Origin: a virus
DNA length: 37,706 nucleotides
Virus record (IMG/VR): IMGVR_UViG_3300042691_015219
Span: 1-37,706 of that record
Direction: 5' to 3' (one strand)
In this document: positions 1-37,706 of the stretch, one piece after another
How the letters are laid out: each line of letters begins with the position of its first letter
How positions within the stretch are numbered: the first letter of the stretch is position 1
The notes under the pieces: model-generated
Database searches by the model: none
Told to the model about the DNA's origin: nothing
What the model saw: the letters and a program-made list of their open reading frames with translations, nothing else
Translations under genes and position numbers: made by a program

Positions 1-10
1 TATTGGTGTA

Positions 11-33
11 ATTCTAGCAGGGGGCACTGACAA
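11..33 (-). promoter_or_regulatory. TGTCAG-class promoter, leftward, off the left edge
   Basis: Read leftward: TTGTCAG, then an extended -10 TGC-TAGAAT, with 11 bases between TTGTCA and TAGAAT. This is the same layout as seven other promoters in the window. It would drive a gene lying beyond the left edge. The -35 hexamer itself (TAGTCC) is weak. Confidence 0.55.
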
Positions 34-36
34 GGA

Positions 37-213
37 CTAGCCTTGCCAATGTGGAGAGTAATCTCCGTCTGTAATCTCTGTTGAGAGAATATCATAACCA
101 TTTGATACAAGCGTATCTAGTAGGTCATTTATTTGACGCTCACTTACCATGAGGCGATTTGATACAGAAACGAGGGTGTCCTCTTTCTGTGCTGTATAAC
201 TTAGTGATAACAT
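37..213 (-). CDS. Small hypothetical early protein, 58 aa
   Basis: The ORF runs from ATG at 213 to TAG at 37. The ribosome site AGAAAGG lies at about 223-229 and a TGTCAG-class promoter at 250-272, the same upstream layout as the rightward early genes. The product (starts MLSLSYTAQK, ends SPHWQG) has no cysteine cluster or membrane segment. A central stretch (VSERQINDLLDTLVSNGYDI) could form two helices like a winged-helix arm, but that is only suggestive. I do not recognise a family. Confidence 0.6.
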   Translation of the reverse strand: MLSLSYTAQKEDTLVSVSNRLMVSERQINDLLDTLVSNGYDILSTEITDGDYSPHWQG

Positions 214-249
214 TTCTGTTTATCCTTTCTTTAGTTTCTAATACTGAGT

Positions 250-272
250 ATTCTATACTAGGGGACTGACAT
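250..272 (-). promoter_or_regulatory. TGTCAG-class promoter for the 37-213 gene
   Basis: Leftward ATGTCAG and TAGAAT are separated by 11 bases, as at the other members of this class. The CRP-like palindrome at 300-315 lies 27 bases upstream. Confidence 0.6.
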
Positions 273-299
273 TTTGGGGGAGGTTAGGGGGTGTGTCTC

Positions 300-315
300 T
301 GTGAGTTACCTCACA
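300..315. promoter_or_regulatory. CRP/GlxR-like palindrome, perfect half-sites
   Basis: TGTGA-N6-TCACA, the textbook consensus for CRP-family regulators (CRP in enterobacteria, GlxR/Crp in actinobacteria). It lies upstream of the leftward promoter at 250-272 and overlaps the stop codon of the 306-413 gene. One of nine such sites in the first 6.6 kb. Confidence 0.6.
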
Positions 316-413
316 CTGTGTAGGGAATCTACACAATTCGGACAAATCGCAATAATGTTGCGCTTAGATACATAGGTGGTCTGACCACATAACTTACAGT
401 TTTTCTTACTCAT
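306..413 (-). CDS. Tiny zinc-ribbon protein, 35 aa
   Basis: Start chosen at ATG 413 because AGAAAGG at 421-427 sits in front of it. A longer reading from 563 would run through the promoter at 448-470. The protein MSKKNCKLCGQTTY...IAICPNC has two CxxC knuckles (C6/C9 and C28/C31), a compact zinc-ribbon pattern. Function unknown; small phage zinc ribbons of this kind usually bind nucleic acid or protein. Confidence 0.65.
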   Translation of the reverse strand: MSKKNCKLCGQTTYVSKRNIIAICPNCVDSLHSVR

Positions 414-447
414 TTTAGAACCTTTCTGTTCATTTCTTATACTGCGT

Positions 448-470
448 ATTCTACACGAGTACCCTGACAA
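448..470 (-). promoter_or_regulatory. TGTCAG-class promoter for the 306-413 gene
   Basis: Leftward -35 TTGACT (471-476), TTGTCAG directly after it, and -10 TAGAAT (448-453) 17 bases from the -35. Here the classical hexamers and the TGTCAG element coexist. A CRP-like site (497-512) lies 26 bases upstream. Confidence 0.65.
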
Positions 471-485
471 AGTCAAATCTAAACA

Positions 486-495
486 CGGCGTGTCG
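486..495 (+). repeat. GGCGTGTCG repeat, copy 1
   Basis: CGGCGTGTCG. Related copies occur at 577-587 (reverse), 860-870, 1205-1214, 2167-2177 (reverse) and 2263-2271, all between genes. With the copy at 577 it forms an inverted pair enclosing two CRP-like sites and two DnaA boxes. Confidence 0.6.
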
Positions 496-496
496 T

Positions 497-512
497 TGTG
501 ATATACACCACA
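497..512. promoter_or_regulatory. CRP/GlxR-like palindrome, one mismatch
   Basis: TGTGA-N6-CCACA lies 26 bases upstream of the leftward promoter at 448-470. The spacing is almost the same as that of the 300-315 site from its promoter (27 bases). Confidence 0.5.
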
Positions 513-516
513 AAAG

Positions 517-537
517 TTATCCACAAAGTTATCCACA
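517..537 (+). promoter_or_regulatory. Tandem pair of DnaA boxes
   Basis: Two perfect TTATCCACA boxes at 517-525 and 529-537, same orientation, 3 bases apart. They sit in the divergent gap between leftward and rightward early genes. A second pair occurs at 2192-2211. This may be part of a replication origin or a site sensing host DnaA. Confidence 0.6.
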
Positions 538-548
538 GGGACGGCCCG

Positions 549-564
549 TGTGATGCACTTCACA
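549..564. promoter_or_regulatory. CRP/GlxR-like palindrome, perfect half-sites
   Basis: TGTGA-N6-TCACA directly after a CGGCCCG motif, 37 bases upstream of the rightward promoter at 602-624. The CGGCCC-palindrome pairing recurs at 5712 and 6594. Confidence 0.6.
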
Positions 565-576
565 AAAATAGTTCTA

Positions 577-587
577 CGACACGCCCG
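577..587 (-). repeat. GGCGTGTCG repeat, copy 2 (reverse)
   Basis: CGACACGCCCG, the reverse complement of the motif at 486 and 860, just upstream of the 602-624 promoter. Confidence 0.55.
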
Positions 588-601
588 AAAAACACCCTAA
601 T

Positions 602-624
602 TTGTCAGTGGTCTATGTTAGGAT
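602..624 (+). promoter_or_regulatory. TGTCAG-class promoter for the 658-804 gene
   Basis: TTGTCAG followed by TGT-TAGGAT with the class spacing of 11. There is no good -35 hexamer upstream (CCTAAT), which suggests the TGTCAG element itself contributes to recognition. Confidence 0.6.
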
Positions 625-657
625 ACTAGTATCAAGATAAAGAAAGGAAGTAATCAA

Positions 658-804
658 ATGGATACTTTCAACAGAATACTAAAAGAGCAACAAGAAAAAA
701 GAATTGCTCAATCAGAAAAAGATAAGAGAGTTATTGAGGCTATGTTCTCAAATAATAATCGTAATCTAAATAATAGTTATCTACTAAATAAAATAGATAA
801 ATAA
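658..804 (+). CDS. Small charged helical protein, 48 aa
   Basis: Starts at ATG 658 after AAAGGAAG; ends TAA 802-804. The product (MDTFNRILKEQQEKR..., ends LLNKIDK) is rich in K, E, Q and N and looks like a single charged helix with an Asn-rich tail. First rightward gene after the divergent control region. No family recognised. Confidence 0.6.
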   Translation: MDTFNRILKEQQEKRIAQSEKDKRVIEAMFSNNNRNLNNSYLLNKIDK

Positions 805-859
805 TTTTTGTTGGTGTGTTGATCTTGACATACCGCAAAAATTAGTCGGCCCCCGCACT

Positions 860-870
860 CGGGCGTGTCG
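860..870 (+). repeat. GGCGTGTCG repeat, copy 3
   Basis: CGGGCGTGTCG, 13 bases before the CRP-like site at 883. Confidence 0.55.
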
Positions 871-882
871 CTTTAAGTTGCG

Positions 883-898
883 TGTGATAATCCTCACA
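883..898. promoter_or_regulatory. CRP/GlxR-like palindrome, perfect half-sites
   Basis: TGTGA-N6-TCACA, 47 bases upstream of the promoter at 946-968. Between them lies TGTCCGTTTTATCC, a motif seen again near 6620. Confidence 0.6.
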
Positions 899-945
899 AA
901 AATAATTTTCAAAATGTCCGTTTTATCCGCATTTTAAATTTGAAA

Positions 946-968
946 ATGTCAGTCCCCTCTGCTAGAAT
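946..968 (+). promoter_or_regulatory. TGTCAG-class promoter for the 1004-1204 gene
   Basis: -35 TTGAAA at 940-945, ATGTCAG starting at 946, extended -10 TGC-TAGAAT at 963-968 (17 bases from the -35). Confidence 0.7.
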
Positions 969-1003
969 ACTCGTATTAGATAAAAAGAAAGGTGGTCAAT
1001 AAA

Positions 1004-1204
1004 ATGACTAACACTAAAAAACAATATGACATAGTAGAATTTCTAGATGAAAAAGGAATTTCCACTCAGGATAATATCTGCGTGTTTTGCTCAATTCGCA
1101 TGGATAGGTGGGATAGCATCTGCCGAAATTGTAAAGAATACAAAGGTGTCATGAATATCGTTGATGCCGTTGAATACTATGGTGAGGAAATCATAGGCTA
1201 CTAA
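1004..1204 (+). CDS. Small zinc-ribbon protein, 66 aa
   Basis: ATG 1004 is preferred over a GTG at 992 because AAAGGTGG (about 987-994) lies correctly before it. Two CxxC knuckles (CVFC and CRNC) lie in the middle of the protein, about 15 residues apart, with an acidic N-terminus (VEFLDEKG) and a helical C-terminus. This is a short zinc ribbon of unknown function, driven by the promoter at 946-968. Confidence 0.7.
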   Translation: MTNTKKQYDIVEFLDEKGISTQDNICVFCSIRMDRWDSICRNCKEYKGVMNIVDAVEYYGEEIIGY

Positions 1205-1214
1205 CGGCGTGTCG
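1205..1214 (+). repeat. GGCGTGTCG repeat, copy 4
   Basis: CGGCGTGTCG begins one base after the stop of the 1004 gene and runs into the next promoter (TTGACA at 1216-1221, AATAAT 17 bases later). Confidence 0.5.
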
Positions 1215-1215
1215 T

Positions 1216-1244
1216 TTTGACAATTCCCCAAAAATATGAAATAA
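1216..1244 (+). promoter_or_regulatory. Sigma-70-type promoter before 1270
   Basis: TTGACA, 17 bases, AATAAT. Lacks the TGTCAG element. It would drive the overlapping gene chain 1270-2112. Confidence 0.5.
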
Positions 1245-1269
1245 TTGTTTTATCAAGAAAGGAAAACTA

Positions 1270-1470
1270 ATGAAAGAATACTCTATCGCTGACCTGCTAA
1301 TCGGTCAGACTTACTACCCTCGCTCAATGGCGAGAAAATACCAATATGGTGAAATTAACTTCGCTGAAAAGCGTGAGGATATTTATTTCTCAGATGAACG
1401 CTATCAGGCGTTTGCTATCCGTTTCAATGGTAGCCGTTGGGCTACTGTCGCAGTAAAGGTTGGTGAGTAA
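1270..1470 (+). CDS. Hypothetical small protein, 66 aa
   Basis: ATG 1270 follows AGAAAGGAAAA. The protein begins MKEYSIADLLIGQTYYPRSM and ends TVAVKVGE, with many aromatic and charged residues; it is probably a small mixed fold. It overlaps the next gene by TAATG, so the two are translationally coupled. Family not recognised. Confidence 0.65.
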   Translation: MKEYSIADLLIGQTYYPRSMARKYQYGEINFAEKREDIYFSDERYQAFAIRFNGSRWATVAVKVGE

Positions 1471-1586
1471 TGAAACTTCATGAATATCAAGAAATGATAA
1501 AGGCGCAACGCAAAGCGCAAGAATTGACAAACTTAGAGAAAATCGCTAAAATTGTAGAAACAACAAACACGAAAGGTAATAACTAA
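1470..1586 (+). CDS. Tiny helical protein, 38 aa
   Basis: Starts in the TAATG overlap at 1470 and ends TAA 1584-1586, directly abutting the next ATG. The sequence (MKLHEYQEMIKAQRKAQELT...) reads as one amphipathic, coiled-coil-like helix. No function assignable. Existence is supported by overlap on one side and abutment on the other. Confidence 0.55.
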   Translation: MKLHEYQEMIKAQRKAQELTNLEKIAKIVETTNTKGNN

Positions 1587-1844
1587 ATGACTACATATAC
1601 AGACTACCCATTCACCGCTAACGGCGTGAATTTTATTTCAAGAATCCATTCTGATTCTCCTAATGTTTTTTATATCTCTCGCCTGCCTGAAGGTGTATTT
1701 ACTCAACTAAATATTGACGCAGTAACAGATTTATTGGGTGACGCTTCACTATTTACCCGTGAAGAATTGTTGGAAGAATTAGAGCGTGTCAATGAAGGTG
1801 GCACTCACTCATTCATTCTACTAGCAGATGAGGTGGCTAACTAA
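1587..1844 (+). CDS. Hypothetical protein, 85 aa
   Basis: ATG 1587 lies after GAAAGG, and the stop overlaps the next start (TAATG at 1842-1846). An N-terminal beta-rich half (YPFTANGVNFISRI) is followed by an acidic helix (TREELLEELERVNEGG). No motif recognised. Part of the 1270-2112 operon-like chain. Confidence 0.65.
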   Translation: MTTYTDYPFTANGVNFISRIHSDSPNVFYISRLPEGVFTQLNIDAVTDLLGDASLFTREELLEELERVNEGGTHSFILLADEVAN

Positions 1845-2035
1845 TGATGACACGAAAAGACTATGTTGAAACCGCTAACATTCTCAAAGGATTTAGCGGA
1901 GAAATTCACCCTCAAGTTTTTGAGGATATGGTAGAAGAATTCGCTCAATTCTTTCTTGCTGATAACGATAGATTTGACAAAGCACGATTTGAGAAAGCGT
2001 GTGGCATTGATGAGTTAGGATTGATTCCAGCATGA
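1844..2035 (+). CDS. Conserved-type small phage protein, 63 aa (TRKDYVETA family)
   Basis: ATG 1844 (or the next codon, ATG 1847). The sequence (TRKDYVETANILKG..., DNDRFDKARFEKACG) resembles a small helical protein I recall from many phages, with an N-terminal RKDYV helix and a C-terminal D-N-x-R-F-D-x-x-R-F block. Its function is unknown to me. It overlaps its neighbours on both sides. Confidence 0.7.
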   Translation: MMTRKDYVETANILKGFSGEIHPQVFEDMVEEFAQFFLADNDRFDKARFEKACGIDELGLIPA

Positions 2036-2112
2036 TAGTTTTACAAACAATTGGATTGATAATGATGTGCGTTGGAATTGGTTTTAGTGTTGCTTATCTA
2101 ATTCTAAATTGA
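2032..2112 (+). CDS. Single-span membrane peptide, 26 aa
   Basis: ATGA overlap with the previous stop; ends TGA 2110-2112. The whole peptide (MIVLQTIGLIMMCVGIGFSV...) is one hydrophobic segment. Coupled translation and composition argue that it is real. A similar membrane micropeptide occurs at 4468. Possible roles, all inferred, include membrane-protein modulation or superinfection control. Confidence 0.5.
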   Translation: MIVLQTIGLIMMCVGIGFSVAYLILN

Positions 2113-2120
2113 TCTAAAAT

Positions 2121-2165
2121 AATTGGTTGAAACTTTGACTAAATTGGTTGAGGTTTCAACTAATT
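2121..2165 (+). terminator. Hairpin after the 1270-2112 gene chain
   Basis: GTTGAAAC at 2126-2133 pairs with GTTTCAAC at 2153-2160, flanked by AATT/AATT. It starts 9 bases after the last stop of the chain. There is no T-run, so it may be an mRNA 3'-end stabiliser rather than a terminator. Confidence 0.45.
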
Positions 2166-2166
2166 C

Positions 2167-2177
2167 CGACACGCCCG
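2167..2177 (-). repeat. GGCGTGTCG repeat, copy 5 (reverse)
   Basis: CGACACGCCCG, followed by GGGGCGGCCCC and then the second DnaA-box pair. Confidence 0.55.
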
Positions 2178-2191
2178 AACGGGGCGGCCCC

Positions 2192-2211
2192 TTATCCACA
2201 GGTTATCCACA
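2192..2211 (+). promoter_or_regulatory. Second tandem pair of DnaA boxes
   Basis: Perfect TTATCCACA at 2192-2200 and 2203-2211, 2 bases apart. Flanked by the GGCGTGTCG repeat and two CRP-like sites, so it repeats the arrangement around 486-587. Confidence 0.6.
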
Positions 2212-2212
2212 A

Positions 2213-2228
2213 TGTGAATTACGTTACA
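2213..2228. promoter_or_regulatory. CRP/GlxR-like palindrome, one mismatch
   Basis: TGTGA-N6-TTACA, immediately after the DnaA boxes. Confidence 0.45.
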
Positions 2229-2240
2229 ATTACGGGATTT

Positions 2241-2256
2241 TGTGAAATTCCCCACA
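2241..2256. promoter_or_regulatory. CRP/GlxR-like palindrome, one mismatch
   Basis: TGTGA-N6-CCACA, 19 bases before the -35 of the 2276-2304 promoter. Confidence 0.45.
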
Positions 2257-2262
2257 TTTTTT

Positions 2263-2271
2263 GGGCGTGTC
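2263..2271 (+). repeat. GGCGTGTCG repeat, copy 6
   Basis: GGGCGTGTC, just upstream of the -35 at 2276. Confidence 0.45.
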
Positions 2272-2275
2272 TAAA

Positions 2276-2304
2276 TTGAAAATGTCAGTGAAAAATGATA
2301 GGCT
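2276..2304 (+). promoter_or_regulatory. TGTCAG-class promoter for the 2334 gene
   Basis: -35 TTGAAA (2276-2281), ATGTCAG starting at 2282, extended -10 TGA-TAGGCT (2299-2304), 17 bases from the -35. Confidence 0.6.
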
Positions 2305-2333
2305 TACGGAGTAACAAAATGAAAGGACATAAA

Positions 2334-2507
2334 ATGAAAGACAAAAAAGAAATACTTGATGACCTTATTGCTTACGCAAAATCTAGAGGTTATAACGAAT
2401 ACGCATACGCTTTTGGAGTTATCTCCACTTACCTCACAGAGGAAAATTTGAAAGACCTAGAAAAATATTTAGGTTATTGGCGCATTGAGGACAGCAAGGC
2501 GGTTTGA
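2334..2507 (+). CDS. Hypothetical helical protein, 57 aa
   Basis: ATG 2334 is chosen because GAAAGG lies just before it; an upstream ATG at 2295 would overlap the -10 box. The sequence (MKDKKEILDDLIAYAKSRGY..., LTEENLKDLEKYLGYW) predicts two or three amphipathic helices. Monocistronic, with the next promoter starting inside its 3' end. No family recognised. Confidence 0.65.
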   Translation: MKDKKEILDDLIAYAKSRGYNEYAYAFGVISTYLTEENLKDLEKYLGYWRIEDSKAV

Positions 2508-2532
2508 TTTTGTCAGACCACTATGCTAGGAT
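2504..2532 (+). promoter_or_regulatory. TGTCAG-class promoter for the 2559 gene
   Basis: -35 TTGATT (2504-2509, inside the preceding stop region), TTGTCAG starting at 2510, extended -10 TGC-TAGGAT (2527-2532), 17 bases from the -35. Confidence 0.7.
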
Positions 2533-2558
2533 TTATTTATCAAGAAAGGAAATAAAAA

Positions 2559-2768
2559 ATGGATAAATTGGAATATGCTCTACGCACTATCGCTAATTGC
2601 GATTTGTGTAATGGACTAGGTTATCAGGGTTGGGCTAATGGCGAAGACTTTGATGTTGAGGATTGCGTTTGTAATCCTTATGGACTAATCCTTGAAGAAG
2701 GAGAAGTTATTTGGGATAATGGCTTACTAAGTGAGCCAGAATTATTTTTGACACAGGAGGCTAACTAA
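2559..2768 (+). CDS. Small protein with DnaJ-like CxxCxGxG knuckle, 69 aa
   Basis: ATG 2559 after AGAAAGG. CDLCNGLGYQGW (from C14) matches the CxxCxGxG zinc-binding repeat of DnaJ-type proteins, and CVC near residue 37 could complete the site. The C-terminal half is acidic (LEEGEVIW). Likely a zinc-binding adaptor, exact role unknown. Followed after one base by the next gene. Confidence 0.7.
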   Translation: MDKLEYALRTIANCDLCNGLGYQGWANGEDFDVEDCVCNPYGLILEEGEVIWDNGLLSEPELFLTQEAN

Positions 2769-2769
2769 T

Positions 2770-3051
2770 ATGGGAAGCACTTTCGCACACGACCTTGCTT
2801 TATTTGATGACATGGCTATTGAGCAACAGATTAGAATTCACTTGTCTGCTAATCATTACCCACCCGTTCCGCCTATCATGGTTCAACCTTGTGTTGAAGC
2901 CATAGATGCCGTAAATGATTTAGGACTATGGAACGCAGAGATTCCGCTACCTGAAGGGGTATCGTGGAAAGGTTTGACAACCGCACCAGCACACGCTATT
3001 ATTGAACAACACCACCTTGATGCGTGGATTATTGAAAGAGAGGAATACTAA
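2770..3051 (+). CDS. Conserved-type small phage protein, 93 aa (YPPVPPIMV family)
   Basis: ATG 2770 has a strong AGGAGG at about 2756-2761. The protein carries YPPVPPIMVQPCVEAID in the middle and PEGVSWKG...APAHAI..HHLDAWI near the C-terminus, a pattern I recall from hypothetical proteins of actinobacterial phages. Its function is unknown to me. The next gene starts 2 bases after its stop. Confidence 0.7.
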   Translation: MGSTFAHDLALFDDMAIEQQIRIHLSANHYPPVPPIMVQPCVEAIDAVNDLGLWNAEIPLPEGVSWKGLTTAPAHAIIEQHHLDAWIIEREEY

Positions 3052-3052
3052 G

Positions 3053-3262
3053 ATGGAATATATGTATGTAATAACTACTTACTATGACGGAGAGTTATAC
3101 AATACTCACCGAATTGCTGACTTTACTGATGCCGCCCGTGTTTGGGAATTGTGTAAAGATAGTGGCAACGCTAAAGAATACGCAACCTATAATCTCACAG
3201 ACCCAACAGGAAAAATGTATACAAAAAATTTCTATGTTGATGGCAAAGTAACTATAAAATAG
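3053..3262 (+). CDS. Hypothetical protein, 69 aa
   Basis: ATG 3053 is preferred over in-frame ATG 3002, which lies inside the preceding gene; AGAGAGG is about 11 bases upstream. The N-terminus is beta-rich (MEYMYVITTYYDGELYNTH), followed by a helix (TDAARVWELCKDSG) and a second strand pair. Looks like a small alpha/beta domain. No recognised family. Confidence 0.6.
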   Translation: MEYMYVITTYYDGELYNTHRIADFTDAARVWELCKDSGNAKEYATYNLTDPTGKMYTKNFYVDGKVTIK

Positions 3263-3270
3263 AGGCTATA

Positions 3271-3483
3271 ATGCTAACTATGGATTATCGTTTAGTAGAT
3301 GTTCTCAACGCAGACCAATTAGAAGTTGGAGATCTAATTGGTTTGAATGATGAAATTGTAAAACTAATTGAAATTGCGCCAGCGAGATTTGGTTTTGTCG
3401 TCACCTATGAAAATGAATTTGGTGAAAAAGAAATTGTAGACATAACTGATGATGAGCAATTTGAATTATTTATTTTAGAATAA
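3271..3483 (+). CDS. Small beta-barrel-like hypothetical, 70 aa
   Basis: ATG 3271 (AGAGG upstream; ATG 3280 is an alternative). The sequence (YRLVDVLNADQLEVGDLIGL..., VVTYENEFGEKEIVDI) suggests an SH3-like barrel as seen in many small phage proteins; that is inference. Ends just before a GC hairpin. Confidence 0.65.
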   Translation: MLTMDYRLVDVLNADQLEVGDLIGLNDEIVKLIEIAPARFGFVVTYENEFGEKEIVDITDDEQFELFILE

Positions 3484-3488
3484 AAATT

Positions 3489-3501
3489 CCCCGTTGCGGG
3501 G
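3489..3501 (+). terminator. GC hairpin after the 2559-3483 operon
   Basis: CCCCG-TTG-CGGGG lies 6 bases after the stop, followed by CGGCCCGCCCG. There is no T-tract, so termination is plausible but not proven. Confidence 0.45.
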
Positions 3502-3542
3502 CGGCCCGCCCGAAATGTCCGATTTGTTACGAACCTCCTGAT

Positions 3543-3571
3543 TTGCTTCCCAAATATTTTTATGATAAGAT
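3543..3571 (+). promoter_or_regulatory. Promoter giving a leaderless mRNA for 3578
   Basis: TTGCTT, 17 bases, TAAGAT; the hexamer ends 6 bases before the ATG, placing the predicted transcription start on the A of ATG. Confidence 0.65.
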
Positions 3572-3577
3572 TATTTT

Positions 3578-3706
3578 ATGTATAAAAAAACTAAGGAAGA
3601 TTTAAGGCGTTTAATGGAATTACGCAGATCTAATGCTGCTCGCCCATTACGCAATAAGAAAAAATATTCCCGAAAAGTTAAGCATAAGAAATTGACTTTT
3701 GCTTAG
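3578..3706 (+). CDS. Small, strongly basic protein, 42 aa
   Basis: ATG 3578, TAG 3704-3706, no ribosome site but a -10 box 6 bases upstream (leaderless). The protein (MYKKTKEDLRRLMELRRSNA..., KKYSRKVKHKK) is packed with Lys and Arg, so a nucleic-acid or ribosome-binding role is likely. The tail is very basic. No named family. Confidence 0.65.
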   Translation: MYKKTKEDLRRLMELRRSNAARPLRNKKKYSRKVKHKKLTFA

Positions 3707-3719
3707 ATTTTTGTTATTA
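3691..3719 (+). promoter_or_regulatory. Promoter for the GP88-like gene
   Basis: TTGACT (overlapping the end of the 3578 gene), 17 bases, TATTAT. AGAAAGGG follows about 8 bases later, so this transcript has a short leader with a ribosome site. Confidence 0.6.
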
Positions 3720-3739
3720 TTAAGTCAGAAAGGGACCCT

Positions 3740-4459
3740 ATGAAATTAAAAAGAAGCAATGACCGCAAGGTAGCAAATGCAGTTTCTCCTAATGGTAAAA
3801 CTCCTACTATTGCAAATACTTTTGGCCTACCCGCTGGAAAAGATTTCTCATGCCCTAGCCAAACACCTACGTGCGCTAGCGTGTGTTATGCAGGGAAATT
3901 AGAAAAGATTTACAAAGGTGTTAGAGATACACTAATACACAATTGGAATTTATTAAAAGACGCAGACCATGATACTATGGAAAATCTATTGCAAGAAATG
4001 ATAGATGATTTCAAAAAAGATTGTGAGAAGAGAGACGCTCAAAAGTTATTTCGTATCCACTGGGACGGAGATTTCTTTAGCGATGAGTACGCATTCGTAT
4101 GGAAGCATATAGTGCTAAATAATCCTGATATTCAATTTTGGGTTTATACTCGTGTACCCTCCGCCGCCAATATTCTCAAGGGTATTGAAAACTTATCTCT
4201 CTATTTTAGTACTGATAAAGATAACAAAGAGATTGCTATTAGTCTTAATAAAGAAAAGGGTATTCGTTTAGCATACCTTGCAGATACCTTCGCAATTGGC
4301 CAGGAAGATATGAAAGCAATGATTGGCAAGCCTGGAGCCAAATGCCCTGAAAATAAAAAGGCTATTCCCCTAATTGACAAAGAGGGTAGTGCTTGTGTAA
4401 AATGTTCCTTGTGTGTCTATGAAAAGGCAGACATAGTCTTTAGTGCTAAGAAAAGGTAA
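3740..4459 (+). CDS. GP88-like cysteine-cluster protein, 239 aa
   Basis: ATG 3740 after AGAAAGGG. N-terminal residues C38, C45 and C49 (CPSQTPTCASVCYAGK) and a C-terminal group C202, C219, C222, C225 (CPENKKAIP..., CVKCSLC) flank a core containing HWDGDFFSDEY and a YTRVPS strand. This arrangement matches what I recall of the phage Gene product 88 family. The cysteines suggest one or two metal or Fe-S centres; HWDGDFF could be catalytic. The biochemical function is not established. Full length for the family, single-gene transcription unit. Confidence 0.65.
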   Translation: MKLKRSNDRKVANAVSPNGKTPTIANTFGLPAGKDFSCPSQTPTCASVCYAGKLEKIYKGVRDTLIHNWNLLKDADHDTMENLLQEMIDDFKKDCEKRDAQKLFRIHWDGDFFSDEYAFVWKHIVLNNPDIQFWVYTRVPSAANILKGIENLSLYFSTDKDNKEIAISLNKEKGIRLAYLADTFAIGQEDMKAMIGKPGAKCPENKKAIPLIDKEGSACVKCSLCVYEKADIVFSAKKR

Positions 4460-4467
4460 GGGGTAGC

Positions 4468-4536
4468 ATGGACTTATTCATAATTAGTTTAGTAGTCTTT
4501 ATCCTGCTCATGGCAGGCATGGGGCATAGAAAGTGA
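4468..4536 (+). CDS. Single-span membrane peptide, 22 aa
   Basis: ATG 4468 after AAGGGG, TGA 4534-4536, 8 bases after the GP88-like gene. The peptide MDLFIISLVVFILLMAGMG ends HRK: one membrane segment with a positive end. Short, so tentative; the good ribosome site supports it. Confidence 0.45.
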   Translation: MDLFIISLVVFILLMAGMGHRK

Positions 4537-4547
4537 TTTATCTCACA
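4532..4547. promoter_or_regulatory. CRP/GlxR-like palindrome, one mismatch
   Basis: AGTGA-N6-TCACA, overlapping the 22-aa ORF stop and 34 bases upstream of the TTGACA at 4582. Confidence 0.45.
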
Positions 4548-4581
4548 AATCTCAAATAATGAGATTTTTAGGGAAATGGAC

Positions 4582-4610
4582 TTGACAAAGCAAAAAATAA
4601 ATGAAATAAT
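4582..4610 (+). promoter_or_regulatory. Sigma-70-type promoter for 4656
   Basis: TTGACA, 17 bases, AATAAT. An AAAGGAG ribosome site lies about 30 bases downstream. Confidence 0.55.
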
Positions 4611-4655
4611 AAATACCATAAGCAGTAAAAACCAACTAACAAAGGAGAAAGAAAA

Positions 4656-4826
4656 ATGGCAGTAAATACAGCACTATACAAGGTAGGCGACACTTACACC
4701 TCACAAAAGACAAAGGTGACAGGTGTTATCAAGGAAATCGTGCCACAGGCAAATGGAAATGTCCGTGTTCGTCTTGATGTAGAAGGTCAGACACGCTGGA
4801 CAATGTGGACACCTAAAGCCAACTAA
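4656..4826 (+). CDS. Small beta protein, 56 aa, paralogue of 5435
   Basis: ATG 4656 after AAAGGAG. The sequence aligns with the 55-aa product at 5435: both have Y-x-VGD-x-x-T-(S/T)-x-K-x-x-VTG-x-I, then VPQ...N and R-V-x-L. The barrel-like pattern (KVGDTYTSQKTKVTGVIKEI) resembles short SH3/KOW-type folds. Function unknown. Followed by a 3'-end hairpin (4849-4872). Confidence 0.65.
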   Translation: MAVNTALYKVGDTYTSQKTKVTGVIKEIVPQANGNVRVRLDVEGQTRWTMWTPKAN

Positions 4827-4848
4827 TTAGCAAATGCTAACCTGACCT

Positions 4849-4872
4849 GAGCAAGTCAAGGCTAAACTGCTC
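4849..4872 (+). ncRNA. 3'-end hairpin family, copy 1 (divergent)
   Basis: GAGCA pairs with TGCTC around a 14-base loop ending in TAAAC. It lies 22 bases after the stop of the 4656 gene. Less regular than the copies at 5377, 5665, 6542, 7743 and 12837. Confidence 0.5.
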
Positions 4873-4875
4873 AAT

Positions 4876-4904
4876 TTGATTTCTTTACTAGAAAATGCTA
4901 GTAT
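4876..4904 (+). promoter_or_regulatory. Promoter for 4945
   Basis: TTGATT, 17 bases, extended -10 TGC-TAGTAT. Does not carry TGTCAG. Confidence 0.6.
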
Positions 4905-4944
4905 AGGATAACCCCAAAACACCAAACAGAAAGGCAAGAAAGAA

Positions 4945-5367
4945 ATGGCAAGACAAAAGGCTATTAGCGTGAAAATCGCTACAACTAAAGTCATCAAGGC
5001 TTTAGAAACTAAGTTAGCACAAATCAAGAAAGATAAGGCTAACCAAACAATCAACGAGGAAAAGTTCAACAAGGCTCACGAAAAGTGGCTCAAAGATGTT
5101 GCTAAACTTGCTCTCGCTCAAATCTCTAAGGCAGAAAATCTACGGGCTAATGTTCGCTACAACGGCTCTATAAATGTTGATTTTGATTTGCCTAAATCAT
5201 CAGTAGTAGATTTTCCTGCTGAACCTACTAAAGACTTTGACACTTACCATGAGTGGCAATACAAGGAAATGGTAGAAGAAATTGAGAACGCAATTCGTAT
5301 TCTCAAGATGACAGATGAGGAAGTCGTAAGCACCTCCACTTACAACGCTATCGCAAGATACTTGTAA
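4945..5367 (+). CDS. Lys-rich coiled-coil hypothetical, 140 aa
   Basis: ATG 4945 after AAGAAAG. Residues about 1-70 are Lys/Ala-rich helices (KALETKLAQIKKDKANQT), the middle is beta-rich (NVRYNGSINVDFDLP) and the C-terminal half is acidic and helical (EMVEEIENAIRILKM). The charge split suggests a nucleic-acid or protein-binding scaffold, by inference. No family name recognised. Followed by a 3'-end hairpin at 5377. Confidence 0.65.
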   Translation: MARQKAISVKIATTKVIKALETKLAQIKKDKANQTINEEKFNKAHEKWLKDVAKLALAQISKAENLRANVRYNGSINVDFDLPKSSVVDFPAEPTKDFDTYHEWQYKEMVEEIENAIRILKMTDEEVVSTSTYNAIARYL

Positions 5368-5376
5368 AATTACTTT

Positions 5377-5400
5377 CCTGAGCATGAAATAAAACTGCTC
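5377..5400 (+). ncRNA. 3'-end hairpin family, copy 2
   Basis: CCT-GAGCA, an 11-base loop containing ATGA and AAAAC, then TGCTC; 9 bases after the stop of 4945-5367. Confidence 0.6.
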
Positions 5401-5434
5401 ACAACAAAACCCCAAAAACAGAAAGGTAAAACAA

Positions 5435-5602
5435 ATGACATTAGGCGGATACACTTATCAAGTAGGAGATTTATTTACTACTTCTAAAACAGGTGTTACA
5501 GGACGAATTGAAAAGTTTGTTCCACAAAGCAAAAATGTAACTCGTGTAATGCTTCGCTTGGCAAATGGTCAGCAACGATTTGCTATGGTAAAGACTTACT
5601 AA
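5435..5602 (+). CDS. Small beta protein, 55 aa, paralogue of 4656
   Basis: ATG 5435 after AGAAAGG. Shares the VGD-x-(Y/F)-T-(S/T) block, the K-x-x-VTG-x-I strand and the VPQ turn with the 4656 product, which indicates a duplication inside this early block. Probably a small barrel; function unknown. A complex inverted repeat follows its stop. Confidence 0.65.
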   Translation: MTLGGYTYQVGDLFTTSKTGVTGRIEKFVPQSKNVTRVMLRLANGQQRFAMVKTY

Positions 5603-5609
5603 CAAAATT

Positions 5610-5658
5610 GTTTCTCTGAGTTCAAGGCAGATCTATCTGCGAAAGTCCCCTGAGAAAC
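5610..5658 (+). ncRNA. Structured 3' element with nested stems
   Basis: An outer stem GTTTCTC (5610-5616) with GAGAAAC (5652-5658) encloses an inner stem GCAGAT (5627-5632) with ATCTGC (5635-5640). It begins 8 bases after the 5435 stop. The nested perfect arms are unlikely by chance. No known RNA family recognised; it may be a processing site or small RNA. Confidence 0.5.
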
Positions 5659-5664
5659 CTTCAT

Positions 5665-5688
5665 CCTGAGCATGATGTAAAACTGCTC
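5665..5688 (+). ncRNA. 3'-end hairpin family, copy 3
   Basis: CCT-GAGCA, an 11-base loop (TGATGTAAAAC), then TGCTC. Directly follows the structured element at 5610-5658. Confidence 0.6.
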
Positions 5689-5711
5689 TATAAAAAAATG
5701 CGGGGCGGCCC

Positions 5712-5727
5712 TGTGATTTTTATCACA
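5712..5727. promoter_or_regulatory. CRP/GlxR-like palindrome, perfect half-sites
   Basis: TGTGA-N6-TCACA directly after GGGGCGGCCC, 19 bases upstream of the -35 at 5747. Confidence 0.6.
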
Positions 5728-5746
5728 AAAAACCTTAAGACAGGAT

Positions 5747-5775
5747 TTGTATTTTCCCCTAATCTCTGCTAGACT
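5747..5775 (+). promoter_or_regulatory. Promoter for 5806
   Basis: TTGTAT, 17 bases, extended -10 TGC-TAGACT. Confidence 0.55.
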
Positions 5776-5805
5776 TAAGATACACCAAAAGAAAGGAAAG
5801 CCCTA

Positions 5806-6084
5806 ATGATATCAACCGCATTAGCAATACAAAACGCAACCGCAGAGGCAGTTCATGATGAAGAAGTTATGGATATGGCTTCTTCTTTGTATTATCATAG
5901 AAGCGATATGACTGGAGAAGAGTTTGCGAAAGCACTCTTTAGATATTCCGCTCACTTGTCAGCGATGACTGCTACTTTAGTTACTCATGCCTGCTTGACA
6001 GAAAGTCAGATAGGCGATATGCTGGAAGCAATAAAAGAAATGGATGCCCTAGGAAAGGACATAACAAATGGAAACAACAACTAA
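5806..6084 (+). CDS. Helical hypothetical, 92 aa
   Basis: ATG 5806 after AGAAAGGAAAG. The protein is alpha-helical and Ala/Met-rich (MISTALAIQNATAEAVHDEE..., FRYSAHLSAMTATLVTHACL) and ends in an Asn run. It overlaps the next gene by 17 bases, so the pair is coupled. No family recognised. Confidence 0.65.
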   Translation: MISTALAIQNATAEAVHDEEVMDMASSLYYHRSDMTGEEFAKALFRYSAHLSAMTATLVTHACLTESQIGDMLEAIKEMDALGKDITNGNNN

Positions 6085-6514
6085 TGAAATCGTAGTGCCT
6101 GAACACTACAATGCTAACCAACTCGTAACATATAAAGTTATTGAAGATGGAGTAGCAACCTATCCCACAACAAAAGTCAATGACCTAGAATATACACTAG
6201 ACCGTGGTCGTTATTGGACTAAGCAATGGAATGACCTATCAGGTAAGGTTGCTAGGTTAGAGAATGACCTAGAACAATATCTTGATATGGATTCAGAAGA
6301 TATTGTTTCTGCTATCTGTGAAATTTTTGGATTCAATCCTACCAAGGAAATTGAATTTGAAGCAACAGCAACAATTACTGGACGTGTATTAGTTGCACTT
6401 TCAGACCTTGCAAGTTTCGACATTGATGACATGGACCTAACTGTTTATGCAGATTCACATTCACATGAAGTTGAAGTGGATGTAGAAGTTGACCATATTT
6501 CACGTGTTGATTAA
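6068..6514 (+). CDS. Hypothetical protein, 148 aa
   Basis: ATG 6068 lies inside the end of the preceding gene, with GGAAAGGAC 7-8 bases before it. A central helix (KVARLENDLEQYLDMDSEDI) leads into an acidic beta-rich C-terminal half (EFEATATITGRVLVALSDLA, then VEVDVEVDHISRV). Coiled coil plus beta domain is the best description; no named family. Followed by 3'-end hairpin copy 4. Confidence 0.7.
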   Translation: METTTNEIVVPEHYNANQLVTYKVIEDGVATYPTTKVNDLEYTLDRGRYWTKQWNDLSGKVARLENDLEQYLDMDSEDIVSAICEIFGFNPTKEIEFEATATITGRVLVALSDLASFDIDDMDLTVYADSHSHEVEVDVEVDHISRVD

Positions 6515-6541
6515 TTTCTGATAGGGGGCTATCCGAAAAAA

Positions 6542-6565
6542 CCTGAGCATGTTTTAAAACTGCTC
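6542..6565 (+). ncRNA. 3'-end hairpin family, copy 4
   Basis: CCT-GAGCA, loop TGTTTTAAAAC, then TGCTC; 27 bases after the 6068-6514 stop. Confidence 0.6.
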
Positions 6566-6593
6566 CTCAAATTCCCCGCTGCGAGACGGCCCG

Positions 6594-6609
6594 TGTGATC
6601 TTTCTCACA
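6594..6609. promoter_or_regulatory. CRP/GlxR-like palindrome, perfect half-sites
   Basis: TGTGA-N6-TCACA right after CGGCCCG, 42 bases before the -35 of the DUF932 gene promoter. Confidence 0.6.
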
Positions 6610-6651
6610 ATTAAGAAATGTCCGTTTTATCCCCATATTTGCTAAGACTAT

Positions 6652-6680
6652 TTGACTTTGTCAGCCCTGTCTGCTAAGAT
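6652..6680 (+). promoter_or_regulatory. TGTCAG-class promoter for the DUF932 gene
   Basis: -35 TTGACT (6652-6657), TTGTCAG starting at 6658, extended -10 TGC-TAAGAT (6675-6680). Best combined match of the class. Confidence 0.7.
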
Positions 6681-6713
6681 TGACTAATCACTAAAGAAAG
6701 GTAATAAATAAAA

Positions 6714-7730
6714 ATGGCACATGAACTAGAAACGCAAAATGGCGTTGCTTCATTCGCATCATTCCGTGAGCCTGCTTGGCATGGTCTAGGCACAGTATTC
6801 ACAGAAGAAAAAAATACAGCAGAAATGCTGTCTGCTGCTAATCTAAATAACTGGAATGTTAGATTAGAAGAATTACAGATTCCATCTACACTTACATCAG
6901 ATAAATCTTATCAATATGTAGTGCGTGATAATCCTACTAATAAATCCCAGACAGATGTTTTGGGAATTGTTGGTGAGCGTTATGTACCCGTTCAAAATGA
7001 AGAGTTATTTGCTTTTGGCGATAACATTCTAGATGGTGGTGGCAGATGGGAAACCGCTGGTTCCATTCGTGGTGGGCGTGTAGTGTTTGGCTCTCTTGCT
7101 CTTGAGCGTGAGACAGTGCTAGACCCTACGGGTGTCGCAGATAAGGTAAAGACTTATCTTCTCATCAACACATCACATGATGGCTCTATCGCTATTCAAG
7201 CAAGCATTACACCTGTTCGTGTTGTGTGCGCTAACACTCTAAATCTTGCGCTAGGCTCTAAGCGTGGCAAGAATGCTATCAAGCAATCTTTCAAGATTCG
7301 TCATACTCAGACAGCAGAAGGTAAAATTGCTGTTGCTCGTGAGACTCTTGGTCTTGCTAATAAATACATGGATGCTTTCGATGTTATGGCACACGCCATG
7401 ATTCAGAAAGAAATCACTGCTGGTCAATTCAACGACATTATTCTTGCTGCTTATCCTAAGCCTGAGAAAGATGCTAAGGGCGCAATCAAGAAGTGGGAAA
7501 ATAAAGTTGATGTTATCAACGATATTTATACAGGACAGTATAACGGCATGATTGCTAATACTGCTTGGGGTGCTTTCAATGCGCTTACTGAGCGTTTAGA
7601 TTGGTATCGTTCTGCTCGTGGTGGTTCTAACGAATCTCTACTTGCTGCTGCTTCTGGTTTTGATGCGACAATCACCGCAGAAAAAAATCGTTTGCTAAGT
7701 ATTGTAAAAAATACTTTAGAATTGGTATAA
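6714..7730 (+). CDS. DUF932 family protein, 338 aa
   Basis: ATG 6714 (AGAAAGG upstream). The start MAHELETQNGVASFASFREP followed by AWHGLGTVF is typical of the DUF932 / phage-plasmid-like protein family common in phages and plasmids of actinobacteria and proteobacteria. Other family-like segments are GERYVPVQNEELFAFGD near residue 85, LLINTSHDGSIAIQASITPVRVVCANTL near 150-180, and a helical C-terminus. The length is normal. The family's biochemical role is not settled; early expression and abundance in phages suggest a DNA-associated or takeover role. Single-gene unit with its own promoter and a 3' hairpin. Confidence 0.85.
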   Translation: MAHELETQNGVASFASFREPAWHGLGTVFTEEKNTAEMLSAANLNNWNVRLEELQIPSTLTSDKSYQYVVRDNPTNKSQTDVLGIVGERYVPVQNEELFAFGDNILDGGGRWETAGSIRGGRVVFGSLALERETVLDPTGVADKVKTYLLINTSHDGSIAIQASITPVRVVCANTLNLALGSKRGKNAIKQSFKIRHTQTAEGKIAVARETLGLANKYMDAFDVMAHAMIQKEITAGQFNDIILAAYPKPEKDAKGAIKKWENKVDVINDIYTGQYNGMIANTAWGAFNALTERLDWYRSARGGSNESLLAAASGFDATITAEKNRLLSIVKNTLELV

Positions 7731-7742
7731 ACTAATTCAACT

Positions 7743-7775
7743 CCTGAACATGAGTATAAACTGTTCAATTTTTTT
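7743..7775 (+). terminator. 3'-end hairpin family, copy 5, with T-run
   Basis: CCT-GAACA, an 11-base loop ending ATAAAC, then TGTTC. Relative to the other copies a G-C pair is replaced by A-T on both arms. Here it is followed by AATTTTTTTTG, so this copy can act as an intrinsic terminator for the DUF932 gene. Confidence 0.7.
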
Positions 7776-7886
7776 TGTTAAAATTTCCGTGATCATAAAT
7801 TGAAAATGCGGGCCGTCCTGTCCGTTTTGTCCCTTTTATTAAGAATATCCATATTATTTTTCTAAAAAAATTAATTACGAAGGACT

Positions 7887-7915
7887 TGAAAATTTCCCGA
7901 AATTTTGGTATTATT
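7887..7915 (+). promoter_or_regulatory. Promoter for 7943
   Basis: TTGAAA, 17 bases, TATTAT. The remaining part of the 7,776-7,942 gap holds an AT-rich stretch and a TGTCCGTTTTGTCC motif like those near 915 and 6620. Confidence 0.55.
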
Positions 7916-7942
7916 AATTTACACCAAAGAAAGGGATATAAA

Positions 7943-8107
7943 ATGTTAGGCTATACAAAAGAACAAGTAGAGAATATGTATACAACTCTTAACTATACTA
8001 TTCATCATCATATAAAAGATACTAAGTTTGCTTCTGAGGATACCCTGGTTTTAAGAGAACTAGAAGATCTATTGCTAGGGTTGCTTGCAGAGGGGCATGT
8101 GTCCTAA
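7943..8107 (+). CDS. Small helical protein, 54 aa, paralogue of 9245
   Basis: ATG 7943 is chosen because AGAAAGGG precedes it; the upstream in-frame ATG 7886 lies in the promoter. It shares the MLGY start, the (E/Q)-x-V-E-(N/E)-M segment and the LL-x-GLLAEGH ending with the 51-aa product at 9245. Two helices, unknown function. Confidence 0.65.
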   Translation: MLGYTKEQVENMYTTLNYTIHHHIKDTKFASEDTLVLRELEDLLLGLLAEGHVS

Positions 8108-8123
8108 ATCACTTTATGAGGGC

Positions 8124-8152
8124 TTGACAAAAATCACGGAATTTGGGAGAAT
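8124..8152 (+). promoter_or_regulatory. Promoter giving a leaderless mRNA for 8159
   Basis: TTGACA, 17 bases, GAGAAT ending 6 bases before the ATG. Confidence 0.6.
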
Positions 8153-8158
8153 TAGATT

Positions 8159-8311
8159 ATGAACACCAAAGAAATCATTACGCTAATACAAGATTACAGG
8201 CAGACTTATGCTGAGGACTTAGAGAGTATGGGCTACAACGACCCAACCCTTTATGATTATGCCGAAGGTATTTTGGATGCTTGCGATTTTATACTATCTA
8301 AGATACAATAA
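8159..8311 (+). CDS. Small helical protein, 50 aa
   Basis: ATG 8159, TAA 8309-8311, no ribosome site but an ideally placed -10 box (leaderless). The sequence (MNTKEIITLIQDYRQTYAED..., DYAEGILDACDFILS) predicts two amphipathic helices. No family recognised. Confidence 0.6.
   Translation: MNTKEIITLIQDYRQTYAEDLESMGYNDPTLYDYAEGILDACDFILSKIQ
8281..8309 (+). promoter_or_regulatory. Promoter for the Api92-like gene
   Basis: TTGCGA, 17 bases, TACAAT; lies inside the end of the 8159 gene. AGAAAGG follows 13 bases later. Confidence 0.55.
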
Positions 8312-8335
8312 TACACCAATCAGAAAGGACCTATA

Positions 8336-9040
8336 ATGCCAAACTGGTGTTATAACTCTCTATCCATAGAGGGTAGCACAGAAGATATTTCTGCTATCAA
8401 GGCACAACTAAATAAACCATTCCAACGTCAGCATGACCAATGGAATATGGAAACACAGCAAATGGAAATGCTAGATACTATTTATAGTAATCCTGTATTT
8501 GCATTCTGGAATATTGTTGCTCCTACTAATATAGAAGCATATAATAAACAATCTGACCATTCATTGCCTATGGAAGAGCAGATGTTATTCAAGGGCGAGA
8601 ACTGGTATGACTTCAATGTTCGTAATTGGGGAACTAAATGGGATGTTGCTGTATCTAGTGATAATAAGTATCCTGATACTAATATGGAGGAAGCAGAAAA
8701 TGGTAGTAACTATGTAGTTCATTATAACTTTAATACTGCTTGGGCTCCTCCGCTTCCTGCCGTTTCTAAATTATCTGAACAATACCCTGATTTACTATTT
8801 ACTTTATCTTATGAAGAGGAAACAGGCTGGGGTGGCGAGACTGAGTTCCTCCGTGGCAAACAAATATCTATTTCAGAATATGGTTGGATGTGCCGTAACT
8901 GTGAACACACAGAGGATGAGACACCTTACTGTGAGGAGTGCCAATGGGATATGTGTCCTAATTGTGGTTGGGGAGAACCTGATGAAAAATGTCAGACCCA
9001 TGCTGTACAATCAGAATCTACAGAAAAGGCGGAAGCGTAA
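8336..9040 (+). CDS. Api92-like ferredoxin-fold protein with C-terminal zinc ribbon, 234 aa
   Basis: ATG 8336 after AGAAAGGAC. The N-terminal PNWCYN (2-7), FWNIV...P near residue 60, the W...NWGTKWD block near 100 and FNTAWAPP near 135 match what I recall of phage Api92-like / DUF1281 proteins with a ferredoxin-like fold. After about residue 178 there is an extra cysteine-rich tail (CRNCEHT, CEECQWDMCPNCGW), a double zinc-ribbon pattern. Function of the family is unknown; the added ribbon suggests nucleic-acid or protein contact. Coupled by TAATG to the next gene. Confidence 0.75.
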   Translation: MPNWCYNSLSIEGSTEDISAIKAQLNKPFQRQHDQWNMETQQMEMLDTIYSNPVFAFWNIVAPTNIEAYNKQSDHSLPMEEQMLFKGENWYDFNVRNWGTKWDVAVSSDNKYPDTNMEEAENGSNYVVHYNFNTAWAPPLPAVSKLSEQYPDLLFTLSYEEETGWGGETEFLRGKQISISEYGWMCRNCEHTEDETPYCEECQWDMCPNCGWGEPDEKCQTHAVQSESTEKAEA

Positions 9041-9258
9041 TGGAAGCATTTACAGATACATTAGGAGAACACCTCCTAGGTGCTATTCAAGTAGATATTG
9101 AACAACATTTATTTGAACAATGGAACGATTCTAATCTAGATGAAGGCACGGAATATGCTGAATTTAGATTTATTCAATTTGCACCTGATAATGTAAAACA
9201 ATCATATAATGAATATTATGGATATAAAGAAGGAGATGAATTTTATGTTGGGGTATAA
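9040..9258 (+). CDS. Hypothetical protein, 72 aa
   Basis: ATG 9040 in a TAATG overlap, with AAAGGCGG before it; an in-frame ATG at 8989 lies inside the previous gene and is unlikely. Helical N-terminal half (LGEHLLGAIQVDIEQHLFEQ) and a Tyr-rich end (YNEYYGYKEGDEFYVG). Overlaps the next gene by 14 bases. No family recognised. Confidence 0.6.
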   Translation: MEAFTDTLGEHLLGAIQVDIEQHLFEQWNDSNLDEGTEYAEFRFIQFAPDNVKQSYNEYYGYKEGDEFYVGV

Positions 9259-9400
9259 AGTAGAAGATGTAGAAGAAATGATTAATGGATTAGTTTATGT
9301 TTCCCGCCGAAAAGTAATTGATAGGGAAGATGTATCTAAGGCCATTGACAATACATTAGATTTGTTAGAAGGTCTATTAGCGGAAGGACATATGCAATGA
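9245..9400 (+). CDS. Small helical protein, 51 aa, paralogue of 7943
   Basis: ATG 9245 is chosen because AAGGAG sits about 10 bases upstream, at the end of the overlapping gene. Shares MLGY, V-E-x-M and GLLAEGH with the 7943 product. Ends in an ATGA overlap with the next gene. Function unknown. Confidence 0.6.
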   Translation: MLGYKVEDVEEMINGLVYVSRRKVIDREDVSKAIDNTLDLLEGLLAEGHMQ

Positions 9401-9591
9401 ATAAATTAATTGAATATACAAAGATACATGTAATTAGTTTAGAACAAGACCTTGAAGGGATTGCTTCAGAAATGGAGTTGCTAGACCCTGCCTCTAAGGA
9501 CTATAATGAGTTGGACTTTGAATATAATCATATGTCAGGGCAGATTCTTTCTGCTCGCTACCTTTTAAAAACAATGGAGGAAATGCTCTAA
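9397..9591 (+). CDS. Helical hypothetical, 64 aa
   Basis: Starts in the ATGA overlap and ends in a TAATG overlap, so it is translationally coupled on both sides. Mostly helical and acidic (ISLEQDLEGIASEMELLDPA...). Looks like a short coiled coil. No named family. Confidence 0.6.
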   Translation: MNKLIEYTKIHVISLEQDLEGIASEMELLDPASKDYNELDFEYNHMSGQILSARYLLKTMEEML

Positions 9592-9863
9592 TGCAACCAA
9601 TTACAACAGAACTAGAACCACATCTGCAGAAGCAGGTGGACCTTGGTAGCAGCGGTCTTGATATTATGCACGGGCACATCAAGGTGCTCATGCTAGAGGC
9701 TGAAGACCAACTAACTATGGCTAGTGAGATTGAGGAAGAGAATGACTACTCAGACGCAATGGAATCCATGGAACGCAAGTACTGGGAAGGTTATACGGAC
9801 GCCCTAGGTGCCCTATATGGCCTTACGTATCAATTATCATTTGCTATAGCAGAGAGGGAATAG
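9591..9863 (+). CDS. Helical hypothetical, 90 aa
   Basis: TAATG overlap at 9591. Acidic helices (LMLEAEDQLTMASEIEEEND) followed by YWEGYTDALGALYGLTYQLS. The Y-x-E-G-x-x-D-A-L-G pattern is seen in small phage helical proteins. Function unknown. Last gene of the 8336-9863 chain. Confidence 0.65.
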   Translation: MQPITTELEPHLQKQVDLGSSGLDIMHGHIKVLMLEAEDQLTMASEIEEENDYSDAMESMERKYWEGYTDALGALYGLTYQLSFAIAERE

Positions 9864-9868
9864 ATCTA

Positions 9869-9955
9869 ATGTATGAGCAATTGACAATACCGCTGAACTT
9901 TGATACTATTAATGCAAACCAACAAGAAAGGGAAATACCATGGGAGATAGAATAG
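9869..9955 (+). CDS. Possible micro-ORF, 28 aa
   Basis: ATG 9869 follows GAGAGGGAA, TAG 9953-9955. It overlaps the start of the next gene by 16 bases and contains the promoter TTGACA (9882-9887)-17-TACTAT inside it. The short length and the internal promoter make it doubtful; it may be only leader sequence. Confidence 0.3.
   Translation: MYEQLTIPLNFDTINANQQEREIPWEIE
9882..9910 (+). promoter_or_regulatory. Promoter for 9940
   Basis: TTGACA, 17 bases, TACTAT, then an AAGAAAGGG ribosome site. Confidence 0.6.
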
Positions 9956-10314
9956 TTTATACAATCAGACAGGATAACGACCTATCTGTAAATTTATACA
10001 GTCACTGGGGTGGCTATGATAGATTTAAATTACTTGCCAATGCATTACATGCCGCAACACCTAGATGGAATGATACAGCATATGCAACACGTATTATTGT
10101 GTCGCAGTTGATTGGAGACCAGTGGGCAGAGGAAACAGGCTTTGGTCTGTGGGCTAGCAATAGCGACGGTGCCTATGGAGGAGACCATCCAGATATTGAA
10201 ATCAACTTAATTACTAAAACTGTTATTGATGAGACTGGCATTCATTCATTTGAAGATTTTGTTAGTTATCATATGGGACCTGTTTTATATGAGGAGCCTA
10301 GCGTGGTGAACTAG
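9940..10314 (+). CDS. Hypothetical phage protein, 124 aa (YSHWGG type)
   Basis: ATG 9940 after AAGAAAGGG. The sequence contains LYSHWGGYDRFKLLANAL, RWNDTAYATRIIVSQLIG, GFGLWASNSDGAYGGDHPDI and an acidic C-terminus. I recall similar hypothetical proteins with YSHWGG from phages, but no biochemical function. Monocistronic; followed by two strong hairpins. Confidence 0.7.
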   Translation: MGDRIVYTIRQDNDLSVNLYSHWGGYDRFKLLANALHAATPRWNDTAYATRIIVSQLIGDQWAEETGFGLWASNSDGAYGGDHPDIEINLITKTVIDETGIHSFEDFVSYHMGPVLYEEPSVVN

Positions 10315-10330
10315 GCCTGGACCGTGAGGC

Positions 10331-10391
10331 TGAGGGGTCACCTCACGAGCACAAGGGTGGAGCGCAGGTTTTGGTAGGGCTTGCGCTCCCC
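10331..10391 (+). ncRNA. Two strong GC hairpins between 10314 and 10418
   Basis: CGTGAGG pairs with CCTCACG (about 10333-10357), then GGAGCGCA with TGCGCTCC (about 10359-10389). They may terminate transcription of the 9940 gene, or form a short structured RNA; the second arm overlaps the -35 of the next promoter. No T-tract follows. Confidence 0.5.
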
Positions 10392-10409
10392 CAACATCTT
10401 TGATACAAT
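10381..10409 (+). promoter_or_regulatory. Promoter for 10418
   Basis: TTGCGC, 17 bases, TACAAT; the ATG is 8 bases after the -10, so the leader is absent or very short, although GAAAGG lies in between. Confidence 0.55.
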
Positions 10410-10417
10410 GAAAGGCT

Positions 10418-10660
10418 ATGATGAGAAGACTTGGACTAAGAATGCCTCCTTCCAAAGAGGAGAAGGTTGCCCTTGCCATTGGCAGGTTGGTATCTGATTT
10501 TTCTTTGGACTTGGAAGCGGTAGGAAAACATCTTGCCCTATCTAATCCTTATGTAGTTTATGCGAGGGTATTGGAAATATTAGAAGCAACAGAGTATAAT
10601 AAGACAACAGCAGAATATAGAGAGCAAGGTAAATATTATGGCGACGGACTTTTCCAATAA
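10418..10660 (+). CDS. Hypothetical protein, 80 aa
   Basis: ATG 10418 (ATG 10421 is an alternative). Basic N-terminus (MMRRLGLRMPPSKEEK) then helices (ALAIGRLVSDFSLDLEAVGK..., VVYARVLEILEA). The segment SLDLEAVGKHLALSNPYVV could be a helix-turn-helix-like DNA-binding arm; this is weak. Overlaps the next gene by 23 bases. Confidence 0.6.
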   Translation: MMRRLGLRMPPSKEEKVALAIGRLVSDFSLDLEAVGKHLALSNPYVVYARVLEILEATEYNKTTAEYREQGKYYGDGLFQ

Positions 10661-10907
10661 GGTTGCTATTCTGGCAGACCTCTGGATAAATTATAGGGAT
10701 CAGGACGAGTTTGAAGATTTTGTAACCTATAATGACTTGGGGCTGCCCCTTGCTTATCTAATTAATACTGACTTGGCTGCGCCAACAGACGAGGGTATAA
10801 AATATATTGATGAAACATTTTCTCTATTGTGTGCTGCATTAGAATTAGATTTAGATGGAACATATAATTCTTTAATTGAAATGTTTAAATTGAATGGAGA
10901 GAAATAA
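10638..10907 (+). CDS. Conserved-type small phage protein, 89 aa (LADLW-NYRD family)
   Basis: ATG 10638, overlapping the previous gene. ILADLWINYRDQDEFEDFVT followed by YNDLGLPLAYLI is a pattern I recall from hypothetical proteins of actinobacterial phages. Acidic and helical; function unknown. Last gene of the early block; the next 690 bases are noncoding. Confidence 0.7.
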   Translation: MATDFSNKVAILADLWINYRDQDEFEDFVTYNDLGLPLAYLINTDLAAPTDEGIKYIDETFSLLCAALELDLDGTYNSLIEMFKLNGEK

Positions 10908-11012
10908 CGGGTCGGCCACCCTATTTCAAATTCTATATCCAAAACATTTTATTACGAAAGATTACGAAATATCCCCAAAATCCCCAAAACCTTTTATCAA
11001 ATTATTTTCTAT

Positions 11013-11042
11013 TTGTCAAATCAGAATTGTCTATAGTATACT
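11013..11042 (+). promoter_or_regulatory. Promoter inside the noncoding region
   Basis: TTGTCA, 18 bases, TATACT. No ORF follows; the transcript would run straight into the GC hairpins at 11075-11106, so a short RNA or an attenuated leader is possible. Confidence 0.4.
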
Positions 11043-11074
11043 CTTATAGGTAATAGTTGTCAATTCTTTTTATA

Positions 11075-11106
11075 CCCCGCCCTTTTGCCGCCGACCTGCG
11101 GCGGGG
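11075..11106 (+). ncRNA. Mutually exclusive GC stems
   Basis: CCCCGCC (11075-11081) can pair with GGCGGGG (11100-11106), or CCGCCG (11088-11093) with CGGCGG (11099-11104). The two structures share the right arm and cannot coexist, the logic of an attenuator. Only a weak T-run follows. Confidence 0.45.
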
Positions 11107-11312
11107 CATTTCTAATTATCCTAAAAAACATTAAGAAGCCTCTTCAAAAAATCCCTGAAAGTTTGGCGGGGTATACAGAAAAACATATCCTAATCTCTAT
11201 ATATACAATACATCCTATATAAAACATTACGAAGAACATAAAAATATCCCTGAAAGTTTTTGATATTTTTCTGGATATTTTGCATATGTTTTATAACTTT
11301 TTGTTACACTTT

Positions 11313-11382
11313 TCCACAATTTTTGGGCAGAATTATAACATTTTGATATCAAATATTGAGACAATTTTGCCCATAATGTGGA
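11313..11382 (+). repeat. Long imperfect inverted repeat in the noncoding region
   Basis: Nested arms: TCCACA (11313-11318) with TGTGGA (11377-11382), TGGGCA (11324-11329) with TGCCCA (11368-11373), AATT with AATT, and a TTTGATATCAAA palindrome at the tip (11342-11353). Could be a cruciform, origin element or RNA hairpin. The rest of 10,908-11,600 holds AT-rich DNA and repeats of ATCCC(T/C)(G/A)AAA-like sequence; I see no convincing gene there. Confidence 0.55.
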
Positions 11383-11404
11383 CATAAATTCATATGGTGG
11401 ATAC

Positions 11405-11433
11405 TTGACAAAACAAATTTTATATGATATAGG
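11405..11433 (+). promoter_or_regulatory. Upstream promoter toward the sulfotransferase
   Basis: TTGACA, 17 bases, TATAGG. A transcript from here would have a leader of about 160 bases containing CTCTT-A-AAGAG before reaching the 11601 gene. Confidence 0.45.
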
Positions 11434-11566
11434 GTTTGGGAACTGGGTTGGTTTGAACTGCAGCATTACGACGCCCTCTTAAAGAGTGCTCCATCCCCCA
11501 CTATCCTCCACTTTCCTCCACCCAAGTCATAAGATTATATTATCAGTAATATTTTTTGTCCAGTAT

Positions 11567-11594
11567 TTGAGACAATAATCTCATAATGTATAAT
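11567..11594 (+). promoter_or_regulatory. Promoter giving a leaderless mRNA for 11601
   Basis: TTGAGA, 16 bases, TATAAT ending 6 bases before ATG 11601. TGAGA and TCTCA form a small palindrome around the -35. Confidence 0.65.
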
Positions 11595-11600
11595 CAATAC

Positions 11601-12302
11601 ATGATCATAAGTCACTCCAAAAACTTTGTTTTTATCCATTTAGAAAAGACGGGTGGCACATCAATAGAGTTTGCCCTAGACCCTATTCTTTCTGACAATG
11701 ACATAATTATAGGAAGTACTCCAAGGGGTGAAGCAGAAGAGGGCATGTATGGTCATCTCTGGAAACATTCATCTGCACAAGATATAAAATCATATTTAGG
11801 TGATCAATGGGAGGGTATGTATAAATTTGCAACTATAAGAAATCCAATCGAGATAGTAATATCCCTATATTATTATTCTCAAAATATAATGTCAAGGTTT
11901 ATACCCATAAATGATAAAAATCTTATATCTTTCTTTAATATGCAACACAATCCAGTAGTAGATTCATGGAAAAAAGAGATGCCCTATATGCTGGACTATT
12001 ATGATTCATTTATAAATGGCACATATCTAAATGGCTTTATACAATCTCTGTCAAATGGCCAATCACATTTTAATCTACAAACCCAATCCTCACGTCTGGA
12101 TGAATCAGTTGATCTATTTAATATAGAAAATATTAATAGGCATTGGCCAACTATCCAGAAAAATGTGGGGGTATCCGATATACCTTTAGGTCATGTCAAT
12201 AAAAGCAGAAGGCCAAATGATATTTTCCTACATCCAAATACTATTGACGCTATCAATACATTTTTCCAAGAAGATTACGAAATGTTATCGGATTTGGTAT
12301 AA
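11601..12302 (+). CDS. Sulfotransferase, 233 aa
   Basis: Start ATG 11601, not 11586, because codons 2-3 of the longer reading are the TATAAT box. FIHLEKTGGTS (K16-S21) is the 5'-phosphosulfate loop of PAPS-dependent sulfotransferases, and FATIRNPIEIVISLYYY (R80-N81-P82) matches the 3'-phosphate-binding region; the C-terminal GHVNKSRR fits the same family. It is expected to move a sulfuryl group from PAPS to a hydroxyl of a glycan or other acceptor. The length suits compact phage/bacterial members. The APS kinase domain encoded at 26503 could supply PAPS. The acceptor is unknown; the nearby glycan genes suggest a polysaccharide. Confidence 0.8.
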   Translation: MIISHSKNFVFIHLEKTGGTSIEFALDPILSDNDIIIGSTPRGEAEEGMYGHLWKHSSAQDIKSYLGDQWEGMYKFATIRNPIEIVISLYYYSQNIMSRFIPINDKNLISFFNMQHNPVVDSWKKEMPYMLDYYDSFINGTYLNGFIQSLSNGQSHFNLQTQSSRLDESVDLFNIENINRHWPTIQKNVGVSDIPLGHVNKSRRPNDIFLHPNTIDAINTFFQEDYEMLSDLV

Positions 12303-12303
12303 T
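12275..12303 (+). promoter_or_regulatory. Promoter giving a leaderless mRNA for 12310
   Basis: TTACGA, 17 bases, TATAAT overlapping the sulfotransferase stop codon; the ATG is 6 bases after the hexamer. Confidence 0.6.
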
Positions 12304-12309
12304 CAATAT

Positions 12310-12510
12310 ATGTCTAGTCAACATACTCAATGGTATAAAGATATAAGGCTTATTGAAGCATTGGACCAGATGCGCCAACGTAATTTAGGCTTTATGGCTA
12401 AATGTTATTTTTGTGGCGCTAAGTCCATAGGTATAAAGGCTATAGAAGAAAAGTTATTTTCTGTTTGTTCTGACCATGAATATCAGGAAAAAGACGGGGT
12501 ATCTGTATAA
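12310..12510 (+). CDS. Small zinc-finger-like protein, 66 aa
   Basis: ATG 12310, leaderless. A helical N-terminus (WYKDIRLIEALDQMRQRN) is followed by CYFC, about 18 residues, then C-x-DH, a Cys2-Cys-His zinc-site pattern. Its 3' end overlaps the convergent gene 12483-12674 by 28 bases. Role unknown; nucleic-acid binding is plausible. Confidence 0.65.
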   Translation: MSSQHTQWYKDIRLIEALDQMRQRNLGFMAKCYFCGAKSIGIKAIEEKLFSVCSDHEYQEKDGVSV

Positions 12511-12674
12511 TCCCCATATGCCTCTTCACATAATGGGCAATATGAATTAGCATTTCTGGACTTATCTAGACTAACCAGCAATAGACCCTTATCTTGCATT
12601 TCTAGGATTTCTGGATCTAATCTACCATAGACTATAGGTATTAGTTTAGTCTTACATGTTATACAGTTAATCAT
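12483..12674 (-). CDS. Small zinc-ribbon protein, 63 aa (IVYG type)
   Basis: Start taken at 12674 (MINCITCKTKLIPIVYGRLD). Two knuckles, CITC and CPLC, flank IVYGRLDPEILEMQDKG. I recall small phage and bacterial zinc ribbons with an IVYG-x-P/L-x-PE segment, so the reading frame is credible although function is unknown. A TAAACT box sits 7 bases before the ATG, so it is probably leaderless. Upstream extension would cross the GC repeats and is rejected. Confidence 0.65.
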   Translation of the reverse strand: MINCITCKTKLIPIVYGRLDPEILEMQDKGLLLVSLDKSRNANSYCPLCEEAYGDYTDTPSFS

Positions 12675-12702
12675 TAAGGATAGTTTACCATACCGCCTTG
12701 AT

Positions 12703-12731
12703 TTGCATACCCGCCCAAAGTTGTGTATAAT
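12703..12731 (+). promoter_or_regulatory. Strong promoter toward the tandem GC hairpins
   Basis: TTGCAT, 17 bases, TATAAT. The spacer starts with CATACCCGCCCA (overlapping the -35), a 12-mer repeated exactly in the promoter at 13014, which suggests a shared operator. Confidence 0.6.
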
Positions 12732-12754
12732 TGGATATAGAAGGCATACAACTG

Positions 12755-12847
12755 ATGGCTCGCTGTGTGGTTGGTAGTCTTCTCTCCCCTCCCTTTCTGG
12801 GGGAGCAAGTCGTCCCTCCCTTTCTGGGGATGCGCTCCTGGGCATGA
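12755..12847 (+). CDS. Possible micro-ORF with PPFLG repeat, 30 aa
   Basis: ATG 12755 after AGAAGG, TGA 12845-12847. The peptide contains two SPPFLG/VPPFLG units because the DNA carries the repeat CCCTCCCTTTCTGGGG twice. Each unit also forms a hairpin (CTCCCC with GGGGAG; TCCC with GGGA), so the transcript could equally be a noncoding RNA. I cannot decide between them. Confidence 0.3.
   Translation: MARCVVGSLLSPPFLGEQVVPPFLGMRSWA
12783..12830 (+). repeat. Two tandem CCCTCCCTTTCTGGGG hairpin units
   Basis: Two direct copies about 29 bases apart, each self-complementary. They lie directly downstream of a strong promoter and upstream of 3'-end hairpin copy 6. Confidence 0.6.
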
Positions 12848-12861
12848 GCACTAAACTGCCC
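12837..12861 (+). ncRNA. 3'-end hairpin family, copy 6
   Basis: CCT-GGGCA, loop containing ATGA and TAAAC, then TGCCC. Compared with the GAGCA/TGCTC copies, an A-T pair is replaced by G-C on both arms: a compensatory change that supports RNA structure. Confidence 0.65.
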
Positions 12862-12869
12862 ACTTTCTG

Positions 12870-12875
12870 TATAAT
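12870..12875 (+). promoter_or_regulatory. -10 box of leaderless gene 12882
   Basis: TATAAT ending 6 bases before ATG 12882. No clear -35 hexamer. Confidence 0.5.
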
Positions 12876-12881
12876 AGACAT

Positions 12882-13007
12882 ATGAGACCAGAAATAGAAA
12901 AAGCCGTTGAAGAAATGATGGCTGATCCAAAGATTCAAGAGATACTTGAGGCTTTAGGTTCAGATTATGATGAAGATGGTATTGCCTATTGGGATAAGGA
13001 TGTATAG
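12882..13007 (+). CDS. Small acidic protein, 41 aa
   Basis: ATG 12882, TAG 13005-13007, leaderless. The protein (MRPEIEKAVEEMMADPKIQE..., DYDEDGIAYWDKDV) is helical then strongly acidic. No family recognised. Short acidic phage proteins often act as inhibitors or DNA mimics, but nothing here shows that directly. Confidence 0.55.
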   Translation: MRPEIEKAVEEMMADPKIQEILEALGSDYDEDGIAYWDKDV

Positions 13008-13013
13008 TCTTTA

Positions 13014-13042
13014 TTGACATACCCGCCCATATGTGAGACAAT
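13014..13042 (+). promoter_or_regulatory. Promoter giving a leaderless mRNA for 13049
   Basis: TTGACA, 17 bases, GACAAT ending 6 bases before ATG. Carries the CATACCCGCCCA element shared with the 12703 promoter. Confidence 0.65.
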
Positions 13043-13048
13043 AAGAAT

Positions 13049-13216
13049 ATGAAGAAAGATAAATACTTTACAAAAGACATTGATAATAATTGGGTTGAGA
13101 TTGAAGAAGAAATTGCAGACAATGTATTGAGGCAGTATTTTGAAAGACGCTATGTCGGCGCTATTGTCATTAGTGCATTTATTGTAGGTTTCCTACTAGG
13201 CATTATTGCTTCTTGA
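13049..13216 (+). CDS. Small tail-anchored membrane protein, 55 aa
   Basis: ATG 13049, TGA 13214-13216, leaderless. An acidic, charged N-terminal half (DIDNNWVEIEEEIADNVLRQ) is followed by one hydrophobic segment (GAIVISAFIVGFLLGIIAS) at the C-terminus, so the soluble part should face the cytoplasm. No named family. The -35 of the next promoter overlaps its stop codon. Confidence 0.6.
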   Translation: MKKDKYFTKDIDNNWVEIEEEIADNVLRQYFERRYVGAIVISAFIVGFLLGIIAS

Positions 13217-13242
13217 CATAAAAAGACTTGGTTTGGTATAAT
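13213..13242 (+). promoter_or_regulatory. Promoter giving a leaderless mRNA for 13249
   Basis: TTGACA, 18 bases, TATAAT ending 6 bases before ATG 13249. Confidence 0.7.
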
Positions 13243-13248
13243 CAAAAG

Positions 13249-13944
13249 ATGAACAACATTAAGTTTTCTAATGTGTGGAATCAGAGAGTAAGTTTTCCAC
13301 CCAAGCCAGCGATAAGAGATATTCCTAAATGGTATAAAGAAACTGCGGGAGAAACTCCGAAAAATTTTTTGTCACTAGACAGATCCGAAATTCCGACTGT
13401 AAAAAAATGCATACCATTTTTAGACTCAATTAGTTTGGGATATATTATTTATAGTGCAGGAGATTTAGTTATAACACAAAAAGAAAACTCGCCATACTAT
13501 GAGTGGCACTCTGAAATGGATTTAATAGAGTTTCATCCTAAAGAACAAATTGAAAAATATCCAAACTTAAATACTGAAAGCGTACCAAAATGGATGAATC
13601 CATGGGGCATAGAAACTCCAAAAGGATATTCATGCTTAGTTATTCATCCACTTCATAGGGACGATCTTCCTTTTACTACTCTTAGTGGTGTTGTAGATAC
13701 TGATAGTTACCATGGAGCAATTAACTTTCCATTTACTTTAAAGGATAATAAATTTGAGGGTTACATACCAGCAGGTACACCAATTGCACAAGTATTTCCA
13801 TTCAAGAGAGAGTCTTGGAAGATGCAATTTGGTAATGACGAAAGCGCAAGAACATCTTTAATTCATGCTTGGCTTGTTGCAAAAGGAAAAAGATTAAAAC
13901 TTAACTATAAATCTAATTTTTGGAAAAGGAAAAACTTCGAATGA
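13249..13944 (+). CDS. DUF6065-like protein with dUTPase-like signature, 231 aa (paralogue A)
   Basis: Start ATG 13249; the longer reading from 13228 would translate the TATAAT box. N-terminal P-A-IRDIPKWYK and KKCIPFLDSISLGY, then NPWGIETPKGYSCLVIHPLHR, DLPFTTLSGVVDTD and YIPAGTPIAQVFPFKRE. The family name DUF6065 is from memory. GVVDTD followed some 20-25 residues later by G-x-x-IAQ is laid out like motifs 3 and 4 of dUTPase/dCTP deaminase folds. Whether it binds a nucleotide is unknown. Two further copies are at 13941 and 23120. Its coding sequence is more AT-rich than the SSB gene downstream. Confidence 0.6.
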   Translation: MNNIKFSNVWNQRVSFPPKPAIRDIPKWYKETAGETPKNFLSLDRSEIPTVKKCIPFLDSISLGYIIYSAGDLVITQKENSPYYEWHSEMDLIEFHPKEQIEKYPNLNTESVPKWMNPWGIETPKGYSCLVIHPLHRDDLPFTTLSGVVDTDSYHGAINFPFTLKDNKFEGYIPAGTPIAQVFPFKRESWKMQFGNDESARTSLIHAWLVAKGKRLKLNYKSNFWKRKNFE

Positions 13945-14633
13945 CATTTAAAAAGATTAAGTTTATATCTAAAGATGATACTCTCGAAGGGGTTAAGCCA
14001 GCAAAATCTTTTATTCCTAAATGGTACAAAGATGTTGAATCACATAATATAAAAAATTTAAAATTTACCAATAATGATCCAGTAAAAAACGTAAAATCTT
14101 GTGTGCCCTTTCTTGATTCAATTACTAGTGGATATATGATTGAATTGTGGTGCGATGTTCATTTTGAAAGTTTGCCAGATGGATCGCATTATATTAGATG
14201 GGGTGATGCAAACCCTGCACCGATTGGAATTAGAAATACTGAGTTAAATAAAATACCAACGCCAATTGGATGTTCTAAGTATCATTATGTATGGCAAAAC
14301 CCATATTCTATTGAAACACCAAATGGATATTCTATACTAGTTACACATCCTAATAATAGGATTGACTTACCATTTTTTACATTAAGTGGAATTATTGATT
14401 CAGATTCAGTTATGCCTCCTGGAGTTATACCGTTTTTTATTAAAGAGGGTTTCTCTGGTGTTCTTGAGGCTGGTACGCCAATTGCTCAGGTTATTCCTTT
14501 TAAAAGAGAAAATTGGAAAATAGAAAAAGATAATTCATTAATTGAAAAGTCTGATAAGGTTATTAAAAATTCAAATAGAAAATTTTTTGGTTATTACAAA
14601 AATAATCAATGGAAGAAAAAAACATACGAATAG
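13941..14633 (+). CDS. DUF6065-like protein with dUTPase-like signature, 230 aa (paralogue B)
   Basis: ATGA overlap with paralogue A, AAAGGA ahead of it; the ATG at 13920 inside paralogue A is less likely. Carries FIPKWYKDVE, VKSCVPFLDSITSGYM, NPYSIETPNGYSILVTHPNNR, DLPFFTLSGIIDSD and LEAGTPIAQVIPFKREN. GIIDSD is close to the dUTPase GLIDSD motif containing the catalytic Asp. Tandem duplication with A is clear from the conserved order of blocks. Cellular role unknown; proximity to sulfotransferase and glycan genes is the only context. Confidence 0.6.
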   Translation: MTFKKIKFISKDDTLEGVKPAKSFIPKWYKDVESHNIKNLKFTNNDPVKNVKSCVPFLDSITSGYMIELWCDVHFESLPDGSHYIRWGDANPAPIGIRNTELNKIPTPIGCSKYHYVWQNPYSIETPNGYSILVTHPNNRIDLPFFTLSGIIDSDSVMPPGVIPFFIKEGFSGVLEAGTPIAQVIPFKRENWKIEKDNSLIEKSDKVIKNSNRKFFGYYKNNQWKKKTYE

Positions 14634-14662
14634 TTGACATACTTTGTTATGTATGTTAAACT
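14634..14662 (+). promoter_or_regulatory. Promoter for ssb
   Basis: TTGACA directly after the paralogue B stop, 17 bases, TAAACT. The transcript would have a leader of about 34 bases with an AGAGAGAG ribosome site. Confidence 0.6.
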
Positions 14663-14702
14663 ATAAGTGCTGGAAAAGCGTAACTATAGAAAAGAGAGAG
14701 CA

Positions 14703-15080
14703 ATGAATCCAGAAATTACATTAGTAGGCCGTCTAGGCACAGAACCAGAAAAGATCGGTGACAAGGGAATTCGTTTCCGTGTTGTCACAAGTGATCGTGT
14801 AAAGAATGCAAATGGTGAATGGGTAGATAAGGACACATCTTGGTGGACAGTTAAGATGTGGAATAAGGCTGCCGAGCAGGCATTGTCCACAGTAAAGAAG
14901 GGCCAAGAAGTAATTATTCGTGGCACTATCTATCAAGATACTTGGACAGACAAGACAGATGGCTCAACACGTAGTTCATATGATGTAAGGGCAGAATCTA
15001 TTGGAGTAACATCCTATAGCCTTGCAAAAAAGAACACAGCAGCAGTCGCTGCATCATCCACTGAGGATCCGTGGAAATAA
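14703..15080 (+). CDS. ssb: Single-stranded DNA-binding protein, 125 aa
   Basis: ATG 14703 is chosen over 14667 because the conserved SSB start (MNPEITLVGRLGTEPEKIG) begins there. The OB-fold is complete: RFRVVTSDRVKNANGEWVDK, then W-W-T-V-K-MWNKAAEQ, KKGQEVIIRGTIYQDTW and SSYDVRAESIGV. The tail is short and ends EDPWK, an acidic tip in place of the usual DDDIPF, so partner binding through the tip may differ. It coats single-stranded DNA in replication and recombination. Slightly shorter than typical 150-180 aa bacterial SSBs, as usual for phages. Confidence 0.9.
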   Translation: MNPEITLVGRLGTEPEKIGDKGIRFRVVTSDRVKNANGEWVDKDTSWWTVKMWNKAAEQALSTVKKGQEVIIRGTIYQDTWTDKTDGSTRSSYDVRAESIGVTSYSLAKKNTAAVAASSTEDPWK

Positions 15081-15083
15081 TAT

Positions 15084-15341
15084 ATGCGTCATGAAGATGA
15101 CTACATCGAAGGTTGGAGGACAAAGAGAGTAGATAACTCTCGTCCTCCACTTCGGTGGATAGCAAACATATTTGGTGAAATTGGTGGATGGGCAATTATG
15201 AAAGTTGCAATCCTTGAAGAAGAAGAAAACTTTGGATTGCGCTATAAACTTGCATCCTCAATGTACAGTATTTTTATGCCACTTTACATGAAATATGGAA
15301 CATTCTATAAAATAGATATTGAGGATAGAGAAGATATTTAA
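15084..15341 (+). CDS. Hypothetical protein, 85 aa
   Basis: ATG 15084, 3 bases after the ssb stop; no obvious ribosome site, so translation may depend on ssb. Contains RPPLRWIANIFGEIGGWAIM and a helical C-terminal half with many Tyr and Met. The segment PPLRWIANIFGEIGGW could associate with membranes or another protein. No family recognised. Confidence 0.6.
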   Translation: MRHEDDYIEGWRTKRVDNSRPPLRWIANIFGEIGGWAIMKVAILEEEENFGLRYKLASSMYSIFMPLYMKYGTFYKIDIEDREDI

Positions 15342-15370
15342 CCATATTGGCCCGTAAAGGGCCAAATGGT
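15341..15370 (+). terminator. Long hairpin after ssb operon
   Basis: ACCAT and TTGGCCC on the left pair with GGGCCAA and ATGGT on the right around a GTAAA loop, giving 12 pairs with one bulge. No T-tract, but it ends the ssb transcription unit and precedes the HNH gene. Confidence 0.55.
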
Positions 15371-15407
15371 GGTTGTATCATTCTATTTTCCGCCGAACTT
15401 AAAAACT

Positions 15408-15869
15408 ATGAAAAGAAATTATTTCAAAAAACTTTGGTCTACTATTTTATCTAACGGCGTTCGCCAGGATAATAGCGGCAACTGGACTTTAATTAATTCT
15501 TCTACTAATAAGCGCCGAATGGAAAAGACTGGATCATCTGTCGGCGGTGCTTCAGGACCTAACTCACAAAACTGGCATCCTGCAAAAATATATGTGACAC
15601 CAGAAGAACTTGAAGAAATTTGGAATAAGCAGGGCGGTAAGTGCTATTGGTTCGGAGTTGATCTTGATTTAGACTTACTTTATAAAAACCATCCAGACTG
15701 GATGCCTAAACATCCTCTTGCCCCATCTATTGATAAGATAGATGTAAATGGTGATTATACAAAAGATAACATTGTTATTTGTACCCGCTTTGCAAACTTT
15801 GGCAGAAACGTTTGTGATTTTGATAAGTTTAAAGATATAGTCAAAATACTTAAAACAGGAGTGATATAA
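15408..15869 (+). CDS. HNH-type homing endonuclease, 153 aa
   Basis: Start ATG 15408 (MKRNYFKKLWSTIL) is preferred; an ATG at 15366 sits inside the hairpin and adds an odd hydrophobic leader. The core has GGKCYWFGVDL, HP-x-x-x-SIDKID, NGDYTKDNIVICTRFANFGRN, the layout of phage HNH enzymes that use Cys, Asp and Asn/His around a metal. Such genes cut DNA at a target site and spread by repair. It stands alone between ssb and virion-type genes. Start codon is uncertain. Confidence 0.7.
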   Translation: MKRNYFKKLWSTILSNGVRQDNSGNWTLINSSTNKRRMEKTGSSVGGASGPNSQNWHPAKIYVTPEELEEIWNKQGGKCYWFGVDLDLDLLYKNHPDWMPKHPLAPSIDKIDVNGDYTKDNIVICTRFANFGRNVCDFDKFKDIVKILKTGVI

Positions 15870-15870
15870 T
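15865..15870 (+). promoter_or_regulatory. Extended -10 box of leaderless gene 15877
   Basis: TGA-TATAAT at the HNH stop codon, ending 6 bases before ATG 15877. Confidence 0.6.
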
Positions 15871-15876
15871 AATAAC

Positions 15877-16155
15877 ATGACAGCATATGCAAGACAACAA
15901 CTTAGCCCATCAACGCCATTAAGACTATCTCCTAACGGTACACACTCTGGACTAGACTTTACTATACAAAATAGTAATGATGCAGGATATATATATCTTG
16001 GTGGGGATGCGTCTTTAACATCAAGTAATTATGGTTTTAGAATTTTGCCAAATCACTCAATATCATTTGAATTACCTGGACAAGATGCAATATATGCAAT
16101 AGCATCAACATCTGGTATGTATGTTTCAACAATTGTTACAAGCCTGGAGTTGTAG
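15877..16155 (+). CDS. Probable small virion decoration protein, 92 aa
   Basis: ATG 15877, leaderless. All-beta composition: LRLSPNGTHSGLDFTIQNSN, GYIYLGGDASLTSSNYGFRI, then ISFELPGQDAIYAIAS. The run N-x-x-GYIYLGGD-x-(S/T)-x-x-NYG-x-x-(I/L)-x-P is a pattern I recall from small phage head/tail accessory proteins. Role inferred as structural; overlaps the next gene by TAGTG. Confidence 0.55.
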   Translation: MTAYARQQLSPSTPLRLSPNGTHSGLDFTIQNSNDAGYIYLGGDASLTSSNYGFRILPNHSISFELPGQDAIYAIASTSGMYVSTIVTSLEL

Positions 16156-16607
16156 TGGCACGTTTTACGCATCCTGCAATTGGGCCTTATAATGCTGCAG
16201 ATATTGTAACTAACATTAACTCTTATAATCCAGTTTGGTCTGCAACAGGACTAACATATACTGGAACACCTGCGTCTGGATATTACATTAAGATTGGTAA
16301 TTTTATTCAAGTTCAAATAGATGTTGTTTTTACAACTGTAACAAACTTTGGAACTGGTCAATATTATTTAACATTACCTTTTGCTTCTAAGTATCATACA
16401 GATGTTTATGGTGGATCCGTGCATGATGTTGTAAATCAAGGAATAGATCACTATAGTTTGAAGGGGCATTTAGTTCCATCTAGCATTAATATGAGTTTAT
16501 GGGATATGGCTAGTGCATCAAAAGATGAACCATTTGATTATAATTCTCCATTCAATTTAGCACAAGCGGACAGATTTCATATGTCTTTTTCTTATATAGC
16601 GGAATAA
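16155..16607 (+). CDS. Probable virion surface/fibre protein, 150 aa
   Basis: GTG start in a TAGTG overlap with GGAG upstream. The segment SATGLTYTGTPASGYYIKIG, then VQIDVVFTTVTNFGTGQYYL and LPF resembles repeats found in phage tail-fibre and head-fibre proteins. The product is beta-rich without a signal peptide. Exact location on the virion unknown. Confidence 0.55.
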   Translation: MARFTHPAIGPYNAADIVTNINSYNPVWSATGLTYTGTPASGYYIKIGNFIQVQIDVVFTTVTNFGTGQYYLTLPFASKYHTDVYGGSVHDVVNQGIDHYSLKGHLVPSSINMSLWDMASASKDEPFDYNSPFNLAQADRFHMSFSYIAE

Positions 16608-16608
16608 A

Positions 16609-17334
16609 ATGAATAAACTGGGTGGGTTTGGTCCTGTATATGTAATTAATCTGCTACGCAGAACTGATAGGCGTGAGCATATGAAAAAATTATTTAAAGA
16701 TTATGAAGTAACTGATTATACTTTTATAGATGCTTTTGATGCACAAGAAAATATTCATCAGTATATATATGATTCAGAAAGAAGTAATCCAAGGGCTGCT
16801 AAAAGAACAGAGACTGCTGCATGTATGTCTCATCTCAAGGCTATTAAGCATTGGTTAGATACTAGCGATACTGAGTATGCTATCTTTGCAGAAGATGATC
16901 TTTCTATGGATACCGTGCAATTTTGGCCTTGGACCTGGCAAGAATTTATGGACGCAATTTATTTTGATTACGATGTATTACAACTTTGTTTAACACAGTT
17001 TGGTCAAAAAAATGTTAAAATGCATAAAAGATTTAAAACAGATTATAGTGCGGGCCTATATATTTTAAAAAGATCTCATGCACAATTAATCATAAAAAAA
17101 ATGATAGTTGATGAAAAATATAATGTAAATATAAATCGTGATGAGGTTATTGTAGATCATAGTATTATTATGGGTAATACAGATAAGTCATACGCCTGCG
17201 GATTATTTACTTATGATATAAATACTCCGTCTGATATTAATCCAAGCGCACATAAACTACACACAAAATCTAGGGAATCCATTCTACAATATTGGAAACA
17301 AAATAAATTAACACTTAGAGAGTTCATTGACTAA
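16609..17334 (+). CDS. Glycosyltransferase family 25 (LPS/LOS type), 241 aa
   Basis: ATG 16609, 1 base after the previous stop. VYVINLLRRTDRREHM near residues 10-25 and AFDA near 42-45 are family-25 hallmarks; EDD at 95-97 is the metal/nucleotide-sugar site, and DHSIIM near 185 the C-terminal acidic/His region. GT25 enzymes typically transfer galactose or related sugars onto surface glycans or proteins. First gene of a seven-gene glycan block; donor and acceptor cannot be read from sequence. Confidence 0.85.
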   Translation: MNKLGGFGPVYVINLLRRTDRREHMKKLFKDYEVTDYTFIDAFDAQENIHQYIYDSERSNPRAAKRTETAACMSHLKAIKHWLDTSDTEYAIFAEDDLSMDTVQFWPWTWQEFMDAIYFDYDVLQLCLTQFGQKNVKMHKRFKTDYSAGLYILKRSHAQLIIKKMIVDEKYNVNINRDEVIVDHSIIMGNTDKSYACGLFTYDINTPSDINPSAHKLHTKSRESILQYWKQNKLTLREFID

Positions 17335-17355
17335 TAGTCACTTGTCTGGTATCAT
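17327..17355 (+). promoter_or_regulatory. Promoter giving a leaderless mRNA for 17362
   Basis: TTGACT overlapping the GT25 stop, 17 bases, TATCAT ending 6 bases before ATG 17362. Confidence 0.65.
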
Positions 17356-17361
17356 ATAAAG

Positions 17362-17577
17362 ATGGAAGAAAAAAATTTTCTTGATGAACTAACAGAAGAT
17401 CAACGTAATGAAGTTTGGAAACTACTCGTCTATACTATTAAAGAGATGAGAGAAGAAATTGCAAAAGAGATTGAGAATACCGCCGCAGATTGGAAAATTG
17501 CTGGTAAAATAAAAAGTCGTAATACAACAAAAGCATTTAAAACTGCTGCATCAATATCAAGAGGAGTGGAAGACTAA
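17362..17577 (+). CDS. Small helical protein, 71 aa
   Basis: ATG 17362, leaderless. Highly charged helix (EEKNFLDELTEDQRNEVWKL..., IKEMREEIAKEIENTAADWK) with a basic C-terminus. Coiled-coil interaction module is likely; no family recognised. Confidence 0.6.
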   Translation: MEEKNFLDELTEDQRNEVWKLLVYTIKEMREEIAKEIENTAADWKIAGKIKSRNTTKAFKTAASISRGVED

Positions 17578-17578
17578 T

Positions 17579-17607
17579 TTGACTTTTAAGTTTGATTAGT
17601 GTATAAT
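17579..17607 (+). promoter_or_regulatory. Promoter giving a leaderless mRNA for 17614
   Basis: TTGACT, 17 bases, TATAAT ending 6 bases before ATG 17614. Confidence 0.7.
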
Positions 17608-17613
17608 CTAAAT

Positions 17614-17730
17614 ATGGAAAAGGGTAGAGTTGTTGTTTGTTATCTTTGCAATAAAGAAATTGAGTTAAGATGGGGCATTTTTGCCCATGACACGCTATCT
17701 CGTCATGTAAGGGAGCATAAGAATGTCTAA
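17614..17730 (+). CDS. C2H2-like zinc-finger micro-protein, 38 aa
   Basis: ATG 17614, TAA 17728-17730, leaderless. CYLC near residue 9, then an aromatic core (LRWGIF), then HVREH near the end: the Cys2-His2 spacing of a single classical-type zinc finger. It overlaps the following glycosyltransferase by 8 bases, so the two are co-translated. A DNA/RNA-binding or adaptor role is inferred. Confidence 0.65.
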   Translation: MEKGRVVVCYLCNKEIELRWGIFAHDTLSRHVREHKNV

Positions 17731-18517
17731 GTCAAAGTCTAAAAAAATATTAGATAAACCAACATCTGGACACAGTATTAAAGAAACAATTAGTTTTGGT
17801 TGGTGTGATAACGGAATGGTAGAAGGAAGGTTTGCTACTGCTATCATTGCAACAATGACAGAGTCGCAAAGGGCTGGCATCAATGTAGTAAATCATCTTC
17901 GTGTAAATGGTAATCAAATTGCAAGACAGCGCCAAGCATTGTTTGATGCGTGGGAAAAAATGGGAACAGACTGGTTGCTTTGGATTGATTCGGACATTAT
18001 TGTTACACCACAAGTATTTAAAATGATTTGGGATACAGCAGATAAGATTACAAAACCAGTTGTTTCTGGATTATATTTTGTTAGCAATGAAAATGAACAA
18101 ACACTTATGGAGCCGTTGCCTGCAATGTATATGGAAACAGGCGATGAGTTTTTAACACAACCCATTCATCCATTTCCACAAAATCAAGTAATACCAGCAG
18201 ACATTACAGGATTTGGATTAGTCTTGATGCACAAGTCGATTATTCCAAAAGTTAAAGAAGTTTCACAGGGTTATTCCGTATTTGGAGAAAAACAAAATCC
18301 TGGCGCTAAGTTTGTTAGTGAAGATGTTGCATTTTGTAGGTATTTAAAAAAGGCTGGAATACAGTTGTATGTACATACTGGTGCAATGGTTCAACATATG
18401 AAAACATTCTCGTTTGATTTTAACTATTATTACGTTTATTGGCGTGGCATACAGGATAACATAATTAATAGAAAGCCAAGGCCAGGGACAGTGAAGCAAG
18501 AAACTCCAAAAGAATAG
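17723..18517 (+). CDS. GT-A fold glycosyltransferase, 264 aa
   Basis: ATG 17723 after AAGGGAG. The DxD motif is DSD at residues 89-91 within WLLWIDSDIIV; QIARQRQALFDAW precedes it and the ITGFGLVLMHKS / SEDVAFCRYLKKAG blocks follow, as in family-2-like enzymes found in phages and actinobacteria. Expected to transfer a sugar from a nucleotide sugar using a metal ion. Acceptor unknown. Confidence 0.75.
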   Translation: MSKSKSKKILDKPTSGHSIKETISFGWCDNGMVEGRFATAIIATMTESQRAGINVVNHLRVNGNQIARQRQALFDAWEKMGTDWLLWIDSDIIVTPQVFKMIWDTADKITKPVVSGLYFVSNENEQTLMEPLPAMYMETGDEFLTQPIHPFPQNQVIPADITGFGLVLMHKSIIPKVKEVSQGYSVFGEKQNPGAKFVSEDVAFCRYLKKAGIQLYVHTGAMVQHMKTFSFDFNYYYVYWRGIQDNIINRKPRPGTVKQETPKE

Positions 18518-18524
18518 TGTACAG

Positions 18525-18539
18525 TATAATGATATAATA
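18525..18539 (+). promoter_or_regulatory. Possible -10 boxes before 18557
   Basis: Two TATAAT hexamers (about 18525-18530 and 18533-18538) between the genes, without a convincing -35. AAAAGGGG then leads to the TTG start at 18557. Confidence 0.35.
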
Positions 18540-18556
18540 GTTTAAAAGGGGTAATC

Positions 18557-19498
18557 TTGGCTAAAATTGTTTTTCTTGGCAACTTTAGAGTTGACTATAC
18601 TAGTGAAAGTCATCATGCTAAAACACTAGAGTCAATGGGCCATAAAGTAACAAGAATGCAAGAAACTGAAGCCAAGAGTGATCAAATATTAAAAGCAGCA
18701 ATAGATGCTGATTTATTTATTTGGATTCATACACATGGTTGGAATACTCCTGGAAGATATGAAATGGGGCAGGTTCTTCGTACCCTCGCAGATTATAAAA
18801 TACCAACAATGACATACCATCTTGATCTTTGGTTTGGTTTACAAAGACAAAAAGATTTAAATAATCATCCAGTATATAAACACATAGAACATTTTTTTAC
18901 AGTAGATAAAAAAATGGCAGACTGGTTTAATCAAAAAACAAAAGTAAAAGGACACTATCTCCCTGCTGGAGTTTTTGATCAAGAGTGTATTTTAAAGACA
19001 GCAGGTATGCAAAGAGATGTTGTCTTTGTTGGAAGTAAACAGTATCACAAGGAATGGCAGTATAGGCCAAAACTAGTTAACTGGCTTGGAGAAACTTATG
19101 GAACAAACTTTGAACACTTTGGAACTGGTGGTAAGCCAGCAGTCCGTGGATTAAAATTAAACAAATTATATTGGACAACAAAAGTAGTTGTAGGAGATAC
19201 ACTTTGTATAGATTTTAAATACCCAGACTATTGGTCGGACCGTGTTTATGAAACTATTGGGCGTGGTGGTTTTATTATTCATCCATATATAAAAGGCATG
19301 GAAAAAGAATTTGAAGATAAAAAACATTTAGTGTTTTATGAATATGGTAACTTTAAACAATTAAAAGAATTGGTTGATTACTATATCGAGCATGATGAAG
19401 AACGTGAAGAAATAAGAAAAGCAGGTCATCAATTGGTAAAAGAAAATTATACCTATAAAAATAGATGGGAATACATACTAAAGGAGTTAAAGATATGA
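18557..19498 (+). CDS. CgeB/YkvP-like GT-B glycosyltransferase, 313 aa
   Basis: TTG start at 18557 with AAGGGG in front. MAKIVFLGNFRVDYTSESHH is the N-terminal Rossmann strand, TYHLDLWFG near 90, DVVFVGSKQYHKEW near 152-165, and the C-terminal SDRVYETIGRGGFIIHPYI with VFYEYGNF matches the C-terminal domain of CgeB/YkvP-type glycosyltransferases. Probably adds a sugar to a surface or capsid glycan. Coupled to the FkbM gene by an ATGA overlap. Confidence 0.75.
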   Translation: MAKIVFLGNFRVDYTSESHHAKTLESMGHKVTRMQETEAKSDQILKAAIDADLFIWIHTHGWNTPGRYEMGQVLRTLADYKIPTMTYHLDLWFGLQRQKDLNNHPVYKHIEHFFTVDKKMADWFNQKTKVKGHYLPAGVFDQECILKTAGMQRDVVFVGSKQYHKEWQYRPKLVNWLGETYGTNFEHFGTGGKPAVRGLKLNKLYWTTKVVVGDTLCIDFKYPDYWSDRVYETIGRGGFIIHPYIKGMEKEFEDKKHLVFYEYGNFKQLKELVDYYIEHDEEREEIRKAGHQLVKENYTYKNRWEYILKELKI

Positions 19499-20193
19499 CT
19501 TCTCGTATAAATCATTATAACTATAGTTTTGCAATTCGGGAACATGAAGAAGATCCAAGTTATCAGCACGACTTAGACTTTAAAGTTGTCGGTGAAACTT
19601 GGTTAGAGAATGTTTACAGAATATCAAGTGATCAGTTTAATGGAGGAGGCGTTTTTGTTGACATAGGAGCAAACATAGGGGCTGTCAGTTTGTTTGTAGA
19701 TAGTTTTAATAGAAATAGAAATGATTCTAATAAAATTAGAGTTATCTCTGTAGAGCCAGAGCCAAATAATCTTGTACTATTAAATCAAAACATACAAAAC
19801 AATATAACCTACAGCGTCACTGTAGTTCCAAATGCTATCTGGCATGAAGAAAGAATGGTATCAATAAGTAATCGTGGTGGAAACAGCAGTATTGTAAATT
19901 TAGAAAATGAAACAAAAACAGATGTTCTTGCATTAACAATGGAACAGTTATTTTCTTTACATAATATTAAAGAGGTTGATGTAATGAAGATAGACATAGA
20001 AGGTGCAGAGTTTGATCTCATCATTAATACGCCCGCAGAAACTCTAGCAAAAATTAAAAGATTAGTTCTTGAATTTGATAAGTCTTTTGATGGAAGTTTT
20101 GGTAAGATGGTGGAAAAACTTGCAAAACAATTTGGCATTGAAATACTAGGTAGTCCAGAAAGAGGGGGTTATATTTATGCAAACAGATACTGA
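19495..20193 (+). CDS. FkbM-family methyltransferase, 232 aa
   Basis: ATG 19495 (ATGA overlap, AAGGAG upstream) rather than 19465. SAM-binding motif FVDIGANIGAV near 54-64, VISVEPEPNNLVLLNQNI (acidic residue after strand 2), NRGGNSSI, then VMKIDIEGAEFDLI. These are the standard FkbM blocks. FkbM enzymes O-methylate sugars or related hydroxyls, fitting a glycan-modifying role with the neighbouring transferases. Confidence 0.85.
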   Translation: MTSRINHYNYSFAIREHEEDPSYQHDLDFKVVGETWLENVYRISSDQFNGGGVFVDIGANIGAVSLFVDSFNRNRNDSNKIRVISVEPEPNNLVLLNQNIQNNITYSVTVVPNAIWHEERMVSISNRGGNSSIVNLENETKTDVLALTMEQLFSLHNIKEVDVMKIDIEGAEFDLIINTPAETLAKIKRLVLEFDKSFDGSFGKMVEKLAKQFGIEILGSPERGGYIYANRY

Positions 20194-20965
20194 AATTGAT
20201 TATTTAATTTGTATACCTGTTTATAGAGTAACAGAAAGAATCTATAACTGCATGGAGTCTATACGAGATAAAAATGTTTTACTAATAGACAATAGCGGAA
20301 ATAGAGAGTGTGAAGTATTTGAAAAGAAATATGGTTTTCAGGTAGAGTATCAATCAGAAAACATTGGTCTTTCAAGATCTTGGAACATAGCATTAAAAAA
20401 GAATCACGACTGGACTTTTGTTGTTTCATCTTCTATGCTATTTAATCAACCCTTCTCACATATTATTGATATGCTTAAAGATTTTAATGGTTTAATGTTT
20501 AGAACTCAACACGGTTGGCATCTTTGTGGCATAAATAAAAAACTAGTTGCAGCAATCGGATATTTTGATGAAAATTTTTATCCATATAATTTTGATGATT
20601 GCGATTGGGATCATAGATGTAGACTACTTGAAGAACAGTTTATAACTAATCCTGATTCAGATCTTATAGTTTCCTGGCGTAGTCAGTTTGTACATTCTAA
20701 TACCCCTGTAAGTTATGTTATGAGAATTAATGCTGCAGCAGCGGAAGTTGATGTAACGTGTCAAATAGACGGCGGTGCAACAATAGACGGACTAAGAATT
20801 AATATTGATCCTCTTCATGACTATTTTAAGGCTAAGTGGGGTGGAACTAGGACAAGAGAAGGTTGGGGAGAATACAAGTATCCATTTAATGATCCAACAA
20901 AATCTTTAGACTATTGGCCAGTAAATGATATACCAACACTAAAGAAAAAGTATGGGCTAAAATAA
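20177..20965 (+). CDS. Family-2-like glycosyltransferase, 262 aa
   Basis: ATG 20177 (AGGGGG upstream) overlapping the FkbM end by 17 bases. Starts YLICIPVYRVTERIYNC, has LLIDNSGN near 35-42 and NIGLSRSWNIAL near 62-73 as in GT2 enzymes; the acidic NFDDCDWDHR block near 138-147 is in the acceptor-site region. No canonical DxD is obvious at the usual place, as in several phage GT2s. Coupled to the next gene. Confidence 0.75.
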   Translation: MQTDTEIDYLICIPVYRVTERIYNCMESIRDKNVLLIDNSGNRECEVFEKKYGFQVEYQSENIGLSRSWNIALKKNHDWTFVVSSSMLFNQPFSHIIDMLKDFNGLMFRTQHGWHLCGINKKLVAAIGYFDENFYPYNFDDCDWDHRCRLLEEQFITNPDSDLIVSWRSQFVHSNTPVSYVMRINAAAAEVDVTCQIDGGATIDGLRINIDPLHDYFKAKWGGTRTREGWGEYKYPFNDPTKSLDYWPVNDIPTLKKKYGLK

Positions 20966-21630
20966 TGAATACCATAGGAGTTTTACCAGCATCTGGAAAA
21001 GCATCTAGAATCGGTGGTATACCAAAGTTTTGTTTGCCAATATCTGATGAAAGATCTTTGCTTCAATGGCATGTAGAACAAATGCTAGAAGTTTGTGACG
21101 AAGTTCGTGTATCAACTAGGTCTGAGTGGGTTCCTATTATACAAAATATGGACATGAATATTAAGTTAATTGTTCGTGAACCATCTACAATGTCTGATGC
21201 AGTTAAGTTTATGATTGGCGATTATAATGATACCGTGCTTGTTGGTATGCCAGATACTTATATACTAAATGCACCTGTGAATATTTATAAAGAAATGATG
21301 AAAGAAACAAACGCTGATTTGGTTTTAGGTGTTTGGGAATGTAGTGATGATCTAAAGGGTCGTGTAGGACAAGTTCTATTATCTGGAGACAAGGTAGTTG
21401 GATCTGAAGACAAGGTAGAAAATTGTGATTACCCAGATATGTGGGGAACAATGATGTTTAGAAAAAATATGATTAGATATTTAGATCCAGCACTAGAGCA
21501 TCCTGGAAAACAATTAAAGGAATGGTTGCTTGAAAGTGCTAATATAAGAGCAGTAAAACCAGGCGGTAAATATATGGACATTGGAACACTAAGAGGATTA
21601 AAACAATTATATAAAGAAATGGATTCATGA
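20965..21630 (+). CDS. Sugar-phosphate nucleotidyltransferase, 221 aa
   Basis: TAATG overlap at 20965. The N-terminal LPASGKASRIGGIPKFCLPI (from L7) is the G-x-(G)-x-R-x-x-P-K nucleotide-binding signature of NDP-sugar pyrophosphorylases, and GMPDTY at 94-99 the second metal/nucleotide site. Shorter than RmlA-type enzymes (about 290 aa) but complete in its core. It would make an activated sugar (NDP-sugar) for the adjacent transferases. Sugar and nucleotide are not determinable from the sequence. Confidence 0.8.
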   Translation: MNTIGVLPASGKASRIGGIPKFCLPISDERSLLQWHVEQMLEVCDEVRVSTRSEWVPIIQNMDMNIKLIVREPSTMSDAVKFMIGDYNDTVLVGMPDTYILNAPVNIYKEMMKETNADLVLGVWECSDDLKGRVGQVLLSGDKVVGSEDKVENCDYPDMWGTMMFRKNMIRYLDPALEHPGKQLKEWLLESANIRAVKPGGKYMDIGTLRGLKQLYKEMDS

Positions 21631-22658
21631 GACTAGGAATTATTGCTAGATCTGATAATACTGGTCTTGGTAATCAGACTAGAGAATTAGTTAATATGCT
21701 TAAACCTGATAAGGTTATGGTAATTAATTCTATGCCGTTCAATAAAAATAAACAACACCCTGAATGGTATAAAGGCTATGACTGTTATCATGTTAGGGGT
21801 TTTCCAAAACCACATGACATTGAACCCTTCCTAAAAAATCTTGATGTTGTATTATCTTGTGAGACATTTTATAATAATAATTTTGTTGATTTAGCAAAAA
21901 GGAAAAATGTTAAGACTGTTCTTCAGTATAACTATGAGTTTTTAGACTACCTGCAAAGGCCAGAAATGGCGTTGCCAGACGTTCTATTAGCACCCAGTTT
22001 ATGGGGTTTTAAGGCTGTTACAGAGGCTTTTGGGGCTAAGGCTAGGGTAATACATCTACCCCCGCCAACTACGCATGATGGCTTTTCTAAGGTAAAGGCT
22101 AATAACTTAAGTAAAGGCTATCAGAGATTATTACATGTTGGTGGTAAGGCTGCCCATCTAGATCGTAATGGTACTAATACTATTATAGAAATGTTAAAGC
22201 ATTCTAAAGCAGATTACCAAATAGTTATCAAGACTCAATCTCCACTAAACCTTAATAAAACTGACAGTAGATTGTCCATTGATACAAATAGCCCAGAAAA
22301 TAAAGAAGATCTTTATGATGGCTTTGATGCTATGGTTTTACCACGACGGTATGCAGGACTATGCCTTCCAATGAATGAAGCATTATTATCTGGACTACCT
22401 GTATTTATGACAGATATATCTCCTAATAATAAGATATTGCCAAAGGAATGGTTGGTACCGTCGCAAAAAATAAATGAGTTTAAAGCAAGAACAATGATTG
22501 ATGTTTATGAAGCAGATCCAAAATTGCTTGCTAAATTAATTGATGATTATATAAATAGTGCAGATAAACTACAGGAAAAGAAAAAGGCATTTGATATTGG
22601 ATATAATAATTTTTCTGTTGATGTTTTAAAAAATAAATACTTTGAGATATTAAAATAG
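21627..22658 (+). CDS. GT4-like GT-B glycosyltransferase, 343 aa
   Basis: ATGA overlap with the nucleotidyltransferase. N-terminal GIIARSDNTGLGNQTRELVN is the donor-half glycine loop; RLLHVGGKAAHLDRNGTNTI starts the second Rossmann domain; GLCLPMNEALLSGLPVFMTD is the nucleotide-sugar E-x7-E-like region of family 4. Full length for the family. Last gene of the rightward glycan block, ended by the hairpin at 22658. Confidence 0.8.
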   Translation: MRLGIIARSDNTGLGNQTRELVNMLKPDKVMVINSMPFNKNKQHPEWYKGYDCYHVRGFPKPHDIEPFLKNLDVVLSCETFYNNNFVDLAKRKNVKTVLQYNYEFLDYLQRPEMALPDVLLAPSLWGFKAVTEAFGAKARVIHLPPPTTHDGFSKVKANNLSKGYQRLLHVGGKAAHLDRNGTNTIIEMLKHSKADYQIVIKTQSPLNLNKTDSRLSIDTNSPENKEDLYDGFDAMVLPRRYAGLCLPMNEALLSGLPVFMTDISPNNKILPKEWLVPSQKINEFKARTMIDVYEADPKLLAKLIDDYINSADKLQEKKKAFDIGYNNFSVDVLKNKYFEILK

Positions 22659-22683
22659 GGCGAGTCTATTTCTAGACCCGCCC
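22658..22683. terminator. Bidirectional hairpin between convergent gene blocks
   Basis: GGGCG-A-GTCTA pairs with TAGAC-C-CGCCC around a 4-base loop, with one mismatch. It overlaps the GT4 stop codon and lies 18 bases from the end of the convergent holin gene, so it can serve both strands. Confidence 0.65.
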
Positions 22684-22700
22684 CATTATGACTAACTAAA

Positions 22701-22952
22701 TTACTTAGCAGCCTTCTTCTTTGGCTTTGCAGCCTTAAGAGCCTCTTCAACCTCAGATGCTTTTGGCATACGACCAAATGCTACATCGTTTGGATTTACT
22801 GCACGTGCTGCTACTGGAATGAGAGCGCCAACAAGCGCTGCCCAAAGATCCTTTGGATCTGTTACTCCAGCAATGTATAGAGTTGATGCTGCACCTACTA
22901 CTGAACGAGCATATGATGCAAGCATTGCTTTATTCTTTTTACTTAGTTCCAT
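22701..22952 (-). CDS. Holin-like protein, 83 aa
   Basis: ATG 22952 with AGGAGG upstream. Two hydrophobic segments (SVVGAASTLYIAG and LWAALVGALIPVAARAV), then NPNDVAFGR and a Lys-rich tail (AAKPKKKAAK). The NPND-x-(A/S)-FGR end of the second span and the charged tail resemble holins of actinobacterial phages as I recall them. It would form the membrane lesion for lysis. No endolysin is visible next to it. Confidence 0.65.
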   Translation of the reverse strand: MELSKKNKAMLASYARSVVGAASTLYIAGVTDPKDLWAALVGALIPVAARAVNPNDVAFGRMPKASEVEEALKAAKPKKKAAK

Positions 22953-22961
22953 TTTGTCCTC

Positions 22962-23120
22962 CTAGGATAGAACTTTAATTAGTATAGCATAGCCAGCCCA
23001 AAGACCTATGATTCCTGCCACCCCTGCGAATACTGGCGGTGCTGGAACTGGCAATTTGAATGCTGCGAACACTACGCCACATCCAAAACCTGTTATTGTT
23101 GATAATAATATATCTTTCAT
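22962..23120 (-). CDS. XapX-domain membrane protein, 52 aa
   Basis: ATG 23120 (TAATG overlap with the upstream gene; GGAG before it). MKDILLSTITGFGCGVVFAA, then KLPVPAPPVFAGVAGIIGLW is the XapX (DUF1427) pattern: two membrane spans around a P-V-P-A-P-P turn. Function of XapX is unknown; here it directly precedes the holin and may act as a lysis accessory or antiholin (inference). Confidence 0.8.
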   Translation of the reverse strand: MKDILLSTITGFGCGVVFAAFKLPVPAPPVFAGVAGIIGLWAGYAILIKVLS

Positions 23121-23839
23121 TAGTTATACTCCTTTTTTGACCAATACATTTTCCTATATCCATCACTAAAAAACTTTCTTACATTATGTTCCATAGTTAA
23201 TTGTTTTTTTCTTTCATATTGTTTTTCCTCAGAATTCCAAACTTCTCTTTTAATAAAAATTGTTTGATAAATTGGGGTTCCAGCGGGAATTATACCTTCA
23301 AAACCTTTTTTAATTAAAAATGGCAATGGTCCAGTTATGCTCCATTTATCAGTATCTATTATTCCATTCATTGTCATAAAGGGAAGATCAAATCTATTTA
23401 ATGGATGAACATATAGCGTACTATACCCAGGAGGTGTTTCTGGCTCCCATAAAGTATTCCAATGAAACTCTGCCCTGTAATATCCTTCAAAATCTGGAAA
23501 TACTCTTTTTGCATTGTGCTCTTCGCTTCTAGTTGAAAGAGGTCTAAAATTTCCAGACCACGAGTATTTTATAATGTCTTCATTCGTAGTTGAATCATAG
23601 CCATCATATTTAATTTCAATATCGCAAGCAAGTTCTTGAATATATCCCATTAAAAAGGAATCGGTAAATGGTAAACACTTTTTTGCTGTTCCACTTGTTC
23701 CAGCATTGTTTTTATTTTCTAAAAGTGCTGGCATATCTTTAAACCATTTTGGAATATATCTTTTGGCAGAGCCAGGACTTTTAATACAGTCATGAACGTC
23801 TTGATTTTTTGGTATAAAAAATACTTTTTTATTTTTCAT
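23120..23839 (-). CDS. DUF6065-like protein with dUTPase-like signature, 239 aa (paralogue C)
   Basis: ATG 23839. Same block order as the genes at 13249 and 13941: RYIPKWFKDMP, AKKCLPFTDSFLMGYI, then W-x-x-ETPPGYSTLYVHPLNR, DLPFMTMNGIIDTD and IPAGTPIYQTIFIKRE. It is more diverged (IYQ in place of IAQ) and sits about 9 kb away on the opposite strand, which suggests an old duplication. Function unknown. Coupled to XapX by TAATG and overlapping the upstream gene by 11 bases. Confidence 0.6.
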   Translation of the reverse strand: MKNKKVFFIPKNQDVHDCIKSPGSAKRYIPKWFKDMPALLENKNNAGTSGTAKKCLPFTDSFLMGYIQELACDIEIKYDGYDSTTNEDIIKYSWSGNFRPLSTRSEEHNAKRVFPDFEGYYRAEFHWNTLWEPETPPGYSTLYVHPLNRFDLPFMTMNGIIDTDKWSITGPLPFLIKKGFEGIIPAGTPIYQTIFIKREVWNSEEKQYERKKQLTMEHNVRKFFSDGYRKMYWSKKEYN

Positions 23840-24032
23840 TTTTATCTTTCTCAGGATTATCTAATGGTGTTGGTGCTGTAGCCAAAGCGCCACAATCATG
23901 ACACTGAATATCTAAATGATACATGCCAACTGTGTATGTTTCAGGATCAAAAGAAATTAACGCTCTAAATAAAACACCTCCACAATTTGGACATGTGCAT
24001 GTGGGAATTCCTCTAGCGTCTATCACTAGCAT
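23829..24032 (-). CDS. Zinc-ribbon protein, about 65-67 aa
   Basis: ATG at 24032; a GTG two codons later (24026) has better spacing to AGAGG and may be the true start. CPNCGG (about 14-19) and CHDCGA (about 44-49) form a classic zinc ribbon on a beta-rich body, with an acidic tail. Overlaps neighbours on both sides. Likely nucleic-acid or protein binding. Confidence 0.65.
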   Translation of the reverse strand: MLVIDARGIPTCTCPNCGGVLFRALISFDPETYTVGMYHLDIQCHDCGALATAPTPLDNPEKDKNEK

Positions 24033-24432
24033 CCTCTGGAAGAAGTTTTTTTAATTCTTCAAACTCTTTTGATATTTTTTTAAGAGCCTTATCGTGTGGG
24101 GAAATCATTCCCTCCACGACTGCGCCAAACTTATTATAATAGCCTAGTTCTGGCTCAACCTCTTTTATAAACTTATCTAATCCACTTTGTACTTCTTCAA
24201 TATAATCAAAAGCCCAATCACGAGAATCAGATAAAAACTTTATAAAGTTTTCTTTATGAATATCTTCTTCTGTTTTTGTTGGGGTATGATCTAAAGTTTC
24301 TCTTAAAGTATTATGAGTAAGAAATAATTGAGCAAAACCCTGACTAACTGTATTTAATTTTTTTGCAACCGATAGATAGGCTATTAAAAATGATAGTGTT
24401 AAGACACTCAGGATAACAAGAGCAATTTCCAT
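24013..24432 (-). CDS. Membrane-anchored helical protein, 139 aa
   Basis: ATG 24432 with AGAAGG. N-terminal hydrophobic segment (IALVILSVLTLSFLIAYLSV), then long charged helices (LDHTPTKTEEDIHKENFIKF...). Topology: one span with a cytoplasmic or periplasmic helical body. No family recognised. Begins directly after the stop of the upstream glycosyltransferase. Confidence 0.65.
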   Translation of the reverse strand: MEIALVILSVLTLSFLIAYLSVAKKLNTVSQGFAQLFLTHNTLRETLDHTPTKTEEDIHKENFIKFLSDSRDWAFDYIEEVQSGLDKFIKEVEPELGYYNKFGAVVEGMISPHDKALKKISKEFEELKKLLPEDASDRR

Positions 24433-25383
24433 TTATACCTTCTCTCTTAGTACTATTGTACTCTCATTGTCGTTAGTTGTCAAACCATACATTTTCTTGA
24501 AATCTACCCCTGCAAATTTTTCATATGCTTTAATATGTCTGTAGTTGCCAGCACCGAACATACCATTTTCTATACCGCACAAAACACGTCTTTGCTTATC
24601 TTTAGAAATATCTTCTATTTCTTTCCAAGACATTCTTCTTATATTGCGATCCTTCCAAATCTTTTTATAGTTTCCTCTATGATAAAAATGATAAAGAATA
24701 TCAACACATGGAGAATATATATCCCACCCTCTTGTCCATGCTCTCATGGCAAAACAAATTTCTTCCCCAAAGAAAGATATCTCTGGGTCATATGGAACTT
24801 CTTTAACTATATCACCTGTTGTAAAAATGAAACCAGCCAAAACTGTACTAGATTGCTCTGGCATTTTTCTTTGACGATCAGAAAACTCTAATCTTTTTGC
24901 TGTCCATTCATTACGCCTATTTAAACTTGGTTCCTGCTTTGTGGGATACGCAGGTTTATCTTTATCTTTTGTAATATAACTAATTTTATTATTGCTTTCA
25001 ACGTGATATGGCAATGGAAAATAAGAAAGAATTATTTTATTATTTTTAGATATTTCTTGTGCCTTTTTATGTTGATCAATACAAAGTTTATCCCAGTTTT
25101 TTGCAAATAATGTATGAGAGTCTATTTGTAGATAATAGTCTTCACCTTGATATTGTTCCATCGCAATTGCTCTTGCATACCCCGCACCCCTTGCTTCTCT
25201 TGGGTGCATAGTCTTTAGGTATAGATTCTTAACCCAAGAAAGGTCTGGGGTATCAGCGGGAAAATCCTGTATAACTACAGAGAAAACTAAACTATCTGGA
25301 TCTGCTGCATTTTCAATTGCAGATTTAATAGTCCTAACTAATTCAGGATCTCTATAACTTGCTATTGATATTAGTATCGTCAT
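24433..25383 (-). CDS. GlcNAc-transferase-type glycosyltransferase (PF11397-like), 316 aa
   Basis: ATG 25383, inside the end of the upstream gene. ILISIASYRDPELVRTI is the start of the family related to Skp1 hydroxyproline GlcNAc-transferases; YYLQIDSHTLF provides the D-x-H metal motif near residue 91; GFIFTTGDIVKEVPYDPEIS and FFGEEICFAMRAWTRGWDIY are the family's C-terminal blocks. Likely attaches GlcNAc or a similar sugar to a protein or glycan. No close linkage to the main glycan block, so it may modify a virion protein. Confidence 0.75.
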   Translation of the reverse strand: MTILISIASYRDPELVRTIKSAIENAADPDSLVFSVVIQDFPADTPDLSWVKNLYLKTMHPREARGAGYARAIAMEQYQGEDYYLQIDSHTLFAKNWDKLCIDQHKKAQEISKNNKIILSYFPLPYHVESNNKISYITKDKDKPAYPTKQEPSLNRRNEWTAKRLEFSDRQRKMPEQSSTVLAGFIFTTGDIVKEVPYDPEISFFGEEICFAMRAWTRGWDIYSPCVDILYHFYHRGNYKKIWKDRNIRRMSWKEIEDISKDKQRRVLCGIENGMFGAGNYRHIKAYEKFAGVDFKKMYGLTTNDNESTIVLREKV

Positions 25384-25849
25384 GTGTTACCCAATAATAT
25401 TTGCATGTACTACAGCATGGTTGATTATATAGACTATGTTTAGCATAACCAAAACTTGCATAGTACATTGGATCTTTGTCAAATAGATTTGCTTTATGTG
25501 TTGTAATAACACGCATTAGCCTACTGGTATCATCCCAAAATGATGGCTTTTTATTGCCCCATTGATTCCAACACATATTTTTTAATCTATTTAGATTAGC
25601 CTCATTATTTTCTGTGCGAATACCACGAGTCTTTGCTTCACGAACCATAGCCTGTACATAGTGCCATAGTCCACGCTCATATCCTTTCCACATTAGCACA
25701 GCAGGATGGTTGCGCCATCCACCAGTAGGAGATTTGCCAGATAGGACATTTAGTATTTGATAGCACTCAAGTATTTGTTTATTGAGTCGTTTGTTATCAA
25801 GCCAACGTGCTGTAGTTACTGGATTTGATGATGGTAAAAATGTTTGCAT
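25352..25849 (-). CDS. Pyrimidine-dimer DNA glycosylase (DenV-like), 165 aa
   Basis: Start taken at ATG 25849 (MQTFLPSSNPVTTARWLDNK), in a TAATG overlap with the preceding small gene. ARWLDNKRLNKQILECYQIL, GGWRNHPAVLMWKGYERGLW and a C-terminal Cys pair (CCSTCKYYW) match the T4 endonuclease V / pyrimidine-dimer excision family as I recall it. The enzyme would remove UV-induced dimers by a base-flipping glycosylase/lyase reaction using the N-terminal amine, which fits a sunlit-water host. Confidence 0.75.
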   Translation of the reverse strand: MQTFLPSSNPVTTARWLDNKRLNKQILECYQILNVLSGKSPTGGWRNHPAVLMWKGYERGLWHYVQAMVREAKTRGIRTENNEANLNRLKNMCWNQWGNKKPSFWDDTSRLMRVITTHKANLFDKDPMYYASFGYAKHSLYNQPCCSTCKYYWVTHDDTNINSKL

Positions 25850-25980
25850 TATGCTGTTACCATTTCTTGGCATCTTGTACACATTTTATAATTATTTCCT
25901 GTAAATGGACATTTGCCAACCTCAATAAAAATATGATCTTTAAATACACAAATAAAAGATTTAATAATATTACTAATCAT
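25849..25980 (-). CDS. Tiny cysteine-containing protein, 43 aa
   Basis: ATG 25980 (ATGA overlap with the upstream stop), TAA overlapping the glycosylase start. Hydrophobic N-terminus (MISNIIKSFICVFKDHIFIE), then KCPFTGNNYKMCTRCQEMV with three cysteines (C24, C34, C37). Possibly a small metal-binding knuckle. Both-sided overlap supports it. Confidence 0.55.
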   Translation of the reverse strand: MISNIIKSFICVFKDHIFIEVGKCPFTGNNYKMCTRCQEMVTA

Positions 25981-26207
25981 CGTAACGGCTCCCTAGTTAC
26001 CAGCACAATAGCACCCTCCATCTCTAAGGCTTTTTTTACCATAGATACATACTTAACTGCATTTAATTTTTCATCATGAGTCATTCGTATGAATGATCTT
26101 TCATCTAATTTTATCGTAATGAATGTCTCGTTGTCAATAAGACTTACTCCAAAGTTTTTAGGAGCGGGTATAGAGTGAAATGCCATACGCATTTTATCTG
26201 TATACAC
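25977..26207 (-). CDS. Hypothetical protein, 71-76 aa
   Basis: The GTG at 26207 overlaps the upstream stop (TAGTG) and is the longest reading. ATG 26192 and ATG 26186 are alternative starts, and a TATACA box lies 6 bases before 26192, so that start could be leaderless. Beta-rich (VSLIDNETFITIKLDERSFI) then helical (DEKLNAVKYVSMVKKALEME). No family recognised. Confidence 0.55.
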   Translation of the reverse strand: MYTDKMRMAFHSIPAPKNFGVSLIDNETFITIKLDERSFIRMTHDEKLNAVKYVSMVKKALEMEGAIVLVTREPLR

Positions 26208-26506
26208 TATAGTAGTTCCTGTGGTTCTTTTCTAGCAGTTATAATTATTGCTTTTGTTCCTTCCCATCTAACCCTACCTTTACAGCCAACATTATATTTT
26301 GTTTCACCATCATACTCAGATGATACTGCGTATACATAGCCGTATATCTCAAAATCACTTGCTAAACTTTGATTTCCATTAATAAATATTCGCCAAACTA
26401 AAGGATCATTTGGTTCAGCCTTTGTGTTAAATCTTAAAATAATTTCATCATATGGCCTTAACCATCTATCTTTAACTATAGCCCATATATATTTTAACTT
26501 TTTCAT
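26207..26506 (-). CDS. Hypothetical protein, 99 aa
   Basis: ATG 26506 in an ATGA overlap with the kinase gene. Mixed beta-rich sequence (IWAIVKDRWLRPYDEIILRF..., EIYGYVYAVSSEYDGETKYN). No motif, signal or membrane segment. Conserved coupling to the APS kinase fusion suggests they are co-expressed, not that they share function. Confidence 0.6.
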   Translation of the reverse strand: MKKLKYIWAIVKDRWLRPYDEIILRFNTKAEPNDPLVWRIFINGNQSLASDFEIYGYVYAVSSEYDGETKYNVGCKGRVRWEGTKAIIITARKEPQELL

Positions 26507-27258
26507 ATTCCCATTTCCTTGCGTTTTTGTGTTGCAGAAATAGCCTGAATATCTGCAGGTAGTTCAACCTGCTCAATTTTATATCCAACATCTCGCCCAT
26601 AAACTATGTTAGTAATGTTGGGCAATCTCATAACAAGAGTATTTTTATTTGGATTAGACTTTTTAATATATAGTTCTACTTGACTATATGTCATTGGATC
26701 TTTTTCTGATGTACCGTACGTATTTCTGACTCCAACTAAAACCTGAGATGTTCTTTTATGAGCCTCTTCTTTTAATGCTTGGTGCCCTTCGTGCCAAGGC
26801 TGATATCTTCCAAGTTGTAGTGTTGTTGGGGCAGACCAATCAAACAGTGTCCCTGCTTGAATAATAGTATCAGTCTCTTGCTCTACTGTATAGCCATCAA
26901 GAATTCTAATGTCAAAATATTTTGGATCTTCCCATATTTTATTTGTATCCTGAAATCTTCCTTCTTTAATTCTATCTACCCAAACTACAAGGTTAGCAAA
27001 GCCAAATGCCCTTCTTGTTTCTTCTGTTGGACAGATAAAATCTACAATTACCACAAAGCCTTGCTTTGATATTAAACGTGCCATATCACCCATACGTCTG
27101 GCTTGTTCAATTCTATCTTCATGAGTAAAGCCTAAATCAGAATTGATTGTTGCACGAACCTCATCTGCGTTTAGATGAATAGCATTAATTCGTTCTTTTA
27201 ATGCTTTTGCTAACTCTGTTTTGCCAGATCCAGGCAGTCCCATAATTTGTATAATCAT
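26503..27258 (-). CDS. APS kinase domain fused to a nucleotidyltransferase, 251 aa
   Basis: ATG 27258 with GGAG upstream. N-terminal domain: GLPGSGKT (7-14, P-loop), HLNADEVRATINSDLGFTHE (28-47) then DRIEQARRMG and VVIVDFICP, the CysC/APS-kinase blocks. C-terminal domain: LGRYQPWHEGHQAL (H156, H159) and ISATQKR (240-246), the HxGH and ISx-T signatures of NMN/phosphopantetheine-type adenylyl- or cytidylyltransferases. APS kinase makes PAPS from APS. The second domain probably activates a small phosphorylated molecule; which one is unknown. No sulfurylase is present, so APS must come from the host. Confidence 0.8.
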   Translation of the reverse strand: MIIQIMGLPGSGKTELAKALKERINAIHLNADEVRATINSDLGFTHEDRIEQARRMGDMARLISKQGFVVIVDFICPTEETRRAFGFANLVVWVDRIKEGRFQDTNKIWEDPKYFDIRILDGYTVEQETDTIIQAGTLFDWSAPTTLQLGRYQPWHEGHQALKEEAHKRTSQVLVGVRNTYGTSEKDPMTYSQVELYIKKSNPNKNTLVMRLPNITNIVYGRDVGYKIEQVELPADIQAISATQKRKEMGI

Positions 27259-27261
27259 TTA

Positions 27262-27543
27262 TTACTCCATAGTTAGTGCTTGCCAAGTATAAGACCAATC
27301 TTTTTTAGTCTTATGATTATTAAATTCTTTAGAGACTTCTCCACCTTCTAAATAGATACCGCCCCAAACGCCCCACTCTTTTCCAGATACGCCGACAGCA
27401 AAACATTGCTTGGCTACTGGACATGTTCTACACAGAGCGTCTACAAACTCTCTAGTTTGAGGTTGCTCTTCATATACATCAAAAAATATATTTGTATCAG
27501 AACCTAGGCATTCAGCATTATCTTTCCATAAATGCTGCTTCAT
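27262..27543 (-). CDS. whiB: WhiB-family iron-sulfur transcription regulator, 93 aa
   Basis: ATG 27543 with AGGGG. Cysteines C12, C38, C41 and C47 have the WhiB order (C, then CxxCxxxxxC) for a [4Fe-4S] cluster, and WGVWGG (57-62) is the family turn that touches sigma factor region 4. Basic C-terminus for DNA contact (NNHKTKKDW). WhiB proteins are nearly confined to actinobacteria and their phages. It may redirect host sigma-A promoters. Located 3 bases from both neighbours. Confidence 0.9.
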   Translation of the reverse strand: MKQHLWKDNAECLGSDTNIFFDVYEEQPQTREFVDALCRTCPVAKQCFAVGVSGKEWGVWGGIYLEGGEVSKEFNNHKTKKDWSYTWQALTME

Positions 27544-27545
27544 GT

Positions 27546-27755
27546 CTAGCCCCTATACTTATTTGGTATATCCCATCCATTGCGAGTAACTGAATAAATG
27601 CGCTGAAGATACCAGACTCCATCTACCCTAACCCCATTAATGGCTGTACGACCTGCATCAGATCGTTTTAGATCTCTTACATCCCAGCCAACCCAAGACA
27701 ACTCTTTATTTCTGGCTACGATCTTTTCCATCTTTTCTAAATTTGTTATAATCAT
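27546..27755 (-). CDS. Conserved-type small actinophage protein, 69 aa
   Basis: ATG 27755 with AGGAG. MEKIVARNKELSWVGWDV, NGVRVDGVWYLQRIYSVTRN, GWDIPNKY: I recall small actinobacteriophage proteins with this E-N-GW-x-x-P pattern. Mixed alpha/beta; function unknown. Immediately upstream of whiB, so probably co-transcribed. Confidence 0.7.
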   Translation of the reverse strand: MIITNLEKMEKIVARNKELSWVGWDVRDLKRSDAGRTAINGVRVDGVWYLQRIYSVTRNGWDIPNKYRG

Positions 27756-27762
27756 GATACTC

Positions 27763-28113
27763 CTAGTATCTAAAAATTCCTACTTCAATATTTTTTAATT
27801 CGGCTTCTGCAACTAATTTTGATATCTGTTGTTTTGGTTTGCTAAGAAATGCGAAATAATTAACATACTCCATATTTTCACTAACCCATGATGCAGGTAC
27901 CTTAAAATTCTTAATCTTCATGCCCCTGGCTTTCATACCACGTTCAGATAAATTGCAGAATTCTAATACCATTGAATTAATTTTTGCAGGTCCTGCAGAA
28001 TAAATATAGAATTCCTTGTCATCTTCTTTCATGCCAGACAAGGCTACGCCCATAGCACGAATGAATACGTTGTAATCATTAAAATCATTCGTTCCTTGAA
28101 CTACTACTATCAT
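27763..28113 (-). CDS. Hypothetical Rossmann-like protein, 116 aa
   Basis: ATG 28113 with GGGGG. The start MIVVVQGTNDFNDYNVFIRA followed by helix and EFYIYSAGPAKINSMVLEFC has the strand-turn layout of the DprA/YspA SLOG superfamily, in which such proteins bind nucleotides or nucleic acids. Similarity is weak, so this is only a suggestion. Overlaps the upstream gene by 29 bases. Confidence 0.55.
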   Translation of the reverse strand: MIVVVQGTNDFNDYNVFIRAMGVALSGMKEDDKEFYIYSAGPAKINSMVLEFCNLSERGMKARGMKIKNFKVPASWVSENMEYVNYFAFLSKPKQQISKLVAEAELKNIEVGIFRY

Positions 28114-28504
28114 CGTTATTCCCCCTACCTAAATTATCCAATATAAAAAGCATTTTGTCAAGTTCTTTCTTAGGCATATTTCCTATATCAACTGGTTTTG
28201 CAGTCTCATGAACAATCTGTCCATCACTAGTTTCAGCAGTATAAAAAATATTATCACTGACCCAATAAGCCATACCATCTATTACAATTATCTTAACCAT
28301 ATATTTTTCAGTATGTTTTATTGACTGAGAAATAATTTTAGATTTTTGATTTATTTGTTTTGTAGTACGATCCTTAAACAGGTTATGTATGTAACTTTGA
28401 CTGTACACAATTTTATTTAAAGATTTTTGTCTTTGCCTTTTATTAAACCTAACTATGCCTAAAACAAGGATTAATGTCAATACCGCAGCAATAACATTTT
28501 CCAT
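28085..28504 (-). CDS. Membrane-anchored hypothetical, 139 aa
   Basis: ATG 28504. One N-terminal membrane segment (VIAAVLTLILVLGIVRF) followed by a basic linker (NKRQRQKSLNK) and a mixed domain with VKIIVIDGMAYWVSDNIFYT. The orientation rule (basic after span) puts the body in the cytoplasm. No family recognised. Confidence 0.6.
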   Translation of the reverse strand: MENVIAAVLTLILVLGIVRFNKRQRQKSLNKIVYSQSYIHNLFKDRTTKQINQKSKIISQSIKHTEKYMVKIIVIDGMAYWVSDNIFYTAETSDGQIVHETAKPVDIGNMPKKELDKMLFILDNLGRGNNDDSSSSRNE

Positions 28505-28513
28505 GTTTAATTA

Positions 28514-28684
28514 CTATTCAGACTTTGATTTTGTAATCTTTGTTGCAGGTACTGGCTCTGATTTTTGTAATAATAGTTTATTCATTTTTAACTGCGACTG
28601 CAGTAATTGAAATTCTAATTCAGATGCCTTTTGTCTATAGAAGTTAACTAATTGTTTAACTTCATCAATACCCAAGTCTTCCAT
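28514..28684 (-). CDS. Small coiled-coil protein, 56 aa
   Basis: ATG 28684, TAG 28514-28516. The core (VKQLVNFYRQKASELEFQLL) is a heptad-rich helix; the C-terminus is Lys/Pro-rich (PVPATKITKSKSE). Fits between two genes with 3-9 base gaps. Possibly a scaffold or tail-assembly fragment; unverified. Confidence 0.55.
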   Translation of the reverse strand: MEDLGIDEVKQLVNFYRQKASELEFQLLQSQLKMNKLLLQKSEPVPATKITKSKSE

Positions 28685-28687
28685 TGC

Positions 28688-29095
28688 CTACCCCCTTTTT
28701 ATATTAAATGCTGAACCTTCCCAGGTTTTTTCTGCTTTACGCTTTTCACGTTCTACGATAGAGCGAGACCAAGAAAATCCTGCATCTCCTCCCCAAGCGT
28801 CCCACATAATTCTTCCATTAGAAGGATTACTATTATTATAGAAGTCTTTTCCCTTTTTGTCAACTTCATGACGTGAAAAGAATGAGTACATGCGCTTTAC
28901 TGTATCAAGAGATAGTCCACGACCAGCAACAATATCTGTTGCACGACCCCAACCTACTGGAGTTCCTGCGCCTTTGGCTTTACCTTCTTCTTTCCAACGG
29001 AGAGCACGACGTGCTGCTGACTTCATTCCAGCAGTTGGTGTGTATGTTTCTGCTTTATGTATGTCTGAAGGTTGTACAATACTAATTCTTGGCAT
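28688..29095 (-). CDS. Phage structural/assembly-type protein with GGDAG-x-x-W motif, 135 aa
   Basis: Start ATG 29095 with GGGGAG 8-9 bases before it; ATG 29113 is a longer alternative. SAARRALRWKEEGKAKGAGT, then TVKRMYSFFSRHEVDKKGKD and IMWDAWGGDAGFSWSRSIVE: this motif set occurs in proteins encoded near phage head genes in actinophages and cyanophages (from memory). Its precise role is unknown. Overlaps the upstream small gene by 14 bases. Confidence 0.6.
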   Translation of the reverse strand: MPRISIVQPSDIHKAETYTPTAGMKSAARRALRWKEEGKAKGAGTPVGWGRATDIVAGRGLSLDTVKRMYSFFSRHEVDKKGKDFYNNSNPSNGRIMWDAWGGDAGFSWSRSIVEREKRKAEKTWEGSAFNIKRG

Positions 29096-29225
29096 CTTTT
29101 TTATACTCCCCATATTTTCCTAATATTGCTTTAATTGTTCCATCTTTACGAAGACGAACAACCATTCCATCTTTAATTTGGACTGCATTAAATGGGTGTT
29201 TTGTTTTATATTTTCCTGAAGACAT
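29082..29225 (-). CDS. Small beta protein, 47 aa
   Basis: ATG 29225 in a TAATG overlap with the large gene upstream, TAG 29082-29084. HPFNAVQIKDGMVVRLRKDG then TIKAILGKYG predicts a small barrel or beta hairpin with basic character. The overlaps at both ends make it convincing despite its size. Confidence 0.55.
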   Translation of the reverse strand: MSSGKYKTKHPFNAVQIKDGMVVRLRKDGTIKAILGKYGEYKKDAKN

Positions 29226-30409
29226 TATTTAACAAATGGATTTAGATCAAAGATTGATCCAGCCCAACTTGTCATACCTTTCGTAGCCTTATTTTTCCAA
29301 TCTTCTGGAAGCATATCCATTGCGTTTAGTGCACGAGCACGACGAATTATATGTGCACGAGCAGCATCATAATTTTTAGCACGACCAACAGAACGAATAG
29401 CGTTCATTAAATCTGCACGATTTCCAATTGGGAAAGATCCATCTGGCATTGCAGTTCCTGATTCTGCCATTCTTTCACGAGAAGCACCAGAAAATTCACG
29501 TTTGTCCATGTCTTCCATGTCTTCCATCTTATAAGTTCCACCACGACGTTTGTACTCTTGAACTACCCATCCATTTGCTACAGCAGATGGATAAACATCA
29601 AATCTATCTTTTGCTGCTTGAACAACTGAAGCATAAAGTCTTGGATTAGCAGGTGTTGATCCACCACGACGTGGCTTAATCATATCTTCATAGTTCGGTT
29701 TTTTAGTTTTACCTAATTCTTCGTTAATCATACGGCGACGTGCCTCCTCAATTTCTTTATCTTCTTCTTCAATTTCCATTTCAGAATTTGCATCTTGATA
29801 TGGAGCGTTTGCTAGTCTACCTTTATTCATGTTAGCACAGCAAGTATTTTTCATTTCACCAGCAAGACATACTGGGCATTGATCACAATTCACATTAAGT
29901 TCTTTACATGTTGGGCAGCCACATCCCTGATATTGTTTTGACATATCGTCTTCTTCGTCTTCTTCATCGTCCACTTCTTCATTCATGGACTTGTCCATTC
30001 CAACATTTGATTCAAGAGATGGCATTGCCATTACTTCTGATGCTTTCTTTCCAATAAAATATTCTGTTTCTTCTAATCCGCCCTCTTCCATTTCAAAGAG
30101 TTGAATTAATACCGCTGGCTCTTCTGCAGAAGCCATAATTGAATATTCTGATCCAGGCATTCCCAACATACCGTCTGTCATTACATGAACAACACGACCA
30201 ACATAAACTTCATCATCATTTGGTGCCATAACCATGTCGCCTTCTTTAACCATGGCTTTACCAATATTTCCTTCACTTACATTAATAGCATAAATTTGAC
30301 GGGCAGCAGCCCCTCTTGTTGTATGGCAACCCATTACTGTTCCATCATCCTTGACGGCTGGGTAGCCTGAGCAACCGTATGAACCCTTAGAACCTACACG
30401 ATATGGCAT
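29225..30409 (-). CDS. Multi-domain phage structural-type protein with DUF5872-like module, 394 aa
   Basis: ATG 30409, leaderless (TATAAT 6 bases upstream). N-terminus GSKGSYGCSGYPAVKDDGT then GCHTTRGAAARQIYAIN resembles the start of phage head/prohead-protease-region proteins. A cysteine-rich insert (CGCPTCKELNVNCDQCPVCL) could bind zinc. NPRLYASVVQAAKDRFDVYP then SAVANGWVVQEYKRRGG matches DUF5872 (from memory). A C-terminal helical repeat (NAIRSVGRAKNYDAARAHII) precedes the end. Role inferred as capsid-associated or DNA-binding. Confidence 0.65.
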   Translation of the reverse strand: MPYRVGSKGSYGCSGYPAVKDDGTVMGCHTTRGAAARQIYAINVSEGNIGKAMVKEGDMVMAPNDDEVYVGRVVHVMTDGMLGMPGSEYSIMASAEEPAVLIQLFEMEEGGLEETEYFIGKKASEVMAMPSLESNVGMDKSMNEEVDDEEDEEDDMSKQYQGCGCPTCKELNVNCDQCPVCLAGEMKNTCCANMNKGRLANAPYQDANSEMEIEEEDKEIEEARRRMINEELGKTKKPNYEDMIKPRRGGSTPANPRLYASVVQAAKDRFDVYPSAVANGWVVQEYKRRGGTYKMEDMEDMDKREFSGASRERMAESGTAMPDGSFPIGNRADLMNAIRSVGRAKNYDAARAHIIRRARALNAMDMLPEDWKNKATKGMTSWAGSIFDLNPFVK

Positions 30410-30415
30410 AAAGCC

Positions 30416-30421
30416 ATTATA
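30416..30421 (-). promoter_or_regulatory. Extended -10 box of leaderless gene at 30409
   Basis: TGA-TATAAT read leftward, ending 6 bases before the ATG at 30409. Weak -35. Confidence 0.55.
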
Positions 30422-30805
30422 TCAGAGTTCTTGGCTTTTAAGTAGCCTTTTAATTTCCTCTATAGACCACTGATCTTCTTTAGAAAGTTTGTAAACCTCT
30501 TCTTTGTCAAAAGCCTTTGGAGCCAAGGTGACAATCGGATTCTCAGACATAAGATCTATATTAATAAAACCTTTTTCCCATAGCCCCATTAACTCTTCAT
30601 TAACATGGTTCATATGCTCATGATATAACTCTGGCATTATTTCTTTAATCTTAGGGGTAAAAGTATATAAAAATTCACCTGTTTTTTCATCTATGCCAGC
30701 AACCTGCAAGCCACCATTGAGAAGTAAAAAATCAACAGCAGTCTGGTCATCTGGAATCCTATCTTTATTTTCTGGATCAAACATCATTTTAAATAGTTTC
30801 CTCAT
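30422..30805 (-). CDS. Hypothetical protein, 121-127 aa
   Basis: ATG 30805, or ATG 30787, which follows AGGAAAC and lies one base after the thioredoxin stop. Helical and acidic (ADFLLLNGG-like turn near 27-32, EIMPELYHEHMNHVNEELMG, SIEEIKRLLKSQEL). No family recognised. Overlaps thioredoxin by 17 bases if the first start is used. Confidence 0.65.
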   Translation of the reverse strand: MRKLFKMMFDPENKDRIPDDQTAVDFLLLNGGLQVAGIDEKTGEFLYTFTPKIKEIMPELYHEHMNHVNEELMGLWEKGFINIDLMSENPIVTLAPKAFDKEEVYKLSKEDQWSIEEIKRLLKSQEL

Positions 30806-31055
30806 ACCTAATAAGTTCCTCTAATTGCTCTCTTGTTTGTGAACCAATTACTCTTTTTTGCTCCACCCCGTCATTAAATAAAATAAAGGTTGGTACTGAC
30901 TGAATGCTAAAAGTTTTAACTAATTCAGGGTTGTCGTCTATGTCTATAATCTGAAAGCCAGCAGTAGTTTGTTCACGATTTAGTTCTTCTACAATTGGGC
31001 GTGTTTTTTTGCAAGGCTGGCACCAGTCGGCAGTAAAATAGTATATTGTTTTCAT
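30789..31055 (-). CDS. Thioredoxin-like protein, 88 aa
   Basis: ATG 31055 (ATGA overlap). Active site W11-C12-Q13-P14-C15, then TTAGFQIIDIDDNPELVKTF, the cis-Pro loop SVPTFILFNDGVEQKRVIG. Short (typical thioredoxins have 105 residues) but all catalytic blocks are present; CQPC rather than CGPC may shift the redox potential. It would reduce disulfides or donate electrons, e.g. to a ribonucleotide reductase outside this window. Confidence 0.85.
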   Translation of the reverse strand: MKTIYYFTADWCQPCKKTRPIVEELNREQTTAGFQIIDIDDNPELVKTFSIQSVPTFILFNDGVEQKRVIGSQTREQLEELIRYEETI

Positions 31056-31315
31056 GAGTATGATTGACCCTGAGATCTATTTTCAACAAGACGATCTCGC
31101 TCATCAATAATCTCAAGCATAAATGCCATCATTTTTGTATAAGAGTCTGGATTATTCATAATTTTATCATAGTGGTGTCCACAAAACAACAAGTCACCAG
31201 TAGAGCCTTTAACCATTACAAAGGCTTGTGCACCGCATCTATCACAACGGTCAGCAATTTTTAGCACATATTCTTTTTCTTGTACGCTTGGGTGTTCCTG
31301 GACTACATTATTCAT
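31052..31315 (-). CDS. Zinc-binding DUF7455-like protein, 87 aa
   Basis: Start ATG 31315 rather than 31330, because the longer reading translates the TATAAT box at 31322-31327. ADRCDRCGAQAFVMVKGSTG then LLFCGHHYDKIM is the C-x-x-C...C-x-HH pattern of a small actinobacterial zinc protein family (DUF7455 from memory). Function unknown; leaderless and overlapping thioredoxin. Confidence 0.75.
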   Translation of the reverse strand: MNNVVQEHPSVQEKEYVLKIADRCDRCGAQAFVMVKGSTGDLLFCGHHYDKIMNNPDSYTKMMAFMLEIIDERDRLVENRSQGQSYS

Positions 31316-31321
31316 AATTTG

Positions 31322-31327
31322 ATTATA
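31322..31327 (-). promoter_or_regulatory. -10 box of leaderless gene at 31315
   Basis: TATAAT read leftward, ending 6 bases before the ATG at 31315. It lies just beside the stop codon of the FmdB-like gene. Confidence 0.55.
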
Positions 31328-31330
31328 CAT

Positions 31331-31504
31331 CTACTTTCTATTGTCCGTTGAATAAAAACCTGATCCATTAAAAACTACGCCAACAGATCCCCAAACTCTT
31401 ATCATTATGTTTCCACAGCAAGAAGGTTCTCTATCTTCACCAAATCCACGTTCAAACTCTATCTGAGAAGAACATGTGCTACATTTATAATCGTATTTTG
31501 GCAT
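31331..31504 (-). CDS. FmdB-family zinc-ribbon protein, 57 aa
   Basis: ATG 31504, TAG 31331-31333, leaderless (TATACT 6 bases upstream). MPKYDYKCSTCSSQIEFERG, CC-x-N..., IRVWGSVGVVFNGSGFYSTD match the FmdB putative regulatory ribbon (Y-x-Y-x-C-x-x-C ... GSGFYxTD). Members are small zinc ribbons of unclear regulatory function found next to many genes. A clean match despite the small size. Confidence 0.8.
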   Translation of the reverse strand: MPKYDYKCSTCSSQIEFERGFGEDREPSCCGNIMIRVWGSVGVVFNGSGFYSTDNRK

Positions 31505-31510
31505 ATATAA

Positions 31511-31516
31511 AGTATA
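31511..31516 (-). promoter_or_regulatory. -10 box of leaderless gene at 31504
   Basis: TATACT read leftward, ending 6 bases before the ATG at 31504. Confidence 0.5.
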
Positions 31517-31518
31517 CC

Positions 31519-31794
31519 TTATGCAGATTGCATTGTCAATCTAGTATGTGTACGAATCCTGTGACAATTTGCACAAACAACTTCACACTTTTGTATTTCA
31601 CGCAATATTGCCTTCCAAGAAAATCCATCGTGTATCATTCTTGATACGTTATATTTTTTGTCTCTAATATGGTCAAAATCTAAAACTATATGGTTATTTT
31701 CTCCGCAGTCTACGCATCCACTTGCTGTTTTTATTTCAGCAAGTCTCTTCTTAAACTGCTGCTTATTATAATGTGCTAGTTCTTTTTCAGTCAT
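31519..31794 (-). CDS. HNH endonuclease, 91 aa
   Basis: Start ATG 31794 (MTEKELAHYNKQQFKKRLAE) preferred; ATGs at 31806 and 31836 are in frame but lie in the promoter/RNA region. CVDCG, then LDFDHI and CEVVCANCHRIRTHTR give the CxxC...H...CxxCH layout of HNH_5-like enzymes. It probably cuts DNA as a free-standing homing endonuclease or packaging-linked nuclease. It lies just downstream of the structured RNA at 31826-31906, an association worth noting. Confidence 0.75.
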   Translation of the reverse strand: MTEKELAHYNKQQFKKRLAEIKTASGCVDCGENNHIVLDFDHIRDKKYNVSRMIHDGFSWKAILREIQKCEVVCANCHRIRTHTRLTMQSA

Positions 31795-31825
31795 AGCAAT
31801 TAACATTATAGCAAAGATTTTTTGT

Positions 31826-31906
31826 AAGCCCCACATAGGAATTCAAGCACGAAGGCCGAATTTAAGGAAAAGGTAACTAATCCATCCCAAGGCCTATGTG
31901 GGGCTT
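31826..31906 (-). ncRNA. Candidate structured RNA closed by a 14-bp stem
   Basis: AAGCCCCACATAGG at 31826-31839 pairs perfectly with CCTATGTGGGGCTT at 31893-31906 around a 53-base loop that itself contains an AATTC/GAATT stem on the leftward strand. TATAAT at 31909-31914 (leftward) ends 2 bases before the arm. The interior has no ORF. No known RNA family recognised; it could also be the leader of the HNH gene. Confidence 0.55.
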
Positions 31907-31908
31907 CT

Positions 31909-31914
31909 ATTATA
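31909..31914 (-). promoter_or_regulatory. -10 box of the structured RNA
   Basis: TATAAT read leftward, just after the Hsp20 stop. The -35 is weak (AAAACT). Confidence 0.45.
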
Positions 31915-31919
31915 CTAGA

Positions 31920-32351
31920 TTACTTTTTAGCAGTTTTGATAGTAATTTCCTTTGGTTTCTTTTCCTCTGGGACAATTCTATCAATGTCAATATGAAGCAT
32001 TCCATCTTTCATTTCTGCACCAGTTACTTCCATGTATTCTCCAAGTGCAAAAGTACGGGTAAATTTGCGTGTTGCAATACCCTTATGAATTGCTTCTCCT
32101 TGAGTTTCTGTAGTAATTTCACCCTTAACAATAAGAGTTCCTTCTTCAACGGTTACCTTTACATCATCTTTTGTAAATCCTGCAACCGCTACAGACAACT
32201 TATAGGTATCTTCATCTACCTTTATTAGATCGTAAGGTGGATAAGACTGATGTGCTGCTGCATTATGTATGTGATTAAAGCGGTTCAATTCACGATTGAA
32301 ACCAATAAAAAATGGATCTTTAAATAGATCCAAGGTGTACGAACTTACCAT
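31920..32351 (-). CDS. Small heat-shock protein Hsp20/IbpA-like, 143 aa
   Basis: ATG 32351 with AAGGAG. Alpha-crystallin domain: PPYDLIKVDEDTYKLSVAVA, GFTKDDVKVTVEEGTLIVKG, GIATRKFTRTFALGEYMEVT and DGMLHIDIDRIVPEEKKP, followed by the C-terminal I-x-I motif (ITI). A holdase chaperone, likely to protect phage or host proteins. Hsp20 genes are recurrent in cyanophages and other aquatic phages. Own promoter and long leader upstream; the structured RNA follows. Confidence 0.9.
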   Translation of the reverse strand: MVSSYTLDLFKDPFFIGFNRELNRFNHIHNAAAHQSYPPYDLIKVDEDTYKLSVAVAGFTKDDVKVTVEEGTLIVKGEITTETQGEAIHKGIATRKFTRTFALGEYMEVTGAEMKDGMLHIDIDRIVPEEKKPKEITIKTAKK

Positions 32352-32408
32352 TTTTTCTCCTTTTCAGCGAGTTTAGTTTTTATACCCCCTATCGGCAGGT
32401 ACATTAAT

Positions 32409-32436
32409 ATTATAGCATATTCTATAAACTATACAA
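32409..32436 (-). promoter_or_regulatory. Promoter for Hsp20
   Basis: Leftward TTGTAT, 16 bases, extended -10 TGC-TATAAT. The leader of about 50 bases contains a CTATCGGCAGG/CCTGCCGATAG-type hairpin arm. The divergent promoter of 32464 overlaps this gap. Confidence 0.5.
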
Positions 32437-32451
32437 TAATTATTGCTATGC

Positions 32452-32457
32452 TACAAT
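32452..32457 (+). promoter_or_regulatory. Extended -10 box of leaderless gene 32464
   Basis: TGC-TACAAT ending 6 bases before ATG 32464. Confidence 0.6.
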
Positions 32458-32463
32458 CTATAT

Positions 32464-33399
32464 ATGTCACAAAAAACAAGGTATTCATATAGCAAAAAAA
32501 TAGAATTCATGTATGATAATACACAAACAGAGTTTTTTAAGATAAGTAGTTTACTTATTGATAACAAGAACAATATAAAAAAAATGGATGGAGTATATTT
32601 TCCTATAAGATACAATGCAAACTACAGCATAATGCTTTGGGACTATATTGGTGCATACCTTAAATTAAGACGAGTTTATGAAAAATTAATACCAATATTT
32701 TTTTATTTTGATAATTTAAGAATAGATACAACGCCCTGGCCCCCAATGGTAAAAGATTTTATAAGTTTTTTTAATGCAGAAGTAATTGATATTGATAAAG
32801 AAAGTTTTTTATTTGAAAAGGTTATTTTAGTAAAGGGTTGTCAACCACCAATTCCCAGGGAAGTCTATATATCAAACGATTGGATTCATGAAGAACTAAA
32901 CGATGAAGTTAAACAATGGTGGATATCAACAACAAAAGAGGTTGTAGATTTTTTTAAACCTACCCAAAATATTAATAAAAACAATAATTATATAACAAGG
33001 TCAAAAATAAATAAAACATATTCTGGTTTAAAAAATTCTTGGGAAGAATCAAGACTTCATAGTTTTTTATATGACGAATATTTAGACGAAAAAATAAAAG
33101 AAAATGGTTTTAATGTTATTGAAACTACTGGTATGGGATTTTTTGATCAAATTAATATTGGACATGGATCAAAAGTTTATTCTACAATAGATGGCAGTGG
33201 ACTGGTAAACGCTTTTTGGACAGAAAAAAATACACCAATAATATGTTTTAAAGTAAATGAAAAGTATACAAAATATAACTTTTACTGGGAAGAAATGTTT
33301 GAATCACTTGATAAGAAAATACAAGTGGTAAGTTTAGAAAAAATGTCTGAAAACTTAGGATGTAAAAGAATCGTAAAAACTTTACAAAAATTTATATAA
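32464..33399 (+). CDS. GT61-like (DUF563) glycosyltransferase, 311 aa
   Basis: Start ATG 32464 instead of 32443, as the longer reading translates the -10 box. The C-terminal half has YITRSKIN-like spacing, a helix (YLDEKIKENGFNVIETTGMG), FFDQINIGHGSKVYSTIDGSG and LVNAFWTEKNTPIICF, the layout of DUF563/GT61 proteins, but the usual G-x-H-G-A-G-L-T is replaced by T-I-D-G-S-G-L-V. It is markedly AT-rich. Activity is therefore uncertain. It faces the carbamoyltransferase tail to tail. Confidence 0.6.
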   Translation: MSQKTRYSYSKKIEFMYDNTQTEFFKISSLLIDNKNNIKKMDGVYFPIRYNANYSIMLWDYIGAYLKLRRVYEKLIPIFFYFDNLRIDTTPWPPMVKDFISFFNAEVIDIDKESFLFEKVILVKGCQPPIPREVYISNDWIHEELNDEVKQWWISTTKEVVDFFKPTQNINKNNNYITRSKINKTYSGLKNSWEESRLHSFLYDEYLDEKIKENGFNVIETTGMGFFDQINIGHGSKVYSTIDGSGLVNAFWTEKNTPIICFKVNEKYTKYNFYWEEMFESLDKKIQVVSLEKMSENLGCKRIVKTLQKFI

Positions 33400-33416
33400 T
33401 ATTAAAAAATATTTTA
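33400..33416. terminator. AT-rich inverted repeat between convergent genes
   Basis: ATAATA and TATTAT arms around an A/T loop occupy the 17-base gap between two convergent genes and extend into both. Pure A/T stems are weak, so the call is tentative. Confidence 0.3.
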
Positions 33417-34838
33417 TTATCTTAATATTTTATAGTTATATGTTTTTTCCCAATTTAAAATATCATCATTATCATTTAAAAGTGGCTGACCTTTTATATT
33501 TAAACTAGTATTAAGTAATATTGGAACACCAGTAAGTTCGTACCATTTTAACAAGACCTCATACAATCCTGGATGCTGTTCTTTATTTACTGTTTGCACT
33601 CTTGATGTGCCATCTGCGTGAACAACAGACGGTATCAAGTCTGGCTTTTTACATTTAACTGCATATTGCATATATGGACTAATAAAATTCATATCGAACC
33701 ATTCACTAGCCTTTTCTTCAAGGATAACTGGAGCAAATGGCCTAAACATTTCTCTTTTTTTAATAAGATTTACCTTATCTTTAATATTAGGATCTCTTGG
33801 ATCTGCAAGAATAGATCTATTACCTAAAGCCCTTGGGCCATATTCTGCTTTTCCTGTTGCCACTGCTGCTATTTTATCTCTAATCAAACTATTAATAATT
33901 TGAGTTACTGGATATTCCCCGCCTAAATCATATCCAAGATATGGATGTTGCCAGTTTATATGGCTTCTATAGGCCGCAGCAGCCGCACCAAGAGACGATC
34001 CAGAATCGCCTGGATTAGGCATTATCCATACATCATCGAACATTCTCCAAAGCATTGTGTTGGCTGCACAGTTCAAAGCACATCCGCCCATAAAAACAAG
34101 GTTTCGTTTTCCTGTAAGTTTTTGAGCCATAGCCATAAAATTAACTAGTCTATCTTCATAAACTTTTTGTACGGCAGCAGCAATATCAAATTGTTCTCTA
34201 TGCCCAACATGCTCTCCCCAATCAATTACTCCTCTGTGAAAATTATATTTTTGTGTATTAATATCTGGAAAATATTCTTTTACTTTGTTATAATATCTTG
34301 TCCAGTCCCCGTAGGCTGCCATGCCCATAAAAATATATTCTTCTTCATTTGGTTTTAATCCTACTAGTTGTGTAAAAGCAGAATAAAATAAACCAAAACT
34401 AAAAGGATAGTTCTTTTTATATACCTGCTTTATTTTTGAACCTTCACCAGTCCATATACTTGAGGTATTGTATTCTCCAATTGAATCTAATACCACTATA
34501 ACTGCGTCATTAAATTTACTTGTGTAATACCCTGCTGATGCATGAGAGTAGTGATGTTTAAAATATTTAATAGGTATATTTGGTGGAAAGTTTGGCTTCC
34601 AGTCAGCCACTCCGCCTTTTGTTAAAAGCCTTAGCCTTTTAAGTTGTGGCTTTTCATAATAAGCAATAAGATCTGGATTGCCAAACTTAAAACAATCATC
34701 CCATAGGTTTTGTGTGTTATACCAACTATTCTTTATTTTACTATATCTTTCAGCATGAGCAGCAAATATAATTTCATTATTACTCAATATTGATATAGAA
34801 GCATCATGCGAGGTTTCGTTAACACCAAATATTAACAT
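33417..34838 (-). CDS. O-carbamoyltransferase (NodU/CmcH/TobZ family), 473 aa
   Basis: ATG 34838. N-terminal ASKHA-type strand LIFGVNETSHDASISIL, HHYSHASAGYYTS (H95, H96, H99), GGCALNCAAN near 255-264, then G-x-AEYGPRALGNRSILADPR, KREMFRPFAPVIL and LLNTSLNIKGQPL. These are the metal and carbamoyl-phosphate/ATP sites of the family, which transfers carbamoyl groups onto sugar hydroxyls. Somewhat shorter than typical 550-600 aa members, with the C-terminal end abbreviated. Likely decorates a glycan made by the phage or host. Confidence 0.85.
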   Translation of the reverse strand: MLIFGVNETSHDASISILSNNEIIFAAHAERYSKIKNSWYNTQNLWDDCFKFGNPDLIAYYEKPQLKRLRLLTKGGVADWKPNFPPNIPIKYFKHHYSHASAGYYTSKFNDAVIVVLDSIGEYNTSSIWTGEGSKIKQVYKKNYPFSFGLFYSAFTQLVGLKPNEEEYIFMGMAAYGDWTRYYNKVKEYFPDINTQKYNFHRGVIDWGEHVGHREQFDIAAAVQKVYEDRLVNFMAMAQKLTGKRNLVFMGGCALNCAANTMLWRMFDDVWIMPNPGDSGSSLGAAAAAYRSHINWQHPYLGYDLGGEYPVTQIINSLIRDKIAAVATGKAEYGPRALGNRSILADPRDPNIKDKVNLIKKREMFRPFAPVILEEKASEWFDMNFISPYMQYAVKCKKPDLIPSVVHADGTSRVQTVNKEQHPGLYEVLLKWYELTGVPILLNTSLNIKGQPLLNDNDDILNWEKTYNYKILR

Positions 34839-34913
34839 TAGTAAATATAATCCTTACCATATTTTTTTGCTTTTTTAATAATTTTTATATATTTTATTTT
34901 TAAATAAATATTA

Positions 34914-35819
34914 TTAATTATTTTTTTCATTTTTTAATACCTCTGAAAACATTTTATTAGAAATCATTTTAGACCATTTTGTTCCAGGATGAGCAGAATC
35001 TTCTGCAAAGTTCCAGTATGGCAAATTATCTATATTTTCAATATAAGGCTGCTCATATACTGAAAAATCTAATTCTATATAATTTTTAAAATTACAGATA
35101 TTATATGCTTTATAATCATCTTTGTCCCATGCACTCCAAAATAAATTTATATCTTTACTTTTACAAAAATCTTCAAGCATATGAATAAGTAAACTATAAA
35201 CAAGAATATTATTTTCATATTTAAAACTTTTAGTATATTGCGCTTCTTCTTCTATATTTGGATTATTTTTATTTCTTATATTTCTTAATAGATATAAATT
35301 AGTGTACTTATTTAATTTATTTGAATACCCAGTATACCTGGTAATTGGTGGAAAACATATAAATAGAAATTTAGGATTACCATATTTATTTATAAACGCA
35401 TAGGTATTTTTTATTATAGTAAATATAGATTGTCCTGGAAAAGCAATATTATAATCAGATATGTTGCTGTAGATTTTTGACATGTTACTTGTTAACATTT
35501 TGGTCCACATATATTCTTCTGGCAAACCTTCGCCAAATGTACAAGAACATCCAGAAAATAAAATATTATTTTTATTATTATCTAATTTTTCAAAATTTTT
35601 AGATCTAAACCCCATTGAGTTTAGTTTATAGGTAACTTCTGGACCTTCACATGTTTTATCATACCAACTTCCAGGTGTGGTAAAAAATCCTTCTTCATTG
35701 ATTATTAAGTTTTTATTATATTTGTTATCAAAAATTTCATCTATTACTTCATATTGATCAATATAATCTTTTTTAAGATATTTTTCTATGTTTTTTAAAT
35801 TAATACTATTGTTATTCAT
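34914..35819 (-). CDS. SGNH-hydrolase-like protein A, 301 aa
   Basis: Start ATG 35819 (8 bases of overlap with the upstream gene). FSGCSCTFGEGLPEEYMWTK has block I with Ser in G-C-S (residues 90-92), NIAFPGQSIFTI resembles block II, and EDSAHPGTKWSKM (Asp-x-x-His, D274/H277) is block V. These are the SGNH catalytic features. Very AT-rich coding sequence, Asn/Lys/Ile-heavy. Could be a sugar O-acetyl esterase or acyltransferase; substrate unknown. Confidence 0.6.
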   Translation of the reverse strand: MNNNSINLKNIEKYLKKDYIDQYEVIDEIFDNKYNKNLIINEEGFFTTPGSWYDKTCEGPEVTYKLNSMGFRSKNFEKLDNNKNNILFSGCSCTFGEGLPEEYMWTKMLTSNMSKIYSNISDYNIAFPGQSIFTIIKNTYAFINKYGNPKFLFICFPPITRYTGYSNKLNKYTNLYLLRNIRNKNNPNIEEEAQYTKSFKYENNILVYSLLIHMLEDFCKSKDINLFWSAWDKDDYKAYNICNFKNYIELDFSVYEQPYIENIDNLPYWNFAEDSAHPGTKWSKMISNKMFSEVLKNEKNN

Positions 35820-36645
35820 TATTATTTTTATACCTATTATATATAAAATCTGACCAAAATTCATGATATGCATTTCCTAGATGGCCTTCATCTCTTGCTA
35901 TATCTGCAAATTGATCAAATGGATTTTCTTTTTTATAATTTTTTACAAAGTCCTTCATTTCATCTATATCATATTTATAAAATGTATCAAGGTTTTCAAA
36001 CTTGCTAGTTTTAAATAAATAGTCTAAATTTTTTTCAGCATAAACCCAAGAAAAACAAAAAAGTTTAATATTATTAGTTTTACAATATGCATTTAACATA
36101 AAATAGTATTGATAAGAAAGTAATTCAATTATTTTTGATGCGTCATGTTCATATACTGCATCAATAATTATATTTTTTTTACTTGAGTATCCATACATTC
36201 TACAAAAATCTGGAGTATTGATAAATATAATATCTGGGTTTCCAAATTCTTCAAAATACTGAAACATTGTTGCAATTTGATGAATTAGTGAAGACCCTGA
36301 AGTACCTATATTAAAATACCCACTAACCTTTTCATCTTTAGATATTTTTTTATAAACTTGATGTGCCCATGTATCTTCATACTTAATTCCAGCACCCCAT
36401 GCATATGAGCATCCCGAAAATAAAATGTGTTTTCCATCATGGTTTTTTGTAAAGTTGTCACATCTATAATTATAATTATTTAATTCTTCTTTTGTAATTG
36501 TTGGATTCATATTTCTAATTTTTTCATTCCATAAATCAAAATCAGGAACTTTTGACTTTGAAAAAGGCTTGCTATAAAAATCTTTTTCATATGGAAAATC
36601 TTCTGTTGACCACCAAGGTTTTAAATTAATTGCAATATTATTCAT
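35812..36645 (-). CDS. SGNH-hydrolase-like protein B, 277 aa
   Basis: ATG 36645. Paralogue of A: ILFSGCSYAWGAGIKYEDTW (G-C-S at 78-80), NIGTSGSSLIHQIATMF, FINTPDFCRMYGYS and the C-terminal DEGHLG (D252/H255). Very AT-rich, with the same Asn/Lys/Ile composition. No signal peptide, so cytoplasmic or virion-associated. Tandem duplication with A is evident. Probably acts on a glycan acyl group. Confidence 0.6.
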   Translation of the reverse strand: MNNIAINLKPWWSTEDFPYEKDFYSKPFSKSKVPDFDLWNEKIRNMNPTITKEELNNYNYRCDNFTKNHDGKHILFSGCSYAWGAGIKYEDTWAHQVYKKISKDEKVSGYFNIGTSGSSLIHQIATMFQYFEEFGNPDIIFINTPDFCRMYGYSSKKNIIIDAVYEHDASKIIELLSYQYYFMLNAYCKTNNIKLFCFSWVYAEKNLDYLFKTSKFENLDTFYKYDIDEMKDFVKNYKKENPFDQFADIARDEGHLGNAYHEFWSDFIYNRYKNNNE

Positions 36646-36744
36646 TAATATAAATACTTTCTTTTTTTAAATTGTTTTTTTAATTTATGTAATGATATAT
36701 ATTTTTTTATTATTTTTTTTATAAACATATTAACATTATATCAG
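36646..36744. other. AT-rich gap between SGNH genes and tRNA array
   Basis: Runs of A and T only; on the leftward strand it follows the last tRNA and may contain its transcription end. I see no gene. Confidence 0.4.
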
Positions 36745-36816
36745 AGCCTTTGGTCAGGATTGAACTGACGACTTTCCGCTTACAAGGCGGATACTCTACC
36801 ACTGAGTTACAAAGGC
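36745..36816 (-). tRNA. tRNA-Thr (anticodon TGT)
   Basis: Acceptor GCCTTTG/CAAAGGC, anticodon arm CCGC-CTTGTAA-GCGG with TGT, T-arm GTCAG-TTCAATC-CTGAC. No CCA is encoded. Last tRNA of the array in transcription order. Confidence 0.85.
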
Positions 36817-36820
36817 GCAG

Positions 36821-36891
36821 AGCGGATAGCGAGAATCGAACTCGCACATTAACCTTGGCAAGGTTACGCACTACCACTATGCAATATCCGC
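36821..36891 (-). tRNA. tRNA-Gly (anticodon GCC)
   Basis: Acceptor GCGGATA/TATCCGC, anticodon loop TTGCCAA between TAACC and GGTTA, T-arm GCGAG-TTCGATT-CTCGC, discriminator U. Four bases from tRNA-Thr. Confidence 0.85.
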
Positions 36892-36893
36892 AG

Positions 36894-36967
36894 TAGAGCA
36901 GGTAGGACTTGAACCTACGATAACCGAATTATGAGTTCGGGGCCTTAACCAACTTGGCTACTGCTCC
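36894..36967 (-). tRNA. tRNA with CAT anticodon (Met, or Ile2 if lysidine-modified)
   Basis: Anticodon loop CTCATAA between CCGAA and TTCGG, T-arm GTAGG-TTCAAGT-CCTAC, acceptor GGAGCAG/CTGCTCT with G1-U72, discriminator A. The CAT anticodon alone cannot separate elongator Met from Ile2. Confidence 0.75.
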
Positions 36968-36970
36968 ATG

Positions 36971-37044
36971 CGATCCTGAACAGACTTGAACTGTCGACCT
37001 CCACCGTGACAGGGTGGCGTTCTAACCAACTGAACTACAGGACC
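36971..37044 (-). tRNA. tRNA-Asp (anticodon GTC)
   Basis: Acceptor GGTCCTG/CAGGATC, loop CTGTCAC between CCACC and GGTGG, discriminator G as expected for Asp. Three bases from the Met/Ile2 tRNA. Confidence 0.85.
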
Positions 37045-37048
37045 TACG

Positions 37049-37121
37049 CTGGTCTGGTAGGATTCGAACCTACGACCTAGGCATTAACAGTGCCCCGTTC
37101 TGCCAACTGAACTACAGACCA
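37049..37121 (-). tRNA. tRNA-Asn (anticodon GTT)
   Basis: Acceptor TGGTCTG/CAGACCA, loop CTGTTAA, T-arm GTAGG-TTCGAAT-CCTAC, discriminator G. First tRNA in transcription order, 7 bases downstream of the protease stop; the CCA tail is not encoded. Confidence 0.85.
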
Positions 37122-37128
37122 AATACTA

Positions 37129-37706
37129 CTAATTATTTATGTCAACAAATAGATTAGTTGTAAATCCTTCTGTTGATGCAGATTTAGTAATTGACTTTAG
37201 ATGATTATAAGTATCAGAGAAGTTACCCTTATAATTCTTAGCCCAATATGCTGCAAGTGCTGATGTAGCAGCAGATGTTCCCATAGAGTTACCAACTGTA
37301 CCAAGTGTAAAGAAGTCTACCTCTGCAGATCTATTTGCATACCGCTCGATGTTGCCACGAACCCCAACAGAACTAACTGCGATTGCTTCCGCAACACAGG
37401 AAGGGTAGTCAATCTTTGAATAGTCATAACGATTGCCCGTTGCAAACAATGAACCCACGCCCATATTTTGTAGATTAATAATTGCGCTACGAAGCGCTGG
37501 ATTAACTGGACAGTAATGACCACGAGTTGCAAAACGAGTTTCACCTACTGATGCAGATACTGCAACAATATTAAACTTAGTCTTATTCTTTGCTACCCAC
37601 TCCAAAGCCTGACGAACAGTGCTATTTACATTTACTCCATTACGCATAACATTTCCACGATTATCTTGTGGGAAAATACGAATAAACACAATGTTCATAT
37701 TTGGAT
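37129..37706 (-). CDS. Subtilisin-like (S8) serine protease, C-terminal part, truncated by window edge
   Basis: The frame stays open past 37698 to the right edge (PNMNIVFIRIF), so this is a fragment. It includes the substrate-binding VSASVGETRF region (near 47-56 of the visible part), the oxyanion Asn in FATGNRYD (N89) and the catalytic Ser in GNSMGTSAATSALAAYWA (S142). The Asp and His of the triad lie beyond the edge. S8 proteases are uncommon in tailed phages; a virion-processing or host-attacking role is possible. Followed by the tRNA array. Confidence 0.8.
   Translation of the reverse strand, partial: PNMNIVFIRIFPQDNRGNVMRNGVNVNSTVRQALEWVAKNKTKFNIVAVSASVGETRFATRGHYCPVNPALRSAIINLQNMGVGSLFATGNRYDYSKIDYPSCVAEAIAVSSVGVRGNIERYANRSAEVDFFTLGTVGNSMGTSAATSALAAYWAKNYKGNFSDTYNHLKSITKSASTEGFTTNLFVDINN

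Follow-up and report, generated by a model that had tools for sequence, protein, structure and literature searches.

What reads the nine TGTGA-N6-TCACA palindromes in the first 6.6 kb of a 37.7-kb IMG/VR virus record (the window, meaning the whole of the stretch analysed; G+C 35%), and to what effect? A sequence-only reading had described them as CRP/GlxR-like sites lying between genes or at gene ends. All nine were found again at the same positions, five of them perfect (300, 549, 883, 5712 and 6594) and four with a single mismatch (497, 2213, 2241 and 4532), in agreement with that description. The placement also holds; as read from the sequence, site 4532 runs into the end of a small ORF and the remaining eight are intergenic. 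Likewise CGGCCC, which had been noticed before three of the sites, does abut 549, 5712 and 6594 on the upstream side, with a gap of 0 or 1 base. It is probable, on the evidence set out below, that the palindromes are operators for a host CRP/GlxR-family protein which would activate the phage promoters from class I-like positions.

Abundance and nature of the palindromes

Simulating the first 6.7 kb 300 times with a first-order Markov model gave 0.22 sites with at most one mismatch on average, and never more than 2; the expectation for perfect sites in the same stretch is 0.003 (300 dinucleotide-preserving simulations). At the level of two mismatches the whole window holds 20 sites and 19.3 are expected; there is no excess, and the signal is therefore confined to the near-perfect sites. 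Related loci were collected by protein scans for DUF932 and GP88 (159 viral loci), with a further 5 found through the site pattern, giving 164 loci and 2.7 Mb. The suggestion that conservation be sought in related phages was borne out, the exact palindrome occurring 661 times in these loci against at most 33 times for each of 29 permuted-arm palindromes (overlapping loci counted). Around 85% of the exact sites fall outside predicted ORFs, though ORFs make up 62% of the stretch, and in 14 relatives of 50-123 kb nearly all exact sites of a genome are gathered within a single segment a few kb long, with one stray in G010. A scan for CGGCCC joined to the site brought up at least one contig, L165, of unrelated appearance. 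Common inheritance of the trait with the Streptomyces Samistivirus phages was considered and is unsupported; Bmoc has no exact site in 132,885 bp.

The lack of excess at two mismatches in the whole window speaks for an origin in chance or base composition, but that origin is contradicted by the simulations (9 observed against 0.22) and by the permuted-palindrome counts, and we give it practically no credence. A 5-bp stem with a 6-nt loop, located in a spacer, could also act as an RNA hairpin, that is as an attenuator, a terminator or a processing site, but the way in which the palindromes vary argues against this. Among 330 non-redundant exact sites the consensus is TGTGA-[T/G]-N-T-A-N-[A/C]-TCACA, and the inner positions show no excess of Watson-Crick pairing. 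One-sided arm changes are common at both ends, outer and inner (TGTGG 147, TGTGT 99, AGTGA 79) and symmetric double changes are rare. The compensatory arm or loop changes by which the sequence-only reading had proposed to recognise a hairpin were thus looked for and not found, and RNA hairpins are rejected because arms and loops do not covary; furthermore, the sites precede the predicted starts of transcription and keep helical phase with the promoters. The likelihood of a hairpin is in our judgement negligible, and the variation is of the kind that marks a protein site. The phage consensus, with its two-fold TGTGA-N6-TCACA symmetry, agrees with the published CRP consensus TGTGAnnnnnnTCACA (PMC4005916).

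Table 1. Sites, predicted promoters and genes of the window (strand ".", none assigned; d, distance separating the site centre from the first -10 base)
Feature	Position	Strand	Associated promoter or remark
CRP/GlxR-type site TGTGAGTTACCTCACA, perfect	300..315	.	leftward promoter, -10 at 255-250, d = 52.5
Leftward promoter TGTCAG-N10-TAGAAT, poor -35 (CCCAAA)	250..275	-	
CRP-type site TGTGATATACACCACA, 1 mismatch	497..512	.	leftward promoter, -10 at 453-448, d = 51.5
Leftward promoter TTGACT-N17(TTGTCAG...)-TAGAAT	448..476	-	
Tandem perfect DnaA boxes TTATCCACA (517, 529)	517..537	+	flanked by two CRP sites
CRP-type site TGTGATGCACTTCACA, perfect	549..564	.	rightward promoter, -10 at 619, d = 62.5
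Rightward promoter TGTCAG-N10-TAGGAT, poor -35	603..624	+	
CRP-type site TGTGATAATCCTCACA, perfect	883..898	.	-10 at 963, d = 72.5
Promoter TTGAAA-N17(TGTCAG)-TAGAAT	940..968	+	
Tandem perfect DnaA boxes (2192, 2203)	2192..2211	+	immediately 5' of site 2213
CRP-type site TGTGAATTACGTTACA, 1 mismatch	2213..2228	.	-10 at 2299, d = 78.5; lowest PWM score of the nine
CRP-type site TGTGAAATTCCCCACA, 1 mismatch	2241..2256	.	-10 at 2299, d = 50.5
Promoter TTGAAA-N17(TGTCAG)-TAGGCT	2276..2304	+	
GP88 family protein gene (PF17338)	3740..4459	+	second anchor for finding relatives
CRP-type site AGTGATTTATCTCACA, 1 mismatch	4532..4547	.	putative promoter TTGACA-N17-AATAAT, -10 at 4605, d = 65.5, out of phase
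CRP-type site TGTGATTTTTATCACA, perfect	5712..5727	.	TTGTAT-N17-TAGACT, -10 at 5770, d = 50.5, read by eye
CRP-type site TGTGATCTTTCTCACA, perfect	6594..6609	.	5' of DUF932 gene; -10 at 6675, d = 73.5
Promoter of DUF932 gene, TTGACT-N17(TTGTCAG)-TAAGAT	6652..6680	+	
DUF932 protein gene (PF06067)	6714..7730	+	downstream of site 6594; anchor for finding relatives
WhiB domain (PF02467) gene	27355..27528	-	
Possible tenth site TGTGACAATTTGCACA, 1 mismatch	31560..31575	.	leftward TTGACA-N17-TATACT, -10 at 31516-31511, d = 51.5

Promoter geometry and helical phasing

The phage promoters follow a sigma70-like pattern, TTGACT-N17-TAgAAT, in whose spacer TGTCAG is conserved; of the nine sites, 300 and 497 belong to leftward promoters and the other seven to rightward ones. 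The distances from site centre to -10 peak at 41.5, 52.5, 62.5 and 73 bp, which is to say one DNA turn apart. Among 56 unrelated downstream gene families, each counted once per distance, the Rayleigh p at a period of 10.5 bp is ~ 3e-8, and the 90 sites that lie 36-80 bp upstream of the -10 at 197 non-redundant TGTCAG promoters give R = 0.75 at the same period with p ~ 8e-23, p-values which assume independent promoters and so somewhat overstate the certainty. Other 5-bp palindromes at the same 197 promoters, used as a control, show no phasing (R = 0.01). A scan of the viral collection for site plus promoter, made without a gene of the family, again had peaks at 41.5, 52.5 and 62.5 bp among the matches listed. 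In the window seven of the nine lie close to a peak (50.5, 50.5, 51.5, 52.5, 62.5, 72.5 and 73.5), while 2213 (78.5) and 4532 (65.5) are out of phase. The tenth site, at 31560, may be functional or may be due to chance. An apparent further peak at 24.5-25.5 bp was dropped as a scoring artefact, the right arm resembling a -35 hexamer, and a Rayleigh test over 36-100 bp was diluted by background (best periods 11-11.5), the cleaner promoter sets being used instead.

The sites thus lie upstream of the -35 and clear of it, their distances differing by one helical turn, as at class I promoters. The class II arrangement, with the centre near -41.5 and overlapping the -35, was not seen, no site being closer than 36 bp upstream of the -10 at the 197 promoters. 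If the -10 is taken to start at -12, the phage site centres fall at about -53.5, -64.5, -74.5 and -85, which we take to be 1-3 bp from the classical E. coli series. Weaker -35 boxes in the site-bearing promoters were looked for and are absent; the trend is the opposite, possibly through false promoters in the comparison set. The strength of the -35 box thus gives no sign of activator dependence.

The most likely course of events would be that the host CRP/GlxR-family protein binds the palindromes upstream of the sigma70-type promoters, where it would occupy the same face of the helix as class I CRP activators do and could help to recruit RNA polymerase through contact with the alpha-CTD. Promoters activated in this way would probably be early. 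The sequence-only reading had called them early outright; their timing is here judged from the orthologous DUF932 gene, which lies near the genome end in Samistivirus phages.

The regulator and the host

No cNMP-binding domain (PF00027) and no Crp-type HTH (PF13545) was detected in the 14-15 phage records searched, in which the positive controls were detected. WhiB, by contrast, is present in 13 of 15 phage records, namely the window and 12 of 14 relatives; since WhiB is restricted to actinobacteria (PMC6802176), an actinobacterial host is indicated. The sole match in the genome collection was a 4.7-kb phage contig (L170) binned in an actinobacterial MAG (G015), and a CRP-family protein (PF00027) is encoded in 63 of the 81 genomes of the family of that MAG, which bears out the expectation of such a protein in the candidate host family. 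In 12 translated examples it carries the helix LVGASRETVNKALADFA, identical to the recognition helix of M. tuberculosis CRP (E = 7e-78). No CRP was detected in G015 itself, which provides the link between phage family and host family, and the phage contig may be there through mis-binning. Most genomes of the candidate family are about 1.0-1.6 Mb, with 40% G+C in one that was examined; we infer the family to be Nanopelagicaceae, and the exact host of the phage would presumably come from it.

Further matches at the same spacing, among those listed from the whole collection, were relatives, with about 44-46% G+C, of phages OX376640 and OX376641. The two accessions belong to LanE43-AprE7 (E7) and LanE43-AprF5 (F5), the first phages to be grown in culture on 'Ca. 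Planktophila' (PMC10202952). Perfect sites number two in each of them, where 0-0.05 are expected, and F5 site 22761 is 41.5 bp upstream of TAGAGT with a weak -35. In the relatives of E7 and F5 there are 41 distinct exact sites, whereas no permuted palindrome exceeds 11, and each of the seven site-promoter pairs found has a spacing of 41.5 or 51.5-52.5 bp. With the same sites and the same spacing in the E7/F5 family, the arrangement is common to two apparently unrelated phage families.

The candidate-host chromosomes present a different picture. Perfect sites are absent from 12 CRP-encoding candidate-host genomes (the reversed control pattern occurs 3 times), and in six of these 12 the one-mismatch sites are at the control level (79 against 81). 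In one genome of 1.16 Mb, PWM matches number 10 against 33 expected at 10 bits and 1 against 13 at 12 bits (second-order model). There is therefore no visible host regulon that uses this consensus, and the strongest CRP sites in the cell may be those carried by phage DNA. A class III adenylate cyclase (PF00211) was found neither in the 12 CRP-encoding candidate-host genomes nor in 15 phage records, which leaves the earlier proposal of coupling to host cAMP state unsupported, and such coupling doubtful. In M. tuberculosis cAMP enhances DNA binding by CRP only mildly (PMC4005916), and an action independent of cAMP is therefore plausible.

The distribution of the sites also bears on what they are for. 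Host CRP could instead repress the phage promoters until conditions suit, or support a dormant state; CRP is able to repress, and M. tuberculosis has a cluster of CRP sites at +1 to +20 (PMC4117774). However, the core promoter, taken as the stretch between 36 bp upstream and 30 bp downstream of where the -10 begins, is free of sites at all 197 promoters, against 113 sites at 36-150 bp upstream, and the positions are class I-like and phased, so that we think repression unlikely. The sites might alternatively be decoys which titrate host CRP off the chromosome, as the sequence-only reading had entertained, given several strong sites per genome on multiplying phage DNA and the lack of perfect ones in the 12 candidate-host genomes. 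Titration predicts no fixed distance to a promoter and leaves the helical phasing unexplained; it is disfavoured as the main role and appears very unlikely. A regulator encoded by the phage could be hidden among its numerous small genes of no known function, and the consensus is indeed missing from the candidate-host chromosomes, but against it are the missing cNMP-binding and Crp-type HTH domains, the recurrence of this consensus and its spacing in a second, unrelated family of phages, and the CRP-like preference for a central T-A; we regard it as distinctly improbable. Recruitment of the host regulator, to which the phasing and the CRP orthologue in the candidate host family point, is the most likely role.

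Relation to known systems

The arrangement resembles E. coli class I CRP promoters in its consensus (PMC4005916), the upstream site and the one-turn periodicity of distances. It differs in that the sites are on a phage genome and repeated over many promoters, in the extra TGTCAG and GGCGTGTC elements, and in the doubtful dependence on cAMP. With the regulons of M. tuberculosis Rv3676 and C. glutamicum GlxR it shares the regulator, the candidate host protein being an orthologue with an identical recognition helix. M. tuberculosis CRP sites cluster at -60 to -40, with one top site at -62.5 (PMC4117774). In that organism 191 chromosomal sites are known from ChIP, whereas the candidate-host chromosomes (12 genomes) have no perfect site; unlike the actinobacterial CRP/GlxR regulons, those 12 genomes also yielded no class III cyclase. 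LexA in GIL01 (PMC4551915) is likewise a global host regulator which reads phage promoters, but there it is a host repressor of a temperate phage, whereas CRP would here be a putative activator of many promoters at once.

The stoperators of cluster A mycobacteriophages are short repeated sites in the spacers of small-gene regions, asymmetric, and bound by a phage-encoded repressor. The phage CRP-type sites are similarly short, repeated and in spacers, but differ in their symmetry and in their phasing to promoters. The open-licence literature yielded no report of CRP-site arrays in actinophages.

These results offer a concrete and testable mechanism for the takeover of transcription by phages in bacteria that are among the most abundant of fresh water. 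They raise the further question of the role of CRP in cells that seem to lack a class III adenylate cyclase as well as consensus sites on the chromosome. One tentative and speculative answer is that in streamlined freshwater actinobacteria CRP acts independently of cAMP and the chromosome has been purged of strong sites, such that the early region of the phage would be the strongest set of CRP-controlled promoters in the cell, and unrelated phages would have converged on the use of a conserved host regulator as early activator. The cultured phages E7 and F5, together with their host, allow direct testing. The shared arrangement points to one conserved host regulator as a way in that phage families without a common origin frequently use.

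Promoter-linked elements around the CRP sites

Around the predicted promoters lie several repeated elements besides the CRP sites (TGTGA-N6-TCACA palindromes putatively bound by host CRP). The most enriched 8-mer around these sites was GGCGTGTC(G), at 390 versus 28; it is often found at a constant position immediately upstream of the -35 box, its centre being 30 bp upstream of the -10 box, or 37 bp when the element is in reverse orientation. The same element is likewise carried by phages like LanE43-AprE7 and LanE43-AprF5, two phages cultured on 'Ca. Planktophila' that belong to an apparently unrelated family. In 197 non-redundant promoters TGTCAG is kept 10 bp upstream of the -10 box, immediately past -35; the hexamer possibly acts as a promoter element specific to the phage or to a sigma factor. 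An ATGTCCG(T/A)TTT-like element, often directly preceded by a CRP site, repeats mainly 36-54 bp upstream of -10 boxes. CGGCCC, which immediately precedes three CRP sites, often closes a GC-rich stretch past the gene end and is possibly the end of a terminator.

Elsewhere, the phage carries a carbamoyltransferase gene, adjoined by uncharacterised genes, and a cluster of five tRNA genes.

Features located in the window
Feature	Positions	Strand
TGTCAG	603, 947, 2283, 2511, 6659	+
TGTCAG	266, 464	-
GGCGTGTC(G)	487, 862, 1206, 2264	+
GGCGTGTC(G)	578, 2168	-
ATGTCCG(T/A)TTT-like	915, 6619, 3516, 7819	
CGGCCC	542, 847, 2185, 3502, 5706, 6587	
Perfect DnaA boxes, tandem pair	517-537	
Perfect DnaA boxes, tandem pair	2192-2211	
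Carbamoyltransferase (PF02543/PF16861)	33417-34838	
Five tRNA genes	36745-37121	-

CRP in the candidate hosts

A CRP orthologue is retained in twelve genomes of the candidate host family, probably Nanopelagicaceae (G017, G025, G032, G034, G044, G046, G056, G067, G077, G083, G089 and G095). Within this set no class III adenylate cyclase was detectable, and no perfect CRP site was found on the chromosomes.

DnaA boxes among the CRP sites

Perfect DnaA boxes (AGTTATCCACAGG) were present in 153 of 160 loci when the related viral loci L005-L163 were scanned, with 580 copies against 20-34 for each control 9-mer. The boxes of each tandem pair lie 11-12 bp apart and share spacers with CRP sites, both in the window and in these loci; it is possible that the pairs constitute a phage replication origin or, alternatively, a second hook for a host regulator.
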